From IMG/VR virus record IMGVR_UViG_3300017917_004390, positions 29,193-93,192 of that record: DNA of 64,000 nt, one strand, 5' to 3'. The notes beneath the pieces are model-generated. The model saw nothing but the letters and a program-made list of their open reading frames with translations. It did not search any database and was not told the origin of the DNA. The position numbers were made by a program, and so were the translations under genes. The DNA is from a virus. Below are positions 1 to 64,000 of this stretch, piece after piece; the first letter of the stretch is position 1, and each line of letters begins with the position of its first letter.

Positions 1-495
1 AATATAAACATTATCATAGTTAACTAATTGACACATATCTCTATCATTAGTTAATATAATTATTTTTTCTGATTCGTGATAATTCTTACAATATACAGCT
101 ATTAAATCATCACCTTCAATTTTTGGTTGTTCAAATTGTCTAATAAATAATTCTTCAAGGTATTGTTGTATTCGAATTTTTTGATATAGCTCAGATTCTT
201 TCTCTCTTTCAAAATATTTAATTTCAGCCTCAGATAGTTCAATTTTTCTATACCAATCTTTATTTTTTCTATTAGATTTATAACCTTCATATAAATCATA
301 TTTATATTTACCAGAATTTTCACCATCCCAAAAAACTACAATTTTGGTTGGTTTAATTTCCTTTGCATATTTTCTTAATTTCATCATAAACATAAAAACA
401 GCGGTTATGTCTCTTCCACCAGACATAACCCTATTTTTACTGCTTAAAGAATTTTTAAATAGATAGGAACCGTCTACTACTAAGGTTTTATTCAT
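1..495 (-). CDS. rnh: 5'-3' exonuclease / RNase H (FEN-like), 3' end cut by window
   Basis: The minus-strand frame from ATG at 493-495 is open to the window edge (165 codons). It starts MNKTLVVDGSYLFKNSL and continues with the acidic clusters of the PIN/FEN nuclease fold: VVDGSYL, VVFWDG, a YKSNR motif, IEGDDLIAVY and LTNDRDMCQLV. In T4 RNase H and the Pol I 5' nuclease domain these aspartates bind the two metals that cut RNA primers and 5' flaps on the lagging strand. The start ATG overlaps the uvsX stop by 8 bp, so the two are probably co-transcribed with the SSB upstream. The C-terminal helix-hairpin-helix part lies outside the window. Domain assignment is strong; the T4 name is by analogy. 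Confidence 0.85.
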   Translation of the reverse strand, partial: MNKTLVVDGSYLFKNSLSSKNRVMSGGRDITAVFMFMMKLRKYAKEIKPTKIVVFWDGENSGKYKYDLYEGYKSNRKNKDWYRKIELSEAEIKYFEREKESELYQKIRIQQYLEELFIRQFEQPKIEGDDLIAVYCKNYHESEKIIILTNDRDMCQLVNYDNVYI

Positions 496-1555
496 TATCT
501 TCAGGTTCAGTTAATAAAACATCATCATCACCATCTTCAATATCAAATTCAAGTTTTTCATCAGCTGTTCCACCTAAAACTTGCATAAAATAATCTAAGT
601 TTTTCTTTAGGTAAGCATCAATTTCTTTTTTATCATCTTTAATATAACCATCTGGAACTACAATTAATTTACCTGATAACGAAAGTCCAGTAACGTGATT
701 TTTATCAACAGCTACACTAACTCTACTACCGTAAGTAATAGTTTTACTACCCTTTTTAACTGTAATTTTATTTAAACCAGCGTTAGCAATATTTCCAAAT
801 TGAATTACAAAAATTGAATCGTAATATTGGGTTGTTCCACCTTTTGGTTGCATTTTTGGTTTACCCATTGGGTTATCAGGTTTAGCAACCCAAACTTTGT
901 TTACGCAAATCAATGAATTAGTATATTCAGAGGTACTTCTTCTTGAAGCGGTAATTCTTTGGTTAACCGAACCACCGAATTGTGTTGACATCGCACCAGC
1001 ATTCCACTCATTATTTGATTTACCTTTTTCAACAGACATTAAACAAGGTACTGAACCTACTGAATCCCAAAAGAAATCTAAATCATATGGTAGTTTACCT
1101 TTTTCTTGGTCATCTAATAATCTATTAATGAATTGAGCTACATCTTCAATAGTTTTCAATGTTGATTTATCAACATAAATAAAATTACCTTCATAATTAA
1201 CTTCACCAGTTGTTTCATCAACTACCTCATCATATTGAACACCTAGCATTTTAGCGTGTCCCCAAGACCATTTCATCTCAGTAATAATAAATACGGGTAA
1301 TCTACCTCTTCTTTGTGAATCAGCAGCCGCTAATAACATTGCGGTTGATTTTGATGTGTTTGAATGTCCCATTAATACGGTTACACCACCAATAGGTATC
1401 CCCGGTACACCAGTTAATTCTTTAAATGCTGAACCTAATTCAAACCATTCAACAGGTTTAAATGATGTATTATCTACATTAGTTTTCTTTTTATAATCAG
1501 ATAATGAAAATGTTTTCTTTTTTAATGTTGGTTCTTTAGTAAATGTTGAAGCCAT
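488..1555 (-). CDS. uvsX: UvsX/RecA-like recombinase
   Basis: The 355-residue protein has a RecA-fold core. Walker A at residues 63-70 reads GHSNTSKS; the glycine before lysine is replaced by serine, and T4 UvsX also lacks this glycine. Walker B is around 161-168 (FFWDSVGS). Family members form filaments on single-stranded DNA and catalyse strand exchange for recombination-dependent replication. The C-terminus is acidic (EDGDDD, EPEDNE). I chose ATG 1555 (MASTFTKEP) rather than an in-frame start 24 bp upstream, because those 24 bp contain the T-run of the terminator of the preceding SSB gene. It sits between SSB and the 5' exonuclease, a coherent recombination/replication cluster. Confidence 0.9.
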   Translation of the reverse strand: MASTFTKEPTLKKKTFSLSDYKKKTNVDNTSFKPVEWFELGSAFKELTGVPGIPIGGVTVLMGHSNTSKSTAMLLAAADSQRRGRLPVFIITEMKWSWGHAKMLGVQYDEVVDETTGEVNYEGNFIYVDKSTLKTIEDVAQFINRLLDDQEKGKLPYDLDFFWDSVGSVPCLMSVEKGKSNNEWNAGAMSTQFGGSVNQRITASRRSTSEYTNSLICVNKVWVAKPDNPMGKPKMQPKGGTTQYYDSIFVIQFGNIANAGLNKITVKKGSKTITYGSRVSVAVDKNHVTGLSLSGKLIVVPDGYIKDDKKEIDAYLKKNLDYFMQVLGGTADEKLEFDIEDGDDDVLLTEPEDNE

Positions 1556-1575
1556 AATATATGGGTATAAAAAAT

Positions 1576-1606
1576 CCACCCACTAACATTAGTGGTTAAT
1601 GGGTGG
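1576..1606 (-). terminator. Terminator hairpin after the SSB gene
   Basis: CCACCCA (1576-1582) pairs with TGGGTGG (1600-1606). On the minus strand the hairpin is followed by ATTTTTT. Nested inside is a second perfect stem, CCACTAA (1580-1586) with TTAGTGG (1589-1595), that shares bases with the outer stem. Two alternative structures are therefore possible. The position between SSB stop and uvsX start fits partial termination. Confidence 0.7.
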
Positions 1607-1623
1607 TTATAAAATTATTTTGT

Positions 1624-2496
1624 TTAGAACGGTAAATCGTCGTCCTCTAATGGTTTAGTAGTATTTTCTTCAAATGTAGAAGGGGGTACAAAACTAGCTG
1701 AATTTGAATAAGCTCCGTGAATATCGTCGTCATCATCTTCATCATCTACGCTAGGTGCTGAGGAAGTGTATTGAGGTATTGAATTTTTATCAATACTGTA
1801 TTGATTATGAAATTGTTTAAGGTAATCATTAATTTTATTAATCATCTCAATAAAAAACGTTTGTTGTTTCTTAGTTTTATTGATTTCATTACCTTCTTCA
1901 TCCGTTTCAAACGCCTTAGGGATTTCAGTAATTTTATAACCCCAATCAAATTTAGTATTTTCTTCTTTATATACACCATAATTTTTAGAATTAGCTACCC
2001 AATTAGCAGCATTTCTAACATACAATGCTATATTCTTTTTCTTAGGGTCTTTTTCATTATCACTTACATAGAAGTAGAATTTTAAATAACCAAAAGGTTT
2101 ATTATCTTTTACATGACCATAAAATGAATTTAGAATACTAAACAACATTGGTTGTACAGATTTCTTTTGTGTAATAAAATCCATATCAAGTTGATAATTA
2201 TTATCAGCATCATCAACTAATACAAATTGTACTAATGGTTTAGGTTGTTTTTGACCATTTACTTCAATAAAATTATCAGCTTTATATTTAATTTCTTTCA
2301 GATAAGCGTATAAAACTAATGGGTTACCATTTTTATCTAATAATTTTTTATTTACCCATGTGCCATCAGATGTTCTTTCTGATGTTTCAAAATATTTACC
2401 TATAATAGGTGATTTTCTGTCGTCAGGTACAGCATACTTACTTTTAACTTTAATGTACGTTGTTTTTTTGTAATCGGATGTTGCTTCAAATCCCAT
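1624..2496 (-). CDS. ssb: Single-stranded DNA-binding protein with acidic C-terminal tip
   Basis: The 290-residue protein has a beta-rich basic core followed by a disordered acidic tail with DDEDDDDD near residue 255 and the terminal sequence EDDDLPF. The ending closely resembles the DDDIPF tip by which bacterial SSB recruits partner enzymes. T4 gp32 also has an acidic tail but not this tip. Adjacent uvsX and exonuclease genes support a role in coating single-stranded DNA during replication and recombination. No zinc-binding motif typical of gp32 was seen. Function is inferred mainly from the tail and context; the core fold was not independently verified. Confidence 0.72.
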   Translation of the reverse strand: MGFEATSDYKKTTYIKVKSKYAVPDDRKSPIIGKYFETSERTSDGTWVNKKLLDKNGNPLVLYAYLKEIKYKADNFIEVNGQKQPKPLVQFVLVDDADNNYQLDMDFITQKKSVQPMLFSILNSFYGHVKDNKPFGYLKFYFYVSDNEKDPKKKNIALYVRNAANWVANSKNYGVYKEENTKFDWGYKITEIPKAFETDEEGNEINKTKKQQTFFIEMINKINDYLKQFHNQYSIDKNSIPQYTSSAPSVDDEDDDDDIHGAYSNSASFVPPSTFEENTTKPLEDDDLPF

Positions 2497-2551
2497 GTTA
2501 ATTTTTTTTTAATGTTAAAAATTTATTTTACGTTAAACTAATATAATGTTT

Positions 2552-2572
2552 ATTTATTATAAATAGTATATT
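2552..2572 (-). promoter_or_regulatory. Late-promoter-like motif (ACTATTTATAATAAATAAAC)
   Basis: A minus-strand copy of the recurring CTATTTATAATAAA motif lies about 60-75 bp before the SSB start and just after the stop of the next gene upstream. It is farther from its gene than most copies. Confidence 0.45.
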
Positions 2573-2573
2573 T

Positions 2574-3992
2574 TTATTCTATAATTTTAAAATTTGTTTT
2601 ATTCGTATCACCAATTAAATTATTAAATTCATCATAAAATCCAGCTTCAATAGTATAAAAATTTGGTATAAACCATTTTAAGTCTATAATATCATAAAAA
2701 GTATCATTTAATTTATTAGCAAGAGTCAAGGGTATTACATCTATTTGTTGAGTACCTTGTCTAACATATATTTTATATTTAAGATTTACTTTTAAATTTG
2801 TATATATTTTATTCTCATTTAAAAATTTTGAATTAAAAATTACTTTTTTAATTGAATCATTTCTTAAAACATCATTACTTTTAATACCATTAATACTAAT
2901 ATGAGTTTTAATACTACTATAATCAAATTCATCCTGATACTCCAATAAAGTGAATGAATTGGTTTGGTTTTTTAACTTGTTATTAATATTAAAATACCAA
3001 ACATCATTATAATTTTGATTTATTTCATAAATATCTGAATCAAAATTAACATCAATATAATAAGTTGAATTAAATTGTTTTTTTATGTTTTCAGTTATTG
3101 TTAAAGATGTAGTAACAGTAGTTAAAGTTAATGAACTTACAACTTGGTATGTTAAACTTGATATAGTTTGAACTATTTCACCGTTTTGATTTAAGATTTC
3201 AACTCTATCAACATTTGTTATCGGTTTTGAATAATTAAAAACTAATTTACTATTTGTATCAGAATATAAGTGGCACCTATCATCAATAATTGAGTTATCA
3301 TATACTGTTTCAAGATAAGGTTCAAAAAAAGTATAAGTGTATTTACTAAAAAAACTAACTGTATTTCTTACTTGGTCTAATATATTTTCAGTTGAACTAC
3401 TATATGCGATACCAAAACCACTAGTAGTTCCAGCTGAAAATAATATACTATTTATTTTTTCAGTTATATCTAAATCTATATTTTCATTACCAATAACAAA
3501 TCTTTGTGTATTTAAGATTGTTAAACCTGTTGATGTATTATCATAACAACCATTAATAGACCAAGGCTGATTATTTTTTCTATTAAACCAGTTTGGTGCT
3601 GTTTTATTAATATTTAAACTAATATTGTCAGTATAAATATAATCATATCCAGTACCTTCATCAAATTCCTCTGGAGATTCAAAAAGTATTAAATCAAAAC
3701 CAGAAGAACGTCTGGATTTAATCATATTAGTACCAATAAGTTCATCGTTAAGATTAATTACGTTTGTAAATTTTAATTTATGAGATAAAATTTTATTATT
3801 AGTTATTTCACCACTATTAATTTTTTCTATTAAAGGGTTTAAATCTATATTAAATAAATATCTACTAACATTAGTACTTGAACTAACAATTGAACCACCA
3901 TAACTTAACTCAATTACTGGGTTTCTACTATTATTAGAATATGAATTTTGTATAATGGTTGCTTGTTTATCAAAATAACTTCTGTGAATCAT
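2574..3992 (-). CDS. Hypothetical beta-rich protein, probably virion-associated
   Basis: The 472-residue protein is rich in Asn, Ser, Thr and Ile with almost no charged clusters, the composition of phage fibre or appendage proteins. The first ~200 residues contain phrases such as TAPNWFNRKNN and YDNTSTGLTILNTQ, followed by FGIAYSSSTEN, loosely like a DNRLRE-type carbohydrate-binding sandwich. The second half looks like repeated beta domains. No signal peptide or membrane segment is visible. A copy of the putative late promoter precedes it, and it reads in the same direction as the tail genes upstream. I do not recognise a family; the virion role is inference. Confidence 0.6.
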   Translation of the reverse strand: MIHRSYFDKQATIIQNSYSNNSRNPVIELSYGGSIVSSSTNVSRYLFNIDLNPLIEKINSGEITNNKILSHKLKFTNVINLNDELIGTNMIKSRRSSGFDLILFESPEEFDEGTGYDYIYTDNISLNINKTAPNWFNRKNNQPWSINGCYDNTSTGLTILNTQRFVIGNENIDLDITEKINSILFSAGTTSGFGIAYSSSTENILDQVRNTVSFFSKYTYTFFEPYLETVYDNSIIDDRCHLYSDTNSKLVFNYSKPITNVDRVEILNQNGEIVQTISSLTYQVVSSLTLTTVTTSLTITENIKKQFNSTYYIDVNFDSDIYEINQNYNDVWYFNINNKLKNQTNSFTLLEYQDEFDYSSIKTHISINGIKSNDVLRNDSIKKVIFNSKFLNENKIYTNLKVNLKYKIYVRQGTQQIDVIPLTLANKLNDTFYDIIDLKWFIPNFYTIEAGFYDEFNNLIGDTNKTNFKIIE

Positions 3993-4005
3993 TTATGTTT
4001 CTATT

Positions 4006-4020
4006 TTATATAAATAGTTA
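4006..4020 (-). promoter_or_regulatory. Late-promoter-like motif upstream of the 3992 start
   Basis: Minus strand TAACTATTTATATAA lies 14-28 bp before the ATG at 3992 and overlaps the 3' end of the preceding gene. Confidence 0.55.
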
Positions 4021-4284
4021 AGAAGTTGTTTTAATGAAGTCAAATTTTTTAATAGCACCTTTAATTGTGGGTGATTTCGCCCATGCTCTATGTGTATTAG
4101 ATATATACCAAATTTTACCTTCCGTATCTGTTGATTTCCAAATAGCTATATCATTATCACTCCAAACAGCACCTCTTTCTTTACATATTTTTTTTTCATC
4201 ATCAGTGAGTGCAATTTGATGTTTTCTGAATCGTTTTAAAGTGTTTTTTCTTTTATGTTCTAGTAAAAGTGTTCTTAAAAACAT
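4018..4284 (-). CDS. Hypothetical 88-residue basic protein
   Basis: A small basic protein with an N-terminal arginine/lysine-rich helix (EHKRKNTLKRFRKH), then TDDEKKICKERGAVW and a tryptophan-rich segment (IAIWKSTDTEGKIWYIS). Its start overlaps the stop of the gene upstream at 4284, indicating translational coupling. No family is recognised. The mix of a basic helix and a compact Trp-rich domain could bind nucleic acid, but nothing specific supports that. Confidence 0.6.
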   Translation of the reverse strand: MFLRTLLLEHKRKNTLKRFRKHQIALTDDEKKICKERGAVWSDNDIAIWKSTDTEGKIWYISNTHRAWAKSPTIKGAIKKFDFIKTTS

Positions 4285-4919
4285 TATAACATATTTTTTA
4301 TATCATTATCAGTTAATTGTCTTCCAATGGTATTATTCTGACCCTTTTGATTCTCATGATATTGAGGTGAATTATAATAGATATTAGGGTTTTCAGCTGA
4401 AACTCCATTTCTCTTTAAATAGTTTGACCAGTATTCATCAGGTGTTAACCCACCACTAATTTTAACCATTGTATTAAGTTGTTCAATAGGTAGTGGAGGT
4501 TCAAGTTTTTCAACTCTTTTTTCAAGATTATCAACCTTAGGTTCAATAACTTGTTGGATTGAATCAATTTCCATTTTATTATCTTTAACTACATTAGTTA
4601 AACGATTTACAAAATCAAAAAGTTGGTCAATTTTATTTGACTGTGTTTTTAATAAACTAACTGTAAGAGCATCAACATCATCATCCTTTTTTTCAATTTC
4701 AACATCAGTTTTATTTTCAATTGGCTCAGGAACAACTTGTTCGTTTTCAGTTTCATCTTCTACTGTTGATTCATCACCCATAGCTTTATTAAGATTACTA
4801 ATAATCTTTTTATCAAGTTCTTCATTATCAAAGTCATCAGGTTTCTGATTAACTCCACTTTTTATTTGAAATTCAAAAAGGTAATTAAATTTGTCAATAT
4901 CTGTTAGTTTTTTTTTCAT
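4284..4919 (-). CDS. Hypothetical coiled-coil protein, 211 residues
   Basis: The N-terminal third is strongly acidic (DDFDNEELDKK, ESTVEDETENEQ). A coiled coil follows at about residues 90-140 (QSNKIDQLFDFVNRLTNVV, then VDNLEKRVEKLEPP), and the C-terminal part is polar. Such architecture is common in phage assembly or baseplate-linked proteins. A variant of the putative late promoter, ACTATAAATAATATTAA, lies just upstream around 4933-4958 on the minus strand. It overlaps the following 88-residue gene by one base. Function unknown. Confidence 0.6.
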   Translation of the reverse strand: MKKKLTDIDKFNYLFEFQIKSGVNQKPDDFDNEELDKKIISNLNKAMGDESTVEDETENEQVVPEPIENKTDVEIEKKDDDVDALTVSLLKTQSNKIDQLFDFVNRLTNVVKDNKMEIDSIQQVIEPKVDNLEKRVEKLEPPLPIEQLNTMVKISGGLTPDEYWSNYLKRNGVSAENPNIYYNSPQYHENQKGQNNTIGRQLTDNDIKNML

Positions 4920-4942
4920 CTATAATAATGTTATTATTAATA

Positions 4943-5116
4943 TTATTTATAGTATACTTCTTTTAGTAATTGACGACCATCACTAGTGACCATTTTTTTG
5001 TCTAATAATTCATATCGTTCAATCAACCCATCTTTTTCAGTAATTATAACCTGCTCGTCATCAATATTTAGAGCCTGTTTTAATTTTTTTTCCATTTCTT
5101 TATCTTTAGGTTCCAT
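4943..5116 (-). CDS. Small hypothetical protein, 57 residues
   Basis: An ORF below usual length cut-offs starts MEPKDKEMEKKLKQALNID and ends LLKEVYYK. It is highly charged, with a helical N-terminus followed by a short strand-turn-strand (EQVIITEKDGLIERYELL). The copy of the late-promoter motif at 5127-5140 directly before its ATG and the tight packing between neighbours on the same strand support it as real. No family is recognised. Confidence 0.6.
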   Translation of the reverse strand: MEPKDKEMEKKLKQALNIDDEQVIITEKDGLIERYELLDKKMVTSDGRQLLKEVYYK

Positions 5117-5126
5117 AACTATTTTT

Positions 5127-5140
5127 ATATTAAATAGTTA
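5127..5140 (-). promoter_or_regulatory. Late-promoter-like motif upstream of the 57-residue gene
   Basis: Minus strand TAACTATTTAATAT lies 11-24 bp before ATG 5116, right after the stop of the gene upstream (5141). Confidence 0.55.
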
Positions 5141-5773
5141 TTATTTTTTTAGATTTATAAAAAATGGTATATTTTTTTCTAATATAAAACGGTCCATGTT
5201 AGGAAATAAAGAAATGAAAAAATCTCTAACTTCACCCTTTTTATCTATAAGACAGTTAAAATTGTTATTAAGATATGTCAAAAATTCTAATTTAATATCT
5301 TCAAATATTTGATAATTTCTAATATCTATTATATAAATTAAGTCCGTATAAATATATACGGTATTGTTATAATAATAAATATTTTTTACTGTTTCTTGAT
5401 TAAAGAAGTCAATAACTTTGTCAATATTATCAAACTCAGGGGTAAAAAATGGGTCAATTATTTTAAATTTATTATCAACTATCAATAAATCAGGTATAAC
5501 ATTAAGAAACTCTTTAAATCCATTAATAAAATAATTTAAAAATTCTTTAGGGTTAAAACACCAATATGTTTTATTATTAATTTTATAATTTTCAATTTCT
5601 ATATTAGGATAAATAGATTTAGCATATTCATAACCAACTATTAATGTTGGAATTTCATCATTAATATAATTAGAATGAAAATGTAAATATTTAAGCAATG
5701 AACTATATTCATAAAAAGTATTTAAATAATTATCATCTTTTGATAAGCCGCAAACATTAGCTATTTTATACAT
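5141..5773 (-). CDS. Hypothetical tail/baseplate-operon protein, 210 residues
   Basis: The sequence begins MYKIANVCGLSKDDNYLNTF and is rich in aromatic residues (Tyr, Phe) with alternating hydrophobic strands such as VYIYTDLIYIIDI. Its start overlaps the stop of the giant hub protein gene at 5773, so it is probably made with it. Position downstream of the hub gene suggests a baseplate or assembly role, but no T4 homologue could be recognised by eye. Confidence 0.6.
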   Translation of the reverse strand: MYKIANVCGLSKDDNYLNTFYEYSSLLKYLHFHSNYINDEIPTLIVGYEYAKSIYPNIEIENYKINNKTYWCFNPKEFLNYFINGFKEFLNVIPDLLIVDNKFKIIDPFFTPEFDNIDKVIDFFNQETVKNIYYYNNTVYIYTDLIYIIDIRNYQIFEDIKLEFLTYLNNNFNCLIDKKGEVRDFFISLFPNMDRFILEKNIPFFINLKK

Positions 5774-8700
5774 TATAATGAATTAATACGTTGATAATCA
5801 TAAACTCCGTTTCTAATATACCCATATTTTTTCATAAATTTCTCAACTTGCATTATAACCCCTGATAATATTTCATCATAATTTGGTGCGGCTGCATATC
5901 CATCTAATTTCATCATTTCAGCTATTTTATAATATAAATCAGGGTCAGAATATTGAGGTTCACCTTTATTTTGTAAATTATTATTTACTAATATATTAAT
6001 ATTTCTATAGATGTTTGATTTAGGGTTTAATAATAAGTCACTTAATGCTTTCACACCTTCATACCTAGTTTTATAAGCTCTGAACTTGGCAATATAAACT
6101 ACTATATAATTATTAGTAGTACCTTTCATTTTCTGTGTTTGACCTATTTCTTTTTGTTTTAAATCAAAAATTACCGGTTCAGTTATTATATTACCGTTTT
6201 CAAAATATTTTGAATCTGTAGTGATTCGGTTATTAACTGTCTTTACTAGTTCACCTTTATGATTATAAAAACCAAGTATATTATTTACTCCGGTATAATT
6301 AATATCGTTTGTTGATAAACTATCTTTATTTGATTTATATATATCACTATTTTCTTTAACTTTTGAGGCTTTTACTATATTAAAATAGATATTATATTTA
6401 TCATCTGTTAATAATTTTTCATCACCGCTTTCAAGTATCATAGTAGCTAATGTATTTATAGCTGGAAATCCTGTTTGTTTTTGTACATCGAAAGCATCTT
6501 TAAGGTATTTATTAATAACATTTTCTCTTCTATTACCACCAGTGTTTAAATCTTTATCTCTATCAGTTTTTATATTAGGTTTTCTAACAAAAATAGTACT
6601 ATTAAAGGTAGAAAGAATATCCTCATTAATTTTATTAATAGTATTAGTATATTTATTATTTTTATTGTATAACATATAAGGTTGGTCAACAATAGGTAAT
6701 GTGTTTCTACTAATTCTATAAGCTTTAAATGATGTTTTTAACTGATTTGACGAATCAATTGAATGTGTTGTTGAATATAACATATAAAATCCATTGAAAA
6801 GCGGGTTATTTGTTAAAACACAGTATTGTGTTGGCTGTATAGTCATACAGCCATGTGGTATTGTTGAAGAAATACTATAACTTCTTTTTTTATACAATGT
6901 TAATAAAGATTGACCTTTTGGTAAACTAAAGCTATTACTCTGGTTATTAATAATACTAGATGTAATTCTTAAAGATTCATCAGTATTTTTATAATCTTCA
7001 GTACTAAATCTAAAATCATTAAAAAATGCTTGATTTTGTATGCCAGTATAATTAATAATAAAACCTCTAACATTAGTATTTAGTAAATCAGAAGGTATAT
7101 TATCAATTGTGACTCCATCATCAGGTATTAAATCATTTGTTTTAAGTGATTTGGACAGTCCTCCCACATAAATACATAAAAATTGTGGTTGAGTGTTTTG
7201 AACTTTAATTTCATTTGATAACCGAAATCCATCTGACCATTTTTTAGGGTCATTAAATAAACCTAAATTTTGAAAAGGATAAAACCAAAAATTATTCTTG
7301 GTCAATATATTTGAAATAACTGAAAGTACTGACATTTTACTATCAGTTGAATCATCAATCATACTACTAAGGTCTAATATGCACTTTTTAGATATATCAT
7401 TAAAGTTTCTATCAACAAAATTAAAAGTATCAATAGTTTTAGTATTATTACCATTAACCCTTGCATAATAATTCTCATATATCATCTGAAAACTATTATA
7501 TAATTCAAGTTTTAAATCATTATCTAACACATTGGACTGAAATTCTTTACTTAATTCAGCTATTCTTTTATTATCTGATGTTATTTGAGAATTTAATTCC
7601 GTTAATAAACTAAAAAAGTACTTATTAAATAAAGTATTACCCAATAAATTATTAGGTACAAATTTGTTTGTATCATCAACATAATTAATATTAGGTTCTG
7701 AATCACCAAAAACTGATGTATCATTAACCACAATATAATATTTACCCTCAAACCTGTTGGTTTCAGTATTAAAAACACCGAATATATCATTAATAATATC
7801 AGTTTCTTTTTTACTCCTATTTTTATTAAAGGCTATTAAAGTATCATTATTTATATTATAAGAAGATAAAAAATCAGAATAAACTTTAATACAGTTTTTG
7901 AAAAAATTACTGCTCTTATAAAATATTAAACTTGAAGATAAAAATATATTTGATTTGATAGTGAAATATACATTATTATCTAATTGCTCAGATAAAAATC
8001 TATAACCTAAATTTAATATTAAACCTAATGGAACTTCTAAAATTGAATTTTTACTAAATCTAAAACTATTATACTTACCAAATAATAATATTAAATCTTT
8101 GAATTTAATATTATTATCAATATTAATATCTTTTTCATTATAAATTTGAGTAATATCAGAACTTTCAACAATAAAATCACTTACTGTATCTACAGTAAGG
8201 TTATCTTTAACAAAAAGTATATTTTCCTTAGTGTAAACTTGTGATTTATTTTTAATAAATGTATTTAAAAGACTATTATCGTTAGTAGTTGTATTATCAA
8301 CTAAATCAATATTAATCTCATCATCTGAAAATAATAATAAACTATTAACATCGGATGAATAATTAGTGAAAGTTGTATTACCTATATTAATATTTGACGT
8401 GCCAAATTTTGTTGTTTGTGAATAAACTTCGGTTGTTGATGGGTTATTAAGTAAATAATTACCAACATTTGATTCACTACGAATATCTCTGTATAAATTA
8501 CTAAAAAAATTCTTAGTTTGTTTATTATCTTTAATTGATGTTAATATATTAATAGCTTCATCTTTAGATTTTTGTAATAAAAAATCATTATCAAACTCAA
8601 TATGATTAGTTCCTTTATTAATAAAAACAATATATCTTAGTATTATTAATTTTAATAGTTCATTAACATTATTAGTATTACTAAGATAAGGATTTATTAA

Positions 8701-10260
8701 TTCGGGTTCATTAAAAATATTATAGTTTTTGTAGTATTCATAAGGATTTAATGGGATATAATTATTAGGATTATTAATATTTGGATTGTTAAGTGTATCT
8801 TCATAGAGTTTTTCATTAATTTGTTCATTAACCATTGATTGAACAAATTTTTCAATAAATTGAACCTCAGGCCAAGTTTTAAAAGCTGGTATTGAACCAG
8901 GATAAACTAAATTATTATTGTTAACAACAGTGGGAAATCCTAACTTACCAATAATATTAGGTACATTTCTATTCTGATTAGAACCTAAATCACCAGAAGT
9001 TTTAATTTCATTAATCAAATAATCATAATCATTCATTAAAACTTTAAAAACATTATAGGCTGTTTGTTTTTCATTATCACCTAAAAATTTTCTAGTTACA
9101 TTTGTAATTTTAGTTTCTAATTCTTGATTAAAAGTTTTACTTTTATTTAATACCTCATTTCTAAGATTTTCGATATAAGAAAATAAATCTCTATATTCAA
9201 GAGTAATTTTATTATAAGATGTATTATATATAATTTGAATTAAATCCCTAGGTGCATCATTTTGTTCTAATGAATTTCTAAATGATTGTTGTATAGCATC
9301 AAAATAAGGTTTATATTCATCTTTATTTGTAGGATATTTTAGATTAACCAAATTAAAAATTAACTGTCTACCTTTATTTGAGTTTACAACATTATTAGTT
9401 ATATCATTTATTATATTTTCATTTGGATTCAATATTTGAGTTAAATCCGATTTAATAGATTCTTTACTAATATATGAGTTTAATAAATCTGTTAAATTGT
9501 TATAAATACTAGTTTTAGATTCTATTTCATTCCTTTTTCTTTTTTCTTCATCACTTTCTTCAATTCTCTTAATATTGTTATAAAGAGATTTTAATCTATA
9601 AAGTAAATCGTAGACACTAACAACCTCACCATCTGATGTACTTTTAAGTCCTTTGTAAAAATGAACAGCCTTTAGATAATTGAAAAGTATATCAGTCATA
9701 CTACTAAATTTATCGCCAACAAATTTAGCTTTAATAATATGATTTCCACTATTTGAATCCACTTCAACTGTGGTGTTACCTTGAATCATTAATCTAAATT
9801 CAACAAGCGGTCCGTAAGCACCTTTAATTCTTAATTTAAAAATTGGAGGTGGTAAATCAAAAAGTGAATTAAATTTACTATTTGAATCTTGAATACTATT
9901 ACCTTTTACATCAATAAAAGTTATATTAACTATTGGTATTTTATTTGCATCAATATTTATATTGATATCTTGAATACCAAAACCTTCATATGTATCATTA
10001 GTTGTATCTGGTCCAACAATATATTCAGTATATCTAGTTGAATAATATTTATCATCAGAATTAATAAAACCTTGTAAATTAATAGTTTCTGGTTTAGAAT
10101 TAGAAACATCAATAGTATTATCTGAACCAATATTTATAATTGATTTACTTCTTTTATAAATTAATAATTCTACAAAAGGTTTAATATCTTCAATTTTATT
10201 GATAAGATTATAGATATCAGTATTATCAATATCATTAGGATTTATTAAATAGTTATTCAT
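5773..10260 (-). CDS. Giant baseplate hub-like protein with C-terminal glucosaminidase domain
   Basis: This is a 1495-residue protein. The long N-terminal part is Asn/Ile-rich and virion-like. A hub-type module lies near residues 1080-1200, with SFSLPKGQSLLTLYKKRSYS and FNGFYMLYSTTHSID, resembling gp27-type or LysM-proximal tail hub segments. From about residue 1290 to the end the sequence fits the FlgJ/Lyz-like glucosaminidase family (PF01832): TGFPAINTLATMILESG carries the expected catalytic Glu, followed by KYNIYFNI, FRAYKTRYEGVKALSDLL and a late LDGYAAAPNYDEIL. Such a domain cuts peptidoglycan during tail penetration. The OB-fold spike protein at 46.3 kb has no lysozyme domain, so this fusion may supply it. 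Domain call is by motif; the N-terminal assignment is weaker. Confidence 0.72.
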   Translation of the reverse strand: MNNYLINPNDIDNTDIYNLINKIEDIKPFVELLIYKRSKSIINIGSDNTIDVSNSKPETINLQGFINSDDKYYSTRYTEYIVGPDTTNDTYEGFGIQDININIDANKIPIVNITFIDVKGNSIQDSNSKFNSLFDLPPPIFKLRIKGAYGPLVEFRLMIQGNTTVEVDSNSGNHIIKAKFVGDKFSSMTDILFNYLKAVHFYKGLKSTSDGEVVSVYDLLYRLKSLYNNIKRIEESDEEKRKRNEIESKTSIYNNLTDLLNSYISKESIKSDLTQILNPNENIINDITNNVVNSNKGRQLIFNLVNLKYPTNKDEYKPYFDAIQQSFRNSLEQNDAPRDLIQIIYNTSYNKITLEYRDLFSYIENLRNEVLNKSKTFNQELETKITNVTRKFLGDNEKQTAYNVFKVLMNDYDYLINEIKTSGDLGSNQNRNVPNIIGKLGFPTVVNNNNLVYPGSIPAFKTWPEVQFIEKFVQSMVNEQINEKLYEDTLNNPNINNPNNYIPLNPYEYYKNYNIFNEPELINPYLSNTNNVNELLKLIILRYIVFINKGTNHIEFDNDFLLQKSKDEAINILTSIKDNKQTKNFFSNLYRDIRSESNVGNYLLNNPSTTEVYSQTTKFGTSNINIGNTTFTNYSSDVNSLLLFSDDEINIDLVDNTTTNDNSLLNTFIKNKSQVYTKENILFVKDNLTVDTVSDFIVESSDITQIYNEKDINIDNNIKFKDLILLFGKYNSFRFSKNSILEVPLGLILNLGYRFLSEQLDNNVYFTIKSNIFLSSSLIFYKSSNFFKNCIKVYSDFLSSYNINNDTLIAFNKNRSKKETDIINDIFGVFNTETNRFEGKYYIVVNDTSVFGDSEPNINYVDDTNKFVPNNLLGNTLFNKYFFSLLTELNSQITSDNKRIAELSKEFQSNVLDNDLKLELYNSFQMIYENYYARVNGNNTKTIDTFNFVDRNFNDISKKCILDLSSMIDDSTDSKMSVLSVISNILTKNNFWFYPFQNLGLFNDPKKWSDGFRLSNEIKVQNTQPQFLCIYVGGLSKSLKTNDLIPDDGVTIDNIPSDLLNTNVRGFIINYTGIQNQAFFNDFRFSTEDYKNTDESLRITSSIINNQSNSFSLPKGQSLLTLYKKRSYSISSTIPHGCMTIQPTQYCVLTNNPLFNGFYMLYSTTHSIDSSNQLKTSFKAYRISRNTLPIVDQPYMLYNKNNKYTNTINKINEDILSTFNSTIFVRKPNIKTDRDKDLNTGGNRRENVINKYLKDAFDVQKQTGFPAINTLATMILESGDEKLLTDDKYNIYFNIVKASKVKENSDIYKSNKDSLSTNDINYTGVNNILGFYNHKGELVKTVNNRITTDSKYFENGNIITEPVIFDLKQKEIGQTQKMKGTTNNYIVVYIAKFRAYKTRYEGVKALSDLLLNPKSNIYRNINILVNNNLQNKGEPQYSDPDLYYKIAEMMKLDGYAAAPNYDEILSGVIMQVEKFMKKYGYIRNGVYDYQRINSL

Positions 10261-10270
10261 CTTATTGTTA

Positions 10271-10288
10271 ATATACTATATTTAGTTA
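10271..10288 (-). promoter_or_regulatory. Variant late-promoter-like motif before the hub gene
   Basis: Minus strand TAACTAAATATAGTATAT lies 11-28 bp before ATG 10260. It keeps the ACTA(A/T) start and the downstream TATA element but is less close to the consensus. Confidence 0.4.
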
Positions 10289-10297
10289 AAATATGAT

Positions 10298-10360
10298 TTA
10301 ATAAACAGTTGGGTATTTTTTTTTAATAAACCAAGGTTTATATGGTTCACGTTTTGTCAT
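10298..10360 (-). CDS. Possible 20-residue coupled peptide
   Basis: The frame MTKREPYKPWFIKKKYPTVY starts at the A of the preceding stop codon (TAATG overlap), a layout typical of translational coupling. It is basic and aromatic. It is too short for independent support and the region could simply be intergenic. Confidence 0.25.
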   Translation of the reverse strand: MTKREPYKPWFIKKKYPTVY

Positions 10361-11271
10361 TAAAAAATCAAAGGTCTTTTCGTTAAAATTATATTAGTTT
10401 CAATTCTATCATACATTTGTTCAAATACACCAATACCGTTAGAAGTTTTTAAAAATCTAAGTTTGTGATATATATCTGGATGTGCTTCTGAAATTAAATG
10501 TCTTTGAGAATCATCTTTGATGTTGAAATGATGTTTTACAACTTGTTCTCTTTTAAGCAGATTTTTTCTTTCGGAACTATGTTTGTATTTAACACCCCAA
10601 GATTTACTTCTATTAAATGTTGAAGATATTAAGCTATTTGAAACACCTAAGTATGCTAAATCGTTATCAATTACTGTTATCTTACAAAGTTTTTTTGGAA
10701 CACCAAGTTTATATTCTCGTTTTGCTGATTTACAGTAGAATTCTTTAATAACGTTATCTTTATACTTATGTTTATTTTTTAATTTTTCATAAATGTCCTT
10801 TTCTTTTGGATTATCAGTAAAATATGTCTCTAAGATTTGTTCTTCTTTTGTATATTTTTGATTTTTAATTAACAAAGCCTCCTTAGCTGTGAAAATTAAT
10901 TCTTTTAGATTTTTAATTTCATTTTTATACAAAATAAAACTATAACGGTTGATAATCTCATAATTACCTGTTAAGTTATAAAATTTCTTTCTTAACTTAT
11001 CCAAACCTATTAGAAAATAAACACCGTTATGATTTTTAGTTATTAAACCTAAATCCAATAAAATGTCAAAATTTCTGTTAAACGTTCTAATTGAAATGTC
11101 AAGATAATTTGAAACGTCCTCTTTTATTTTTTTATTTAATTTGAAATTCCCTGATGTACAAAAATTAATACCCACATACAATTTGTATGAGTTGAATAAC
11201 TTAGTACTACCACTCATAAAATGAGATGATAGACCAATAGGTATTTTTATGTAATCTTTATTAAATTTCAA
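10360..11271 (-). CDS. Winged-helix-like DNA-binding protein, possible inserted cargo gene
   Basis: This 303-residue basic protein has an N-terminal helical region that reads like a replication-initiator or MarR-type winged helix: FKLNKKIKEDVSNYLDISIR, then TFNRNFDILLDLGLITKNHNGVYF, with a strand-turn-strand wing. A lysine-rich middle follows (NPKEKDIYEKLKNKHKYK) and a Ser/Lys/Arg-rich segment (FNRSKSWGVKYKHSSERKN). It lies between the hub and tape measure genes, where a DNA-binding protein is unexpected. There is no recognisable nuclease motif. It may be a transcription regulator or a gene acquired from a host element; composition is slightly less repetitive than neighbouring tail genes. Confidence 0.55.
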   Translation of the reverse strand: MKFNKDYIKIPIGLSSHFMSGSTKLFNSYKLYVGINFCTSGNFKLNKKIKEDVSNYLDISIRTFNRNFDILLDLGLITKNHNGVYFLIGLDKLRKKFYNLTGNYEIINRYSFILYKNEIKNLKELIFTAKEALLIKNQKYTKEEQILETYFTDNPKEKDIYEKLKNKHKYKDNVIKEFYCKSAKREYKLGVPKKLCKITVIDNDLAYLGVSNSLISSTFNRSKSWGVKYKHSSERKNLLKREQVVKHHFNIKDDSQRHLISEAHPDIYHKLRFLKTSNGIGVFEQMYDRIETNIILTKRPLIF

Positions 11272-11304
11272 ATTCCAATATTTTTACTAAGATACGATTT
11301 TTAT

Positions 11305-13935
11305 TTATCTTCCGTATTTATCTTTTTTAAGTTGTACTACAACTTCACGTGTAATTTTTTTAATAATTTTTTCATCGCCAATATCTATAGTGTTGTTAAT
11401 CACAAAATTAGCTTTCATTTTTTCATCAAATTGTACCTTCAAAGGTTCTTTAAGAATTTTTTGTAAATTGTCTAATTTATTACTTTCAAGCGTTTTAATA
11501 TCACTAATAAGACTTTGAATTGCAGCTGCTTTTTTAGTGTCTATATTTATAAAATCATTTAAAACTTTAATTTGATTTAAATTATTAAAATTAATTTTAC
11601 TAATATCATATAGTATTTTAGAGACAACACTAAGTTTATTTATACTTTCAAAAACACTGTTTATACTTGAGAAATTTTTAAAATCAATACTCATATCAGA
11701 TAAATCACCAAATGCTTCTGACAAATCAGAAATTTTAGATAGATTTAGACCTGATATATTATTTAAAGATTGATATATATTATTTAAATTTATTGGTATA
11801 TTGGGGTTACCTAATAAAGATAAATTTTTAGCTGCAAATCCAACGGCTGATGTCATCATCGTAAATTCTACCGCTAACAATGAAACAGTTGCTAATAAAG
11901 CACCAAAACCTAAAGCACCATAACCAGTTGCTAGTATAGCACCAAAACTTTCAGCTGCAACAGCAAGTATACCTGTAAAACCGATAATACCAATACCTAA
12001 TCTTGTTATAGTACCATTTAATAAATCTATTTGTTCAGGTGATAATTCTTTAAATGATTTGGCCATAGAACTAACACCCTCAGATGCCAATTTAAAACCA
12101 TAACCCATACCAATCGCTGCAACACCTAAACCAGCTAATTTTGCTGCCGAACCAAAACCGCCAAGCATCATATCTTTACCAGAACCTAACATACCACCAG
12201 CAGACCCGATAGAACTACTTGCTTTTGATAATGGTAATATTTTACTTAATAAGTTTGAAAATTTACCAGTAAAAATATTTAACATACCACCAAAACCAGC
12301 AAACACAGCTTTAAGAAGACCAGCACCAGTTATAATACCAGCAATCATAGCAATAGCCACACCTTTGCTACCAAAAGTTTCTTTTATTGATGTAGTAGCG
12401 GTCCTAAGTGTGGATAAACTACTATTAAGTAATTCAATAACAGGTAATAACAAACTTTTGGTTTCTTCAACTAAATCAGATAAAGCTTCATTAAAACTTC
12501 TACTATCAACAGCCCTATCCTCAAGCGTTTTTTGTTGAGCGTCAAACAATTTCAATTGTTCTTTTGTTAAGTCTTTAAGAGCGACTTCATTACCATCAAT
12601 TTTAATAACAGCAACACCATTTCTTTTTGATGATAATTCAGCCAAATTAGCTAACATTTCTCTTTGTTTTTCATTACCAATAAATATCTGACTCTTATTA
12701 AAATTAACTTGTGCCGCTTTTTTTGCTGCCTCAGTTAGTTCATTTAAAGGTATTGAAGTCGCCTCAGCAACAGCACGTAATCTATCAAAATCAATATCAC
12801 TTATTTTATCAAATGAATTAGTTTCTTTGTTAAAACTAGCGATATTTGATGTTAGTTTACCCAATTCTTTATTAAACTCAGCCGGATTATTTCTAGCTAA
12901 AAATGAAAATTTAAATGGGTCAATTTTAGCGAATTCACCACCTAAAACCATTAGTTGTGCTGAAGCATCTAACATACCTTCAATAGTTCTAAATTTTTCA
13001 ATAACTGAAAAAGTAGAATTCATTGAAATTCTTGTTTGTTCAGCAAACTGAGCTAATTTTTTGAAATCTTCAATACCATTTTGAAATCTAAACTTTTTAT
13101 ATTGTTCTAAATTTTGAGATATATTTTTTAAAATTTTACCTGAATTTAACCCTAAACTATCAAATTCATTAACAGAGTTTTCTATACCAGTTTTAATATC
13201 GTTAACACCATAACCCATTAAACTAAATTCACCTACTAATTTAGATGCCTCATCAACCCCTAAACTAGTACCTTTAGCTATTGCAACGATATTTTTTAGT
13301 TGGTCTGATGTATAATTCCTAGTTAAACCATTTATATCAGCAATATTTTGTTGTATTTTAACAACATCTTCCAATCTACCACCCATTTCAGCAATAAGGA
13401 TATTAGTATTGAAGGTTTCATTTTTAATATTAGAAGCTGATACGCCTGAATCACCAAAATTTAGAATTAATTGTTTTGTTAATTCATCGGCTTTATTAAG
13501 ATAACTCCATAATTCAGATACAGCAAATGTTGTAGCTGCAAATGCTATTAAGTTTGTTTGTAATGATGTACCAATTGATTTTGTCAATGAAACATTTTCT
13601 TGTAAAACACTAATTGAACGTTCATTTAATCTAAGAGTTTTTTGAACAGTTTCATAGTGCCTTTCCAATTCAGCTAAACGTCTTTTTTCTATTTCACTTA
13701 ACTGTTGTTCATTAGCTTTATATTCTTCAATTGAATCACTTAGAGCTGAAATATACTCATTCATTTTTTTCTGCGACTTAATCATTTGATTAAGTTCTTT
13801 TTTTGCAGAAAAATAACCTTTCAGTGTTGATGATTGTTGTTCTAAAATACTAGACAGTTTTTCTTCAAGCTCAATTTGTTCTTGAACTGCACGAATATTC
13901 TCATATCTTTTATTTAATTCATCACCAATAGCCAT
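11305..13935 (-). CDS. Tail tape measure protein
   Basis: The 876-residue protein starts with a long coiled coil (residues ~5-115, EQIELEEKLSSILEQQ, then QLSEIEKRRLAELERHYETV). A hydrophobic stretch follows around 125-145. Gly/Ala-rich membrane-like segments come near 515-545 (IAMIAGIITGAGLLKAVFAG) and 640-705, and the C-terminus is polar and helical. This is the usual architecture of tape measure proteins, which set tail length and are ejected into the cell envelope. It lies next to a tail chaperone-like gene pair, as in other tailed phages. It is longer than T4 gp29 (590 residues), suggesting a longer tail. Confidence 0.75.
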   Translation of the reverse strand: MAIGDELNKRYENIRAVQEQIELEEKLSSILEQQSSTLKGYFSAKKELNQMIKSQKKMNEYISALSDSIEEYKANEQQLSEIEKRRLAELERHYETVQKTLRLNERSISVLQENVSLTKSIGTSLQTNLIAFAATTFAVSELWSYLNKADELTKQLILNFGDSGVSASNIKNETFNTNILIAEMGGRLEDVVKIQQNIADINGLTRNYTSDQLKNIVAIAKGTSLGVDEASKLVGEFSLMGYGVNDIKTGIENSVNEFDSLGLNSGKILKNISQNLEQYKKFRFQNGIEDFKKLAQFAEQTRISMNSTFSVIEKFRTIEGMLDASAQLMVLGGEFAKIDPFKFSFLARNNPAEFNKELGKLTSNIASFNKETNSFDKISDIDFDRLRAVAEATSIPLNELTEAAKKAAQVNFNKSQIFIGNEKQREMLANLAELSSKRNGVAVIKIDGNEVALKDLTKEQLKLFDAQQKTLEDRAVDSRSFNEALSDLVEETKSLLLPVIELLNSSLSTLRTATTSIKETFGSKGVAIAMIAGIITGAGLLKAVFAGFGGMLNIFTGKFSNLLSKILPLSKASSSIGSAGGMLGSGKDMMLGGFGSAAKLAGLGVAAIGMGYGFKLASEGVSSMAKSFKELSPEQIDLLNGTITRLGIGIIGFTGILAVAAESFGAILATGYGALGFGALLATVSLLAVEFTMMTSAVGFAAKNLSLLGNPNIPINLNNIYQSLNNISGLNLSKISDLSEAFGDLSDMSIDFKNFSSINSVFESINKLSVVSKILYDISKINFNNLNQIKVLNDFINIDTKKAAAIQSLISDIKTLESNKLDNLQKILKEPLKVQFDEKMKANFVINNTIDIGDEKIIKKITREVVVQLKKDKYGR

Positions 13936-14834
13936 TATACTACAATATGAAAGGTTTGAACATCTAATCTTATATTATTAAACTTATGTTGAGTATTATT
14001 TCTATCACTATAAATAATTTCATTTACAGTATAAGCATTAGGTGAAGTAATGACTTTAGAAATATCAAAAATAACTTTTTCGTTGTTACCTGATTTACCG
14101 ATTATATATTTAAATTTACCATTATTTGGTACAATTCTTACTGGTCTATTAACAATATAACCAGAATTCAAGAATTTAGCCATTTTCTTAAAATCAGTAT
14201 TATTATTATAAATACTATTAGAACTACTAGCTACTATATTAATTGAATACATAATTTCAGAGGAAGTATCTTCAATCTCATACGCATCTGAAATACTAAC
14301 AACATAACACACCCAATTTTTTTCATTTTCTTGGATTGTTTTTAAATTTTTAATAGTTGGATTTCTTAAATCATTTTGTGTTATATTATCATAAGTTAAA
14401 TCATAATAATAAGCATTTTTAATTGTTTTTTGTTGGATTTTATTTTCAATATCAACAGCTACCATCCCACCGTTTCTTGTTGGTTGATACAATTGTAAAG
14501 ATATTTTATTTCTTAACTGTTGAGGTGTTATTCTATTATCACCAATAAAATTATACGGAGCTAAATTTATTATATTTTGTTCAATAGTAAAAATAAAATT
14601 ACCATTTAAATAAACTCCTTTTGGAAAATCAACTGGATTATTACTATTTTGTGAAGCTGCAACAACATAATTGTTATAACTATTTCTATCTAAAAAGATA
14701 AAACCAAATTTTCTATAATTTGAAAAATTATCAATATTACCTATTTTATCAATAGTTTGATTACCTAACTTTCTAGTTGAATCATTAAAATCCTTATATA
14801 AAGTGTGTAATTTACTTGCTTCTAAAATTTTCAT
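13935..14834 (-). CDS. Tail/baseplate protein next to tape measure (gp48/gp54-like position)
   Basis: The 299-residue protein is beta-rich and starts MKILEASKLHTLYKDFND. It contains KFGFIFLDRNSYNNYV, then NFIFTIEQNIINLAPYNFIG, and ends LDVQTFHIVV. Its stop overlaps the tape measure start by one base. In T4, gp48 and gp54 (tube initiators) and gp29 are clustered, so a tube-initiation role is plausible, but the assignment rests on position only. A terminator and a late-promoter-like motif precede it, so it begins a transcription unit with the tape measure gene. Confidence 0.6.
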   Translation of the reverse strand: MKILEASKLHTLYKDFNDSTRKLGNQTIDKIGNIDNFSNYRKFGFIFLDRNSYNNYVVAASQNSNNPVDFPKGVYLNGNFIFTIEQNIINLAPYNFIGDNRITPQQLRNKISLQLYQPTRNGGMVAVDIENKIQQKTIKNAYYYDLTYDNITQNDLRNPTIKNLKTIQENEKNWVCYVVSISDAYEIEDTSSEIMYSINIVASSSNSIYNNNTDFKKMAKFLNSGYIVNRPVRIVPNNGKFKYIIGKSGNNEKVIFDISKVITSPNAYTVNEIIYSDRNNTQHKFNNIRLDVQTFHIVV

Positions 14835-14836
14835 TT

Positions 14837-14852
14837 TTAATATAATTAGTAA
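14837..14852 (-). promoter_or_regulatory. Late-promoter-like motif before the tape-measure unit
   Basis: Minus strand TTACTAATTATATTAA lies immediately before ATG 14834 and directly after the T-run of the terminator of the chaperone genes. The same terminator-then-motif order recurs near 59.2 kb. Confidence 0.6.
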
Positions 14853-14878
14853 AAAAAAATCCGTATTACTACGGATTT
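14851..14878 (-). terminator. Rho-independent terminator of the tail chaperone genes
   Basis: AAATCCGTA (14857-14865) pairs perfectly with TACGGATTT (14870-14878) around a 4-nt loop. On the minus strand it is followed by nine Ts. The stop codon at 14869 is inside the hairpin. Confidence 0.85.
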
Positions 14879-15126
14879 CTTATTTTATCATATTCAGCCT
14901 TTTCTTTCATTTTTTCTTCGTATAATGTATTGTGTATATATTTCCTTTCATATGTAGGCATTAAATATTTAACAGCTTGATAATCATAATTTCTAAGAGA
15001 AACTAAGTTATCAATTTCTCTAACTAATAGTTCTTCGTAATTAGAATCTTGGATAAAAAAACTTAGGGCCGAGGCGAAATTTACTACGAAAAAATTCTCC
15101 GTTTTCACTTTGAAACTCATATTCAA
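14869..15126 (-). CDS. Downstream part of tail assembly chaperone, probably made by frameshift
   Basis: This 85-codon frame overlaps the upstream chaperone frame by 86 bp in another phase. It has no ATG at its head: the earliest codon at 15126 is TTG and an ATG lies at 15120. The part that does not overlap, IQDSNYEELLVREIDNLVSL onward, is charged and helical. In lambda G/GT and similar systems a short second frame is reached by ribosomal slippage to make an extended chaperone. Here a seven-T run in the mRNA (15055-15061) would place a ribosome in this frame by a +1 or -2 slip. It could instead be an independent gp51-like gene with a long overlap. Confidence 0.55.
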   Translation of the reverse strand: MNMSFKVKTENFFVVNFASALSFFIQDSNYEELLVREIDNLVSLRNYDYQAVKYLMPTYERKYIHNTLYEEKMKEKAEYDKIRNP

Positions 15127-15847
15127 GTTTATACTTTGGTTCAGCTGATAACATATTTAATCTTAAATCAGCAATATCACTTGGATTACTTTTAGTGATG
15201 TATTCACGAATAATAACGGGGTCATTTGTTGTTTGATTTGATTTAACACTTTCAATCATAATTACTCTACCAATTACTTCTTCAATTAACTCAAACAAAT
15301 CATCAGTATTTTTTAAAGTTTTACGCCTTTTTTCAATTTTCTCATCTAAATCGTCAGTTTCTTTTTTATTTAATATTCTATATGTAATAACATCTTTTTG
15401 TTTAGGTAGTGTAAAACTATAAAATCCATTAACATCACTTTCAATTTCAGCATCTAAAAATTGAATTTTATTAATATCGATAGTTTGTTTTATTTTTTTA
15501 TCAGTAAATGGGTCAATAACTTCCACTTCAACCTCAGGTCCATAAGCTGTTATTCTAAGATGAAATAAAATTGCATCAATATCGCATTGCATTAAATTAT
15601 TTATATCAAATTCACCACCATTATGTTTAAAGAAAGAATCTTTAACTTTTCGTTTAAGAAGATTTTCAATATTTTTACCACTTGATAAATGTTTTAGTGA
15701 TACTAAATATTGTTCATCAATAGCTGTCATATCTTCAACTGATACCGTATCAAATTCATAAAACCTTTTGTTAGATGGTAATTTAACTTGGTCAGTCATA
15801 ATAACTGGCATAAAAGCTTGTTTATTAAATGTGCCTATATTTTCCAT
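15041..15847 (-). CDS. gp26-like baseplate hub assembly / tail tape measure chaperone
   Basis: The 268-residue protein contains LPSNKRFYEFDTVSVEDMTA, then DINNLMQCDIDAILFHLRIT with AYGPEVEVEVIDPFTDKK, followed by LPKQKDVITYRILNKKE. This order (a Leu-Pro-Ser strand, a helix before 'hLRITAYGP', a receptor strand, then a LP segment) matches the T4 gp26-type hub assembly/chaperone family, whose members act before or during tail tube and tape measure assembly. It is upstream of the tape measure gene on the same strand, as expected. The cysteine pairs seen in some homologues are absent. The C-terminal end overlaps another frame and includes a slippery T-run. Confidence 0.68.
   Translation of the reverse strand: MENIGTFNKQAFMPVIMTDQVKLPSNKRFYEFDTVSVEDMTAIDEQYLVSLKHLSSGKNIENLLKRKVKDSFFKHNGGEFDINNLMQCDIDAILFHLRITAYGPEVEVEVIDPFTDKKIKQTIDINKIQFLDAEIESDVNGFYSFTLPKQKDVITYRILNKKETDDLDEKIEKRRKTLKNTDDLFELIEEVIGRVIMIESVKSNQTTNDPVIIREYITKSNPSDIADLRLNMLSAEPKYKLEYEFQSENGEFFRSKFRLGPKFFYPRF
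15055..15061 (-). other. Candidate frameshift site (seven Ts in mRNA sense)
   Basis: In the upstream frame the codons read AAG TTT TTT TAT CCA. A +1 or -2 slip on the T7 run gives TTT ATC CAA GAT, joining the 85-codon downstream frame without a stop. This would yield a fusion of roughly 320 residues. Confidence 0.4.
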
Positions 15848-15875
15848 AAATTTTTTATAATATAATACGTTTTAT

Positions 15876-15890
15876 CTATTTATAATAAAA
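15876..15890 (+). promoter_or_regulatory. Late-promoter-like motif, plus strand
   Basis: CTATTTATAATAAAA lies 8-22 bp before ATG 15898 and is the clearest plus-strand copy of the motif. The divergent minus-strand gene at 15847 begins 28 bp away. Confidence 0.6.
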
Positions 15891-15897
15891 ATTAAAT

Positions 15898-16740
15898 ATG
15901 AATAAGCTACCACAAATTAACGAACAAAATATAGAACGTATCTTAACTGAATTGTACAACCAAAATATACCTATGGAAGTTGTGACTGAACAACCTAAGA
16001 AAATGATACCAATTCAAAGAACGGTTAGTAAATCAAAAGTTAATGAATTTTATGAAAAAATTGATAATAATGAAGACTTACCACATAGTTGGATAGATAA
16101 AGATAATAATATTATTGACGGTCATAATAGAAATTTCGCTTATAAAAATCACCCTGATGTTGAAAGTGCTTCATATATAAAAATATGTTTACCAAAGGAT
16201 GAAGCTATAAATATTTTAAACAAAATTATTGATAGAATTAACTTTGAAGATGAATATGCGATAAACCCTAAAACTGCTATCTATGGGACTGACAATAATC
16301 TGAATGAGATTAAACAAATTGAATCTTCTAAAAATATAGATGATGAAATTGAATATCCAAATGAATATGAAAAAATCTACGAATTGTATAGTTCAAAAGA
16401 GTTCACACCTAGAGTAAAATCTGCCGGTGGAATATTTATGTTAATGAGAAAAACTGATACTCATAGATTTAAAAATAAAATACAATTTGATAATCTAATG
16501 GAATTAAGTTCAGTTGAAATACAAGGGTTTACCCCAGTTACTAGATGTGCATTATATAAATTAGATGGTAGATTCATTGAAAAAGATAGTAAAGCTGAAA
16601 TAAAAGAAATGGCTAATGCCAAAGGTATTAGTGAAGAACAATATATTCGTGAATTAGTTAATACATTAGCATATCACCAAGGATATGATGGAATTAAATA
16701 TGACGATATGTTCATTCAAATTATAACACCAAATAAATAA
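15898..16740 (+). CDS. ParB/Srx-like domain protein, possibly with ADP-ribosyltransferase-like C-terminus
   Basis: The 280-residue protein has, at about residues 38-85, a ParB/sulfiredoxin-like pattern: MIPIQRTVSKSKVNEFYEKI, then SWIDKDNNIIDGHNRNFAYK, where the DGHNR box is typical of that fold. The C-terminal half contains FTPVTRCALYKLDGRFIE and ends with AYHQGYDGIKYDDMFIQI. The GYDGI signature is common in phage polyvalent ADP-ribosyltransferase-like domains, but the full R-S-E catalytic set cannot be confirmed by eye. It is the first gene of the plus-strand tail unit and overlaps gp25 by one base. ParB-like call is moderate, transferase call is weak. Confidence 0.5.
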   Translation: MNKLPQINEQNIERILTELYNQNIPMEVVTEQPKKMIPIQRTVSKSKVNEFYEKIDNNEDLPHSWIDKDNNIIDGHNRNFAYKNHPDVESASYIKICLPKDEAINILNKIIDRINFEDEYAINPKTAIYGTDNNLNEIKQIESSKNIDDEIEYPNEYEKIYELYSSKEFTPRVKSAGGIFMLMRKTDTHRFKNKIQFDNLMELSSVEIQGFTPVTRCALYKLDGRFIEKDSKAEIKEMANAKGISEEQYIRELVNTLAYHQGYDGIKYDDMFIQIITPNK

Positions 16741-17114
16741 TGATATCTATAAAATATCCAATAAAGGATTCTCCTGATGATAAATTGTTTGATTTAAACA
16801 AACTATCAATTGATGATGTAAAATCATCAATATACTTTGTATTGTCAACTAGAAAAGGTGAAAGATGGATGAATCCAGATTTTGGTTGTGATTTTTATGA
16901 ATACTTATTTGATTTAAATGACCAAATAAGTTATGACTCTATCATTAATTCTATTAAAAGGGATATTAAAAGTTTTGTAAGTAATGTTGAAATTTCTAAT
17001 GTTGAAATACTACCCGATTATAATGAAAAACTTATTGACATTAGAATAATTTTTTCATATAGTGAAGCCAACTCAGTTAAACAAGATACGTTATTATATA
17101 CTATTCAACTTTAA
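16740..17114 (+). CDS. 25: Baseplate wedge subunit gp25
   Basis: The 124-residue protein matches the GPW/gp25 family: an N-terminal strand, a helix with DVKSSIYFVLSTRKGERWMN followed by PDFGCDFYEYLFD. The conserved R-x-GER...FG pattern is intact, and a C-terminal beta segment follows. The family has a lysozyme-like fold without activity and starts sheath assembly from the baseplate. Length agrees with T4 gp25 (132 residues). Confidence 0.88.
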   Translation: MISIKYPIKDSPDDKLFDLNKLSIDDVKSSIYFVLSTRKGERWMNPDFGCDFYEYLFDLNDQISYDSIINSIKRDIKSFVSNVEISNVEILPDYNEKLIDIRIIFSYSEANSVKQDTLLYTIQL

Positions 17115-17137
17115 TAACGTATTTTATTTAAAAAAGT

Positions 17138-18607
17138 ATGAAAAAATTAAATGTGCTTATCACCAACATGGATGTTCATGGGGTTAATTTTTATCGTTCA
17201 GAACAACCAGCAATAGCTTTATCTGATTATTTTGATGATTTAATTAATGTTGAATATACTAAAGAAGTTGATTGGAATGACGATACGTTCCTTAAACAAT
17301 TTGATATAATCCATTCACATAGAACATTTACTAATGATTATAGTAAAATGCCTGAACTTGTTGCTAAATTAAGAAGTTTTGGTATTATAACAATTTTAGA
17401 TATAGATGATTATTGGGAAGTTTCAAAAGAACACCCAATGTATCATATGATTAAAATGGAAAATTTTGATGTTAATATTAAAAATAATTTAAAACTTGTT
17501 GATTATATAACAACAACTACACCAGTTTTTGCTGAATATATTAAACCTTATAATAAAAATGTTTTTGTTATTGAAAATGGTATTAATGATTTATTAGATG
17601 AATTCAAATTTTCAACAGATAAATGTAGTAAAGATAAACTAAGACTTATGTACTTAGCTGGTTCATCACACTTACAAGATTTAAATTTAGTTAAAGATAG
17701 TTTTACTAGATTATGTAATGATAAAACATTAGAAAATAAATTTCAATTACATTTAGCTGGATTTGACCTTAGAGGTAATACTTCAAACTACAATATAAAT
17801 CCTGATTTAATAAGAGTGTTACAAGCTAGAAAATTAACTACACCTGAAATAAATAAAAAATTATTGGCAGTTAATTATAACCTAGATAAAATATCTGAAA
17901 TACCTGATGATATTAAAGAAAGATTTAGAGGTAAATCAATTATTAAAGAAACAAAAGATATTAAACCTTATGAAACTGTTTGGGCTAGATACGAGGAAAT
18001 ATTTACTAATAATTATAACCTAATTAAAGACCCTGAATATTTAAAATATCTTAAAAAATTTGATTTAGATACTAAGTATCCAAATACTGAAAAACAGGAT
18101 TATATTAGACATAAAACCAAAGGTTTATACTCATTTGCTAAAAACTATCAATTCGCTGATATAGCTATTGCACCGATTAAAACGTATGGTGATGTATCAA
18201 AAGATACACCAGATAATAGATACCAATTTGCTAAATCAAACCTAAAAGTTATTGAAGCTGCTTTTCATAAAGTTCCGGTAATAGCATCTAATGTACCAAT
18301 TTATAACTTTGATAAAGATTGGGTTGATGGTTATAATATTTTATTTATTGACTCTGATAGACAAGAAAAAGACTGGTATAAAAAAATTAAATATTGTATT
18401 AATAATCCTGAGTATGTTAAGGAATTAGGTGAAAATGCTTACAAAACAGCTGTTAAAAAATACCATGTAAAAACTCTAGCGGAAAAAAGAATGAACTTCT
18501 ATAATGAATTATTTCAAAATAAAGAACTTATTCATGCAGAGAAAAATATCAAACCAAAAGAAGAAACTAAACCAAATAATCTCTTAAAATTATTAAAAAG
18601 AAAATAA
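17138..18607 (+). CDS. GT-B fold glycosyltransferase
   Basis: The 489-residue protein starts with a Rossmann-type strand (KLNVLITNMDVHGVNFYRSE) and has DIIHSHRTFTNDY, then IITILDIDDYWEVSKEHPMY. A typical GT-B donor domain follows: VIENGIND, LRLMYLAGSSHLQDL, ADIAIAPIKTYGD, and SNLKVIEAAFHKVPVIASNV with YNFDKDWVDGYNILF and a C-terminal NPEYVKELGENAYKTA. This is glycosyltransferase family 4-like. The substrate is unknown: virion protein, phage DNA or host surface are all possible. Placement within structural genes favours decoration of tail proteins. It overlaps the next gene by one base. Confidence 0.82.
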   Translation: MKKLNVLITNMDVHGVNFYRSEQPAIALSDYFDDLINVEYTKEVDWNDDTFLKQFDIIHSHRTFTNDYSKMPELVAKLRSFGIITILDIDDYWEVSKEHPMYHMIKMENFDVNIKNNLKLVDYITTTTPVFAEYIKPYNKNVFVIENGINDLLDEFKFSTDKCSKDKLRLMYLAGSSHLQDLNLVKDSFTRLCNDKTLENKFQLHLAGFDLRGNTSNYNINPDLIRVLQARKLTTPEINKKLLAVNYNLDKISEIPDDIKERFRGKSIIKETKDIKPYETVWARYEEIFTNNYNLIKDPEYLKYLKKFDLDTKYPNTEKQDYIRHKTKGLYSFAKNYQFADIAIAPIKTYGDVSKDTPDNRYQFAKSNLKVIEAAFHKVPVIASNVPIYNFDKDWVDGYNILFIDSDRQEKDWYKKIKYCINNPEYVKELGENAYKTAVKKYHVKTLAEKRMNFYNELFQNKELIHAEKNIKPKEETKPNNLLKLLKRK

Positions 18608-19068
18608 TGGAAACCAACTCAAAAATTTTTAATTTAAAATTCAAAGATGGTAATGATTTTCAATTATCAGTAGACCCATTTGACCCTTTAGAATATACTA
18701 ATGATGAATGGGATGGTAAATTTGATATTAAAACCAAAGATATGACTGATGATGAGTATAGAGAATACTCTAAAAATAAGATTATTGAGAATGGTCTTTC
18801 AGAAGGTAGATTATTATTAGAAGATTCTTTTTTAATGCATATTGATAATCCTTACTGTTTGAATATTATTGAAGCAAAGAAAAAAAATGGACTAACTACT
18901 GTTGCAACAAATATTAGTCCTGATACACCTGAATTGGAGTTAATTTCTTTAATTAAAGATGAAAATATTAATCCTCCCACAGATGAAGTAATAACTGAAT
19001 TAAAAACTTTTATTAGTAATTCAAATAATATTACACCTGAACTTTTAGATAAATTAAAAAATTTATAA
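18607..19068 (+). CDS. Hypothetical acidic protein, 153 residues
   Basis: Starts METNSKIFNLKFKDGNDFQL. The first half has a strand-rich segment and an acidic helix (TDDEYREYSKNKIIENGLSE); the second half is Ser/Thr/Pro/Asn-containing and ends with a helix (ITPELLDKLKNL). Tight spacing with the genes on both sides places it in the tail operon. No family recognised. Confidence 0.6.
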   Translation: METNSKIFNLKFKDGNDFQLSVDPFDPLEYTNDEWDGKFDIKTKDMTDDEYREYSKNKIIENGLSEGRLLLEDSFLMHIDNPYCLNIIEAKKKNGLTTVATNISPDTPELELISLIKDENINPPTDEVITELKTFISNSNNITPELLDKLKNL

Positions 19069-19069
19069 T

Positions 19070-19957
19070 ATGGATATAAATACATTTTTAAAAAAACTAG
19101 CTTCATTACCTGAAAATATAAGAGATGGTTTTATAACACAACTAACGAATCTTTCAACAGCTGCGGCTGCATCTGAAACTGATTTATTAAAAGCACAAGC
19201 CAAAGCTTTGTCAACCGAAACAAAACAAACCCATAAGATTTATAACAATAAACATCAGTTTGTTTTAGACATGAAAGAGGGTCGTTTAAATGAAGAATAT
19301 GTTAAACATTATTACGCTGTTTTAAATTTAGCCGAAGAAATTGCTGGTAGAATGAATCCCGATAATTTTGATTTTACAAGCTATATGAATGAAAATGATA
19401 GTAACGCTAAATTAATCCTAGATAGAGATGGTAATTCAACTCAAACTTATGACTATGGTGATGGTAAAGTTAATTACGGCGATAAATCTAAAAACTTTTT
19501 TAATGATGCTGAATATTTTAAACGACAGAATGTTCGTAATTTTCAAAATAAAACCCCTGTAATTAGTGTACAAAATAAAAAAATTATAACTAATGTTGGT
19601 TCTGGAATAGAAGAACAACTAGGGTTATATTCAAACACAATTAAAAAAGAGGTTTTTAAAAACGTAATTTTAAATGGTTGTTTCAATCCAAATTATAGTA
19701 ATTTAATAACATCAGTTAATGTTTTTGAAATACCAAATTCAACTTTATATAATGTTGAAATAAACACAAATATTTCAAGTTATCAATATAAAGATACTGA
19801 AGAAATTCTAAAAGCTTTATTACATACTAGTGTTATTTTGAAATACCAACCAAAATATGATGATATACAAAACTACATTTTTTTACTTAAAAGCGAATTA
19901 AGTGTAGGGGTTTATGCTAATAATTACTATATAAAAGGTGAATATAAATTAAATTAA
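19070..19957 (+). CDS. Hypothetical tail-operon protein, 295 residues
   Basis: Starts MDINTFLKKLASLPENIRDG. It contains an Ala-rich helix (LSTAAAASETDLLKAQAKAL), a charged middle with YDYGDGKVNYGDKSKNFF, and a beta-rich C-terminal domain ending SVGVYANNYYIKGEYKLN. Asn-rich composition and context suggest a virion or baseplate-associated protein. No family recognised. Confidence 0.6.
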   Translation: MDINTFLKKLASLPENIRDGFITQLTNLSTAAAASETDLLKAQAKALSTETKQTHKIYNNKHQFVLDMKEGRLNEEYVKHYYAVLNLAEEIAGRMNPDNFDFTSYMNENDSNAKLILDRDGNSTQTYDYGDGKVNYGDKSKNFFNDAEYFKRQNVRNFQNKTPVISVQNKKIITNVGSGIEEQLGLYSNTIKKEVFKNVILNGCFNPNYSNLITSVNVFEIPNSTLYNVEINTNISSYQYKDTEEILKALLHTSVILKYQPKYDDIQNYIFLLKSELSVGVYANNYYIKGEYKLN

Positions 19958-19987
19958 TAAAATAATGTCTAATTAAACACTATTATT

Positions 19988-20044
19988 ATGGAAAATAAAC
20001 GTAAAAATTTTTTAAGAATATTTACTGATTGGTTAAGAAATTAA
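19988..20044 (+). CDS. Possible 18-residue peptide
   Basis: MENKRKNFLRIFTDWLRN is an amphipathic basic helix encoded just downstream of the previous gene; its stop overlaps the end of the convergent holin-like gene. The small size makes this uncertain. Confidence 0.2.
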   Translation: MENKRKNFLRIFTDWLRN

Positions 20045-20304
20045 ATGTTAGGGGTTTCTATGTTGTCTTTATTAGTGAAATTTTTTAGACCTAGTAAAGC
20101 CATTAGAAACCCAAAACATTCACCTAATAAAATATGGTCAATTTCTTGTTTAGTAATCATAATACTAATACATTTGTAAAGTAAAAATACTAAGAACAAA
20201 AAGAAAACATTTCCAATTATTTTAGTTTGACTAATTTTGTTTGAATTAGAATCTCTGTTTGTATCAAAAATGAATTTTTTTATGAAATTGATTAACTGTA
20301 CCAT
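20041..20304 (-). CDS. Small two-helix membrane protein, holin candidate
   Basis: The 87-residue protein has a basic N-terminus (FIKKFIFDTNRDSNS), a first transmembrane segment near residues 30-50 (IIGNVFFLFLVFLLYKCISI) and a second near 58-75 (HILLGECFGFLMALLGLKNF), then a short polar tail. This size and topology fit class II holins, but also many other small phage membrane proteins. It is the only minus-strand gene in a plus-strand block. A palindromic late-promoter-like element at 20317-20333 could serve it and the divergent gene. No endolysin gene is adjacent. Confidence 0.5.
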   Translation of the reverse strand: MVQLINFIKKFIFDTNRDSNSNKISQTKIIGNVFFLFLVFLLYKCISIMITKQEIDHILLGECFGFLMALLGLKNFTNKDNIETPNI

Positions 20305-20316
20305 AATATAATTTGT

Positions 20317-20333
20317 CTATTTATAATAAATAG
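20317..20333. promoter_or_regulatory. Palindromic late-promoter-like element between divergent genes
   Basis: CTATTTATAATAAATAG reads as CTATTTATTATAAATAG on the other strand, so the motif is present in both directions between genes starting at 20304 (minus) and 20342 (plus). Confidence 0.6.
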
Positions 20334-20341
20334 AAAAATAG

Positions 20342-22363
20342 ATGGCTTTTATACAAAAAAACGACTCAATAATTATAAATACTAAACTAACCAACATTGG
20401 AAGAATGTTACTTTCATCGGGAAGTTTAAATTTTAGCAAAGTTGAATTGGGAGATTCAGAGATTGATTATAATTATATCAGGGATAACTCTGATTTAGTG
20501 TCAGGTAAAGATTTGATGGTTCTTAGACCAAAAGATTTAAATCCCGTAATCAAAACACCTATTAAAATAACTGATAACTCTGATTTAACAAAAACCACAG
20601 ATTTTCAGTTGATTAGTGGGACAGAGTTAGTGAGTAATAAAGCAAAAACAAGAGGATTTTTTAGTGGTTCATCTGAATCATATACTGCTATAACAAATAC
20701 TAATTATTTTAAATATATAACAACCACAGATATTATAAATGCTGTCGGTACAACTAATTTAGTTTTAACCGATACAAGTATTTTAAATGTAGGTGATTAT
20801 CTATTAGTAGATTGGTTGAATCCTAATATAACAGCAACAACGTTTAATAGTGGTTCAGGTGTTATTAAAGAAAATAGACCAAGACCGTTTTTATGGTATA
20901 AAGTTCTTGATATAAATTTAAATGATGTTACTGTTGATAGAAATTTACCAAATTTTAGTGGTTTAACATCTTTAGAAAGTACTGTTTATGTTTTTAATAG
21001 TGGTGATACTATAAATACATATTATTCAACTGGAACAACATTAGGTTATTGGAATGAAAATACACTTGCTTTTAATAGTAATTGTAATATATCAGATGAT
21101 GATGTTTTGGTTTGGAATTTTAATAACGTAAGTAATATAACTCAGGCTGGTACATTAAGTACTTATACTAGTAAATACTATAATTCAGCAAAATACAATG
21201 GTTTTGTTGATTATGTTAGAAATTCAACAAATTATAATTTAAAAAACAATGTCGGCATAATACACTATACCAATAACAGTATATCAAATTATTATGGTGA
21301 AGGTTTTAAACAAAATACCTTTAAAATATCTCTACCAACAATAATGTATCATGCTAAAACCGCTAATACAATGGGTATTGAAATAGTTAGTGATACAGTA
21401 AAAAAGGTTTTACCGACAACATACACAGGTTTCACAACGGAATATCAGGATTTATTTGAAAGTACTAGTAGAAATGTGGTTGGTAAAGTTTTTAATGATT
21501 TAAAAATTGCTATTATTGAAGATTCTGAGATAACAACTGCATTATCTTATAAATCAAATAGAAATTGGACTTTACCTAATATAAATTTTGCTTCTGATAC
21601 TGCTACACCAGCTGAAGTATCAGCAAATAATTATTTCCCTTCCAAAATTCTAACTTTATCATATTTATTTGGTAATAATACCGATTATAATCCAACTAAG
21701 AATCTAGGTTTCCAAACACCTATACATTCAACATATTTAACTGAAATAGTGATGACAGGTATTAATTCAAATATTAAGTTTAATTTTAATCTTAGTGATT
21801 TGAAATTTATGTCTTCACCTAGTACAATTAGTGCTGGTACAGGTTTCAATGCTAATGAATTCAAGATTTTAATGAATATTAGAGATATAGGTGATGAATT
21901 AGACCCAACACAATGGAAAGTTTTTAATTATACAAATAAACTAAATCAATTTAATGTTTGGTCATCAAAAACTATTGATTCAAATAGTATTTCTTCACAG
22001 ATATATAGACTTACATATGAAAATTATCTTAGTGCTAGTACTTATGATATTGAAACATATTTACCTCTACCAACACCTAGTAATTTATCATCCTTAGGTT
22101 TCGGTGAAGAAACATTTTTATTTGGTAATATTAATACTGATATTAAAGCCGAAGTTTTTAAAACATCAGTTAGTATTTCACTTAGTACTGATAAATATAA
22201 CACATCAAAAAATCCTACATGGATTGAAGGTGATGATGTTTATGTTAGTGAGGTTGGTATATATGATACAAACGACAATTTAGTTATGGTAGGTAAATTA
22301 AATAACCCTATTAAAAAAAATAATGATACATTTAGAATAATATTACTTGATTTAGACTTTTAA
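20342..22363 (+). CDS. Modular tail fibre-like protein A
   Basis: The 673-residue protein starts MAFIQKNDSIIINTKLTNIG followed by RMLLSSGSLNFSKVELGDSE. This resembles the N-terminal attachment domain of phage tail fibre/collar proteins, where a 'lT..G...l..g' stretch precedes a 'v.lGD' strand. The long middle is Ser/Thr/Asn-rich and beta-type. The C-terminus VSEVGIYDTNDNLVMVGKLN is shared in pattern with the third protein of this cluster. A receptor-binding or appendage role is inferred from architecture and from its place after gp25. Confidence 0.6.
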   Translation: MAFIQKNDSIIINTKLTNIGRMLLSSGSLNFSKVELGDSEIDYNYIRDNSDLVSGKDLMVLRPKDLNPVIKTPIKITDNSDLTKTTDFQLISGTELVSNKAKTRGFFSGSSESYTAITNTNYFKYITTTDIINAVGTTNLVLTDTSILNVGDYLLVDWLNPNITATTFNSGSGVIKENRPRPFLWYKVLDINLNDVTVDRNLPNFSGLTSLESTVYVFNSGDTINTYYSTGTTLGYWNENTLAFNSNCNISDDDVLVWNFNNVSNITQAGTLSTYTSKYYNSAKYNGFVDYVRNSTNYNLKNNVGIIHYTNNSISNYYGEGFKQNTFKISLPTIMYHAKTANTMGIEIVSDTVKKVLPTTYTGFTTEYQDLFESTSRNVVGKVFNDLKIAIIEDSEITTALSYKSNRNWTLPNINFASDTATPAEVSANNYFPSKILTLSYLFGNNTDYNPTKNLGFQTPIHSTYLTEIVMTGINSNIKFNFNLSDLKFMSSPSTISAGTGFNANEFKILMNIRDIGDELDPTQWKVFNYTNKLNQFNVWSSKTIDSNSISSQIYRLTYENYLSASTYDIETYLPLPTPSNLSSLGFGEETFLFGNINTDIKAEVFKTSVSISLSTDKYNTSKNPTWIEGDDVYVSEVGIYDTNDNLVMVGKLNNPIKKNNDTFRIILLDLDF

Positions 22364-22364
22364 A

Positions 22365-23159
22365 ATGGGTTTTATAGCTGAAAATAATACAATACAAATT
22401 AAAACATACTTAACTCAATTAGGTAGAAAATATATTTTAGATGGGAATAAAGAAGATTTCCAAATAGAATTTTTTACCTTACATGATGATGATATTAACT
22501 ACCAAATTTCTAGTAATATTGTTGACGGATTTTATAATACAACACCATCAGGGTTTATACCTGATTTAACTGGTGATGATGATACTTGTATTAAAAGTGT
22601 TGCTTATGGCGTAGAACCTAATCCAGATAGTTATTTAACTGGAAGTACGATTAGTGTCAATGGTTTATTTTCTGTTGGTGAAATTGGTACTGACGGACAA
22701 ATAAATTCAAGAAAAGTAGAACTAGGTTTTAATACTAATACTACAAGCGTTAGTAGAAATCAAGCTAATGCTAGTTCTGTGTATTCAACTGTAAATATAC
22801 CAATCACTATAAACAGTAGTAATTTAACAACAGCTGAAAAAACAAATTTAAAACTTAAAGCTAGTGTTAAAATTATTGATTCACAAGGTATTGAAGTATT
22901 AGTTAATGATTCTGTAAATTCAAGTATTATTGATTTTACTAATTTAACAACTAACACGATAAATATACCAGTAAAATATCGTTTTAACTCAGCAAAAATA
23001 ACACCTTCTGATATAACATATAATATTGAATTAACAATAAAAACCTATAAATCATTTGCTAATTTAGTAGATAGTAAACATACAATTAGTATTGTTAGAA
23101 GCGGATTTATTAATCCAAATAATCAAAACAATAACCCAACTAATAATAGTAGTAATTAA
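22365..23159 (+). CDS. Modular tail fibre-like protein B
   Basis: The 264-residue protein starts MGFIAENNTIQIKTYLTQLG followed by RKYILDGNKEDFQIEFFTL, clearly related to the N-terminus of the preceding protein (same M-x-F-I, then I-x-I-x-T-x-L-T-x-x-G-R pattern). After about residue 90 it diverges into a beta-sandwich-like region and an Asn-rich tail (NPNNQNNNPTNN). It begins one base after the previous stop. Probably a paralogous attachment protein that lacks the long fibre body. Confidence 0.58.
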   Translation: MGFIAENNTIQIKTYLTQLGRKYILDGNKEDFQIEFFTLHDDDINYQISSNIVDGFYNTTPSGFIPDLTGDDDTCIKSVAYGVEPNPDSYLTGSTISVNGLFSVGEIGTDGQINSRKVELGFNTNTTSVSRNQANASSVYSTVNIPITINSSNLTTAEKTNLKLKASVKIIDSQGIEVLVNDSVNSSIIDFTNLTTNTINIPVKYRFNSAKITPSDITYNIELTIKTYKSFANLVDSKHTISIVRSGFINPNNQNNNPTNNSSN

Positions 23160-23160
23160 A

Positions 23161-24528
23161 ATGGAATTTAAAAGAATAGAGAAAAACCAAACAAATAACG
23201 GATTTCAAAAAGTAGTAAATCAAAATGGTGAAACAAATATTTCAGCATCGGATATACTATATACTTACTGTGATTTATCTGATAAAACAGACAGACCGTA
23301 TGGTAATTTATTTAAATCTTTTAAATTACCCATAACCAATAATGAATCACTATTATTCAATAATACTTTTAAAGACACATCATTTGAATATTTCAGTAAT
23401 GTAAATAAACTTATTGTTGCTGAGATACCAAAAGGTTCCTATGGTGAGTTAATTGATGGTAAAACATTTTCACTTAATGTACCATATAATACAGGTTTTA
23501 CAACTTTATATGCTACATATTTCAACTTTAATCAAAGTTTAAATAGTCAAATAAGTGATAATAATACTTTTTCAAGTGTTTTTGGTATTGAACCTAATGA
23601 AGATAATGGATTTAATAGTAACGTTGCATATCTTTTTTCAAATGATATATCTAAGGCTAATTTAACTCCAACAGAAAATTTAGTGTACGAAACCACAATA
23701 AGATTTGACTCAGGTGTTAGTAGTATTGTTTTACCTAGTGGTTTAACAACAGGTCAATTTTATAGAATTGATTTAACAATTACGTCAAGACGTTTTACAT
23801 CACTTGATTTAGATAATTATTATGCAACATCACCTTTAAATTCAGGTAATACAACAGGTGATATTAAAATAAATACTTTATCAAAATATGAGGGTTTAAC
23901 AAATATAAATCGTATTATATTAAAACGTAATTCATCAGTGATAACAGAAGATATATATATTAAACTTTATACTTATACTCAAAATACTGCGAATTGGAGT
24001 AGATATACTACAAGTAATAAATTCCCTTCAACAGCGCAAAGTATTTCAGGTAAAAGATATGCAACTTTTAATGGTACAACTAAAGATAAACCCGTTGGAA
24101 TTATTTATCTCGATAAAGGTCTAGCCGTCATTACTGATAGTACATTAATAAATAACTTTAATTATTCAGCTGGTAGTTATTCAACTGGATATAATGGTAT
24201 ACCATCTGGACAAAGCTATACATCTGATACTAAGTTTAGTAAAATATATTTTAGTAGTTCAACCAATTCACAAGCAACATACAATAGTATTACAACTGAA
24301 TATTCTCAACAAATTGTGTGTTTAGCTTTACCCGGTGAATTTAATGGTACAACAAATCCAACTTTTGTTGATAGTTATGATGAATCGACAACAAAAAAAC
24401 CTGTTTTTATTACTAAAATAGGTATGTACAATAAATTTGGTGAATTAATAGCTATTAGCGTATTAAGTGAACCATATCAAAAAAATAATCAAATACCAGC
24501 ATTTTTTAGTGCTAAATTAAAAATATAA
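23161..24528 (+). CDS. Modular tail fibre-like protein C
   Basis: I chose ATG 23161 (MEFKRIEKNQTNNGFQKVVN), one base after the preceding stop, instead of an in-frame codon at 23092 inside the preceding gene. The 455-residue protein is beta-rich with Ser/Thr/Asn. Its C-terminus KIGMYNKFGELIAISVLSEP matches the pattern of the C-terminal end of fibre-like protein A. Together the three genes look like a set built from shared N- and C-terminal modules. Confidence 0.58.
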   Translation: MEFKRIEKNQTNNGFQKVVNQNGETNISASDILYTYCDLSDKTDRPYGNLFKSFKLPITNNESLLFNNTFKDTSFEYFSNVNKLIVAEIPKGSYGELIDGKTFSLNVPYNTGFTTLYATYFNFNQSLNSQISDNNTFSSVFGIEPNEDNGFNSNVAYLFSNDISKANLTPTENLVYETTIRFDSGVSSIVLPSGLTTGQFYRIDLTITSRRFTSLDLDNYYATSPLNSGNTTGDIKINTLSKYEGLTNINRIILKRNSSVITEDIYIKLYTYTQNTANWSRYTTSNKFPSTAQSISGKRYATFNGTTKDKPVGIIYLDKGLAVITDSTLINNFNYSAGSYSTGYNGIPSGQSYTSDTKFSKIYFSSSTNSQATYNSITTEYSQQIVCLALPGEFNGTTNPTFVDSYDESTTKKPVFITKIGMYNKFGELIAISVLSEPYQKNNQIPAFFSAKLKI

Positions 24529-24531
24529 AAT

Positions 24532-24684
24532 ATGGAAAAATCAAAATCTTTTATCGTCAGTCCTGATGTGCATCAAATGGTTAAAAAGTATTGTGATAAA
24601 TATGGATATAAAATTCAATCTTTTGTAGAGAAAACTTTAATTAAAGAAATAAAAACGTTAACAAACGATGGTAATAAAGAATAA
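24532..24684 (+). CDS. Small ribbon-helix-helix-like protein, 50 residues
   Basis: The frame MEKSKSFIVSPDVHQMVKKY, then CDKYGYKIQSFVEKTLIKEI, is a basic strand followed by two helices. This is the pattern of ribbon-helix-helix DNA-binding proteins. Its end overlaps the RuvC-like gene start at 24668 by 17 bp, so the two are likely co-translated. It may regulate this early-type operon; function is inferred from pattern alone. Confidence 0.5.
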   Translation: MEKSKSFIVSPDVHQMVKKYCDKYGYKIQSFVEKTLIKEIKTLTNDGNKE

Positions 24685-25270
24685 AGTATTTTTAAGTTTT
24701 GATATCTCAACAACTTGTATAGGTCTTAGTATATTTGATATAGATTTTAATTTATTAGATGTGAGAGCTATTAAATTAAAAGTTAATAAAGATATTAAAA
24801 AAGAATTAGACCCTATATTAGTTAAAGCTGACTTTTTTAAACAATATCTTGATACTTTAAATCCAGAGTATGAGATAGTAAATGTTTTTATTGAAGAACC
24901 TTTATTATCAAGTAATAATGTTTTTACTGTTAATAAACTTCTTAGATTTAATGGTATATGTAGTTGGATACTTAAAGAAAAATATAATTTATATCCAATA
25001 TTAATGTCTGTACATGATGTTAGGGTTATACTTAATCCTGAAATGTGTACGTTTAATAGTAAGAAAAATGAATACACTCTTAATTTTAGAAAAAGAGGTG
25101 TAGACCCCAAAGAATATATATTTAATAAAATACATAAACATTATGGGGATAAATTAATCGTTACTAGAAACAGAAATAATAAAATAAACACCGAAAATTA
25201 TGATATTACAGATTCAATTGCGTTAGCATATAGTTGTTTTAAAAAATATTATAATAAAAAACTTTTTTAA
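24668..25270 (+). CDS. RuvC-like Holliday junction resolvase
   Basis: The 200-residue protein begins with the RNase H-fold strand VFLSFDISTTCIGLSIFDID, carrying the first catalytic Asp. IEEPLLSS supplies the second acid and DITDSIALAYSCF supplies the C-terminal acid. Phage and poxvirus RuvC-like enzymes resolve four-way junctions before packaging. T4 uses the unrelated endonuclease VII for this, so this phage has a different resolvase. It lies between an RHH-like gene and a UVR-motif gene. Confidence 0.8.
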   Translation: MVIKNKVFLSFDISTTCIGLSIFDIDFNLLDVRAIKLKVNKDIKKELDPILVKADFFKQYLDTLNPEYEIVNVFIEEPLLSSNNVFTVNKLLRFNGICSWILKEKYNLYPILMSVHDVRVILNPEMCTFNSKKNEYTLNFRKRGVDPKEYIFNKIHKHYGDKLIVTRNRNNKINTENYDITDSIALAYSCFKKYYNKKLF

Positions 25271-25272
25271 TT

Positions 25273-25752
25273 ATGGATGATAATTTATTTTTAGCAATTT
25301 CATTTTTAAATACAAAAACGTTCTTTAATTATACAACAATAGAACCAGAAGGTTTTGAAGATACAATAAATTTTTTAATAGAATCTGGTATTGAAATAGA
25401 GGATGTTGAGGCTGAATATCAGACCATGACTCAGGCTGAAAAGGTTGTGATAGTTTCATTTGCCGGGAATAAAACTGAGGTTAAAAATTTATTACTTTCC
25501 TTAGGTATGACAAAAGAGTTCGTTGGCCAACAACTAAAAAATCAAATGTTACTTTTTAGGTGTATGATTAAATATGATGATTGCTATATTTATCATATAT
25601 TAGATATTGAAATTATTAAAGTAAGAGGCCATAAAAAAACAGAAGAAGAACTAACATTTGAGTTAAACCAAGCCTTAAAACAAGAAGATTATCATTTAGC
25701 GGCTAAATTACGTGATAAAATTAAGAAAAAAAGTGGAATTAATAAAAAATAA
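25273..25752 (+). CDS. Hypothetical protein with C-terminal UVR-like motif
   Basis: The 159-residue protein has an acidic N-terminal region (EPEGFEDTINFLIESGIEIE). Its end, FELNQALKQEDYHLAAKLRD, is the UVR helical hairpin seen in UvrB, UvrC, ClpC and McsA, where it mediates protein contacts. It follows the resolvase after a 2-bp gap. It could be an adaptor for a host UvrABC or Clp system; this is inference from one short motif. Confidence 0.55.
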   Translation: MDDNLFLAISFLNTKTFFNYTTIEPEGFEDTINFLIESGIEIEDVEAEYQTMTQAEKVVIVSFAGNKTEVKNLLLSLGMTKEFVGQQLKNQMLLFRCMIKYDDCYIYHILDIEIIKVRGHKKTEEELTFELNQALKQEDYHLAAKLRDKIKKKSGINKK

Positions 25753-25773
25753 TGTATTTTAGAGAAATACATT
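25751..25773 (+). promoter_or_regulatory. Hairpin before the metallophosphoesterase gene
   Basis: AATGTATTT (25751-25759) pairs perfectly with AAATACATT (25765-25773) around a 5-nt loop, ending 6 bp before ATG 25780. There is no T-run, so a role in translation control or RNA processing is as likely as termination. Confidence 0.45.
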
Positions 25774-25779
25774 TTAAAT

Positions 25780-27339
25780 ATGGTTATAAAAACTGAAACT
25801 AAATATTCTACCGTTTTAGACATATTAAAGACTTCAATTAAACAGGGAGTATCTTATAAAGATATTCTAAATGAAAGAGAACTAAGCCCTTCTTATATAA
25901 ATGATTATATATATGATATTAAAAGAGGTAAAGTTAAATATTTAAATGAAGATGAAAAAAATGAAGTAGTTAAATTATTCGAGTCTCAAATTCCAATTCC
26001 AAAAACTTCTAATAATAAAAGTTTAGATTTAAATAATGAAGTTGATTTTGAAAAAAGAAGTAAATGCTGGCAAGAAAGAGATGAAGATGGTAAGATACTT
26101 CGTTATCATTATGAAATTCATGTCCGTGATGAAAAACCACTTGAAGGTTATTTAACTAGACAAGAGTATGATACTATAGTTGAGAACTATCCATTCTTAA
26201 CTCGGAATACTGTTTCACAAATGTTTCCAACTTTAACATTTGTGGATTTTAAAAGAATTATTAGATGTTTTAATATTACAAAAGATGTTGTTTTTTCACC
26301 TCACACATTAGAAGAAAATCCACCAGAAAAAATTGCTGAATTTCATCTAAAAGCTAAAGCTAAATCAGCTTATAGAAAAATAACTGAAGAAAGAGGTGCT
26401 TTTAATGAGAAAGTTATTAAAGATTTAGTGAGAGAAAATCTTGATTTAAAAGATATTAGAACATTTATTGATGATACAGTAAATAAATATATTAAAACTG
26501 GTTCATCAGTTAAATTAACTAGAAAGCATCCAGAAATTAAAACTGGTGATATTGGTTATTTATTTTATAGTGATATTCACTATGGTAAAAAATATGAAAG
26601 CCCGATTTTTGGTAGGGGATGTGATAAAGATATATTACATGATAGAATGATTCAAATTGCTGATGAAACAATCAAATATGTAGAATTTAATCAAATTAAA
26701 AAATTAAAAAGTTTTTTTGCTGGTGATATTGTTGAAAGTATTTTAGAAGAAGGTATGCATCCCGGACATTTTAAAGAAATGGACCTAAGGGGTGATGAAC
26801 AAATTATGTTTGCTATTGATTCACAAATCAATTTTATACAAAGAATACTTGATAATACAACAATACCTCTTGAATTTACATTTATTGGTGGTAATCACGA
26901 TAGAATAGGTGATGATAGACAAAAAGATAAAGCTAGAACAGCATCTTTATTAATATTCAAATTAATTAAAAAACATTTTCAAGATAACGAAAGAGTTGTT
27001 ATTAATGTAGGTACAAATACACTAACAAAAGATAATGAAAATGGCTTATGCGTATTAATGTTTCATGGTGATAATAGTCTAATTAAAAAACAACCACATG
27101 AATTAGTTAATCTACATGGGATTGGTACAACAGGATATCATTTAGTAGTGTCAGGCCATTTCCATAGTGGAGATATTAAACAAAAAACTGGTACTAATTA
27201 TATGAGTATATCTTTACCATCGGTTTGTAGTACAGATAATTTTGTATTAAATGAATTAGGTAACAATGACCTACCCGGATTTGTTATAGGAAAGAAACAA
27301 AACTCAGGTTTTAGTTTTAATTATAACATCCTTCATTAA
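25780..27339 (+). CDS. Calcineurin-like metallophosphoesterase with N-terminal helical domain
   Basis: The 519-residue protein has all metallophosphoesterase blocks: FYSDIHYGK, FFAGDIVES, FIGGNHDRIGDD, LMFHGDNS and VVSGHFHSGD. These supply the Asp, His and Asn ligands of the two-metal site. The first ~200 residues are helical and charged, with an HTH-like DILNERELSPSYINDYIYDI. The catalytic domain resembles SbcD/Mre11-type and phage DNA-processing phosphoesterases, so a nuclease acting on phage DNA is plausible. No SbcC-like ATPase partner (T4 gp46) lies nearby, so identity with gp47 is not claimed. Confidence 0.75.
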   Translation: MVIKTETKYSTVLDILKTSIKQGVSYKDILNERELSPSYINDYIYDIKRGKVKYLNEDEKNEVVKLFESQIPIPKTSNNKSLDLNNEVDFEKRSKCWQERDEDGKILRYHYEIHVRDEKPLEGYLTRQEYDTIVENYPFLTRNTVSQMFPTLTFVDFKRIIRCFNITKDVVFSPHTLEENPPEKIAEFHLKAKAKSAYRKITEERGAFNEKVIKDLVRENLDLKDIRTFIDDTVNKYIKTGSSVKLTRKHPEIKTGDIGYLFYSDIHYGKKYESPIFGRGCDKDILHDRMIQIADETIKYVEFNQIKKLKSFFAGDIVESILEEGMHPGHFKEMDLRGDEQIMFAIDSQINFIQRILDNTTIPLEFTFIGGNHDRIGDDRQKDKARTASLLIFKLIKKHFQDNERVVINVGTNTLTKDNENGLCVLMFHGDNSLIKKQPHELVNLHGIGTTGYHLVVSGHFHSGDIKQKTGTNYMSISLPSVCSTDNFVLNELGNNDLPGFVIGKKQNSGFSFNYNILH

Positions 27340-27342
27340 TAT

Positions 27343-27789
27343 ATGAATTATACACAAGAACAGAAAGACCTATTACTTGATAAATTATTTGATGGAGTTG
27401 TTTGTCTCAATATTTATCGTAGAATTGATATTATACATAAAAATAATAAAATTTCATGGTACAAACCAAAATATAATTTTTTTTGGTTAAATTACCATCA
27501 AATATGGCAATTTTTTGAAAACAAAAATGGTTCTAATTACCAAGAAATCAAAGACTTAACTGAGGGTATCCTGAAAGACCTTATAAAACAAAAGGAACTC
27601 ACAACTGCACCCGACCGGACCTTTTGGCATATAGACCTGAAAGACCTTATAAAACAAAAGGAACTCACAACAACCGAACCATTTGTACACTCCGCTCAAC
27701 TCCTGAAAGACCTTATAAAACAAAAGGAACTCACAACGCTTCCTGAATTACTTTTTGATTTTCTTAACCTGAAATACCTTACAATATGA
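27343..27789 (+). CDS. Tandem paralogue 1 of an unknown family, with three tail repeats
   Basis: A 148-residue frame. The first ~85 residues are the family domain: NYTQEQKDLLLDKLFDGVV, then a strand with DIIHKNNKISWYKPK, then FENKNGSNYQEIKDLTEGIL. The remainder is three exact copies of LKDLIKQKELTT separated by unrelated 10-residue inserts. The 22-residue period is encoded by a 36-bp repeat plus 30-bp insert. Synonymous codon changes between paralogues (for example TTA/CTC, GAT/GAC in the LLLDKLF segment) show selection on the protein. The stop overlaps the next ATG (ATGA). Function unknown; the tail may not be meaningful protein. Confidence 0.6.
   Translation: MNYTQEQKDLLLDKLFDGVVCLNIYRRIDIIHKNNKISWYKPKYNFFWLNYHQIWQFFENKNGSNYQEIKDLTEGILKDLIKQKELTTAPDRTFWHIDLKDLIKQKELTTTEPFVHSAQLLKDLIKQKELTTLPELLFDFLNLKYLTI
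27570..27785 (+). CRISPR. CRISPR-like mini-array: three identical 36-bp repeats, 30-bp inserts
   Basis: Identical 36-bp repeats lie at 27570-27605, 27636-27671 and 27702-27737. Each begins CCTGAAAGACCTTATAAAAC and ends AAAAGGAACTCACAAC. A degenerate, truncated fourth copy starts at 27768 (CCTGAAATACCTTACAAT). The inserts at 27606-27635, 27672-27701 and 27738-27767 are all exactly 30 bp and share no similarity; G+C is 16/30, 14/30 and 8/30, against a genome that is only about a quarter G+C. A degenerate last repeat at the far end is typical of CRISPR arrays. No cas gene is visible, and the repeats lie in frame within a coding sequence, so this is a candidate only. Confidence 0.42.
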
Positions 27790-28073
27790 ATTATACCCAA
27801 GAACAGAAACAATTATTACTCGATAATCTCTTTGATGGGGTTGTTTATTTTAATATTTTTGAAGATATCAATATTATTCATAGAAATCGTTTTTTTTCAA
27901 TATATCAACTAAAATATAACAAGTTTTGGTTAAGTCAACCTAACATTTGGAGATTTTTTGAAAATGAAAAAAGAAATAACTTCTATCAAATCATTGAATT
28001 AACACAAAATATCCTGAAAGACCTTACAAAACAAAAAAATATTAGAACTGAAAACTTACGACTGAAAATTTAG
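27786..28073 (+). CDS. Tandem paralogue 2 of the unknown family
   Basis: The 95-residue protein keeps the family domain (NYTQEQKQLLLDNLFDGVVY, then a strand segment, then IWRFFENEKRNNFYQIIELT). It ends with one repeat-derived tail, ILKDLTKQKNIRTENLRL. The nucleotide repeat at 28013-28048 matches paralogue 1 in its first 25 bases and then diverges. It starts inside the stop codon of paralogue 1. Function unknown. Confidence 0.6.
   Translation: MNYTQEQKQLLLDNLFDGVVYFNIFEDINIIHRNRFFSIYQLKYNKFWLSQPNIWRFFENEKRNNFYQIIELTQNILKDLTKQKNIRTENLRLKI
28013..28048 (+). repeat. Diverged 36-bp tail repeat in paralogue 2
   Basis: Begins CCTGAAAGACCTTACAAAAC and ends in GAAC. The second half has drifted from the array consensus. 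No second copy follows at 66 bp. Confidence 0.5.
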
Positions 28074-28103
28074 AACAATAGTTCTAATACTCATAATTAA
28101 TAT

Positions 28104-28457
28104 ATGACCTACACACAAGAACAAAAAGACCTCTTACTTGATAAACTCTTTGATGGAGTAATTTGTCTGGATATCTATAATAATATTGAAATTATACATA
28201 AAAATAGTAATATATCATATTATATATTTGGAAGTAATACTTTTAGATTAAGTTGGAGTAATATTTGGAAATTTTTTGAGAATGAAAAAAATGATAATCA
28301 ACAAGAAATTGAAGAATTAACATCTAATATCTTAATAGACCTTACAAAACGAGAGGGAATTAAAACACATCAACGCTATACTTCAATAGAATGGAGCGAA
28401 TATCGACTTAAAAATCCGAATATTACAATTCAAGAAATAATTTTTCGTTATTTTTAA
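28104..28457 (+). CDS. Tandem paralogue 3 of the unknown family, with extended tail
   Basis: The 117-residue protein starts TYTQEQKDLLLDKLFDGVIC and keeps SNIWKFFENEKNDNQQEIEE. After the repeat-derived ILIDLTKREGIKT it continues into a distinct tail, SIEWSEYRLKNPNITIQEII. That tail has normal AT-rich phage codon use and no second repeat. Function unknown; it is the only copy with a substantial non-repeat C-terminus. Confidence 0.6.
   Translation: MTYTQEQKDLLLDKLFDGVICLDIYNNIEIIHKNSNISYYIFGSNTFRLSWSNIWKFFENEKNDNQQEIEELTSNILIDLTKREGIKTHQRYTSIEWSEYRLKNPNITIQEIIFRYF
28331..28366 (+). repeat. Diverged 36-bp tail repeat in paralogue 3
   Basis: Aligns without gaps over 36 bp with the array repeat (CTTAATAGACCTTACAAAAC ... 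TAAAAC) but with many substitutions. Confidence 0.45.
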
Positions 28458-28496
28458 GACCATGTTTTTCGAAAAGAAACGAATAATATCTATTAC

Positions 28497-28516
28497 CCTA
28501 ATAGACCTTACAAAAT
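28497..28516 (+). repeat. Truncated orphan repeat before paralogue 4
   Basis: CCTAATAGACCTTACAAAAT is a repeat 5' half lying outside any gene, 8 bp before ATG 28525. Paralogue 2 is likewise preceded directly by a truncated repeat. Confidence 0.5.
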
Positions 28517-28524
28517 AATATTAT

Positions 28525-28848
28525 ATGAAATACACACAAGAACAAAAAGACCTACTACTTGACCGTCTCTTTGATGGAGTTGTTTTTTTTAATATATATG
28601 ATACAATTCGTATTACACATATAAATAATAAAAAATCATGGTACAACCCAAAAACTAGTCTATTTTGGTTAAGCTATAGTAATATTTGGCATTTTTTTGA
28701 GAATGAAAATATATATAATTTTCAAGAAATCAAATACTTAATTGAGCCTATCCTGAGAGACACTACAGAACGAAAGGAACTCACAACTAACGCTTGGATG
28801 GATATTGCTCGATGCTGTCTAAAAAGAAAGGAACTTACAAAACAATAA
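28525..28848 (+). CDS. Tandem paralogue 4 of the unknown family
   Basis: The 107-residue protein starts KYTQEQKDLLLDRLFDGVVF and keeps SNIWHFFENENIYNFQEIKY. The tail carries ILRDTTERKELTT, an insert (NAWMDIARCCL) and a shortened second repeat (KRKELTKQ). The insert is unlike the rest of the protein in codon composition. Function unknown. Confidence 0.58.
   Translation: MKYTQEQKDLLLDRLFDGVVFFNIYDTIRITHINNKKSWYNPKTSLFWLSYSNIWHFFENENIYNFQEIKYLIEPILRDTTERKELTTNAWMDIARCCLKRKELTKQ
28752..28848 (+). CRISPR. CRISPR-like unit: one repeat, one insert, one shortened repeat
   Basis: The repeat at 28752-28787 is CCTGAGAGACACTACAGAAC followed by GAAAGGAACTCACAAC. A 30-bp insert at 28788-28817 has G+C 14/30. 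The next repeat is shortened by about 12 bp (AGAAAGGAACTTACAAAAC near 28825-28843). Consistent with a decayed one-spacer array, or with partial duplication of the gene tail. Confidence 0.3.
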
Positions 28849-28851
28849 AAT

Positions 28852-29133
28852 ATGACTTACACACAAGAACAAAAAGAACTACTACTTGACAAACTCTTTG
28901 ATGGAGTTGTTTGTATGGATATCTACTATGATATTGATATTATTCATAGAAGTTATGGGTTATCATACTACAACCCAAAAACTAATGAATTTGTGTTAAG
29001 CTATAATTATATTTGGAAGTTTTTTGAGAATGAAAATAGAGATAATTACTATGAAATCGAAGAATTAATATCTAGTATCCTGAGAGACACTACAGAACGA
29101 AAGGAACTTATAACAAATTATTGGCGGGGCTGA
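28852..29133 (+). CDS. Tandem paralogue 5 of the unknown family
   Basis: The 93-residue protein starts TYTQEQKELLLDKLFDGVVC, keeps YIWKFFENENRDNYYEIEEL and ends ILRDTTERKELITNYWRG. The stop falls inside the 30-bp insert, so the second repeat downstream (29145-29180) is not translated in this frame. Function unknown. Confidence 0.6.
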   Translation: MTYTQEQKELLLDKLFDGVVCMDIYYDIDIIHRSYGLSYYNPKTNEFVLSYNYIWKFFENENRDNYYEIEELISSILRDTTERKELITNYWRG

Positions 29134-29180
29134 AATCGAAGACCACTGAGAGACCTTACAAAACAAAAGGAACTCACAAC
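29079..29180 (+). CRISPR. CRISPR-like unit: two 36-bp repeats with one 30-bp insert
   Basis: Repeats lie at 29079-29114 and 29145-29180, exactly 66 bp apart. The second is nearly identical to the paralogue 1 repeat. The insert 29115-29144 has G+C 14/30. Against a pure CRISPR reading, the 12-mer TGAAATCGAAGA in the insert (29131-29142) also occurs in the paralogue 5 coding sequence at 29052-29063. Part of this insert could therefore be the remnant of a deleted sixth gene copy. Confidence 0.35.
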
Positions 29181-29223
29181 AATAGATAATTATTAAGAAA
29201 AAAAAGTATATTAGAAAAAAAGT

Positions 29224-29916
29224 ATGTTTAAAACAGTTGAATTAGATAAATATGTAACGATTGATATTGAGTGCGTTACTGGATATAAAAATATATATGA
29301 ATTAGAAAGAATTAAACCTAATTTGTATAAAATTTTTCAAAAAAGGTTTGAAAAAGATATAAATGAGGTTTTAAAAAATGTTGATTCGGTGCTTGAAGCT
29401 GAAGAAAAAGTATATAAAGAAAAAGCTGTTTTTATGGCTGAATTTTCAAAAATAATTTGTATTTGTGTTGCTGGTTATTTAAATGGGGAAATACAAACTA
29501 AATCATTTTTAGGTAATGAAAAAGATATTATTAGCAAATTTTATACTTTTATTGCTGGTAAACCTAGAATTATTTGTGGACATAACATAGTTAAATTTGA
29601 TATACCTTTTATTAATAAAAGAGCTTATCTTTATAATATTCAGATACCTTCTATACTTCAGATTCATGATAAAAAACCTTGGGAATTATCTGCTAGTATA
29701 AGAGATACACAAACTTTATGGGCATTTGGTGGAATGAATAATATATCACTTGAACTTCTATGTGAATTTTTAGGTATTGAAACATCAAAAGATGATATTG
29801 ATGGTTCCCAAGTCGATTCAATATACTATATATATAATGATATAGATAGAATTGTACAATATTGTACAAAAGACGTAACTTCAAATTTATTGGTAATCAA
29901 AAGATTATGCAATTAG
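29224..29916 (+). CDS. DEDD-family 3'-5' exonuclease (PolB exonuclease-like)
   Basis: The 230-residue protein has the ExoI block YVTIDIECVTGYKNI, the ExoII block RIICGHNIVKFDIPFINK, and the ExoIII block DIDRIVQYCTKDVTSNLLVI. Together they give the D-E-D-D metal ligands. The sequence SIRDTQTLWAFGGMNNISLE lies between II and III. This matches the stand-alone exonuclease family related to the proofreading domain of family B polymerases (PF10108-like). A proofreading or DNA-trimming role in replication is likely; no polymerase gene is in the window. Confidence 0.78.
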   Translation: MFKTVELDKYVTIDIECVTGYKNIYELERIKPNLYKIFQKRFEKDINEVLKNVDSVLEAEEKVYKEKAVFMAEFSKIICICVAGYLNGEIQTKSFLGNEKDIISKFYTFIAGKPRIICGHNIVKFDIPFINKRAYLYNIQIPSILQIHDKKPWELSASIRDTQTLWAFGGMNNISLELLCEFLGIETSKDDIDGSQVDSIYYIYNDIDRIVQYCTKDVTSNLLVIKRLCN

Positions 29917-30542
29917 AATTAGAAATTAATCGAAAATATTTACAGAAAGGCGATTTTAATACAACATCAGTTAGGAAATCAATATTATTATATAATACAC
30001 CTGTTAAAGATATTGAAAAATATATTGAAATTTTAAATTGGAATAAAAAACATCCTAATTTCATTATAAATGATGATGGTGTTGTTTATAAGATATTAGA
30101 AGAAAATCAATATTCTAATTATTTTGCTGAATTTAAAGAATTTGATACTTATAATAAAGAATTTATATTAATAGCATTAACTAATTCAGGTTATATAGAA
30201 GAAAATCAATATAATAATGAGGATAAAACTTTTTCAAGTTGGTGTGGAGAGAAAATACCTTTAGAAAAAGTAAAAACTGGTTTATTTAAAACACATACAA
30301 ATAAAACTTACAATAGATGTGAAATGTATACTGAAAAACAGTATGATTCACTAGCTAATTTAAGTTATTACCTAATTAATAAATATAAAATTAATTTAAA
30401 TTTTGTTTTTAATAGAAATCCAATTAATCTAACAATAGATAGCGGTATTTATGAAGATAGGACATTATCTTTGTTTAAAACATCATTAACTAATTGTTTT
30501 GATTATGAAAAATATCGAAATAAAGTAAAGGAGTTATTTTAA
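29907..30542 (+). CDS. Hypothetical protein, possible degenerate amidase-like fold
   Basis: I prefer ATG 29907 (MQLELEINRKYLQKGDFNTT), overlapping the exonuclease stop by 10 bp, to an upstream codon inside that gene. The 211-residue protein has HPNFIINDDGVVYKILEENQ, then IALTNSGYIEE and a late TEKQYDSLANLSYYLINKYK. These echo N-acetylmuramoyl-alanine amidase features: the 'dG.iy' strand, a central strand, and a final helix pair. The zinc-binding histidines are not evident, so activity is doubtful. Function unknown with a weak hint of peptidoglycan-related ancestry. Confidence 0.45.
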   Translation: MQLELEINRKYLQKGDFNTTSVRKSILLYNTPVKDIEKYIEILNWNKKHPNFIINDDGVVYKILEENQYSNYFAEFKEFDTYNKEFILIALTNSGYIEENQYNNEDKTFSSWCGEKIPLEKVKTGLFKTHTNKTYNRCEMYTEKQYDSLANLSYYLINKYKINLNFVFNRNPINLTIDSGIYEDRTLSLFKTSLTNCFDYEKYRNKVKELF

Positions 30543-30571
30543 ACCATCAAGTAACTCCTTTAAACTTTTTT
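30527..30571. terminator. Bidirectional terminator between convergent genes
   Basis: AAAGGAGTTA (30527-30536) pairs perfectly with TAACTCCTTT (30552-30561) around a 15-nt loop. The plus strand continues AAACTTTTTT. Both flanking genes end within it. Confidence 0.65.
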
Positions 30572-30953
30572 GGTCATCTAATGACATTACACCAGTACTT
30601 TCAGTTTCTTTATCTTTTGGTGCATCTTTATTTTTCTTAAATTCAACCTCCTCTTTAATTTTAATAGCAGTCTTCATAACATCAACAAACTTTAAACTAT
30701 TATTATTAATATCATTAAGACATTTAAGAGCGTTACTACTTGAATTTTCAAGTGCTTGCATAATTTGTAGTTGAGTTTCACCATTATCATCTTCTAAGTC
30801 ACTAGAAGTAAGTTCGCTTTGAATAGTTTCTATTACATTCAACTTCTTAATAGCAGTTAAACGTGTGTATTCTTGTTCACGACGAACCCTATTCAATTCC
30901 TTTTCGAGAGATTCAAAAGTTAATGTGATATTTTCTCTTTTATTTCTAGGCAT
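30534..30953 (-). CDS. Hypothetical helical protein, 139 residues
   Basis: Starts MPRNKRENITLTFESLEKEL. It is almost entirely helical and charged, with a Glu/Asp-rich middle and the C-terminus DDQKSLKELLDGLK. Size, isolated position and coiled-coil character would allow a small terminase or other oligomeric assembly factor, but no motif supports a choice. It has its own late-promoter-like motif and ends convergently with the plus-strand gene before it. Confidence 0.55.
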   Translation of the reverse strand: MPRNKRENITLTFESLEKELNRVRREQEYTRLTAIKKLNVIETIQSELTSSDLEDDNGETQLQIMQALENSSSNALKCLNDINNNSLKFVDVMKTAIKIKEEVEFKKNKDAPKDKETESTGVMSLDDQKSLKELLDGLK

Positions 30954-30959
30954 ATTTTT

Positions 30960-31000
30960 ATTATAAATAGTAAAAAAATAAAATTCTATTTACAATAAAA
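30960..31000. promoter_or_regulatory. Divergent pair of late-promoter-like motifs
   Basis: Minus strand TTACTATTTATAAT (30960-30973) lies before ATG 30953, and plus strand TTCTATTTACAATAAAA (30984-31000) lies before ATG 31006. Each motif sits at similar distance from its gene. Confidence 0.65.
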
Positions 31001-31005
31001 CTAGT

Positions 31006-32820
31006 ATGAAATTTAATTATAATAAGCGTAATTTTATTGAAATTAAAGAGGATATTAAAAACAATATTAAATTGAATTATCCGGATGTTTTTAATAATTT
31101 TGAGGATAATTCTGTAGGTAGTGTTTTTATTGATATTTTGGCTGCATCAAGTGAAGCTTTATATTATAATTTAGATAGAAGTGTTCAAGAAACACAAATT
31201 GAAAACGCTCAATTAAAAAAATCTCTTTTTAACATAGCTCAAACTTTAGGTGTTAAACTTTTCAATAAAAAAGCTGCTATTACATTAGTTGATATTACAG
31301 TTAGAGTACCCGCAAATGGTGATACATATTCAAGAGAGTATTTACCAATAATTAAAGCTGGTACACAATTTAACAGTAATAATACAGTAGCGTTTGAATT
31401 AATTGATGATGTTGATTTTAGTAATGAATATTCTACTGATGGTTTACCTAATAGAACTATCATACCTGAAACAAATAATTTAAACCAAATAGTGAATTAT
31501 GTTATAACTAAAAGAGAAATTGTTTATAATGGTAGTACAAAAATAGCGAATGTTTTAATTGATGAAAATCTTAGTAGACCATTTGCTACATATATTTTAC
31601 CAGATTTGAATGTTTTATCAATTGAAAGTGTTATACTTAAAACAGGTGTTATAACCGAAACACCTACTCAGACAGAATTTAATGATACTAGTTTAAGATA
31701 CTTTGAGGTTGATTCATTAGCTCAACCAAATGTTTTTATTGATGACCAATCTTTCCAATCCAATCAATCTTTTAAAAAGGGTAAATGGTATGCTGCAACT
31801 AAAAAATTCATTAAAGAATTCAACGAAAACGGTGTATGTCGATTAACTTTTGGTGGTGGTAATGGTGATTTACCTAATTTTACTGATAGTCTCAACAATA
31901 TTAAAACGACTAGTAAAATAGCCAATTATCTTTACAATACTGCATTAGGTGAAACACTTCCAATTAATTCGACTTTATTTATAAAATATAGGATAGGTGG
32001 TGGTGCAGAAACTAACGTACCTGCTGGTAGTATTAATTCTATATCAAATCCAATAATTGAAATTAATGGTATTAACCCTACTTTAAATGAAACGGTTAGA
32101 AATAGTATAACAGTTAATAACCCAATTCCTAGTTTTGGTGGTAGAGATTCTTTAACCGTTGATGAATTAAGAAATTTCATAAAATATAATAATTTAGCCC
32201 AATACAGAAGTGTTACTCTTTTAGATTATTATAGTAATATTTATAATATGCCGGGTAAATATGGTATGCCATTTAAATTTATCGCTTCAAAAGAAGATAA
32301 TAAGGTTATAATTTCAATATTGGGGTTAGATTCGGAAAATAAACTTAATAATACATCAACAAATTTATTAAAAGAGAATATTTCCGAATATTTATCTGAT
32401 AATAGAATGTTAAATGATTATGTAGAAGTTAGGGACGGTAGAATTTATAATTTAGGTTATGAAATAACAGTTTTAGTTGATAATAATACATCAAATGACT
32501 TTAATATCATAACAAATGTAACGAAAGAGTTATATAAATTTCATTCAATTTATAAAAATAATATGGGTGAAAATATTTATGTAGGTAAATTATATGAAGT
32601 TATCAATAATATACCAAATGTGATTAACATAAACGGTTTTAAAATATTCAACTTAGTTGGTAATGGTTATTCAGATGATACCTTAAGTATTGGTATTAAA
32701 GATAGTACAACTAATGAAATAGATACGAATGAAGGTATTATATATAATACAAATGATGGTATGTTTGAGATAAAATATACCACAGATATTAAGGTAACAA
32801 TAAAAAAATTAGGTAGATAA
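31006..32820 (+). CDS. 6: Baseplate wedge subunit gp6-like (baseplate J family)
   Basis: The 604-residue protein starts MKFNYNKRNFIEIKEDIKNN, followed by FEDNSVGSVFIDILAASSEA, the N-terminal helical region typical of T4 gp6 and P2 gpJ. The ring-forming pattern LKKSLFNIAQTLGVKLFNKK and a beta-rich core (PIIKAGTQFNSNNTVAFELI) follow. A conserved RDSLTVDELRNFIKYNNLAQ and YRSVTLLDYYSNIYNMPG come near residue 380; this 'R..T..D' segment is a hallmark of the family. gp6 dimers connect the wedges around the hub. Confidence 0.85.
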   Translation: MKFNYNKRNFIEIKEDIKNNIKLNYPDVFNNFEDNSVGSVFIDILAASSEALYYNLDRSVQETQIENAQLKKSLFNIAQTLGVKLFNKKAAITLVDITVRVPANGDTYSREYLPIIKAGTQFNSNNTVAFELIDDVDFSNEYSTDGLPNRTIIPETNNLNQIVNYVITKREIVYNGSTKIANVLIDENLSRPFATYILPDLNVLSIESVILKTGVITETPTQTEFNDTSLRYFEVDSLAQPNVFIDDQSFQSNQSFKKGKWYAATKKFIKEFNENGVCRLTFGGGNGDLPNFTDSLNNIKTTSKIANYLYNTALGETLPINSTLFIKYRIGGGAETNVPAGSINSISNPIIEINGINPTLNETVRNSITVNNPIPSFGGRDSLTVDELRNFIKYNNLAQYRSVTLLDYYSNIYNMPGKYGMPFKFIASKEDNKVIISILGLDSENKLNNTSTNLLKENISEYLSDNRMLNDYVEVRDGRIYNLGYEITVLVDNNTSNDFNIITNVTKELYKFHSIYKNNMGENIYVGKLYEVINNIPNVININGFKIFNLVGNGYSDDTLSIGIKDSTTNEIDTNEGIIYNTNDGMFEIKYTTDIKVTIKKLGR

Positions 32821-32821
32821 A

Positions 32822-34024
32822 ATGTTATTAAATTCAAAACAAAATATAATAGACACAATTAAATTTTATTCAACAATCGTTGATAGAAATGATATTGACT
32901 ATAGTTTTGATAGTTTAAACACTAATAATCCTTTTGATTTTTTGTTATATATAATAGAAACAATTGTAGGTTCCGCTAATATTGATGAAATACTAAACGA
33001 AATATTAACAAAATTAACACCAACACTTAATCAATCGGTTAAATCTATATTTTTTAATATTTTAAGTAAAGGAATTGATGAAAATCAAAAAATTAACCCA
33101 ATATTTACTAATATACCAATAGAAATACCACTATCATTTATTGATAAAATAGGTTTATTCCGTGATAATAATTTTATACCGGATGAATTGAATAATTTAA
33201 TATATACATCACTTAAATCACCTAATATTGATGTTGAAAATACCTTTTTTAAATTAAATTTTGATATTATAAATCAAAAAATAAGAGTATTACTAAAAAA
33301 TGAGTTTAATCTGCTTACATTAATAGAAGATTTATTGGTTAATTCTAATTTAGTCTTTTTAGATAAAGAAATTACTTTAAAATATTTATTTAATATACTT
33401 TTTGGTAGTATATTCAAGTTAAGTACATCTGATAATAAGTTAAATTATAGTATGATTAATAAAATTAGCGATAATTATATTAATGATGTTGAAAAACAGT
33501 TCTATAAAATTAATTTAAAAACAGTTTTAAGTGATTATGATGACTTGATTAATAAAGTTGGTTTAGATATATTAGTTAATTGTGAAGTTGAACAAATAAA
33601 TGTTTCACAAGAAACCATTAATTTAGTTAATAATAGCGAAAGTCCTGTTAGTGTTATTACTGAGCAAATAAGTAATGTTATTAGTAATGAAAATGTTAAT
33701 AAAAATATAAAAAAAAATCTAATTAAAAATATATTAAAGTCGATTTTAATAGCAATTTTATCAGACCCTAAATTTAATTTTATTTTATATATTGTGAGTA
33801 AATTAAAAACTCCCGATATAAATATAAACCCTAGAATAGATATATTTTATACAGAATTTTCAACGTTTTTTACTGATATTTTTGACCAAATAAGTGATAT
33901 AATTAATTGTTTTCTACTTAACAAAGTATTAGCGATATTAAAAACTCTTACAAAACAAGTTATAACTAAATTATTAAGGGAAAGAACTGAAAATAGAATT
34001 AATATTATTAACTCTTTATATTAA
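32822..34024 (+). CDS. Hypothetical virion-operon protein, 400 residues
   Basis: Starts MLLNSKQNIIDTIKFYSTIV. It is helical and Ile/Asn/Leu-rich, with hydrophobic helices such as LLYIIETIVGSANIDEIL and a basic C-terminus (KQVITKLLRERTENRINI). It begins one base after the gp6-like stop. Position suggests a baseplate component, perhaps in the place of gp7/gp8, but no similarity could be recognised. Confidence 0.6.
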   Translation: MLLNSKQNIIDTIKFYSTIVDRNDIDYSFDSLNTNNPFDFLLYIIETIVGSANIDEILNEILTKLTPTLNQSVKSIFFNILSKGIDENQKINPIFTNIPIEIPLSFIDKIGLFRDNNFIPDELNNLIYTSLKSPNIDVENTFFKLNFDIINQKIRVLLKNEFNLLTLIEDLLVNSNLVFLDKEITLKYLFNILFGSIFKLSTSDNKLNYSMINKISDNYINDVEKQFYKINLKTVLSDYDDLINKVGLDILVNCEVEQINVSQETINLVNNSESPVSVITEQISNVISNENVNKNIKKNLIKNILKSILIAILSDPKFNFILYIVSKLKTPDININPRIDIFYTEFSTFFTDIFDQISDIINCFLLNKVLAILKTLTKQVITKLLRERTENRINIINSLY

Positions 34025-34025
34025 A

Positions 34026-34421
34026 ATGATAAGTAATAAAAACAATGTTAAAGAAATTAATAAGGTATTAAAAAGAAAATCACCTATTAAATTAAATGAA
34101 ATACCTGACCAATTGATTGTTAATAGTCAAAATAGGAATGGTATGTCTGTTAATGTTGTTTTTGAAAAATATATTAATTTAAAAAAAGAACTTGGTTTAC
34201 CAGTTGGTAATCTTGATGATGGTTCATTAAATATAGAAGATAAAATAGTTTATAATTTAATAAAATATATTTTAGAAGAAATACAAGTTAATTCAGCAAT
34301 AACAACATCTATTAAACCGGGTATAGCTATTGAGGCTCAGGGTGCAACTGCTGATGGTACACCAGTATTTGTCAAAGGACAAACGATTTCATTTGGTAAT
34401 GGCGGTGCTGTTATCGAATAA
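34026..34421 (+). CDS. Hypothetical protein, 131 residues
   Basis: A basic N-terminus (EINKVLKRKSPIKLNEIPDQ) is followed by a helical middle and a Gly-rich C-terminus (GQTISFGNGGAVIE). It follows the preceding gene with almost no gap, so it belongs to the gp6-like operon. The Gly-rich end resembles attachment tails of baseplate proteins. Not otherwise recognised. Confidence 0.55.
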   Translation: MISNKNNVKEINKVLKRKSPIKLNEIPDQLIVNSQNRNGMSVNVVFEKYINLKKELGLPVGNLDDGSLNIEDKIVYNLIKYILEEIQVNSAITTSIKPGIAIEAQGATADGTPVFVKGQTISFGNGGAVIE

Positions 34422-34437
34422 TTATGTATATTAGATT

Positions 34438-34737
34438 ATGAATGATAAAGCTATTGAGATTTTAAGAACTCCTAAATTTGATTTAGAAAAAATGAATAAC
34501 GCTACTTTGGTAGAGTATGTTAATACATTAGCTGATTTCGAAGAAAAACTAAAAACGGAGTATCTTACCCAAGTAAAGAATGTTAAAGATTCTATAACAG
34601 AAAATACCTCTATGTTTCATATTGAAAAAAATAAAGAGTATCTTTTAAATTTGAGTAACATTTTAGATAATCAAGTTGTTTTAATAGAAAACAAATGGTT
34701 AGAATGTATAACAATTTTACAAGAGAGAGCTAAATGA
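34438..34737 (+). CDS. Hypothetical small helical protein, 99 residues
   Basis: Starts MNDKAIEILRTPKFDLEKMN and is wholly helical and charged. Its end overlaps the sigma-factor start by 4 bp (ATGA). The short upstream gap carries GTATATTAGATT; the 10-mer GTATATTAGA also occurs before the exonuclease gene at 29224. It could act with the sigma factor as a cofactor, but that is only suggested by coupling. Confidence 0.55.
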   Translation: MNDKAIEILRTPKFDLEKMNNATLVEYVNTLADFEEKLKTEYLTQVKNVKDSITENTSMFHIEKNKEYLLNLSNILDNQVVLIENKWLECITILQERAK

Positions 34738-35585
34738 AACAACTTAACACTAAAAACGTTAAAATAACTAACAGAACCGAAAATACCGTTAGATTATTCA
34801 ATGATTTAAAAAAATATCGACCTTTAACCGCTGAAGAAGAACTTGAACATTTTAGATTATACAGAGAAGAAGGTAATCAAGAATCTAAAAATATACTGAT
34901 ATTAAGTAACATCAAATTAGTTATTAGTGCAGCTAAAAATTATTCTAACAACACTTTTTTAACTTTTGAGGACCATATTTCTAATGGTATGGTAGGTTTA
35001 ATGAGGGCGTTAGATAAATTTGATACAACTAAAGGTTATAGGTTTATTACATACGCTATTAGTTATATAAACCAGAGTATTTTATATCATATTTCAGAAC
35101 ATAATGTAGTTATTAGAAAACCAAATGATAAAACTCAGTTATACCATAATATAAATAAAGAACGTGACAAAATTTATCAAGAGTATGAAACTGATGGTAC
35201 CTTAGAAATGGTTGAAAATAACTTGAATGAAGACATCACTACTAACGAATCAAAACTTAAATCTTTAGAAATATCTGATTTTTTAAATTTTAAATCTTTA
35301 GATTCTTCTTTATCTGAAACAGATGAAACACAATTAATAGATGTTGTACCTAATCCTGATGCTGATTTTACAAATGTTTATGATGATGAGTACAATAAAA
35401 AATTCTTATCAGTACGTTTAAAAAGACTTACAGGCGAAGAAAGAACTATTATTGAAGGTTTATATGGGTTGAAAGGTCAGAAGTTGAATACAGAGGTTTT
35501 AGCAGAGAAATTAGGTAGAAGTGTTAGTCATGTTAAATCAGTTCAAAATCGTAGCTTAGAAAAACTTAGGAAAATGTCAGTATGA
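34734..35585 (+). CDS. Sigma-70 family RNA polymerase sigma factor
   Basis: The 283-residue protein has sigma region 1.2/2 features: YRPLTAEEELEHFRLYREEG, SNIKLVISAAKNYSNNTFLT, then NGMVGLMRALDKFDTTKGYR and FITYAISYINQSILYHI. This is the '-10' recognition helix pattern. Region 4 (LSVRLKRLTGEERTIIEGLY ... AEKLGRSVSHVKSVQNRSLE) carries the HTH for '-35' contact. Region 3 is replaced by an acidic linker. It resembles bacterial primary-type factors more than T4 gp55. It could direct host polymerase to phage middle or late promoters. Translationally coupled to genes on both sides. Confidence 0.85.
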   Translation: MKQLNTKNVKITNRTENTVRLFNDLKKYRPLTAEEELEHFRLYREEGNQESKNILILSNIKLVISAAKNYSNNTFLTFEDHISNGMVGLMRALDKFDTTKGYRFITYAISYINQSILYHISEHNVVIRKPNDKTQLYHNINKERDKIYQEYETDGTLEMVENNLNEDITTNESKLKSLEISDFLNFKSLDSSLSETDETQLIDVVPNPDADFTNVYDDEYNKKFLSVRLKRLTGEERTIIEGLYGLKGQKLNTEVLAEKLGRSVSHVKSVQNRSLEKLRKMSV

Positions 35586-36523
35586 TATATGATATATTAA
35601 ATGAACTATTAGGTCGAGAAAAAAATAAAAATATCGGAACAAATTTGAAGTACAATTGCCCTAATTGTACTTCAAATAATTTTGGTGTTCCTGATAATAA
35701 ATATAATCTCGAAATAACATTAAATAATGAAAATCCTAGAATACCTTATAAGAAGCTTTACCATTGCTGGTCTTGTGGTATATCAGGTGAGTTATTTAAA
35801 TTAGTAAGAAAATATGGTGATTCAGATTTAATAAAAAGGTATAAAGAAAAAGAAAATGATATTCTGGTAATAAAGAATAGAAAAAAATACCTTAGATTAC
35901 CAAAAGAATTTATATCATTCAAAAATATTGATAAAAATAATCCACAACATTTAGAGGCTTATAATTATCTAACAATAGATAGGTGTTTAGATGAAAAAAC
36001 CATATTAAAAGATAATATCGGTTTTTGTCTTGAAGGTTTTTATAAAAAAAGAATTATTATACCCACCTATGATATTAATGGGAGATTAAATTTCTTTTTT
36101 ACTAGGAACTATGATAAAAATAGTAATGAGAAATATCTTAATTCAAATGTACCTAGAAACGAGATTATTTATAACGAACATAATATAAATTGGAATTCTA
36201 CTATTTATTTAGTAGAAGGATATTTTGAAGCTAAATCATTACCTTTGAATACTATTATATTAAATGGTAAAGCTTTAAGTCCTTTATTATCAGACAAGAT
36301 TCTTACATATAAACCTAATGTTGTTATTTGTCTAAATAAAGATGCTATTAAAAAAACCAATCAGAACTCAATTAATTCGACTATAGCTATCAAAGAATTT
36401 TTAGAAAAATATAATATAAATGTAAAATATCTTGATTATCCTAATAATGATGATTTGAATAAAACATTAAAAACCTCAGGAAAAAATGGTATAATAGTAT
36501 TATTAAAGGAATTTTTACAATAA
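35582..36523 (+). CDS. DNA primase with zinc finger and TOPRIM domain
   Basis: The 313-residue protein has an N-terminal zinc ribbon (YNCPNCTSN and HCWSCGISGELF, about residues 23-65) and a catalytic part with KRIIIPTYDINGRLNFFFTR. A TOPRIM core follows (STIYLVEGYFEAKSLPLNTI, then ILNGKALSPLL and VVICLNKDAIKK). This is the DnaG/gp61-type arrangement that makes RNA primers for lagging-strand synthesis. It overlaps the sigma gene by 4 bp. The helicase partner is not in the window. Confidence 0.82.
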   Translation: MIYDILNELLGREKNKNIGTNLKYNCPNCTSNNFGVPDNKYNLEITLNNENPRIPYKKLYHCWSCGISGELFKLVRKYGDSDLIKRYKEKENDILVIKNRKKYLRLPKEFISFKNIDKNNPQHLEAYNYLTIDRCLDEKTILKDNIGFCLEGFYKKRIIIPTYDINGRLNFFFTRNYDKNSNEKYLNSNVPRNEIIYNEHNINWNSTIYLVEGYFEAKSLPLNTIILNGKALSPLLSDKILTYKPNVVICLNKDAIKKTNQNSINSTIAIKEFLEKYNINVKYLDYPNNDDLNKTLKTSGKNGIIVLLKEFLQ

Positions 36524-36548
36524 AATTAGATTTGTATTATGGAACTAG

Positions 36549-37142
36549 ATGGTAGTTGATAGAGAAGTTGATGAAAATATTATATATAAAAAATATAACA
36601 GTAAAATTTTTGGATTGTTTTTTTCCAAAACTAATAATTACGACCTTAGCAGAGATTTAACTGCGGAAACTATAACTAAGGTTATTTTAAATTATAAAAG
36701 TAAGAAATATAATAAACTAACTCTTGATAATTATGTATTTAATACCGCTAATAATAATTTTGTAGATTATCTTAGAAAAATAAATAGAAAAAAAAGAATA
36801 CCACAAAATTTATTTACTAGTATAAATACACCTGAGGAATATCAATATCTTGATGAAGAAATAAATGTTAAACCTAAAAATATTAAACCTTTTGAACAAA
36901 ATACTGATTGTAATTATATGATGAATTACAATATTAGTGAAATGTTCAATTCCGTTAAAGATAATATGATGCATTGTGAAAATATTTCTTTAAAAAAATA
37001 TTTTGAATTCAAATATCTGAAACATTTGAGTGATAAGCAGATAAAACAAAAAATGAAAATCAATGATAGTGAAATAGAAAAAATAGATACCGAATTATTA
37101 AATTTCCTAAAAAAACAGAACCTACAAGAACTATTTACTTAA
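36549..37142 (+). CDS. ECF-like sigma factor, candidate late sigma (gp55 analogue)
   Basis: The 197-residue protein shows a sigma region 2-like order: KKYNSKIFGLFFSKTNNYDL, SRDLTAETITKVILNYKSKK, then LDNYVFNTANNNFVDYLRKI. This resembles the ECF pattern 'DLTQETF.k' followed by 'wl..ia.n...D..R'. The C-terminal half has a weak region 4-like helix set (HLSDKQIKQKMKINDSEIEK). With the first sigma gene 1 kb away, it is a candidate for reading the recurring AT-rich late-promoter motif. The call is moderate because conservation is low. Confidence 0.58.
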   Translation: MVVDREVDENIIYKKYNSKIFGLFFSKTNNYDLSRDLTAETITKVILNYKSKKYNKLTLDNYVFNTANNNFVDYLRKINRKKRIPQNLFTSINTPEEYQYLDEEINVKPKNIKPFEQNTDCNYMMNYNISEMFNSVKDNMMHCENISLKKYFEFKYLKHLSDKQIKQKMKINDSEIEKIDTELLNFLKKQNLQELFT

Positions 37143-37152
37143 AAGAAATTTT

Positions 37153-37914
37153 ATGAGTGAAAGAAAACCAAAGAAAAATAGAATTGTAGATGTAGACCCG
37201 GCTACCAAACTCAAAAACAAAAAACAACTAATATTAAATATTTTACCAAACGAAATTAAATTAGATTGCAAAACTGAAAATCAAAAAAAATTTAAAAACA
37301 CTATAAAAGACCCATCTGTTAAATATGTAATAGCTAGTGGTATTGCTGGTGCTGGTAAAACATATCTAAGTTTAGTGTGCGCTTTAAATTTACTTAGAGA
37401 TGAAACTAACACATTTACTAAAATAACGATTTTCAAATCTGTTAAAGGTCTTGAAGGTGAAGATATCGGGTTTCTACCCGGTAATGTGGATGAAAAACTA
37501 AAATATGTATTAGCTTCATATACAATTCAATTGGAAAAAATATTACCAGTTGAAATTATTAATAAATTACTACAAGAACAAATTATTGAAATATTCCCTA
37601 TAACAAATCTTAGAGGTACAAGTTTAAATGGTGTTGTAATTATTGATGAATTTCAAAATGTTAGTGTAAAAAATGCTGAAACTATTATGACACGTATGGA
37701 AAATGATAGTAAATGTATTATAATTGGTGATGTTCGTCAGATAGATGCTAAAAATAAAAAAGACAATGGGTTGAAAATGGTTGTTGAAAGATTTGAAAAT
37801 GTTAATCCTGCTATTGAAATTATAACCTTTACAGAAAATGATTCAGTTAGAAATGAATTAATTAAACTTATTACGAAAATTTTTGAAGATTATGAATGTG
37901 AAAATGCTAAATAA
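37153..37914 (+). CDS. phoH: PhoH-like P-loop ATPase
   Basis: The 253-residue protein has Walker A VIASGIAGAGKTYLSLVCAL, the family signature KGLEGEDIGFLPGNVDEKLK, Walker B VVIIDEFQNVS, and CIIIGDVRQIDAKNKKDNGL as motif III. PhoH-family ATPases are common in large phages; the fold is that of superfamily 1 helicases and the role is unsettled (RNA processing or phosphate stress). It follows the second sigma gene and overlaps a small membrane protein gene. Confidence 0.85.
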   Translation: MSERKPKKNRIVDVDPATKLKNKKQLILNILPNEIKLDCKTENQKKFKNTIKDPSVKYVIASGIAGAGKTYLSLVCALNLLRDETNTFTKITIFKSVKGLEGEDIGFLPGNVDEKLKYVLASYTIQLEKILPVEIINKLLQEQIIEIFPITNLRGTSLNGVVIIDEFQNVSVKNAETIMTRMENDSKCIIIGDVRQIDAKNKKDNGLKMVVERFENVNPAIEIITFTENDSVRNELIKLITKIFEDYECENAK

Positions 37915-38116
37915 ATTATTTAGAGGTACTTTTTGGGGAATACCAAAATATGCTCTTTATTTTCTAGGTATTATATTACCTATAACAATTATTGATAGAA
38001 TTTTTGAAACAATAGTGATAAGTGAAATAACTTATTTGTGGATTAGTATAATCGCTTTTACTTTATTTTTTATTTCTTTTATTTGGAATATTATTTGGCG
38101 AAAATTCGATAATTAA
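37904..38116 (+). CDS. Small two-helix membrane protein
   Basis: The start is uncertain: ATG at 37904 or 37892, or a TTG at 37883, all overlapping the phoH end. The protein has two transmembrane segments, YALYFLGIILPITIIDRI and YLWISIIAFTLFFISFIWNI, with a basic C-terminus (WRKFDN). Function unknown; size and topology would fit an inner membrane accessory protein or holin-type protein. Confidence 0.5.
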   Translation: MLNKLFRGTFWGIPKYALYFLGIILPITIIDRIFETIVISEITYLWISIIAFTLFFISFIWNIIWRKFDN

Positions 38117-38144
38117 AACAAAAACATTATAAAATAACTTAAAA

Positions 38145-38182
38145 CCCTGTATATTTGTAATACAAAAATACAGGGATTTTTT
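38145..38182 (+). terminator. Terminator before nrdB, with an overlapping promoter-like box
   Basis: CCCTGTAT (38145-38152) pairs with ATACAGGG (38168-38175), followed by ATTTTTTAT. Inside the hairpin TATATTTG (38150-38157) fits the Bacteroidota -7 consensus TANNTTTG, 38 bp before ATG 38195. No clear upstream -33 element was seen. Confidence 0.65.
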
Positions 38183-38194
38183 ATCTTAAAACAA

Positions 38195-39142
38195 ATGGAA
38201 AAAATATTAGAACAAAACGAAAATAGATTTGTATTATTCCCAATACAACATCAAGACTTATGGGATTTATATAAAACAGCTGAGGCTGCTTTTTGGACAA
38301 CTCATGAAATTGATTTATCTAACGACATGAAAGATTGGGAAAAATTAACTGAAAATGAAAAATTCTTTATTAAAAACATCTTATCATTTTTTGCTGCATC
38401 AGACGGTATTGTAAATGAAAACTTAGCTGAAAACTTCCTTAGAGAAGTTGGTTATCCTGAGGCCAAGGCATTTTATGGATTTCAAATTATGATGGAGAAT
38501 ATTCACTCAGAAATGTATTCTTTATTAATTGATACTTACATTAAAGACCATACGGAAAAGATGGAATGTTTTAATGCCTTACAAAAACTTCCTATTGTAG
38601 CTAAAAAAGCTAAATGGGCTTTAGATTGGATTAAATCTGATAGTTTTGCAGAAAGACTAGTTGCTTTTGCAGCAGTTGAAGGTATTTTCTTTTCAGGGTC
38701 ATTTTGTTCAATTTTTTGGTTGAAAAAAAGACAACTAATGCCGGGTCTGTGTGATTCAAATGATTTCATTTCTCGTGATGAAGGTATGCATTGTGATTAT
38801 GCTATCCATCTATTAAATAATCACATCGAAAATAAACCATCTAAAGAGAAAATTCGTGAAATTTTCTTATCAGCGTTGGAGATTGAAAAAGAATTTGTTA
38901 GTGATTCACTACCTGTATCATTAATTGGTATGAATAAAGAACTTATGATTCAGTATCTTCAGTTTGTTGTTGACCAACTTTTAGTAAAGTTAGGTTGTTC
39001 AAAAGAATTTAATGTTACCCAACCTTTTGAATTTATGAATAATATTGCTTTGCAAGGTAAGAAAAACTTCTTTGAAAGAAGACCTAATGAATATAAAAAA
39101 GCCAATTTAACTGATAAAATAAGTTTTGAAGAAGATTTTTAA
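38195..39142 (+). CDS. nrdB: Ribonucleotide reductase class I beta subunit
   Basis: The 315-residue ferritin-like protein has the iron and radical residues in order: [20 protein letters not shown], then [20 protein letters not shown] (E-x-x-H plus the radical Tyr region), [20 protein letters not shown], and [20 protein letters not shown]. It supplies the tyrosyl radical to NrdA for dNTP synthesis from host ribonucleotides. It starts the RNR unit and is followed after 2 bp by the split nrdA. Confidence 0.93.
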
Positions 39143-39144
39143 TT

Positions 39145-40716
39145 ATGATTATTACAAAAAGAAACGGAACAAAAACAGAATTTAACCCTAATAAAATTCG
39201 TAATAGAATTAAAAAACAATCAGTAAATTTAAATATTGATACTGATAAATTATTCTTTTCAGTTATGAAAGGTATAGCTGATGATATGACTACAAAACAA
39301 ATTGATGATTTGATTGCTGAAACATCAGCATCAATGACAATGATTCATCCAGATTATTCAATATTAGCTGGAAATATTTGTATTAGTAGATTACATAAAG
39401 AAACTGAAGATGACATAATGAAAGTCTATAAAAAATTATATAAAGCAGATGCTTTAGATGAAGATTTTTATGAAAATCTTAAAACTCATTATCAGGATAT
39501 TAAAGACAAACTAGATTACACCAAAGATTATGGTGTAGATTATTTTGGTTGGACTAGATTACAAGAAGTGTATTTATTAAAATTAGGTGATGAAGTTGTT
39601 GAACGACCACAACAAATGTTTATGAGGGTTGCTTTAACAATTCATAAAAAAATTGAAGATATACTTGAACTATATTATGAATTATCAAATAAATATATTT
39701 CTAAGGCTACACCTATTTTAATTAATGCTGGTACTGATGTTAAGAGTTTGATATCGTGCAACTTAACTTTTAATAAGGGCGACACTACTGAGGACTTGCT
39801 TAAAACCATTAATAATATCGCTGTTAGCTCATCAAGAGCCGAAGGTATTGGATTAGCTATGCATAATATTCGTTCTAAGGAATCATCAGTAGGTAAGGGT
39901 TCTGGTAAAGCAGGTGGATTGTTGAAATACATTAAAGTTGTTAATGAAGCACTTCGTTTTTGGAACCAAAAAGGTAAAAGACCCGGTGCAGCGGCAATTT
40001 ATCTTGAACCTTGGCATAAAGATGTTTTTGACCTTCTTGATATTAGAAAAAATACAGGTAAAGAAGAACTAAGAGCAAGAGATTTATTCAGTGCTATGTG
40101 GACCTGTGATTTATTTATGGAGGCTGTTGAGAAAGATTCTGATTGGCATCTATTCTGTCCTAATGATATTAAAAAAGCTGGATTAAGACCTTTCTATGAA
40201 TTATATGGTGAAGATTTTAAAACTGAATATAATAAAGCTGTTGAATTGGGAATCGGTAAAAAAATTAAAGCACAAGACCTTTGGTATAAAATTTGTGAAT
40301 CTCAAATTGAAACTGGTATACCTTATATTGGATTTAAAGACCATGTAAATAGAAAGTCAGCACAAAAAAATATTGGTACCATTAAAAGTTCTAATTTATG
40401 TTTAAGTGAAGATACTGTACTTGATGTTATTATTGATGAAAAAAATGAAAAAATCGATATAAAAACTTGTATTGAATTACTTAAAATAAAAGATATTTTT
40501 GTTAAATCTTATGATATTAAAACTAATACAATTGAGTATCAAAAAATAACTAACGGTGCTTTAATGTCCAAAAAAGCGGAAGTATTAGAAATTATTGATG
40601 ATGAGACTGGTAAAAAAATAATTTGCACCCCTGAACATAAAATTTTTACCAAAAATAGAGGATATGTAATGGCAAAAGATTTGTTAGAAAGTGATAATTT
40701 ATGTGTTGATTTTTAA
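39145..40716 (+). CDS. nrdA: Ribonucleotide reductase alpha subunit, N-terminal part fused to N-intein
   Basis: Residues 1-418 are the NrdA N-extein: an ATP cone (MIITKRNGTKTEFNPNKIRN), the redox Cys region (KSLISCNLTFNKGD), GSGKAGGLLKYIKVVNEALR, and GRPGAA-like PGAAAIYLEPWHKDVFDLLD, ending NIGTIKSSNL. Residues 419-523 are an N-intein: block A CLSEDTVLDVII starting with the nucleophilic Cys, and block B IICTPEHKIFTKNRGYVMAK. The frame then stops inside a hairpin loop. The insertion lies directly before the cysteine of SNLCxE, which in E. coli NrdA is the catalytic thiyl radical Cys439. Activity therefore requires trans-splicing with the C-terminal product at 41794. Confidence 0.9.
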   Translation: MIITKRNGTKTEFNPNKIRNRIKKQSVNLNIDTDKLFFSVMKGIADDMTTKQIDDLIAETSASMTMIHPDYSILAGNICISRLHKETEDDIMKVYKKLYKADALDEDFYENLKTHYQDIKDKLDYTKDYGVDYFGWTRLQEVYLLKLGDEVVERPQQMFMRVALTIHKKIEDILELYYELSNKYISKATPILINAGTDVKSLISCNLTFNKGDTTEDLLKTINNIAVSSSRAEGIGLAMHNIRSKESSVGKGSGKAGGLLKYIKVVNEALRFWNQKGKRPGAAAIYLEPWHKDVFDLLDIRKNTGKEELRARDLFSAMWTCDLFMEAVEKDSDWHLFCPNDIKKAGLRPFYELYGEDFKTEYNKAVELGIGKKIKAQDLWYKICESQIETGIPYIGFKDHVNRKSAQKNIGTIKSSNLCLSEDTVLDVIIDEKNEKIDIKTCIELLKIKDIFVKSYDIKTNTIEYQKITNGALMSKKAEVLEIIDDETGKKIICTPEHKIFTKNRGYVMAKDLLESDNLCVDF

Positions 40717-40731
40717 AACAACACATAAATT
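40696..40731 (+). terminator. Perfect 13-bp hairpin around the stop of the NrdA N-part
   Basis: AATTTATGTGTTG (40696-40708) pairs with CAACACATAAATT (40719-40731) around a 10-nt loop holding the TAA stop. There is no long T-run, so it may stabilise the 3' end or act as a weak terminator. Confidence 0.5.
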
Positions 40732-40757
40732 TCTACTATTTACTATAAATAGTAGAA
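40731..40757 (+). promoter_or_regulatory. Perfect 12-bp hairpin with late-promoter-like motif before the endonuclease gene
   Basis: TTCTACTATTTA (40731-40742) pairs with TAAATAGTAGAA (40746-40757) around CTA, and ATG 40758 follows immediately. The stem contains the ACTATTTA core on both strands. T4 homing endonuclease genes also use late promoters with hairpins that mask the translation start. Confidence 0.6.
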
Positions 40758-41792
40758 ATGGAAATACAACGCTATACTAGAATAGATTTATTATACGATA
40801 ATGAAGAATTTTTAATTAATTTTGATAATGAGTTAAAAACACATTTACAAAATACTATCATGAATAAAAAAGAATATTACCGAGCTTTAAAATTTTTATA
40901 TAATAAAAATATTAAATCTTTTAAAGATTTCACTGATAAATATTCAAATGATGGTATTTACAAAATATGGAATAATACGAATTTTATTTTTAAAGATTTA
41001 GAAACTAAATTAAAATATATGATAATACCTTTTAAAGGTAAGAAAAGACCTAAACATTCTGAAATGATGAAAATAAAAATGTTGGGTATCGATAGAGGTG
41101 ATAATTTTAGAAAAATAAAAAATGAACAAAATAAAAGTATTAATTTCAAGAAAAAATTTTTACAAAATAAAAATATTAATATTGAAAATAAAACTGATGA
41201 AGAAGTATATAATATATACTGTGAATACATATCAAAAAGAAATAAAAGTGAAGAATTTAGAATAAATAAAATTAAAAAATTTTTAAAAAATGATAAATAT
41301 AAAAATGAAGAATTATATGAATATTTCAAAAATAAATATTTAAATATTAAATTAGATAATAAAAATTATGAAGAAATATATAGTGAAATGCTTAGTTTAA
41401 TTTCAATTATTGCTATTAAAAATAACGGCAATATGGGTAAAACTAATTATTTTAAAAAGGGTTTAATTAATACTAAATATTGTTTAAATAAAAGTATTAT
41501 AAGTTTTAGAAGTTCTTGGGAAGAAAAAACTATTCAATTTTTAGAAGAAAATAAAATAAAATACGAATATGAACCGATATATTTAGTCACTGATAATCAT
41601 AGATATTATTTACCTGATTTTATATTACCGGACCTTAAAATTATGCTAGAAATAAAAGGTTTTATTAGAGGTAAAGAAGGTGAAAAGAATGAAGAATTTA
41701 AAATTAAAGCGGCAAAACGCTATTGCGAAAAAAAGGGATTAAAATTTATTTATTTAAAAAACATATTAACAAATTTAAAACAATTAAATTAA
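40758..41792 (+). CDS. Free-standing homing endonuclease (Vsr/EDxHD-like) between split nrdA halves
   Basis: The 344-residue basic protein has no LAGLIDADG or GIY-YIG motif. The N-terminal 240 residues are Lys-rich and helical, with KGKKRPKHSEMMKIKMLGID resembling DNA-binding NUMOD-type segments. Residues ~250-335 form a Vsr/PD-(D/E)XK-like nuclease: SFRSSWEEKTIQFLEENKIK, then YEPIYLVTDN, YYLPDFILPD and IMLEIKGFIRGKEG, ending with a helix-strand (AKRYCEKKGLKFIYLK). The same endonuclease type is known from fractured genes with split inteins (I-Bth0305I family). It promotes spread of the whole insert by cutting intein-less nrdA. Confidence 0.8.
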   Translation: MEIQRYTRIDLLYDNEEFLINFDNELKTHLQNTIMNKKEYYRALKFLYNKNIKSFKDFTDKYSNDGIYKIWNNTNFIFKDLETKLKYMIIPFKGKKRPKHSEMMKIKMLGIDRGDNFRKIKNEQNKSINFKKKFLQNKNINIENKTDEEVYNIYCEYISKRNKSEEFRINKIKKFLKNDKYKNEELYEYFKNKYLNIKLDNKNYEEIYSEMLSLISIIAIKNNGNMGKTNYFKKGLINTKYCLNKSIISFRSSWEEKTIQFLEENKIKYEYEPIYLVTDNHRYYLPDFILPDLKIMLEIKGFIRGKEGEKNEEFKIKAAKRYCEKKGLKFIYLKNILTNLKQLN

Positions 41793-41793
41793 A

Positions 41794-42939
41794 ATGGGTA
41801 TAAAAATTAACAAATTAACAACAAATATTCCAGTTTATGATATAACTGTCGAAAAAAATCATAATTTCTTTGCTAATGATATATTAGTACATAACTGTAT
41901 AGAAATCGTACAATATTCCGACCCTGAAACAACAGCACAATGTATTCTTAGTTCATTAGTATTACAATCATTTATTAAAAATGGTAAATTTGATTTTGCT
42001 AAATTAATCGAAAGTACAAGAATTATTGTAAAGTCTTTAAATAACCTCATTGATATCAATGAATATTCAACAGTAGAAGCCCGTAAAGGAGCCTCAGAGC
42101 AACGAGCTATTGCTATTGGTGTACAAGGTCTAGCTGATGTATTTGCTATCCTTAAACTTAGTTTTACATCGGAAGAAGCTAAGAAATTAAATAAAATGAT
42201 ATTTGAAACTATTTATTTTGCAGCATTAACAGAGTCAAATAGATTAGCTAAAGAAAATGGTATTGTTTATAAATATTTCAAAGGTTCACCATATGAAGAA
42301 GGTATTTTACAATTTGATATGTGGGGGTTAACTAAAGATGATTTACTTTGTGGTTATGATTGGGATTCACTAAAAGATTCTATTAAAACATATGGGTTAG
42401 CTAATTCATTAGTTACAGGTGCAATGCCTACTGCTAGTTCAGCAATTATCATTGGTTCTAATGAATCTTTTGAACCGTTTACTTATAATATTTATACCAG
42501 AGCAGGTATTGGTGGCGAACACATTATTATCAATAAATATTTAGTAAAAGAACTATCTGAAAGAGGCTATTGGATTGATGAAATCAGAAATGAAATTATT
42601 AAAAACAAGGGTTCTATCCAAAATATTCCTGTTTTAGATGATGATATTAAAGAACGTTATAGAACAGTATTTGAAATACCACAAAAAGAACTTCTTAATA
42701 TGGCTGCGGATAGGGGTGCTTTTATTGACCAATCTCAAAGTATGAATTTATATATGTCTACACCTACGATTGGTAAGTTAACTTCATCGCATTTCTATGC
42801 ATGGAAGAAAGGACTTAAAACGGGTGTTTATTATTTAAGAACTGAGGCTGTTGATAAGAAAACAACACACTTAGCTATCGATACAACAGAAAATAAAACT
42901 TCTAACGGTGATATAGATTGTTTTGGTTGTACAGCTTAA
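41794..42939 (+). CDS. nrdA: C-intein fused to ribonucleotide reductase alpha subunit, C-terminal part
   Basis: Residues 1-34 are the C-intein (VYDITVEKNHNFFANDILVHN, blocks F and G with the terminal HN). Residue 35 is the +1 Cys, which becomes the catalytic cysteine of SNLC-IEI. The C-extein follows: AQCILSSLVLQSFI (redox Cys), GVQGLADVFAILKL, GAMPTASSAIIIGSNESFEP and the C-terminal redox tail DCFGCTA. Joined to the 418-residue N-extein it gives a 765-residue NrdA, close to E. coli NrdA (761). It starts 1 bp after the endonuclease gene. A bidirectional terminator follows. Confidence 0.9.
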   Translation: MGIKINKLTTNIPVYDITVEKNHNFFANDILVHNCIEIVQYSDPETTAQCILSSLVLQSFIKNGKFDFAKLIESTRIIVKSLNNLIDINEYSTVEARKGASEQRAIAIGVQGLADVFAILKLSFTSEEAKKLNKMIFETIYFAALTESNRLAKENGIVYKYFKGSPYEEGILQFDMWGLTKDDLLCGYDWDSLKDSIKTYGLANSLVTGAMPTASSAIIIGSNESFEPFTYNIYTRAGIGGEHIIINKYLVKELSERGYWIDEIRNEIIKNKGSIQNIPVLDDDIKERYRTVFEIPQKELLNMAADRGAFIDQSQSMNLYMSTPTIGKLTSSHFYAWKKGLKTGVYYLRTEAVDKKTTHLAIDTTENKTSNGDIDCFGCTA

Positions 42940-42958
42940 ATTTAATAAAACCCCAATA

Positions 42959-42989
42959 AAAAACCCCATCTCAAAAAGGTGGGGTTTTT
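42959..42989. terminator. Bidirectional terminator between nrdA and tail tube gene
   Basis: AAAAACCCCA (42959-42968) pairs with TGGGGTTTTT (42980-42989) around an 11-nt loop. It gives a T-run on either strand and separates convergent transcription units. Confidence 0.85.
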
Positions 42990-43014
42990 AATTTTAAAAT
43001 ATTGGAATGAGATA

Positions 43015-43530
43015 TTAATAGTTCAATTCAGCATAAGGGAAACGAATTGTAACTTTAATTTTTTGTACTTCATCTGAACTCATATCGTTATTACCATAAT
43101 CGACATTTGATATTTGACAATGGTACAATGTCCATTGTTGAGTTCCTATAAGTGTAGGGTCTAATGCAGATAAACGAATATTTTTCTTATAACCAGCAGC
43201 ATAACCCATACGACCTGTAAGTGGTTCAATATGTAATCTAACCCATTCTTGTACTTTTTGTGCTGTTGATGGTCCAATAACATCAAGAATTTCGAAAGTA
43301 ATAGGTTCGAAACTATATTTACCAGCAACATAATCTTCAGTATTCAAGAAATCGATTTTTACATCGTTAATCTTGATTTTAGGTCTGTCAGTCATCTGAA
43401 TTAGATACGTGACATCATTGTTTGGGCCAACCCCACTTTGCAGTGGGTTCCCATCATCAAAACTCATTTCAAACCTATTAATTAAATAGGGTTCATTGTT
43501 AATTGGTACACCTCTTAGTCCTCTTGCCAT
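43015..43530 (-). CDS. 19: Tail tube protein gp19
   Basis: The 171-residue protein has NRFEMSFDDGNPLQSGVGPN, then VKIDFLNTEDYVAGKYSFEP and a C-terminal YHCQISNVDYGNNDMSSDEV followed by VTIRFPYAELNY. This order and the 'd..........v.v...f.' end match the T4 gp19 family, whose hexamers form the inner tube; T4 gp19 is 163 residues. The sheath gene is immediately upstream, in the usual 18-19 order. Confidence 0.88.
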   Translation of the reverse strand: MARGLRGVPINNEPYLINRFEMSFDDGNPLQSGVGPNNDVTYLIQMTDRPKIKINDVKIDFLNTEDYVAGKYSFEPITFEILDVIGPSTAQKVQEWVRLHIEPLTGRMGYAAGYKKNIRLSALDPTLIGTQQWTLYHCQISNVDYGNNDMSSDEVQKIKVTIRFPYAELNY

Positions 43531-43544
43531 TTTTATTTCTTTTT

Positions 43545-43560
43545 AATTATATATAGTAAT
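43545..43560 (-). promoter_or_regulatory. Late-promoter-like motif before gp19
   Basis: Minus strand ATTACTATATATAATT lies 15-30 bp before ATG 43530. Confidence 0.55.
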
Positions 43561-43564
43561 TTTA

Positions 43565-46270
43565 TTATCTTTGTTTAACTGAGAATGTGAAACCTATTGA
43601 TTCTAATGTACCAGTTGGTGTTAATTCTACTTTGAAATAAGCTTCGTTTCTAGCTAAAGCCTCAGGAGTAGTCAAAGTACTATCAAAAGATACTGTATAA
43701 CTAACTAAACCTCTATCATTTTTAATAAGTTGAAGTTCTTTATTAGTTTCTCTAATAACACTATCAATAGTATTTTGGTCATTAGGGTCAAAGTTTAACG
43801 TAATAGCTTTAATATATGTTCTTTGTTTCGCAAACAATACTAAACGTCTAACATCAATTCTACTTAATGGAGTATCAACACCTACACCAATTGATTCTAA
43901 GGTTTTATTACCCCAAATTACAACACCATCAACACTAAATTTACGAAGAGGGTTAATATCATTTTGATATAATGTATCACAATCACCATCTTTAAAAACA
44001 GTTTTAACATCTTGCAAATTAGAAAGTTTACCACGTTTTAGACCACCAAATGATGTCCAAGCGTTATTAGTTTTATCAGATTTTGCGATAGCCTTTAAAA
44101 TTTCACCAGTAGGTGGAATCCAAACGTTGACATTATTATCAGTATCACGTTTTCTACCGTATGGAGCAAATGTACAACCAAAAGAAGTATTTAATTCAGC
44201 AGCATCTTTGTAAGATACAAGCCTTTCAGCTATAACATTTGATTTTTCATTAATACCAGAAGTACTAACATCAGGCGAATCAATAATATATAAACAATCC
44301 TCACGTACTTCTTCAACAATTCTAATAGCTTCTTTAACTAACAATGTATTATTATACCAGTCAATACCCGGTGTAGCAAACAAGTTAATTGGGAAGTTTT
44401 GAATAGTTTCAAAAGTTTCAAAACCTTCAACATAAGAATTAAAATCTGAATTAGTAAATGCATTTACACCACCTTGACCGTAAGAATCATCAGTAGTTCT
44501 TGATGTTCTATGAACATCCCAACCATCAAACCCACCAGCTGGTACTACTGTAAATTTACGCTTATTAATATCCGAGTAAACACCTGTTGAAACTGATGCA
44601 GCCTCTCTAATTTCACCTAAACCAGTTTCAAATGAACCAATAAACGCTGTTGCACTTGTGAATGAACCAGTTGCACCAGAATCTAAGTGAAACCCATTAG
44701 ATTTAGTATAAGAAGTTGTAACATTTACAGCACCATTAAAGTTAAATAAATTCTGATTGATACCTAAACCTTTTCTAGCTGCGGTTGTGTACCCTTTTTC
44801 AGATAAACCTAAATAAGTTTTACCTACTTTATCAGTTGTACTGTATGATGTTTTATAAATAATTTTAGGTGGTTTTGCTGTTGAACTACCAGTTTGAGAA
44901 CTATCAAATGAGCGTAAGTTGTACCCTTCAAAACCACAAGGAACAGCATCAATTGGTGCGTCAATATTTACTACAACATAAATATAAGATGATTTTGAAC
45001 TTTCTAAGAAAGTAGTTTCATCATCAGATAAAGAACCACCAATTCTTTTTAAAACAAAATTATTTGAATTTGGATTTAGATTACATCTTGAGAAAATTTC
45101 TAAAACCGATGGATTATCATCTGTATCATTGAAATCTCTAACTACAACATCAAATAAGTTGTTAATAACGTCAATATTTTCGATTGAAATTTTAACTAAT
45201 TTATTAGCTGAATCACCATCACTAAATAAAACGAATTTAAATAATCTAAATAATGAATTTGAACGTAACTCAGATACTAACCAAGGTGTTTCAGGTGAAG
45301 TGTATGATGAATGATAATTTGTAAATGATGTACCAGTCAGTTTAACCAACCCATTTACTTTATACATACTACCATCAGTACCAATTTTAGAAAGTAAATC
45401 CGGATAAATTGATTCAAGATACAAATTAGATTTACTATCTTTAGGGTGTGAACCTAATACATTACCGATAAATGATTTTTTTGCTGGGTCTAATGTAAAA
45501 GAAACCACTTCATTTAAAGAAGGACCGGATGCACTTAAAGTAAGTGTATTAAATGGATTACCTGATGTTGATGATACGTCACTAAGTATTAAATCATTAA
45601 TTTTAAAATTTAAATCATCACCTATATAATCGGCTCTACTTCTAATAATAGCGACAACCATATCATCATATTCACCTAATGATGTACCAGATATTGTTGT
45701 TGCTGTATAATCATAAGTACCTGAAAATGGTTTAGATACGTTATCAAAATAAGTTACATTTAAATCTATTTTAGTTCCAGTAAATGTTGAACCAGATTTG
45801 TTAAGTATAAAACCTGTACTATAAGGTCCAACACTAGTAATTGTTATACCTGATATTAAGGTAAGACTATTAGATGTAAAACTAACACTACTACCAGTAT
45901 TAATTGATGTTACACCACTTGTTACTTTATTAAGACCACCACCAACGGTGATTGCCCAACCAGTACCAGCATCATAACCTGTTTTACCTAAAACACGGCT
46001 AACATATAATTGATTACCTTCTTCAAGGAAGGGTAAAGCATAATAAGGTAGTAAATATTTATATTTATCACCTAATTTTTCAGTAGACATCCCACCAAAG
46101 TATTTTCTAAACTCAGAGTTATTACTAACTAAAATAGGTGAAAACGCTGGACCAATAGTTGTTTCACCAACTAAACCTAACGAAGTAATACCTAATGTTT
46201 GCTGAGTCACAATTTGTTCTGCCTTTTCTAAAAATTTTACGTTTGGAGATTTAAAAGTTAATTGTGCCAT
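43565..46270 (-). CDS. 18: Contractile tail sheath protein gp18
   Basis: The 901-residue protein has the sheath N-terminus (GITSLGLVGETTIGPAFSPI, NSEFRKYFGGMSTEK) and the conserved C-terminal domain: PPTGEILKAIAKSDKTNNAW, then VWGNKTLESIGVGVDTPLSR, IDVRRLVLFAKQRTYIKAI and a last beta segment. It is much longer than T4 gp18 (659 residues); the surplus is an Asn/Ser/Thr-rich middle (about residues 120-520), probably surface-exposed domains. It pairs with gp19 and is preceded by a late-promoter-like motif. Confidence 0.92.
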   Translation of the reverse strand: MAQLTFKSPNVKFLEKAEQIVTQQTLGITSLGLVGETTIGPAFSPILVSNNSEFRKYFGGMSTEKLGDKYKYLLPYYALPFLEEGNQLYVSRVLGKTGYDAGTGWAITVGGGLNKVTSGVTSINTGSSVSFTSNSLTLISGITITSVGPYSTGFILNKSGSTFTGTKIDLNVTYFDNVSKPFSGTYDYTATTISGTSLGEYDDMVVAIIRSRADYIGDDLNFKINDLILSDVSSTSGNPFNTLTLSASGPSLNEVVSFTLDPAKKSFIGNVLGSHPKDSKSNLYLESIYPDLLSKIGTDGSMYKVNGLVKLTGTSFTNYHSSYTSPETPWLVSELRSNSLFRLFKFVLFSDGDSANKLVKISIENIDVINNLFDVVVRDFNDTDDNPSVLEIFSRCNLNPNSNNFVLKRIGGSLSDDETTFLESSKSSYIYVVVNIDAPIDAVPCGFEGYNLRSFDSSQTGSSTAKPPKIIYKTSYSTTDKVGKTYLGLSEKGYTTAARKGLGINQNLFNFNGAVNVTTSYTKSNGFHLDSGATGSFTSATAFIGSFETGLGEIREAASVSTGVYSDINKRKFTVVPAGGFDGWDVHRTSRTTDDSYGQGGVNAFTNSDFNSYVEGFETFETIQNFPINLFATPGIDWYNNTLLVKEAIRIVEEVREDCLYIIDSPDVSTSGINEKSNVIAERLVSYKDAAELNTSFGCTFAPYGRKRDTDNNVNVWIPPTGEILKAIAKSDKTNNAWTSFGGLKRGKLSNLQDVKTVFKDGDCDTLYQNDINPLRKFSVDGVVIWGNKTLESIGVGVDTPLSRIDVRRLVLFAKQRTYIKAITLNFDPNDQNTIDSVIRETNKELQLIKNDRGLVSYTVSFDSTLTTPEALARNEAYFKVELTPTGTLESIGFTFSVKQR

Positions 46271-46285
46271 TCTTTTTAATATTTT

Positions 46286-46299
46286 ATTATAAATAGTAT
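46286..46299 (-). promoter_or_regulatory. Late-promoter-like motif before gp18
   Basis: Minus strand ATACTATTTATAAT lies 16-29 bp before ATG 46270. Confidence 0.6.
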
Positions 46300-46325
46300 T
46301 GAAGATTAAAAAAATACTAAATAGT

Positions 46326-47123
46326 TTAATTTATTTTAATACCCTTAGATAATATACTTTCAATATTATTTGTCATTTCAATAAGCTTTTTAATATCATT
46401 GCTTTTAACAGGTTCTTTTTGTGAATGTGGGTGTATATGATTAATAATAATATTATTTTGTAATTTTATTATTTCAATTAATAAATCACCAAACACTAAT
46501 GGATGTGTTAATTCTTTTATATTAGGGTCTGATGGATTTATATTTGAATTACGTGTTAATAAAAATATATCATCTGAAATGACTTTTGCTGTATTTTTTT
46601 CTAATGAAACTAAAGTAGGTTTATTATTTACATTTTTATCATTTAAGTAATTAGATATAAGACTAGTTGAATCACCGGAAAATATTAATCTTGTATTACC
46701 TCTACCCCTATATTCAGTTGTTATATTCTTTTCTAATTTATCATTATTACCTATTTGATAAAAATCGGAATCATTTAATGTAGGATTATTCAATGATTGT
46801 TTTTGTAGATAAAGTTCATTTGATAAGATAGGGCCAACCCATAAACGATTATTATCGCTTTTATTCAAATGTGATAAATCTTTAATAAACACTCTAACGG
46901 TTTCACCTATATTTAAAGGTATTTTATTATTAATACCTAATAATGGATATGCAAATGGAAGTGAATTTAATTCAATACCATTATCAATACCATCAATAAA
47001 TACTTGAATCCTACCAGTATCATTAGGGTCATCAATCTTTTTCACTACACCTTCAAAAATAAATTTTTCAAGATTTGTAGGTAAATCATTTTCTTTAATA
47101 TAATTATTGTAATTTAAACTCAT
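46326..47123 (-). CDS. Baseplate spike/hub OB-fold protein (gp5 N-terminal-like, no lysozyme)
   Basis: The 265-residue protein contains EGVVKKIDDPNDTGRIQVFI followed by PFAYPLLGINNKIPLNIGET and VRVFIKDLSHLNKSDNNRLW. This is the OB-fold start of T4 gp5 and phage spike proteins (strand, DDP...GR.QV, then a glycine-rich strand). After it come PLVFGDLLIEIIKLQNNIII and a His-rich NHIHPHSQKEP. T4 gp5 carries a lysozyme after the OB fold; here that domain is absent. Its start overlaps the stop of the large protein upstream. Confidence 0.7.
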   Translation of the reverse strand: MSLNYNNYIKENDLPTNLEKFIFEGVVKKIDDPNDTGRIQVFIDGIDNGIELNSLPFAYPLLGINNKIPLNIGETVRVFIKDLSHLNKSDNNRLWVGPILSNELYLQKQSLNNPTLNDSDFYQIGNNDKLEKNITTEYRGRGNTRLIFSGDSTSLISNYLNDKNVNNKPTLVSLEKNTAKVISDDIFLLTRNSNINPSDPNIKELTHPLVFGDLLIEIIKLQNNIIINHIHPHSQKEPVKSNDIKKLIEMTNNIESILSKGIKIN

Positions 47124-50100
47124 TATAATGGTATTTTTAATCTATATTTGTTACTATATGTTTCACCAGTAACTATAATTTCATTAATTGTTATATATTC
47201 TTTATGTGATAAAAGTTGATAATAATATGTATTACCGGGAATTAAAGTCGTATTAGTCCAGTCAAATGTTTCATTAAAACTATTAGTGTTATAATTATAG
47301 TTTGTTCTAGCTGAATAAATAGTAGTTCCAGTATAATATTGATTATCATAAAATTGATGTTCAAAATAACCGTTTATGTTAGGTTTAATTTGTTGATTAG
47401 TAAACCAATTTATAGTGTATGGATTACTATTTACCTCAATCAAACTATTTTCAAGATAATCATTAGTTTTTGTATAATATATATTAATAACATCACCATC
47501 AACTAAAGTAAAATTTAAAACACTAATTGCGTTATTATAAACACTAATTGTATAATCACTCCCATTAGCAAGTATTACACCATTTAAACTTAATACTATA
47601 TCATTATTAACATCAATAGTATTATCAAGATGTATATCATATCTAGTTGTTGCTGTATTATAAATAATTTTTGTACTACCAGTTGAATATACGATAGTTT
47701 CATTTATAAAACTAGTACCTATCGAACGATTTGCGGTAAGATAAGTAACTGTTAAAACATCACCATATAAGTTTGTTAAACTATTATATAAATAATAACT
47801 TTTATCTCTTAAAGATGGTATTTGAACTGTATTATCTTTAGACCATTCAATATCTTTTAATAAAGTTACGCCATTAACAGCTACCATTATATCACCCAAA
47901 GGCTGATTAGTTAATGTGAAGCCTGTGAAACCACTATTAGGTATAATAAAACTTTCAACAATCAAATTAGTATTACCACTTTGAGCTAAAGGAAAATTAA
48001 GTAATGGTTTTTCTGGATTTGAAAAAGATAAGAAATAATAATCTTTATTTTTTTCATAAATACCAAAATCCGTGTTAAGGTTATTTAAATTACTTTTTGT
48101 GGTTAAATTTAATCCAGTATAAGTATTATTATTCTTATAAAAAGTAGAAGAACTATAAGAAATATAACGGTTTAATTTAAAATCATCATAATAAGTATAA
48201 GCTGTGTTTATATTAAATGTATTTGATGATGGTAATGGTGAGTAAAAATTAAAATAAGGTTTAATAATGTACTCACTATCAGATTCTAATATATTATTTG
48301 ATATTAAATCTGTTATTTTATTATCTACATAACCACTAAGGTTTAAATTTAAACCGCTATATAAAACATTTTTATTAAAACCTGTAATAGTATTATCATA
48401 TTTAAATAATTCATAGTTGAATGTATTTGTTGTTGATGATAAAAATTCAGTATTTGATGTAAAAATAAAACTTAAAGTGTGTGCAGTATTAGTATTAAAT
48501 ATATATTTAGAACCATTAGTTAAAGATGATAAATCAATTTTAGTAGCACCACTAACATTAAATTTAGGTGTTTCAAAAACAAAACTATTTGATGAATATT
48601 TAGGTTTGATATTAACATTATTATATATCAAACTGAATACTGTATTATCAGTATTAGCTGTCAAACTACTACTCATTGAAACCATTGAAACCTCAGATTC
48701 AATAGTCTTGTATGTTTCTGATGAAACAACACATAGAGCATTGTTAGACCTTAACTCATCAAGTTGTTTTTTAGTAAATTCAGAACCATCATCAATACCA
48801 TGTTTATAAGCAAATTTTTGTCTACCAAATACTGTATTTCGTATTAGACCCCCGGTTTCACCAATAATAGTCGTTGCTGGAATAAGTTGGTCAATAAATT
48901 TAGACCAAACAATATCTATTTTATCAATATAATCTAATATTTGTCTAAAAGTTCTTTTATTTGAATCAATACCTATAATATCAATAGCATTTAGATAATC
49001 ATAATATAATTTACCTAATGTTGGGTATTGAATACCTATTTCCGATTTAATAACTTTTCTATTCTTAACATCAATAAAATTTTTGTAAACAGAATCCACA
49101 TATTGAGCAAATGTTAATCCGGTAATATCCAATTTAACATTTGGATAAGGTAATGCTCTACCTGAATAACTAACAGGAAAATCATATACTTTATTAAAGT
49201 TATAAACATCACATTCAATAGCTTTTGCTATATCAAAAGATAATGATATTTCTTTTGTATTTAGTACTAATTTAGATGAATTAACCGTATAATTAGTGTT
49301 TTTACTAATATCAGTTCTAGTTTGTGTAGATAATGTATAAACCCAAGATTTTTTATTATCAATAGTTTTATTAACATTAAAACCTAATTTCCTATAAATA
49401 TCAATATATGTTTGGCCACCATCTGTATTACCCTTACTTTGAAAATATAAATCAGTATTTTCAGAAGGAGCTTTTGGATAACCTTCAGAGTCAAATGGTA
49501 AGTCTTTATATTTAAGTTTTAATTCTGATATATTGATGCTATTTAAATCAATTTTTCCTTCTACTGTATATATGTATTCATTAAAATTAATCAAGCAATC
49601 AGGCGCACCTATGAATTTAAAAATTGTTTCTATAGCCTTTCTAGTACCTTTTGATTTTAAAAACCAAAAACTATTGATTAAAATTCTTCTCCATAATTCA
49701 ATATCAACATCAGATATTACTGTTGATATACTTTTTTCACTTTGTATAGAATCACCGAATACAGATTCAAATAAATCGTTTTCATCTACAATACTAAAAG
49801 TTTCCCAACCTAGAGTATTACCAAGATTTTTAACTAATAAATCTGGTACATTATCTATTTTATCATATGATAATCTATTAATATATGAAACTGAATCTAT
49901 GAATTTATTAACTTCATCTATTTCATTTCCGTATATTCTCAAAACCTTTTCAATTTTATTATTTGATGTTCTATCAAAGTCTAAAATACTTTTAGGTATT
50001 AATTTTCTTAAAATTAAATCTGATTTAATAGTATCATAATTATCACAGGCATCAAATAATTCATCAATATATAAATTATACCTATTTGTTATAACATCTA

Positions 50101-50980
50101 AATTATATCCATCAGCTAAAACAGGAAATGTTAAAAATTTAGAATCAACAATTAAATTACCATCATCATCCAACTCAGAAACTTTAAATTCTGCTGTATA
50201 TATTGGTGATGTATTTTTATTTAGAAGATAAGCAGCTAAATCACTTAAACCTTTATAAAATAAATTAAACTCAGAATCACTAGGTCTAATTAAAAAATCA
50301 ACTGATAATGTTGAAGATGTAATACCTTCAAATAACTCACCTTCAACATCAAAATTTAAGAAACTAGGGTTTGAAGCTGTAACCCCTGTGAAATTAACTA
50401 AGTTATATGTTCTTCCACTAAGAAAAACTTGATATTTATTATAAGATGATACTAAATTATTTAATGTATCAGAAGTAATAGTACTATTAAAATTTAAATT
50501 AAATGGATTGGTTATATAACCAATAAAAATTTTAAATGAACTAACATTTTTATTTTCATTATAAGAGTAATCAGTTATATTAAAATATTTTGTTGAATCA
50601 ATATAAGAGTTTACAGACAAACCACCAGGAAATTTAGTTAATATTTCGTTTAATGAATAACGAACTTTTTCTCTTAATGAACCATAAGAACTATAATTTT
50701 CAAGATTTGATTTATCATAATTTAATTTTAATTTTTCATTAACATCAAAAGTTTCTAATGACTCAAAACTATTAATTTTATAATTTGAGACTGATACATT
50801 CTTTTTAGTTGTAATGAGTTTTTGCGTGTTTATTTGTAAACTTGTAGGTGAAGTATTTTTTGATATTTTGATACTACCACCATTGAATATATCACCGAAA
50901 TTATCATTAAAAAATGATAAAGACGTTTCATCTTTTACATTAGTAGGTGTAAAATTTCTATATTTGATTTTAGTTGCCAA
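47123..50980 (-). CDS. Giant baseplate wedge-like protein
   Basis: The 1285-residue protein is Asn/Thr/Ser-rich and beta-type in its C-terminal half (SGNTNLIVESFIIPNSGFTG, LYSGLNLNLSGYVDN). Around residues 430-475 there is SFWFLKSKGTRKAIETIFKF followed by IGAPDCLINFNEYIYTVEG, resembling the 'FL..KGt..ai...f...G' helix of tail protein I/gp7-type wedge subunits. The first codon fits as TTG at 50978-50980 (no in-frame ATG upstream), giving MATKIKYRNF. It is larger than T4 gp7 (1032). Assignment to a wedge or arm role is moderate. Confidence 0.6.
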   Translation of the reverse strand: MATKIKYRNFTPTNVKDETSLSFFNDNFGDIFNGGSIKISKNTSPTSLQINTQKLITTKKNVSVSNYKINSFESLETFDVNEKLKLNYDKSNLENYSSYGSLREKVRYSLNEILTKFPGGLSVNSYIDSTKYFNITDYSYNENKNVSSFKIFIGYITNPFNLNFNSTITSDTLNNLVSSYNKYQVFLSGRTYNLVNFTGVTASNPSFLNFDVEGELFEGITSSTLSVDFLIRPSDSEFNLFYKGLSDLAAYLLNKNTSPIYTAEFKVSELDDDGNLIVDSKFLTFPVLADGYNLDVITNRYNLYIDELFDACDNYDTIKSDLILRKLIPKSILDFDRTSNNKIEKVLRIYGNEIDEVNKFIDSVSYINRLSYDKIDNVPDLLVKNLGNTLGWETFSIVDENDLFESVFGDSIQSEKSISTVISDVDIELWRRILINSFWFLKSKGTRKAIETIFKFIGAPDCLINFNEYIYTVEGKIDLNSINISELKLKYKDLPFDSEGYPKAPSENTDLYFQSKGNTDGGQTYIDIYRKLGFNVNKTIDNKKSWVYTLSTQTRTDISKNTNYTVNSSKLVLNTKEISLSFDIAKAIECDVYNFNKVYDFPVSYSGRALPYPNVKLDITGLTFAQYVDSVYKNFIDVKNRKVIKSEIGIQYPTLGKLYYDYLNAIDIIGIDSNKRTFRQILDYIDKIDIVWSKFIDQLIPATTIIGETGGLIRNTVFGRQKFAYKHGIDDGSEFTKKQLDELRSNNALCVVSSETYKTIESEVSMVSMSSSLTANTDNTVFSLIYNNVNIKPKYSSNSFVFETPKFNVSGATKIDLSSLTNGSKYIFNTNTAHTLSFIFTSNTEFLSSTTNTFNYELFKYDNTITGFNKNVLYSGLNLNLSGYVDNKITDLISNNILESDSEYIIKPYFNFYSPLPSSNTFNINTAYTYYDDFKLNRYISYSSSTFYKNNNTYTGLNLTTKSNLNNLNTDFGIYEKNKDYYFLSFSNPEKPLLNFPLAQSGNTNLIVESFIIPNSGFTGFTLTNQPLGDIMVAVNGVTLLKDIEWSKDNTVQIPSLRDKSYYLYNSLTNLYGDVLTVTYLTANRSIGTSFINETIVYSTGSTKIIYNTATTRYDIHLDNTIDVNNDIVLSLNGVILANGSDYTISVYNNAISVLNFTLVDGDVINIYYTKTNDYLENSLIEVNSNPYTINWFTNQQIKPNINGYFEHQFYDNQYYTGTTIYSARTNYNYNTNSFNETFDWTNTTLIPGNTYYYQLLSHKEYITINEIIVTGETYSNKYRLKIPL

Positions 50981-50990
50981 TCTACTTTTT

Positions 50991-51019
50991 TTAATAAATA
51001 GAAAGAAACTATTTATTAA
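50991..51019. promoter_or_regulatory. Divergent pair of late-promoter-like motifs as an 11-bp inverted repeat
   Basis: TTAATAAATAG (50991-51001) and CTATTTATTAA (51009-51019) are perfect inverted copies 7 bp apart. The minus gene begins at 50980 and the plus gene at 51026, each 7-12 bp from its motif. Confidence 0.65.
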
Positions 51020-51025
51020 AAAGCT

Positions 51026-53605
51026 ATGTCGTCAGTAAATAAAATAAAAATAAATCGACAAAATCAATCTAAACGAATTACTTTTAATAATAAACAAACG
51101 TATCTTAACGTTAAATTAGATAATACAATTGAGTCTTTAGATGTATTATCTTTAAAGCTTTTTCAAAAAGATTTATATAAATATTATGATAGTAATTATG
51201 GTATTATAGTTGGTAGAGTAGTAGCAAATGGTGGTACTGGTGTTCCTAATTGTAGAATTAGTGTTTTTATACCTGTGGAAGAAAATAATTTAACAGAAAT
51301 TAAAACATTAGAAGACCTTAAAGTTATACAAAGTCAAAAAATATATCCATTTAAAACTCCTACTGATGTAGATTCTGAGGGTAAGATATATAATTTATTA
51401 CCTAAATTTTCAAGAAATCGTTATTTTAATAATTTTCCTGATAATGAATATGGTATTGGTGCTACACCTAAAACACCTGTTGGTTCATTCAATGAACAAG
51501 AACAAATAGTTTCAAATGAAACATTACTTGAAGTTTATCAGAAATATTTTAAATATAGTACATTAACCAATGAAAGTGGTGATTATATTTTAATTGTACC
51601 ATCAAATACTGAACATCAAATTATTATGAATTGTGATATTACAGATATAGGTAAATATTCTATGTCAGTGTCACAATTAAAAACACAAGGCGCATCACCA
51701 TCTTTTTTTGATGAAAATGGTACTTTAATTATTCCAAGCAATGATATAACTAAACTACCTAATATTGATATACAAACAACAAATTTATTTGTTAAACCTT
51801 TGTGGACACAGGATACCGATAAAACTGATTATGTTGGTATTAATAGATTAGATTTTAATATAAGTAAAAGAATAACACCATATTCAACCATAGTTGGAAA
51901 CCATATAACACCTAAAAAAAATAGCTGGTGGGGAGATACTATCATATTTAGATTATTCTTTGGTATTATGAATTTTTGTCAGAATATCATTAATATCAAT
52001 GCAAATTGTATGAATCAAATTGATACTCCCGGTCTTCATTATATATTTAATATAAATTTAAATTTACCGTTAGGTATAGGTAGAGTACCAATAGTAAATA
52101 AAGGTACTTTAGTAGCTACGTCAATATGTACTGAAGAACCCCTTTTTAGAATAGGTATAAAACTAATAATTAAAAATATTTTACCATTTTTTAATGTTAT
52201 TTTATTTAGGAATAGATATTGCACTTTAAAAGGTGGTAAAGGTAATTATAATGCTTTTGATGTTGTTTATCTAGGTAAAACTGGTACTTGTGATAGAAAT
52301 AAAGCTTTAATGTCCTTAGGTGAATTATCCGATGATTTATTTATTAATTCACATACTACAAATGAACTTGATATGAAAGTCTTTAGTTTATCAAATCAAA
52401 TACCTGATGTTGATGCTGATAGGTTAAATAATGATTTGGTAAATGATACTGATGAAATTTATCAAAATTACGATTATACTACTGACATTAATCTTTTACC
52501 TGATAGTAGATATACTTTATTACAAGAGAATGGGCAATTTATTCTGATATTACCTTGTAATAGAAAAAAAGTAATAACAAATGAATTTGGTCGAGAAGTT
52601 GAAGTACCATTTGATAATCCAAATGGAATTTTCACTGAATTTAGAGGTTATTTATATATTAAAAATAATCAAGAACCTGATAATCCTGCATATAATAAAT
52701 TAACATCAAATATTAGGTTAAAAATACCTCAATTGATAGATTATTCTACTTCTAATATAAAATGGATTTGGAAACACTATAAATTTGAATTAAATAAAAT
52801 ATATAGTGTAGCTCAATTAATAAATGTTAAAAATCCTACCTTTACAAAAATAGATGAATCTACTGATGATGATGGTATTGACCCTACATCTGATTTAGGC
52901 TCAACTGTTAGTATCGCAGGTGAATTAATAGAAGGTCCAACTTTAAAAGGTTATGATGAACAAACTGGTATTTTATTTACTGGTATATTCGAAGATGATA
53001 ATCCTGAAATACCTTATATTAGAAATGCTAATACAGATAATAATTATACTGATTTTTACAATCATATAACATTTTTAGGCGATGACTTAAAAGATGAAAT
53101 TAATCTTGAATCTTTAATTGATGAAATACCACAGCAACCACCTGTATTACCTCCACCACCACCTGATTATTCATTGAAAAAAATAGATACTTATTTATAT
53201 TCTGAGACTACATTAGGTACTAACACAACAACTTATTTTGATTTAAATGATTATACATTAGGTTTATTTAATATTAAAGCTAAGGTAAGTTTAGGTTTTG
53301 ACTATTATTATCCACCTAATAACTGGAATTTTACTTTAATTGCTAATGATAGTATGTTACCTTATATAAATACTATTGTTTCTGATGGTGTAATGGCTAG
53401 TTTAAATGATTTAACTCCTTATGAAGAAATACTTCATAATGAAGATAAATATAAAGCTTTTACACTTAATTTTGATACTATATTTATTGATTTAATTCGT
53501 TTAGTACCAGAAATAGCTGGCACTACACAAGAAATAAAAATAAAAGTTGTCAATACTATTGATAGTTCTAAAATAAGAGAAGATATTATAACTATGAAAT
53601 TTTAA
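51026..53605 (+). CDS. Large hypothetical virion-type protein, 859 residues
   Basis: Starts MSSVNKIKINRQNQSKRITF. An early segment GIIVGRVVANGGTGVPNCRI with SVFIPVEENN, later TLTNESGDYILIVPSNTEHQ, resembles a carboxypeptidase-regulatory or Ig-like beta domain. A Pro-rich linker (PQQPPVLPPPPPDYSL) near residue 715 separates a C-terminal domain. Cysteines are present in the middle (LKGGKGNYNAFDVVYLGKTG then TCDRN). No T4 homologue is recognised. Size and position in a late unit suggest a baseplate or fibre component. Confidence 0.58.
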   Translation: MSSVNKIKINRQNQSKRITFNNKQTYLNVKLDNTIESLDVLSLKLFQKDLYKYYDSNYGIIVGRVVANGGTGVPNCRISVFIPVEENNLTEIKTLEDLKVIQSQKIYPFKTPTDVDSEGKIYNLLPKFSRNRYFNNFPDNEYGIGATPKTPVGSFNEQEQIVSNETLLEVYQKYFKYSTLTNESGDYILIVPSNTEHQIIMNCDITDIGKYSMSVSQLKTQGASPSFFDENGTLIIPSNDITKLPNIDIQTTNLFVKPLWTQDTDKTDYVGINRLDFNISKRITPYSTIVGNHITPKKNSWWGDTIIFRLFFGIMNFCQNIININANCMNQIDTPGLHYIFNINLNLPLGIGRVPIVNKGTLVATSICTEEPLFRIGIKLIIKNILPFFNVILFRNRYCTLKGGKGNYNAFDVVYLGKTGTCDRNKALMSLGELSDDLFINSHTTNELDMKVFSLSNQIPDVDADRLNNDLVNDTDEIYQNYDYTTDINLLPDSRYTLLQENGQFILILPCNRKKVITNEFGREVEVPFDNPNGIFTEFRGYLYIKNNQEPDNPAYNKLTSNIRLKIPQLIDYSTSNIKWIWKHYKFELNKIYSVAQLINVKNPTFTKIDESTDDDGIDPTSDLGSTVSIAGELIEGPTLKGYDEQTGILFTGIFEDDNPEIPYIRNANTDNNYTDFYNHITFLGDDLKDEINLESLIDEIPQQPPVLPPPPPDYSLKKIDTYLYSETTLGTNTTTYFDLNDYTLGLFNIKAKVSLGFDYYYPPNNWNFTLIANDSMLPYINTIVSDGVMASLNDLTPYEEILHNEDKYKAFTLNFDTIFIDLIRLVPEIAGTTQEIKIKVVNTIDSSKIREDIITMKF

Positions 53606-53606
53606 A

Positions 53607-54083
53607 ATGGGAAAAGTAAAAGCTTATGCAATTAAAAATCAATGGATAAACCTTAGTTTATACTTTCTAAATTTTATGTATGTTCTTAAAAATAAAGATA
53701 CAAATAATAGAGTATGTGAACATTTAGTTAAAAAAACTAGATTAAGAGATAATAATAATCCTATTGGTGGTAAAGTTAAGAATAACGTATTTTTAGCTAA
53801 TGGAGATAATATTAAAACTGATTTCATAGAAATTAACAAAAATGATTTATTAGTTCTATTTGAAGAACAAAAATTAGGATTTGTTAAAGAAAAACTTAGT
53901 TTAAATGGGTCATATAAAAGGCAAAATAATCCCGGTGAACCGATAAAAAATGTAACTAATCAAGAAAGAGAAAATAATGACCCTGCTATTCAAAATTGGA
54001 ATAATTCAAACTGGTTTTATTTCTTAAAAGGACTAAATACAAAAGATATCATAAGATTTTTAGTAAACTCTAAAATTATATAA
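53607..54083 (+). CDS. Hypothetical protein, 158 residues
   Basis: Starts MGKVKAYAIKNQWINLSLYF. The N-terminal half is hydrophobic and basic (NFMYVLKNKDTNNRVCEHLV), the second half Asn-rich (NQERENNDPAIQNWNNSNWF). It follows the large protein after 1 bp and overlaps the next gene start. Not recognised. Confidence 0.55.
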   Translation: MGKVKAYAIKNQWINLSLYFLNFMYVLKNKDTNNRVCEHLVKKTRLRDNNNPIGGKVKNNVFLANGDNIKTDFIEINKNDLLVLFEEQKLGFVKEKLSLNGSYKRQNNPGEPIKNVTNQERENNDPAIQNWNNSNWFYFLKGLNTKDIIRFLVNSKII

Positions 54084-55453
54084 TGGAATACAAAAACGTT
54101 TTACCTAGTAAAAAATATATTAACGCACCTAACCAAAATCAGTATTTAAATCTGAATTTAAATGGTACGTCTAAACAATTTGACGATTTAGATAAAACTA
54201 TTCTTGTATCAGCTTTTGATATTTTTAAAAATGAGATAAATTCTACTAATAACTATAAATTGTATTTTACATTACAGTATAATAATATTTTATTAGGTAA
54301 AAATAAAACTATTAATAAAATTAGTGATATATTTACTCAGGTTAATAATAATAGAAAAACATTCTATGATGATTTTGATATCTTTGTATGTTATCTTAAT
54401 AAATTAATAAATGTTAAAGATAATATATATCAACAATATTTTAGTAAATTAACAAAAATTAGTGATATTAAAACTAACAACTTTTCTTTTAATAAAGATA
54501 TTTTTAATAATGAAACATATTCTATAACTATCAATAAAACATTTAATATTGAAAATCTTAACACTAAAATTATACAGATTGATGATGATTATAATGAATT
54601 AATTGAAACCGAAATACCTATTAGTAGTTTATACATATTTTTTCAACCAAAAAAATCTGTTAAATTATTGAATCCTAATAGTTTTGAAAAAGTTATTTTA
54701 CATCCAGACACTACATTTGGTTATAATAATGAAGAAATACCTGATAATATTTTACAAGCTTTAAAACCAAATGATTTTACTTTGGAATCTTTTAGAATAT
54801 ATTTTATTGAACAAATAAAGTTATTTTGTAGTATATTTAATATAAATCCTACATTAAATAATTTGTATATAAATAAAATTCTTTTATTAGATTATTTAAA
54901 TTTGATAAATCAACCTTTATTAGAAACACCTGATTTTACGGATATTAAAGGTGATTTTATTGAAATTGATAAATCAAATTTCTTATTTAATAAAGTATCG
55001 AGTATTAATTATATTTATGATATTAATTTAATTGATACTTATATTGGTGATAATATTAATAATTATATTGCACTTAATTATAATAAGTATAATTATACAT
55101 TAAACAGTAATAATATTACAATACCATTTACTTTTAAGTTTAACCCTTTTATAGAAATACCTTTAAAAAAATATAGTGATGGGGTTGTAATAAATAATAA
55201 TTATGGATTTCTAATCGAAGGTAATACAATAAGTAGAAGTTTTATTAATAATTCAGATAATGAGGCTTTTGATTTTCCTTATATAAATGATGTACTTTAT
55301 GTTTATGAAAATCTAATATTAAACGTTAATTATTATCTTAATAATATCAATAATAATGTTTTAATTAATGATTTGAAAACATTTATAGATATAAATCAAT
55401 TTAAACTAGATAAAGCTAAACAAATAAGTAATTTAAAGACTAGATTATGTTAA
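54083..55453 (+). CDS. Hypothetical Asn/Ile-rich protein, 456 residues
   Basis: Starts MEYKNVLPSKKYINAPNQNQ. It is rich in Asn, Ile and Tyr with many strands, such as LYINKILLLDYLNLINQPLL and PFTFKFNPFIEIPLKKYSDG. It overlaps the following gene by 7 bp. Compositionally like the virion proteins beside it. No family recognised. Confidence 0.55.
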   Translation: MEYKNVLPSKKYINAPNQNQYLNLNLNGTSKQFDDLDKTILVSAFDIFKNEINSTNNYKLYFTLQYNNILLGKNKTINKISDIFTQVNNNRKTFYDDFDIFVCYLNKLINVKDNIYQQYFSKLTKISDIKTNNFSFNKDIFNNETYSITINKTFNIENLNTKIIQIDDDYNELIETEIPISSLYIFFQPKKSVKLLNPNSFEKVILHPDTTFGYNNEEIPDNILQALKPNDFTLESFRIYFIEQIKLFCSIFNINPTLNNLYINKILLLDYLNLINQPLLETPDFTDIKGDFIEIDKSNFLFNKVSSINYIYDINLIDTYIGDNINNYIALNYNKYNYTLNSNNITIPFTFKFNPFIEIPLKKYSDGVVINNNYGFLIEGNTISRSFINNSDNEAFDFPYINDVLYVYENLILNVNYYLNNINNNVLINDLKTFIDINQFKLDKAKQISNLKTRLC

Positions 55454-56172
55454 GAATACAAAAAGATTTACCTTTTGATATCAAATTTAATTTGTTAATT
55501 AATAATACAACTAATAATGATTTACAATCAGATATAAATCGTATTATAGATGAAGAAATTGAAAAAAATATCATAAAATCTGAAAATGAAGAAAAAAAAC
55601 TTTATACACCGAAAAATGATTTTATACTATCTTTAGTTTCATATATAGGTACAACAGCCAACCCATTATTATTAACTAAATTTACGGTTGATGAACTTAA
55701 TAATTATGATAAAGTTCTTAATGATAGTGTTTTAATTTTGAAAATATATGATGATGTTATAAGTGAAAAACAAATATTTTTTAGTGGTTCATATATTAAA
55801 GCTGGTTTAATGTATAATATTTATAATGGAGCGTTAGAATTCAAAAATGCACCAAATAATAAATTTCATGAGTGTATTTATATTCCTGAAATATATGAAA
55901 AAAATTATGTATATTTGAAAGTGGAGTTTTTTAATAGTAAAACTGGTTTAATTAGTAATTTTACTAAAAATTTACAATCTACATCAGTAGATGACCTTTA
56001 TATTAAAGTAAATTTAGATAATGAAACATCCACATGGTTTATTGATGATACTATAGTATATGAAATTCAATCTACATTAATAAATCAAATAAATAATAAT
56101 AAAGTTTTACCTGAATTTAAAGGTAGAGATTTTATTAACAAAATTATAACAAATAAAGGAAGTCTAATATGA
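55447..56172 (+). CDS. Hypothetical protein, 241 residues
   Basis: Starts MLRIQKDLPFDIKFNLLINN. An acidic/basic helix (DINRIIDEEIEKNIIKSENE) is followed by beta-rich segments (LLLTKFTVDELNNYDKVL and IFFSGSYIKAGLMYNIYNGA). The start lies in the preceding gene and the stop overlaps the next ATG. Not recognised; part of the same coupled set. Confidence 0.55.
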   Translation: MLRIQKDLPFDIKFNLLINNTTNNDLQSDINRIIDEEIEKNIIKSENEEKKLYTPKNDFILSLVSYIGTTANPLLLTKFTVDELNNYDKVLNDSVLILKIYDDVISEKQIFFSGSYIKAGLMYNIYNGALEFKNAPNNKFHECIYIPEIYEKNYVYLKVEFFNSKTGLISNFTKNLQSTSVDDLYIKVNLDNETSTWFIDDTIVYEIQSTLINQINNNKVLPEFKGRDFINKIITNKGSLI

Positions 56173-56375
56173 CGTATTTTTTAAATAATTTATTTAATTC
56201 AATCCCTGTATATGTTTTAGTATTGTCTATAATTTTGACAATCTATTATGGATTTATTATAGTGATAACTTTACTAGCATCAGAGAAAATAACATCAACA
56301 ATGGAAAAATATGATGCTATAACATTATTACTTAGTATATCATATATAATAACGTATATTATTAAAAGTTTTTAA
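56169..56375 (+). CDS. Small two-helix membrane protein, 68 residues
   Basis: Two transmembrane helices, SIPVYVLVLSIILTIYYGFI continuing into VITLLASEK, and a second DAITLLLSISYIITYIIKSF at the C-terminus. Starts by ATGA overlap with the gene before. A phage membrane accessory or holin-type protein is possible. Confidence 0.5.
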   Translation: MTYFLNNLFNSIPVYVLVLSIILTIYYGFIIVITLLASEKITSTMEKYDAITLLLSISYIITYIIKSF

Positions 56376-56377
56376 AT

Positions 56378-56830
56378 ATGACAAATTTATTTGATAAAAA
56401 ATATAAAGAAAATTTAGTTAATATTGATATTATTAATGAAACTGTAGCTGAGGTTTTATTACAATTTAGAGACAGTTGGAACGTAGAGACTATCATACCT
56501 AAACAAAATGAATTTATTAAAATTGAACTCGTAAGTTATAGAAGTGATATTTCATTCAATATTTATAAATTAACAATCAATACTGAAAAATTTCAACATA
56601 AAATCATAACTGATGTTATTGACTCAGTAATTGAATTAAATAAAGCTAGTGAAGAACTTTACAAAAAACATAGACTTGAAGTTGAGGAAAAAGAAAAAAT
56701 GTTTAAAGAACAAACAAATCAATTAGTTCAACAAACAAAAATAGAATTAGATTTTGATGATATCCAACAAGTTAGAGTCTCTGATATTACTGACGAAGAA
56801 AAGGAAAAAATTAGTGATAAATTTAAATAA
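56378..56830 (+). CDS. Hypothetical helical protein, 150 residues
   Basis: Starts MTNLFDKKYKENLVNIDIIN. It has AEVLLQFRDSWNVETIIPKQ and a long charged C-terminal helix (ASEELYKKHRLEVEEKEKMF). Probably an assembly or neck-region protein by position; no family recognised. Confidence 0.55.
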   Translation: MTNLFDKKYKENLVNIDIINETVAEVLLQFRDSWNVETIIPKQNEFIKIELVSYRSDISFNIYKLTINTEKFQHKIITDVIDSVIELNKASEELYKKHRLEVEEKEKMFKEQTNQLVQQTKIELDFDDIQQVRVSDITDEEKEKISDKFK

Positions 56831-56831
56831 T

Positions 56832-56855
56832 TTGCTATTTACTAAAAAATAGCAA
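56832..56855 (+). promoter_or_regulatory. Hairpin with promoter-like core before the neck gene
   Basis: TTGCTATTT (56832-56840) pairs with AAATAGCAA (56847-56855) around ACTAAA; the last base is the A of the ATG. The CTATTTA core of the late motif lies in the stem. The arrangement resembles the hairpin before the homing endonuclease gene. Confidence 0.5.
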
Positions 56856-57973
56856 TGATTTTTAAAGAGCCGTCTGAAAAAGAAAAATTATTTAATCAAA
56901 TAAGAACTTATATTGGTGAACCTGCTACCGATTATAGTAAAGTAGTAACTGATAAAATATTAGAAACTAACACCGAATTAGCTGTTGATAATTATATTAC
57001 TATGCTAGATACATGGTTAATTAGTCAACAATGGGGTCAATTACAGAATCAAAGTATTGAAAGTACTAACTTTATTGAAGCTTTTACTACTAGGACATTA
57101 GATTATGAAAAAATATTCTTTAATGCTTATATGAAGCAAGTTGCTTCGTCATATTCAGCACCTTGGGAGTTAAAAAAAGATTTTATTGAAATAAGTGCTA
57201 ACACTCAGGTTTATATGATACCTTCTGGTAGAGAAATTAATGAAGTTCTTTGGTATACACCAGCACAAATATCACCTAGCATTATTGACCCTATTGGTAG
57301 TAATGGATGGTTTAGTAGTGCTAATGGGTGGTTTTATGGTTCTACACCAGCAATGGCTATGTTACCATCATTTACTATGATGTTAACTAGTATGGATACT
57401 TTGCAGAAGAAAAAAATATTACAAAGTGAATTGAGTTATAGAGTTGTGGGTGGTCCTAACGGTACTAAATTATTATTTTTATATCCAATGCCGGGTTCAC
57501 CAGATGAAATAACAAGTAGATTTGGTAAACATTTTCAAGGTACTAAAGTATGGTATTTTTATTATGATACTAATAGTTTAGGTCGAGATAAATGTCTTGA
57601 AGAAAATGATGATATAATTAAATTACCTTCTGACGTACCAATTAGAGCTAAAACTTGGGATAATCTTAATAATCCATCTAAAAATAGGGTTAAAATGTTT
57701 GCAATTGCTTATACATTAAAATATTTAGCTATTGGTTGGGCAAAATTTAGCGGTGAGGTTTTTGGTCCTAATGAAAAGAAAGTGACCCTTGATTATAAAC
57801 ATTTTGATGAAGAAGCTGAAAAAATATTGACAACAAATAAAGAGGAAATTATGAAAGAATTAGAATCTTTCAGTTATAATGAACAATTAAATAAAAAGGC
57901 TGATGCTATGGATAATTTAAAACGTATTATTACTAACTCACCTGTAAACCCTAAAGCTTTTATTTATAGATAA
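56855..57973 (+). CDS. Neck protein, gp13-like
   Basis: The 372-residue protein starts MIFKEPSEKEKLFNQIRTYI. It carries TMLDTWLISQQWGQLQNQSI, IPSGREINEVLWYTPAQISP, a Gly/Trp-rich loop (GSNGWFSSANGWFYGSTPAM) and SELSYRVVGGPNGTKLLFLY with a final helical domain (MFAIAYTLKYLAIGWAKFSG). These features fit T4 gp13-type head completion/neck proteins (309 residues in T4). The next gene would be the gp14 counterpart. The assignment is moderate because it is by pattern and order. Confidence 0.6.
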   Translation: MIFKEPSEKEKLFNQIRTYIGEPATDYSKVVTDKILETNTELAVDNYITMLDTWLISQQWGQLQNQSIESTNFIEAFTTRTLDYEKIFFNAYMKQVASSYSAPWELKKDFIEISANTQVYMIPSGREINEVLWYTPAQISPSIIDPIGSNGWFSSANGWFYGSTPAMAMLPSFTMMLTSMDTLQKKKILQSELSYRVVGGPNGTKLLFLYPMPGSPDEITSRFGKHFQGTKVWYFYYDTNSLGRDKCLEENDDIIKLPSDVPIRAKTWDNLNNPSKNRVKMFAIAYTLKYLAIGWAKFSGEVFGPNEKKVTLDYKHFDEEAEKILTTNKEEIMKELESFSYNEQLNKKADAMDNLKRIITNSPVNPKAFIYR

Positions 57974-58452
57974 TGAATATACATTTTAGTGATAGTGATT
58001 ATAATTATATGCAAAATTTAGCACAAGAATTTTTTGTGGATAATAATAATTTTTATATTACCCTATTTAGGGTTGATATTGTCAATACTAAAAAAGATAT
58101 CTATGGTGAAACATTTCCTGACGATAAACAATTTTTAGACCCGGTAAAAGTTAATATTATTTTAAATGTTGAAGACTCTGAAACAACTAAAATTAGTAAT
58201 TTAACAACTGAAAGTAATAAAATTGATTTTGGTGTCTTTATAAAAGAATTAGAAGATAAAAATATTAAAATATTACGTGGTGATTACTTTATTTATGATG
58301 ATAAAAATGCTAAACGATTTTATGAAATAAATAAAATTTCTAATATAAATACAAATAATTCAATTAATGGTGAAAAACCTTACTATTATAATATTAGTGG
58401 TGTTTATGTTAAAAATGATAAACTACCTAAATATCTTAAACAATATGCGTAA
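57973..58452 (+). CDS. Possible neck protein (gp14-like position), 159 residues
   Basis: Starts MNIHFSDSDYNYMQNLAQEF. It is beta-rich (FYITLFRVDIVNTKKDIYGE, then LRGDYFIYDDKNAKRFYEIN). It overlaps the gp13-like stop by one base. In T4, gp13 and gp14 are adjacent neck proteins, but this is shorter than gp14 (256) and similarity is not evident by eye. Confidence 0.52.
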   Translation: MNIHFSDSDYNYMQNLAQEFFVDNNNFYITLFRVDIVNTKKDIYGETFPDDKQFLDPVKVNIILNVEDSETTKISNLTTESNKIDFGVFIKELEDKNIKILRGDYFIYDDKNAKRFYEINKISNINTNNSINGEKPYYYNISGVYVKNDKLPKYLKQYA

Positions 58453-58504
58453 CTGTAATTGCTCAGAAGTAAAACCCGTTATTAAAGTAAGACCTAGAAA
58501 ATAA
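58445..58504 (+). CDS. Possible 19-residue peptide
   Basis: MRNCNCSEVKPVIKVRPRK starts by overlapping the preceding stop and ends 1 bp before the next ATG. The CxC and basic tail are unusual for the region. The perfect fit between neighbours is suggestive but the length leaves it uncertain. Confidence 0.35.
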   Translation: MRNCNCSEVKPVIKVRPRK

Positions 58505-58505
58505 C

Positions 58506-58787
58506 ATGATTACAGCTGTTTTAATTGGTATAGTATCATATTATCTGGTTAAATTAATTGATTTTTCATTTAATAAAGATAATATATTAGATTTTTATTA
58601 TGTTTTTTTATTAGAAAATAAAGATAAATATCCTAAATTAACAAAAGTTTTAGGACTATGTATTAAATGTTTCGGTGTTTGGTTTACAATATTAACTTAT
58701 TTATTGTTCTATTTTAACCATGATATATTATTTGTTAATATATTGATTAGTATATCAGTTTTTTGGATGCTTATAACTTATAAATAA
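58506..58787 (+). CDS. Membrane protein with CxxC motif, 93 residues
   Basis: Three hydrophobic segments: ITAVLIGIVSYYLVKLIDF, a second around GLCIKCFGVWFTILTYLLFY, and LFVNILISISVFWMLITYK. A CIKC motif sits at the membrane boundary, reminiscent of DUF1360-type small membrane proteins. Its stop region overlaps the convergent metallopeptidase gene by 17 bp. Function unknown. Confidence 0.5.
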   Translation: MITAVLIGIVSYYLVKLIDFSFNKDNILDFYYVFLLENKDKYPKLTKVLGLCIKCFGVWFTILTYLLFYFNHDILFVNILISISVFWMLITYK

Positions 58788-59163
58788 ATTTAGCATCACA
58801 TTCATCAACAAACATTTTAACTAAACGGCCAGAAATGGCATTAGCCGTGTCTTCTATTACTCCACCTATATTTGGTATATTACCTACTAATTCTCCCTTT
58901 TCATCTTGTTTATGATGCGTTAATTCATGTGCTATTGTTCTAAGTACATCAACAACAGCCCTATCTTCATATCTAACTGAAGTTGTATATGTTGTAGGTA
59001 AATAACCTCCAGTACTTATCCCTTCATTATTATTCTTAGGTAATAATTTAATTATACAAGGATTTTTAAGTTCTAATTTTTTAGAACAAAATACAACAAA
59101 TTTTTTGATAACATCCACAATATTATCTTCAATATTTAATGATTTATGTATTCTAAGTTTCAT
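58771..59163 (-). CDS. Zinc metallopeptidase-like protein (HExxH)
   Basis: ATG 59163 (MKLRIHKSLNIEDNIVDVIK) is preferred because the late-promoter-like motif lies just upstream of it and an in-frame start at 59208 would read through promoter and terminator. The 130-residue protein has VVDVLRTIAHELTHHKQDEK, a gluzincin/minigluzincin-type HELTHH motif, and IPNIGGVIEDTANAISGRLV downstream, where the Glu could be the third zinc ligand. The PLKNPCIIKLL-type strand precedes it. It may process a virion or host protein; it stands next to the capsid gene. Confidence 0.68.
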   Translation of the reverse strand: MKLRIHKSLNIEDNIVDVIKKFVVFCSKKLELKNPCIIKLLPKNNNEGISTGGYLPTTYTTSVRYEDRAVVDVLRTIAHELTHHKQDEKGELVGNIPNIGGVIEDTANAISGRLVKMFVDECDAKFIYKL

Positions 59164-59167
59164 TTTT

Positions 59168-59181
59168 ATTATAAATAGTAA
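59168..59181 (-). promoter_or_regulatory. Late-promoter-like motif before the metallopeptidase gene
   Basis: Minus strand TTACTATTTATAAT lies 5-18 bp before ATG 59163 and directly after the capsid terminator. Confidence 0.65.
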
Positions 59182-59212
59182 CAAAAAAAAGGGTGATAAA
59201 AATATCACCCTT
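59182..59212 (-). terminator. Terminator of the major capsid gene
   Basis: AAGGGTGATA (59189-59198) pairs with TATCACCCTT (59203-59212) around 4 nt. On the minus strand it is followed by a run of eight Ts. Confidence 0.88.
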
Positions 59213-59234
59213 AAATTTACCTAGATTACGCCTA

Positions 59235-60953
59235 TTAAACGAACTCAGATGTGTTCAAGAATGGTGTGTTTTGAACAATCACCTTTCCGAAGAAACGGTT
59301 ATTAACCAATTTCTTAGCATAACGAGTCATAATACCCATTACTGGTTTGAAGTCGGCAGGGTTCATTCCTTTAGGGAACAACATCAATGGCACGTATGGT
59401 GCGTAGATATATCCACTATCGAAAATACTTGAACCTTTATGACCTACAAGGATTGTACCAGCAGGTGCGTAGTTATCTACGAATACTTGATATCTGTTTT
59501 GGATTGAACCAATTTTTTCGATACCTAATGAGAACTTAGTTTCCTCAGCAGAAGCGTCAGTTGCGTGGAAGTATTCTAAATCATTCAAGATAGCCTGAGT
59601 CATCGGAGAAACGATTAAGAATGTAGCACCACCTTTTAGAGTAGCTTGCTGAATTTTAGCAGAGATAAGATTTACCTTAGTAATTAACTCTTGGTTATAA
59701 TCTTTACGTGTCAATGCTAAATTAACTGATTTCATTCTGTCATAAGCAGCGTAGTCCCAAATTTCTAAGAACGCACCACCTTTACGCATATCACGTAAGA
59801 TTTCACGGTCAATTTCACCAGAAACAACTTCTGACAACATAGCAGTTAATTCTGCTTCAACGTCAACGCTTTGGAAAGCTGAAACGTCTTGTTGTAATTC
59901 TTGTGTGAATGTAGCACCTAATTTACGAGTTGTCACATCAACAGTCACAAATTTGAAGTCGAAACTTACTTGTGGGATTTGAGCATCTTCTTCCATATTA
60001 CTGTAAATCTTGTAAACACCATTGAATGTAATACCAGAAGCAGCAGTAGCAGAAGTTAATGGTAAAAGATAAGCACCAGCTGTGTTTGGAGTACTTAATT
60101 GAATTTCTAAATCAACTACACCAGTACCTAATGAAGCACCAGAAGCATCTCTTGTTCTAACAAGAGAATCACCATATTTTTGTGTAATAACACGATAAAA
60201 TAATGGACTACCAGCTGGGAAGCTATAAGCACCACCTAATGCAGATGTAAATGTAGTGTTAGATGTGATAACTAATGAACTTAGGAATTCTTCAGTATCA
60301 ACTGGAACACCAGCAGGACCAACTAACTTACCAGCATTTGTGATTGAGAAACCACTTAATTGTACTTTTAGTGTTTGGTTAGTACCAGGAGTAAATGATT
60401 CACTTAAATTAAGTTGCTGACTAACAATTGTAATAGCACCTTTTGTTAAATCAAATAAACCGTTAAAGTCATCATTGTATAAATCCTTATTGTACCACTG
60501 GTCATAAAGAGATACAGTTTCGTATTGTGTTTTAGCTGTTGCATCAGCAGTTGCGGCATTAGAGTATACACCATCGAATACATAATGTCTAGCAGGAGAA
60601 CCTGTTGTTCTTTTTGAAGTTTTAGGGTTCAAGAAGTATAGACGACCGATAGGTAGATTTAATGTTTGAATTGAAGCTACTTCATTAGCCAAAAGTTTTT
60701 GGAAAACACGTCTGATAATTGGGAACGCTACTGTTTCAAAAGAACCAGAAGAAGTTGAATCACTAGATTCTGTTAAGAACCACTGTGCTTGGTTTTCGAA
60801 CAATTGAGCCATGTTTTCTTTTTGAACTGGGTTCTTAAGACCTTTTAACACACCCGCTCTATCCCAAGTTTCAGTCACTAATCTCTTCTCAGCTTGTTGA
60901 CGTTGAAACGCTGCACCAACTTCGCCTGATTGTAAAATTTCACTGAATAACAT
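59235..60953 (-). CDS. 23: Major capsid protein gp23
   Basis: The 572-residue protein has the gp23 N-terminus (ENMAQLFENQAQWFLTESSD) with FPIIRRVFQKLLANEVASIQ, the shell core (VSFDFKFVTVDVTTRKLGAT, FTQELQQDVSAFQSVDVEAE) and the C-terminal segment (RYQVFVDNYAPAGTILVGHK, PVMGIMTRYAKKLVNN). Residue E62 in FLTE-S is a plausible prohead protease cleavage site, close to the 65-residue pro-piece of T4 gp23. It uses more G/C-ending codons than its neighbours, usual for highly expressed genes. Followed by a strong terminator. Confidence 0.93.
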   Translation of the reverse strand: MLFSEILQSGEVGAAFQRQQAEKRLVTETWDRAGVLKGLKNPVQKENMAQLFENQAQWFLTESSDSTSSGSFETVAFPIIRRVFQKLLANEVASIQTLNLPIGRLYFLNPKTSKRTTGSPARHYVFDGVYSNAATADATAKTQYETVSLYDQWYNKDLYNDDFNGLFDLTKGAITIVSQQLNLSESFTPGTNQTLKVQLSGFSITNAGKLVGPAGVPVDTEEFLSSLVITSNTTFTSALGGAYSFPAGSPLFYRVITQKYGDSLVRTRDASGASLGTGVVDLEIQLSTPNTAGAYLLPLTSATAASGITFNGVYKIYSNMEEDAQIPQVSFDFKFVTVDVTTRKLGATFTQELQQDVSAFQSVDVEAELTAMLSEVVSGEIDREILRDMRKGGAFLEIWDYAAYDRMKSVNLALTRKDYNQELITKVNLISAKIQQATLKGGATFLIVSPMTQAILNDLEYFHATDASAEETKFSLGIEKIGSIQNRYQVFVDNYAPAGTILVGHKGSSIFDSGYIYAPYVPLMLFPKGMNPADFKPVMGIMTRYAKKLVNNRFFGKVIVQNTPFLNTSEFV

Positions 60954-60996
60954 AATATTTAAAATTTGTTGTTTTTTTGTTATTTTATTTTATTTA

Positions 60997-61010
60997 ATTG
61001 TATATAGTAT
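60997..61010 (-). promoter_or_regulatory. Late-promoter-like motif before gp23
   Basis: Minus strand ATACTATATACAAT lies 44-57 bp before ATG 60953, farther away than most copies, giving a longer untranslated leader for the capsid gene. Confidence 0.55.
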
Positions 61011-61046
61011 TTTTTTGCTTAGGTAACTATTTTTTTATCAATTTTT

Positions 61047-62372
61047 TTAATAATTTATTAGAAAATCAAATCTATTTAAATCACTATTTTTTGATAATGA
61101 ACCTTCAACCATAACTCCTCTATCATTACTTACTACATTTAATAACTTTTTCGACTCATTTAAAGCCTCTTTATTACTTGTTCCATTTTCGAACTCTTCT
61201 TTAAGCATATTAAAAGTATTTGTAATATCTTCTTTTGTATTTACAGATGTAAAGCCTTCAACAATTTTGATTTTATCAGCTTTTGATAAATCATTTTCTA
61301 ACATAAGTTTATTAATAGATACTAATTTCTTACTAACAATAGCTGTTTCTTGTAGCATATTAATAAGTTCATTATATTTACTTGTTAAACTGTTATATTT
61401 TTCGTTTAATTCTTTATATTCTGCACTTTCATAAACTCTGTTAGGTGCTTGATGAGCATTTGGTAAACCTTTTCTAATTGATTTAGATTCTTCCAATTCA
61501 TCTTCAGGATTAGCACTTTCACTTTCTAATTCATTTAAGCTATTTTCGATTTCACTTAAAACAGCATCTTCTTCCATATTTTGAGAACCACCTTGATAAT
61601 CTTCAGTGTCAATACCATCTTTATTAAGGTGAACATCAACTGCCATTTCACTTCCTTCTGGATGTAAAGCACCTGAGGCATCTGAATCTTGTGATGATTC
61701 ACCGTCATCTTCACCTAAATAACTTTCAAACTCACGTAATTCTTCTATTGACATATTTTCTAACATATTATTAAAATCTTCATCTTCATCATCTAAAGGA
61801 AGGTCAGCATCAAATCCACCTTCTTTATCAATAAATTCATCATTTTGTTCAACAGTACCAAAGTCATCTTCATCATCTAAAGGAAGGTCAGCATCAAATC
61901 CACCATCCATTTCAGATAACATAGCATCAATATCCATTTCATCTTCTGAAATCATTAAATCATCTTCTTCAAGTTGATTATATTTTTCCATAATTTCATC
62001 TATTGATTTATCTCTTAAATCTTCTGTATTTTCCATTTCTGTGTTTTGTGTATCATCTAAATTATTTGGGGTTTCTATTTCATCTGAATTAATTAGAGTA
62101 TCATCAGAAATTTCAATGTCTTTAAAAATGTCATCGTTATTACCTTCAATTGTATCATCAGATTCAATTGTTTCATCATCAACAATTTGACTTGTTTCAT
62201 CGTCATCTTTAATTTCACTACTATTCATTAAACCATTTAAAGTTTCAGCAACTAAACTATTAATATAATCGCTTTGTTCCTCTAATACTTTTTTTTCAGC
62301 TTTTTTCAACGCCTCTTGTTTTAATTTTTCAATTTCTTCCAAGGTTTGTTTTTGTAAAGAATTTTCAGTCAT
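61047..62372 (-). CDS. 22: Prohead scaffold / core protein (gp22-like)
   Basis: The 441-residue protein is extremely acidic (many Asp/Glu runs such as DDETIESDDTIEGNN) with coiled-coil segments at both ends (TLEEIEKLKQEALKKAEKK and ELNEKYNSLTSKYNELIN). Low complexity, acidity and position between protease and capsid genes fit T4 gp22, which forms the prohead core and is degraded by gp21. It is longer than T4 gp22 (269). A 39-bp duplication occurs in its middle. Confidence 0.75.
   Translation of the reverse strand: MTENSLQKQTLEEIEKLKQEALKKAEKKVLEEQSDYINSLVAETLNGLMNSSEIKDDDETSQIVDDETIESDDTIEGNNDDIFKDIEISDDTLINSDEIETPNNLDDTQNTEMENTEDLRDKSIDEIMEKYNQLEEDDLMISEDEMDIDAMLSEMDGGFDADLPLDDEDDFGTVEQNDEFIDKEGGFDADLPLDDEDEDFNNMLENMSIEELREFESYLGEDDGESSQDSDASGALHPEGSEMAVDVHLNKDGIDTEDYQGGSQNMEEDAVLSEIENSLNELESESANPEDELEESKSIRKGLPNAHQAPNRVYESAEYKELNEKYNSLTSKYNELINMLQETAIVSKKLVSINKLMLENDLSKADKIKIVEGFTSVNTKEDITNTFNMLKEEFENGTSNKEALNESKKLLNVVSNDRGVMVEGSLSKNSDLNRFDFLINY
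61782..61904 (-). repeat. 39-bp perfect direct repeat within the scaffold gene
   Basis: The segments 61782-61820 and 61866-61904 are identical and encode the duplicated GGFDADLPLDDED. The 84-bp spacing keeps the frame. This looks like a recent internal duplication in a disordered acidic region. Confidence 0.8.
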
Positions 62373-62380
62373 AATATTTT

Positions 62381-62395
62381 TTATATAATTAGTAA
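62381..62395 (-). promoter_or_regulatory. Late-promoter-like motif before the scaffold gene
   Basis: Minus strand TTACTAATTATATAA lies 9-23 bp before ATG 62372. Confidence 0.55.
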
Positions 62396-62411
62396 AAAAA
62401 TAAACAATAAA

Positions 62412-63110
62412 TTATAAATTTAATGTTTTTATTAAATTTTGTTCATAAAAATTATTTTTAATACTTAAATCAGTATTTTCAGCTATGGTAGCTGTTTCCA
62501 TAAAAAGATAAGCATTAGGTGTTGAAGGTGTTGCTACTAAATCATAACAAATTAAATCTAAATCCGATTGTACTATATTTTTACCTCTTTCACTTCTAAC
62601 AGAACCTATCGCTCTTGATGAAATACCTATTTTATAACCACGCTGTAGATATAAAGCGATTTTATCACCAATTACACTACATACTCCACCATGTATAAAC
62701 CCATCAGACATGATTAATTCTAATGTACCCCATAAGGTTTTTTCATTATTATTATTTACCCACCAAGTTTTTATTACATTATGTGAAATATCTTTTAAAG
62801 AAAGTTTAATACCATCTGGATGGTCACATTCACCAAAAGCATTTTTATTATTAATCAATACTTGATATTTTTCATCTTCACGTTTTAATATATCATAAGG
62901 ATAAACCCTACCATTTCTATTTAAAACATCCGCTTTTTGTAAAATACAATCAATATGTATTACTTTATTAACTGACTTTATTTCACCTTTATCAAGACTT
63001 TCAAATAATTTTTTATTATTATCAGTTAAATCTCTAAGGATAAATCCAGCATCATGTTCTTTTAATAAACCAAATCCAACTTCATTAGCTTTTAATTCTT
63101 TGATAATCAT
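62412..63110 (-). CDS. 21: Prohead core protease gp21-like
   Basis: ATG 63110 (MIIKELKANEVGFGLLKEHD) follows the previous stop by 1 bp and is preferred to an in-frame codon inside that gene. The 232-residue protein has the herpes/T4 prohead protease pattern: KVIHIDCILQKADVLNRNGR, then NKNAFGECDHPDGIKLSLKD (catalytic His in the 'GE.DHP' box), GTLELIMSDG and YKIGISSRAIGSVRSERGKN (catalytic Ser in 'GiSSRa'), and LDLICYDLVATPSTPNAYLF. It cleaves scaffold and capsid precursors during maturation. T4 gp21 is 212 residues. Confidence 0.88.
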   Translation of the reverse strand: MIIKELKANEVGFGLLKEHDAGFILRDLTDNNKKLFESLDKGEIKSVNKVIHIDCILQKADVLNRNGRVYPYDILKREDEKYQVLINNKNAFGECDHPDGIKLSLKDISHNVIKTWWVNNNNEKTLWGTLELIMSDGFIHGGVCSVIGDKIALYLQRGYKIGISSRAIGSVRSERGKNIVQSDLDLICYDLVATPSTPNAYLFMETATIAENTDLSIKNNFYEQNLIKTLNL

Positions 63111-63111
63111 A

Positions 63112-63804
63112 TTACAAACATTTATATAAAGTATAAATATCATCAATGTAAGATGATTCATTATACTGTAATGAATTTATTTTATTAATACTTTTATTGT
63201 AAACACTTTCAGATAAGGTTTCTTTGTTATTATTAATATTTTTTATAACGTTTTCTTTCAATTTATTAAAAGTAACTAATTTATCATCAGAATCACTTAA
63301 TACACTATTAATTATCATAATTTCAGTATCATTCATATTTTCAACTAGCTTACTTATAACATTTTTTTGTGCTTTGAAATATAAATCATAACTAACATCT
63401 TCTTTAATAATTTTCTTATTTTCTCTTTTTGATAAAAATTCAACTGATTCTGATATTACTTCAATATTTTGATTTTCGAATAATACTTTATCGATATAAT
63501 TATTATATGTTTTTAATTCATCACTTAAATCTACATTAATATCATATACTTTAAGTTTTTCGCATTCAGAAAGAATATCTTTTTTAGAATATACTTTAAG
63601 TTTTTCTTCTATTTTTTTTGAAACTAAAACTTTGTATATATCATTTTTTTCTTTATCAAGTTTATTTAAATCTTGAGACAATAAATACATTTCCATTAAA
63701 ATTGGACTATTTTTAATGGTATTAAAATATTTTAAGTAAATATCTTTATCACCTTTTAATAAAGATATACTCATTTTATTTTTTATATTACTAAATTCAA
63801 CCAT
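63112..63804 (-). CDS. Hypothetical head-operon protein, 230 residues
   Basis: Starts MVEFSNIKNKMSISLLKGDK. It is helical and charged, with long helices (LLSQDLNKLDKEKNDIYKVL, KTYNNYIDKVLFENQNIEVI). It lies directly upstream of the protease gene in the head gene cluster, where T4 carries the small core proteins gp67/gp68. Its length and composition do not match those closely. Not recognised. Confidence 0.6.
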   Translation of the reverse strand: MVEFSNIKNKMSISLLKGDKDIYLKYFNTIKNSPILMEMYLLSQDLNKLDKEKNDIYKVLVSKKIEEKLKVYSKKDILSECEKLKVYDINVDLSDELKTYNNYIDKVLFENQNIEVISESVEFLSKRENKKIIKEDVSYDLYFKAQKNVISKLVENMNDTEIMIINSVLSDSDDKLVTFNKLKENVIKNINNNKETLSESVYNKSINKINSLQYNESSYIDDIYTLYKCL

Positions 63805-63811
63805 TTTATTT

Positions 63812-63826
63812 TTAATATAAATAGTT
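63812..63826 (-). promoter_or_regulatory. Late-promoter-like motif before the 63804 start
   Basis: Minus strand containing AACTATTTATATT lies about 8-22 bp before ATG 63804, directly after the stop of the upstream gene. Confidence 0.6.
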
Positions 63827-63831
63827 GTTAT

Positions 63832-64000
63832 TTAAACCATATTGTCCATCTTATTAAGAATATTATCTAAATCATCACTAATCTTAGTTATAGGTTCTTT
63901 TTTACTTAAATAATCTAAGGTTTCTAATATTGGAGTTCCTTGACCACCTCCCGGTCCGTTTTGACCAATTGGTAATACTGGTTCATTAGACATACCACCC
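63832..64000 (-). CDS. C-terminal end of a head-operon protein, cut by window
   Basis: The frame ends SKKEPITKISDDLDNILNKM followed by DNMV, preceded by a Gly-rich GQNGPGGGQGTP segment. It is open to the window edge. By T4 gene order the gene upstream of the head protease region would be portal gp20, but this short, flexible tail carries no diagnostic motif. An in-frame ATG lies near the edge (MSNEPVLPIG), so it might also be a complete small gene. Confidence 0.5.
   Translation of the reverse strand, partial: GGMSNEPVLPIGQNGPGGGQGTPILETLDYLSKKEPITKISDDLDNILNKMDNMV

What the first reader, a model, noticed from the sequence alone, without database searches (positions are those of the whole stretch)
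40696..40757. Two back-to-back perfect hairpins controlling the homing endonuclease gene
A 13-bp perfect stem encloses the stop of the NrdA N-part, and a 12-bp perfect stem with a 3-nt loop ends at the base before the endonuclease ATG and contains the late-promoter-like motif. In T4, homing endonucleases (for example I-TevI) are silenced on early read-through transcripts by a hairpin and expressed from a late promoter inside it. The same logic seems to have arisen here in a different endonuclease family.
Basis: partly seen in the sequence, partly recalled or inferred. Interest (0 to 1): 0.6.

Follow-up and report, generated by a model that had tools for sequence, protein, structure and literature searches.

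The report
Hairpin-and-late-promoter switch for homing endonuclease
A phage gene split by a self-joining protein element carries a DNA-cutting parasite gene whose start is locked in an RNA hairpin, with a late-type promoter inside it that should bypass the lock, and the same arrangement recurs in front of unrelated DNA-cutting genes at equivalent spots in many other phages.

Summary
The hairpins are real. Hairpin 2 is 14 bp, not 12: arms 40729-40742 and 40746-40759, loop CTA, with the A and T of the endonuclease ATG (40758) in the stem. Hairpin 1 is 13 bp with the NrdA-N stop in its loop. Perfect stems this long are expected about 0.1 times per 64 kb. The context is a fractured nrdA: NrdA-N plus intein N-half, a freestanding T7-endonuclease-I-like gene, intein C-half plus NrdA-C. 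This phage's own late-type motif, CTATTTAtaATAAA (15 of 89 genes, 0.7 expected; also at head and sheath genes of Flavobacterium phage immuto), lies in the LEFT arm, 22 nt before the ATG. RNA started there lacks the left arm and frees the ATG (opening cost 9.5 versus 2.0 kcal/mol). Leaders of 33 non-redundant ORFs between split-intein halves show the same signature: fold z median -4.2 versus 0.15 in control genes, TATAAATA 48% versus 5%. It spans GIY-YIG, HNH, LAGLIDADG and PD-(D/E)XK nucleases; nine split inteins without a full endonuclease gene have no TATAAATA. The logic is known from T4 I-TevI and Aeh1 mobE, so this is a new variant of a known kind. Expression is untested.

The parts
40696..40731 (+). 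Hairpin 1: 13-bp perfect stem, 10-nt loop with the stop codon of NrdA-N; role open
40729..40759 (+). Hairpin 2: 14-bp perfect stem, loop CTA, start codon A and U paired; proposed translation lock
40736..40749 (+). Promoter-like motif CTATTTActATAAA in the left arm, loop and right arm start; proposed late promoter, RNA start about 40747-40750
   Evidence: matrix trained without this site ranks it 15th of 186,328 positions; 22 nt from ATG; same sense motif in phage immuto
40744..40751 (+).
   Evidence: enriched before starts only 4 versus 1.06 expected in this record
40758..41792 (+). Freestanding endonuclease gene, 344 aa, C-terminal T7 endonuclease I-like PD-(D/E)XK domain
39145..40716 (+). 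NrdA N-part fused to intein N-half (intein starts at Cys codon 40399)
41794..42939 (+). Intein C-half fused to NrdA C-part (extein resumes at Cys codon 41896)
38195..39142 (+). nrdB, upstream gene of the same direction; no CTATTTA motif in its leader or nrdA's
40688..40709 (+). Sequence resembling the intein-less nrdA site (15 of 17 over the core), possible operator; weak lead

Best explanation
Hairpin 2 is a timing switch for a mobile endonuclease gene inserted between the halves of a split intein in nrdA. RNA that reads through from nrdB/nrdA contains both arms, so the start codon is buried in a 14-bp stem and the endonuclease is not translated. Later, the phage's late-type transcription recognises ACTATTTActATAAA in the left arm and loop and starts RNA near 40747-40750. 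That short RNA lacks the left arm, its start codon is free, and the endonuclease is made. NrdA is meanwhile restored by protein trans-splicing of the two intein-tagged parts. Shown here: the sequences, the predicted structure, the promoter motif statistics, and recurrence across phages and nuclease families. Inferred: that the motif is active and late, where RNA starts, the repression, trans-splicing and homing.
For: Stem beyond chance and covering the start codon. Phage-wide sense motif CTATTTA before 15 of 89 genes versus 0.7 expected, including sheath and baseplate genes; endonuclease site ranks 15th of 186,328 with a matrix trained without it and has the usual distance to ATG; same motif at late genes of phage immuto. 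Opening the start region costs 9.5 kcal/mol in long RNA, 2.0 in short. Across 33 non-redundant ORFs between split-intein halves, leaders fold far better than control genes (median z -4.2 versus 0.15, p 4e-11) and carry TATAAATA in 48% versus 5% (p 1e-9), also against free-leader genes and same-operon intein C-half starts. TATAAATA in none of nine split inteins without a full endonuclease ORF. No terminator signal at the hairpins. T4 I-TevI, where this mechanism was established, folds the same way with its promoter in the left arm. Structure near the start codon tunes initiation in Flavobacterium (PMC6847099).
Against: No RNA or protein data. No intact relative of this endonuclease was found, so the window hairpin itself has no covariation test. 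Two overlapping promoter readings exist. Exact TATAAATA is absent from half of the other leaders, and several (L054, L057, L096, L106) have no clear hairpin. Hairpin 1 is not explained.
Confidence: 0.78

Rival explanations
1. The palindromes are DNA sites for a protein, for instance an operator where the endonuclease represses its own promoter as I-TevI does; RNA folding is incidental.
For: Bases 40688-40709, overlapping hairpin 1, resemble the intein-less nrdA site: tied fourth best match in the record, and 8 of 1500 random 40-mers match the leader as well. I-TevI binds an operator resembling its homing site (PMC2988022).
Against: The match is upstream of the promoter motif, not on it, lies in intein coding sequence and was found post hoc. 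Across other loci the signal is weak and not corrected for base composition. Hairpin 2, the better conserved kind of feature, does not resemble the site.
Confidence: 0.15
2. Hairpin 2 is only a by-product of two overlapping inward-facing promoter motifs, a bidirectional promoter, with no role as RNA.
For: The 17-nt core CTATTTA-CTA-TAAATAG reads as the motif on both strands (minus strand ranks 19th), and a similar core lies between divergent genes at 20317-20333.
Against: The stem continues perfectly beyond the motif, TTTCTA pairing with TAGAAA and on into the ATG. No gene start for an antisense RNA is nearby. In other phages one promoter motif lies in the loop and a stem at the start region is still there.
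Confidence: 0.08
3. The hairpins end or stabilise the NrdA-N transcript (terminator, attenuator or 3'-end protection).
For: Hairpin 1 holds the NrdA-N stop codon in its loop; two stems in tandem could block exonucleases.
Against: No terminator-like site here in the scan and no T-run after either stem. NrdA-C must be expressed from downstream, so ending RNA here would harm NrdA supply. Stems at other loci sit on the endonuclease start, not on the stop codon.
Confidence: 0.08

Closest known systems
I-TevI leader in the td intron of phage T4 (also I-TevII, I-TevIII, segB)
   Same: Stem burying the translation start on read-through RNA; late promoter inside the stem, in I-TevI in the left arm as here; endonuclease embedded in a nucleotide-metabolism gene (PMC2988022, PMC3014915)
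   Different: Group I intron or intergenic setting, Shine-Dalgarno buried, GIY-YIG or HNH nuclease, T4 late promoter; here split intein, no Shine-Dalgarno, T7-endonuclease-I-like nuclease, TATTTATA-type motif
mobE in nrdA of Aeromonas phage Aeh1
   Same: Freestanding endonuclease splitting nrdA, leader hairpin and late promoter (PMC2988022; PMC3653736)
   Different: HNH nuclease; NrdA there works as gene pieces according to the reviews; here both parts carry intein halves
Fractured genes: split inteins separated by freestanding endonuclease genes (Dassa and others 2009, cited in PMC3653736)
   Same: Same gene order, in nrdA, in environmental phages
   Different: I could not read that paper; I found no mention in the held library of hairpins or late promoters at these genes
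T7 endonuclease I (phage Holliday junction resolvase)
   Same: C-terminal catalytic domain with the PD...ExK signature
   Different: Long extra N-terminal part; sits inside a split-intein gene rather than among recombination genes

Membership tests
T4-type hairpin/late-promoter endonuclease leader | Stable RNA stem that covers the translation start of the endonuclease | tested here: met
   14-bp stem includes AU of the AUG; z -6.0 alone
T4-type hairpin/late-promoter endonuclease leader | Late promoter placed so that its RNA lacks the 5' arm | tested here: inconclusive
   Motif in left arm matches the phage's own late-type motif; that it is active and late is not shown
T4-type hairpin/late-promoter endonuclease leader | Hidden Shine-Dalgarno sequence | tested here: not met
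   No Shine-Dalgarno before the gene, and only 4 of 91 genes have one; the start codon itself is buried
T4-type hairpin/late-promoter endonuclease leader | Long RNA untranslated, short RNA translated | not testable with these tools
   Only predicted opening energies, 9.5 versus 2.0 kcal/mol
Split-intein fractured gene with freestanding endonuclease | Intein N-half ending in a stop and C-half with its own start, at one extein site | tested here: met
   SNL|CLSEDT and LVHN|CIEI junctions; Pfam intein domain matches both parts, below its cut-off
Split-intein fractured gene with freestanding endonuclease | Intact endonuclease ORF between the halves | tested here: met
   344-aa ORF, T7 endonuclease I family above the Pfam cut-off
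Split-intein fractured gene with freestanding endonuclease | Trans-splicing restores NrdA | not testable with these tools
   Needs expression of both parts
Homing endonuclease | Cuts the endonuclease-free allele and promotes its own transfer | not testable with these tools
   Position in a split intein and a decayed relative at the same site in L002 are indirect support

The most novel reading that the evidence does not exclude
A start-codon hairpin with a late promoter inside is a general, repeatedly acquired regulatory unit of endonuclease genes that live between split-intein halves, across at least four nuclease families and in phages with different promoter motifs and translation signals; the leader itself may be passed between nuclease families, since the window leader resembles that of a GIY-YIG gene (score z 6.2; 0 of 300 shuffles reach the maximum).
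Probability: 0.55. Interest if true: 0.65.

Novelty: new variant of a known kind. Interest (0 to 1): 0.55.

Why it matters
It ties two known oddities together: genes broken by split inteins, and the T4 trick of hiding an endonuclease start in a hairpin that a late promoter bypasses. If true, delaying the endonuclease is a near-general requirement for living inside a split-intein gene, met by several unrelated nuclease families. The window case suggests that it can run on start-codon burial alone, in a phage without Shine-Dalgarno sequences and with its own late-type promoter motif. It also gives a recognisable mark for finding such elements and a direct test of when these genes switch on.

Tried and rejected
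Relatives of the window endonuclease by protein pattern in viral contigs: none. In isolates only its catalytic domain matches, in Bacillus phage resolvases. Relatives of the window capsid in viral contigs: none. Intrinsic terminator at the hairpins: none. Host-type Bacteroidota promoter TTTG/TAnnTTTG in leaders: not enriched. Covariation within the large GIY-YIG leader group: leaders nearly identical, so no formal count was made; instead, conservation starts abruptly at the left arm. Operator test across loci: own-site ranks skew low but base composition is not controlled, kept as a lead only. Structure prediction of the endonuclease without an alignment was poor (mean pLDDT 41.8) and is not used. 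Dassa 2009 and the two Gibb and Edgell papers were not held, so they are cited through reviews.

Full report
WHAT IS THERE. The window is bases 29193-93192 of a 93,192-base virus record of a T4-related myovirus: gp23-like head protein, sheath, baseplate wedge and PhoH. Among isolates with a named host its head protein is nearest to that of Flavobacterium phage immuto, about 35% identical over part of the protein. Only 4 of 91 genes have a Shine-Dalgarno-like sequence, and leaders are A-rich, as in Bacteroidota, whose initiation is tuned by RNA structure near the start codon (PMC6847099). At 38195-42939 lie nrdB, nrdA-N with an intein N-half, a 344-aa endonuclease gene, and an intein C-half with nrdA-C. 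The intein sits just before the Cys of SNL|C, the active-site Cys of class Ia reductase by my knowledge of the family. The endonuclease has a T7-endonuclease-I-like domain.

THE HAIRPINS. Both are perfect and exceed chance. Hairpin 2 is 14 bp and takes in the first two bases of the start codon. Its left arm begins 12 nt after the stop of NrdA-N. I infer that a ribosome ending there would touch hairpin 1 but leave hairpin 2 folded.

THE PROMOTER. Scanning intergenic leaders gave CTATTTA as a strongly enriched word (10 leaders, 0.65 expected). Within 40 nt of a start it precedes 15 of 89 genes against 0.7 expected, in sense direction, 15-29 nt from the ATG, followed by an AT-rich tAATAAA. Genes with it include the tail sheath, a baseplate wedge gene and phoH. 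A matrix trained without the endonuclease site places 40736 (+) 15th of 186,328 positions, 22 nt before its ATG. In phage immuto the same sense motif, (C)TATTTATAA(A)TAAA, precedes gp20, sheath and other head and tail genes. So in this lineage the late-type motif reads TATTTATA, and TATAAATA in sense may be its mirror. The nrdB and nrdA leaders lack it. The phage encodes a sigma-70-like protein at 34734-35585 and a weaker one at 36549-37142, candidates for reading it.

HOW IT WOULD WORK. With RNA start about 13 nt after the motif's first base (T4 geometry, my knowledge), the short RNA begins near 40749 with a 9-nt leader. Opening the start region costs 9.5 kcal/mol in the long form and 2.0 in the short. 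If TATAAATA were used instead, the RNA would be nearly leaderless; the logic is the same.

RECURRENCE. Scans with reductase fragments and with intein N- and C-half alignments gave 181 intein half pairs: 151 split with an ORF between, 13 split without one, 17 contiguous. After an offset filter the 147 remaining ORFs reduce to 33 clusters at 80% identity. Their leaders fold far better than control genes (median z -4.2 versus 0.15, p 4e-11) and carry exact TATAAATA in 48% versus 5% (p 1e-9). One of the two controls with both features, L131+3773, is itself such an ORF. The result stands against genes with free leaders (p 2e-8) and against intein C-half starts in the same operons (none of 30 with z below -3). 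In 16 leaders with exact TATAAATA the start region costs a median 11.5 kcal/mol to open in long RNA and 2.2 in short. Leaders with both features (11 of 33) occur with GIY-YIG, HNH and LAGLIDADG nucleases and the PD-(D/E)XK gene of the window. Nine distinct split inteins without a full endonuclease ORF have no TATAAATA. L002 keeps a remnant of the window's endonuclease family at the same site, without the hairpin. In the large GIY-YIG group conservation begins sharply at the left arm, as if the hairpin were the edge of the mobile unit. Isolates Yersinia phage TG1 (12-bp stem over an AAGGAG, TATAAATA in the loop) and Klebsiella phage KP13-7 (14-bp stem) have it too.

WHAT IS KNOWN. The same logic was worked out for T4 I-TevI and described for I-TevII, I-TevIII, segB and Aeh1 mobE (PMC2988022, PMC3014915). 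Folding the T4 I-TevI leader here shows its promoter in the left arm, as proposed for the window. Split-intein fractured genes with freestanding endonucleases are also known (Dassa 2009, via PMC3653736). I found no paper in the held library that joins the two, but the key original papers were not held. Hence: new variant of a known kind.

LEADS. Bases 40688-40709 resemble the intein-less nrdA site (15 of 17 over AAAGTgaTAATTTATGT), tied fourth best in the record, with 8 of 1500 random 40-mers matching the leader as well. This recalls the I-TevI operator but was found post hoc. The window leader aligns with a GIY-YIG leader better than shuffles do; part of that may come from shared promoter and palindrome constraints.

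LIMITS. All functional steps are inferred. Controls come from the same loci. Start codons of other endonucleases were taken as the first ATG of the longest ORF. Exact TATAAATA is missing from half of the leaders, some with one mismatch and some with other motifs. Related sequences are reduced to 80% clusters, but 18 of the 33 still fall in one linked family, so the p-values overstate independence.

Noticed in passing
window 35643-35677: 15-bp perfect hairpin (z -9.4) inside the primase-like ORF 35582-36523, about 60 nt from its start, over codons for LKYNCPNCTSN; may be chance in a zinc-site coding stretch or regulatory.
   Followed up: partly
window 50988-51022: 14-bp hairpin between divergent genes made of two outward-facing CTATTTATTAAAA promoter motifs.
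   Followed up: partly
window 8082-8117: 15-bp perfect hairpin inside ORF 5773-10260 on the minus strand.
   Followed up: no
window-wide; L239 (phage immuto): Late-type promoter motif (C)TATTTATAATAAA 15-29 nt before starts, shared by this phage and Flavobacterium phage immuto head/tail genes.
   Followed up: yes
window 34734-35585 and 36549-37142: A sigma-70-like protein with regions 2 and 4, and a second ORF with a weak region 2 match; candidates for the phage's late sigma factor.
   Followed up: partly
L002 7200-7840: Decayed relative of the window endonuclease (51% identity over 60 residues) at the same split-intein site in nrdA of another phage, with no hairpin left.
   Followed up: partly
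L060, L064, L068 (about 5080-6100): Split inteins with an ORF between the halves in a gene whose junction (VDC...YRGE) looks like dUTPase; hairpins in some, exact TATAAATA absent.
   Followed up: no
L131 3773 and 5502: Two different fractured split inteins in tandem in one gene, each with its own ORF between the halves.
   Followed up: no
window 40752, minus strand: The palindrome also gives an antisense copy of the promoter motif, 19th best in the record, pointing into nrdA-N.
   Followed up: no
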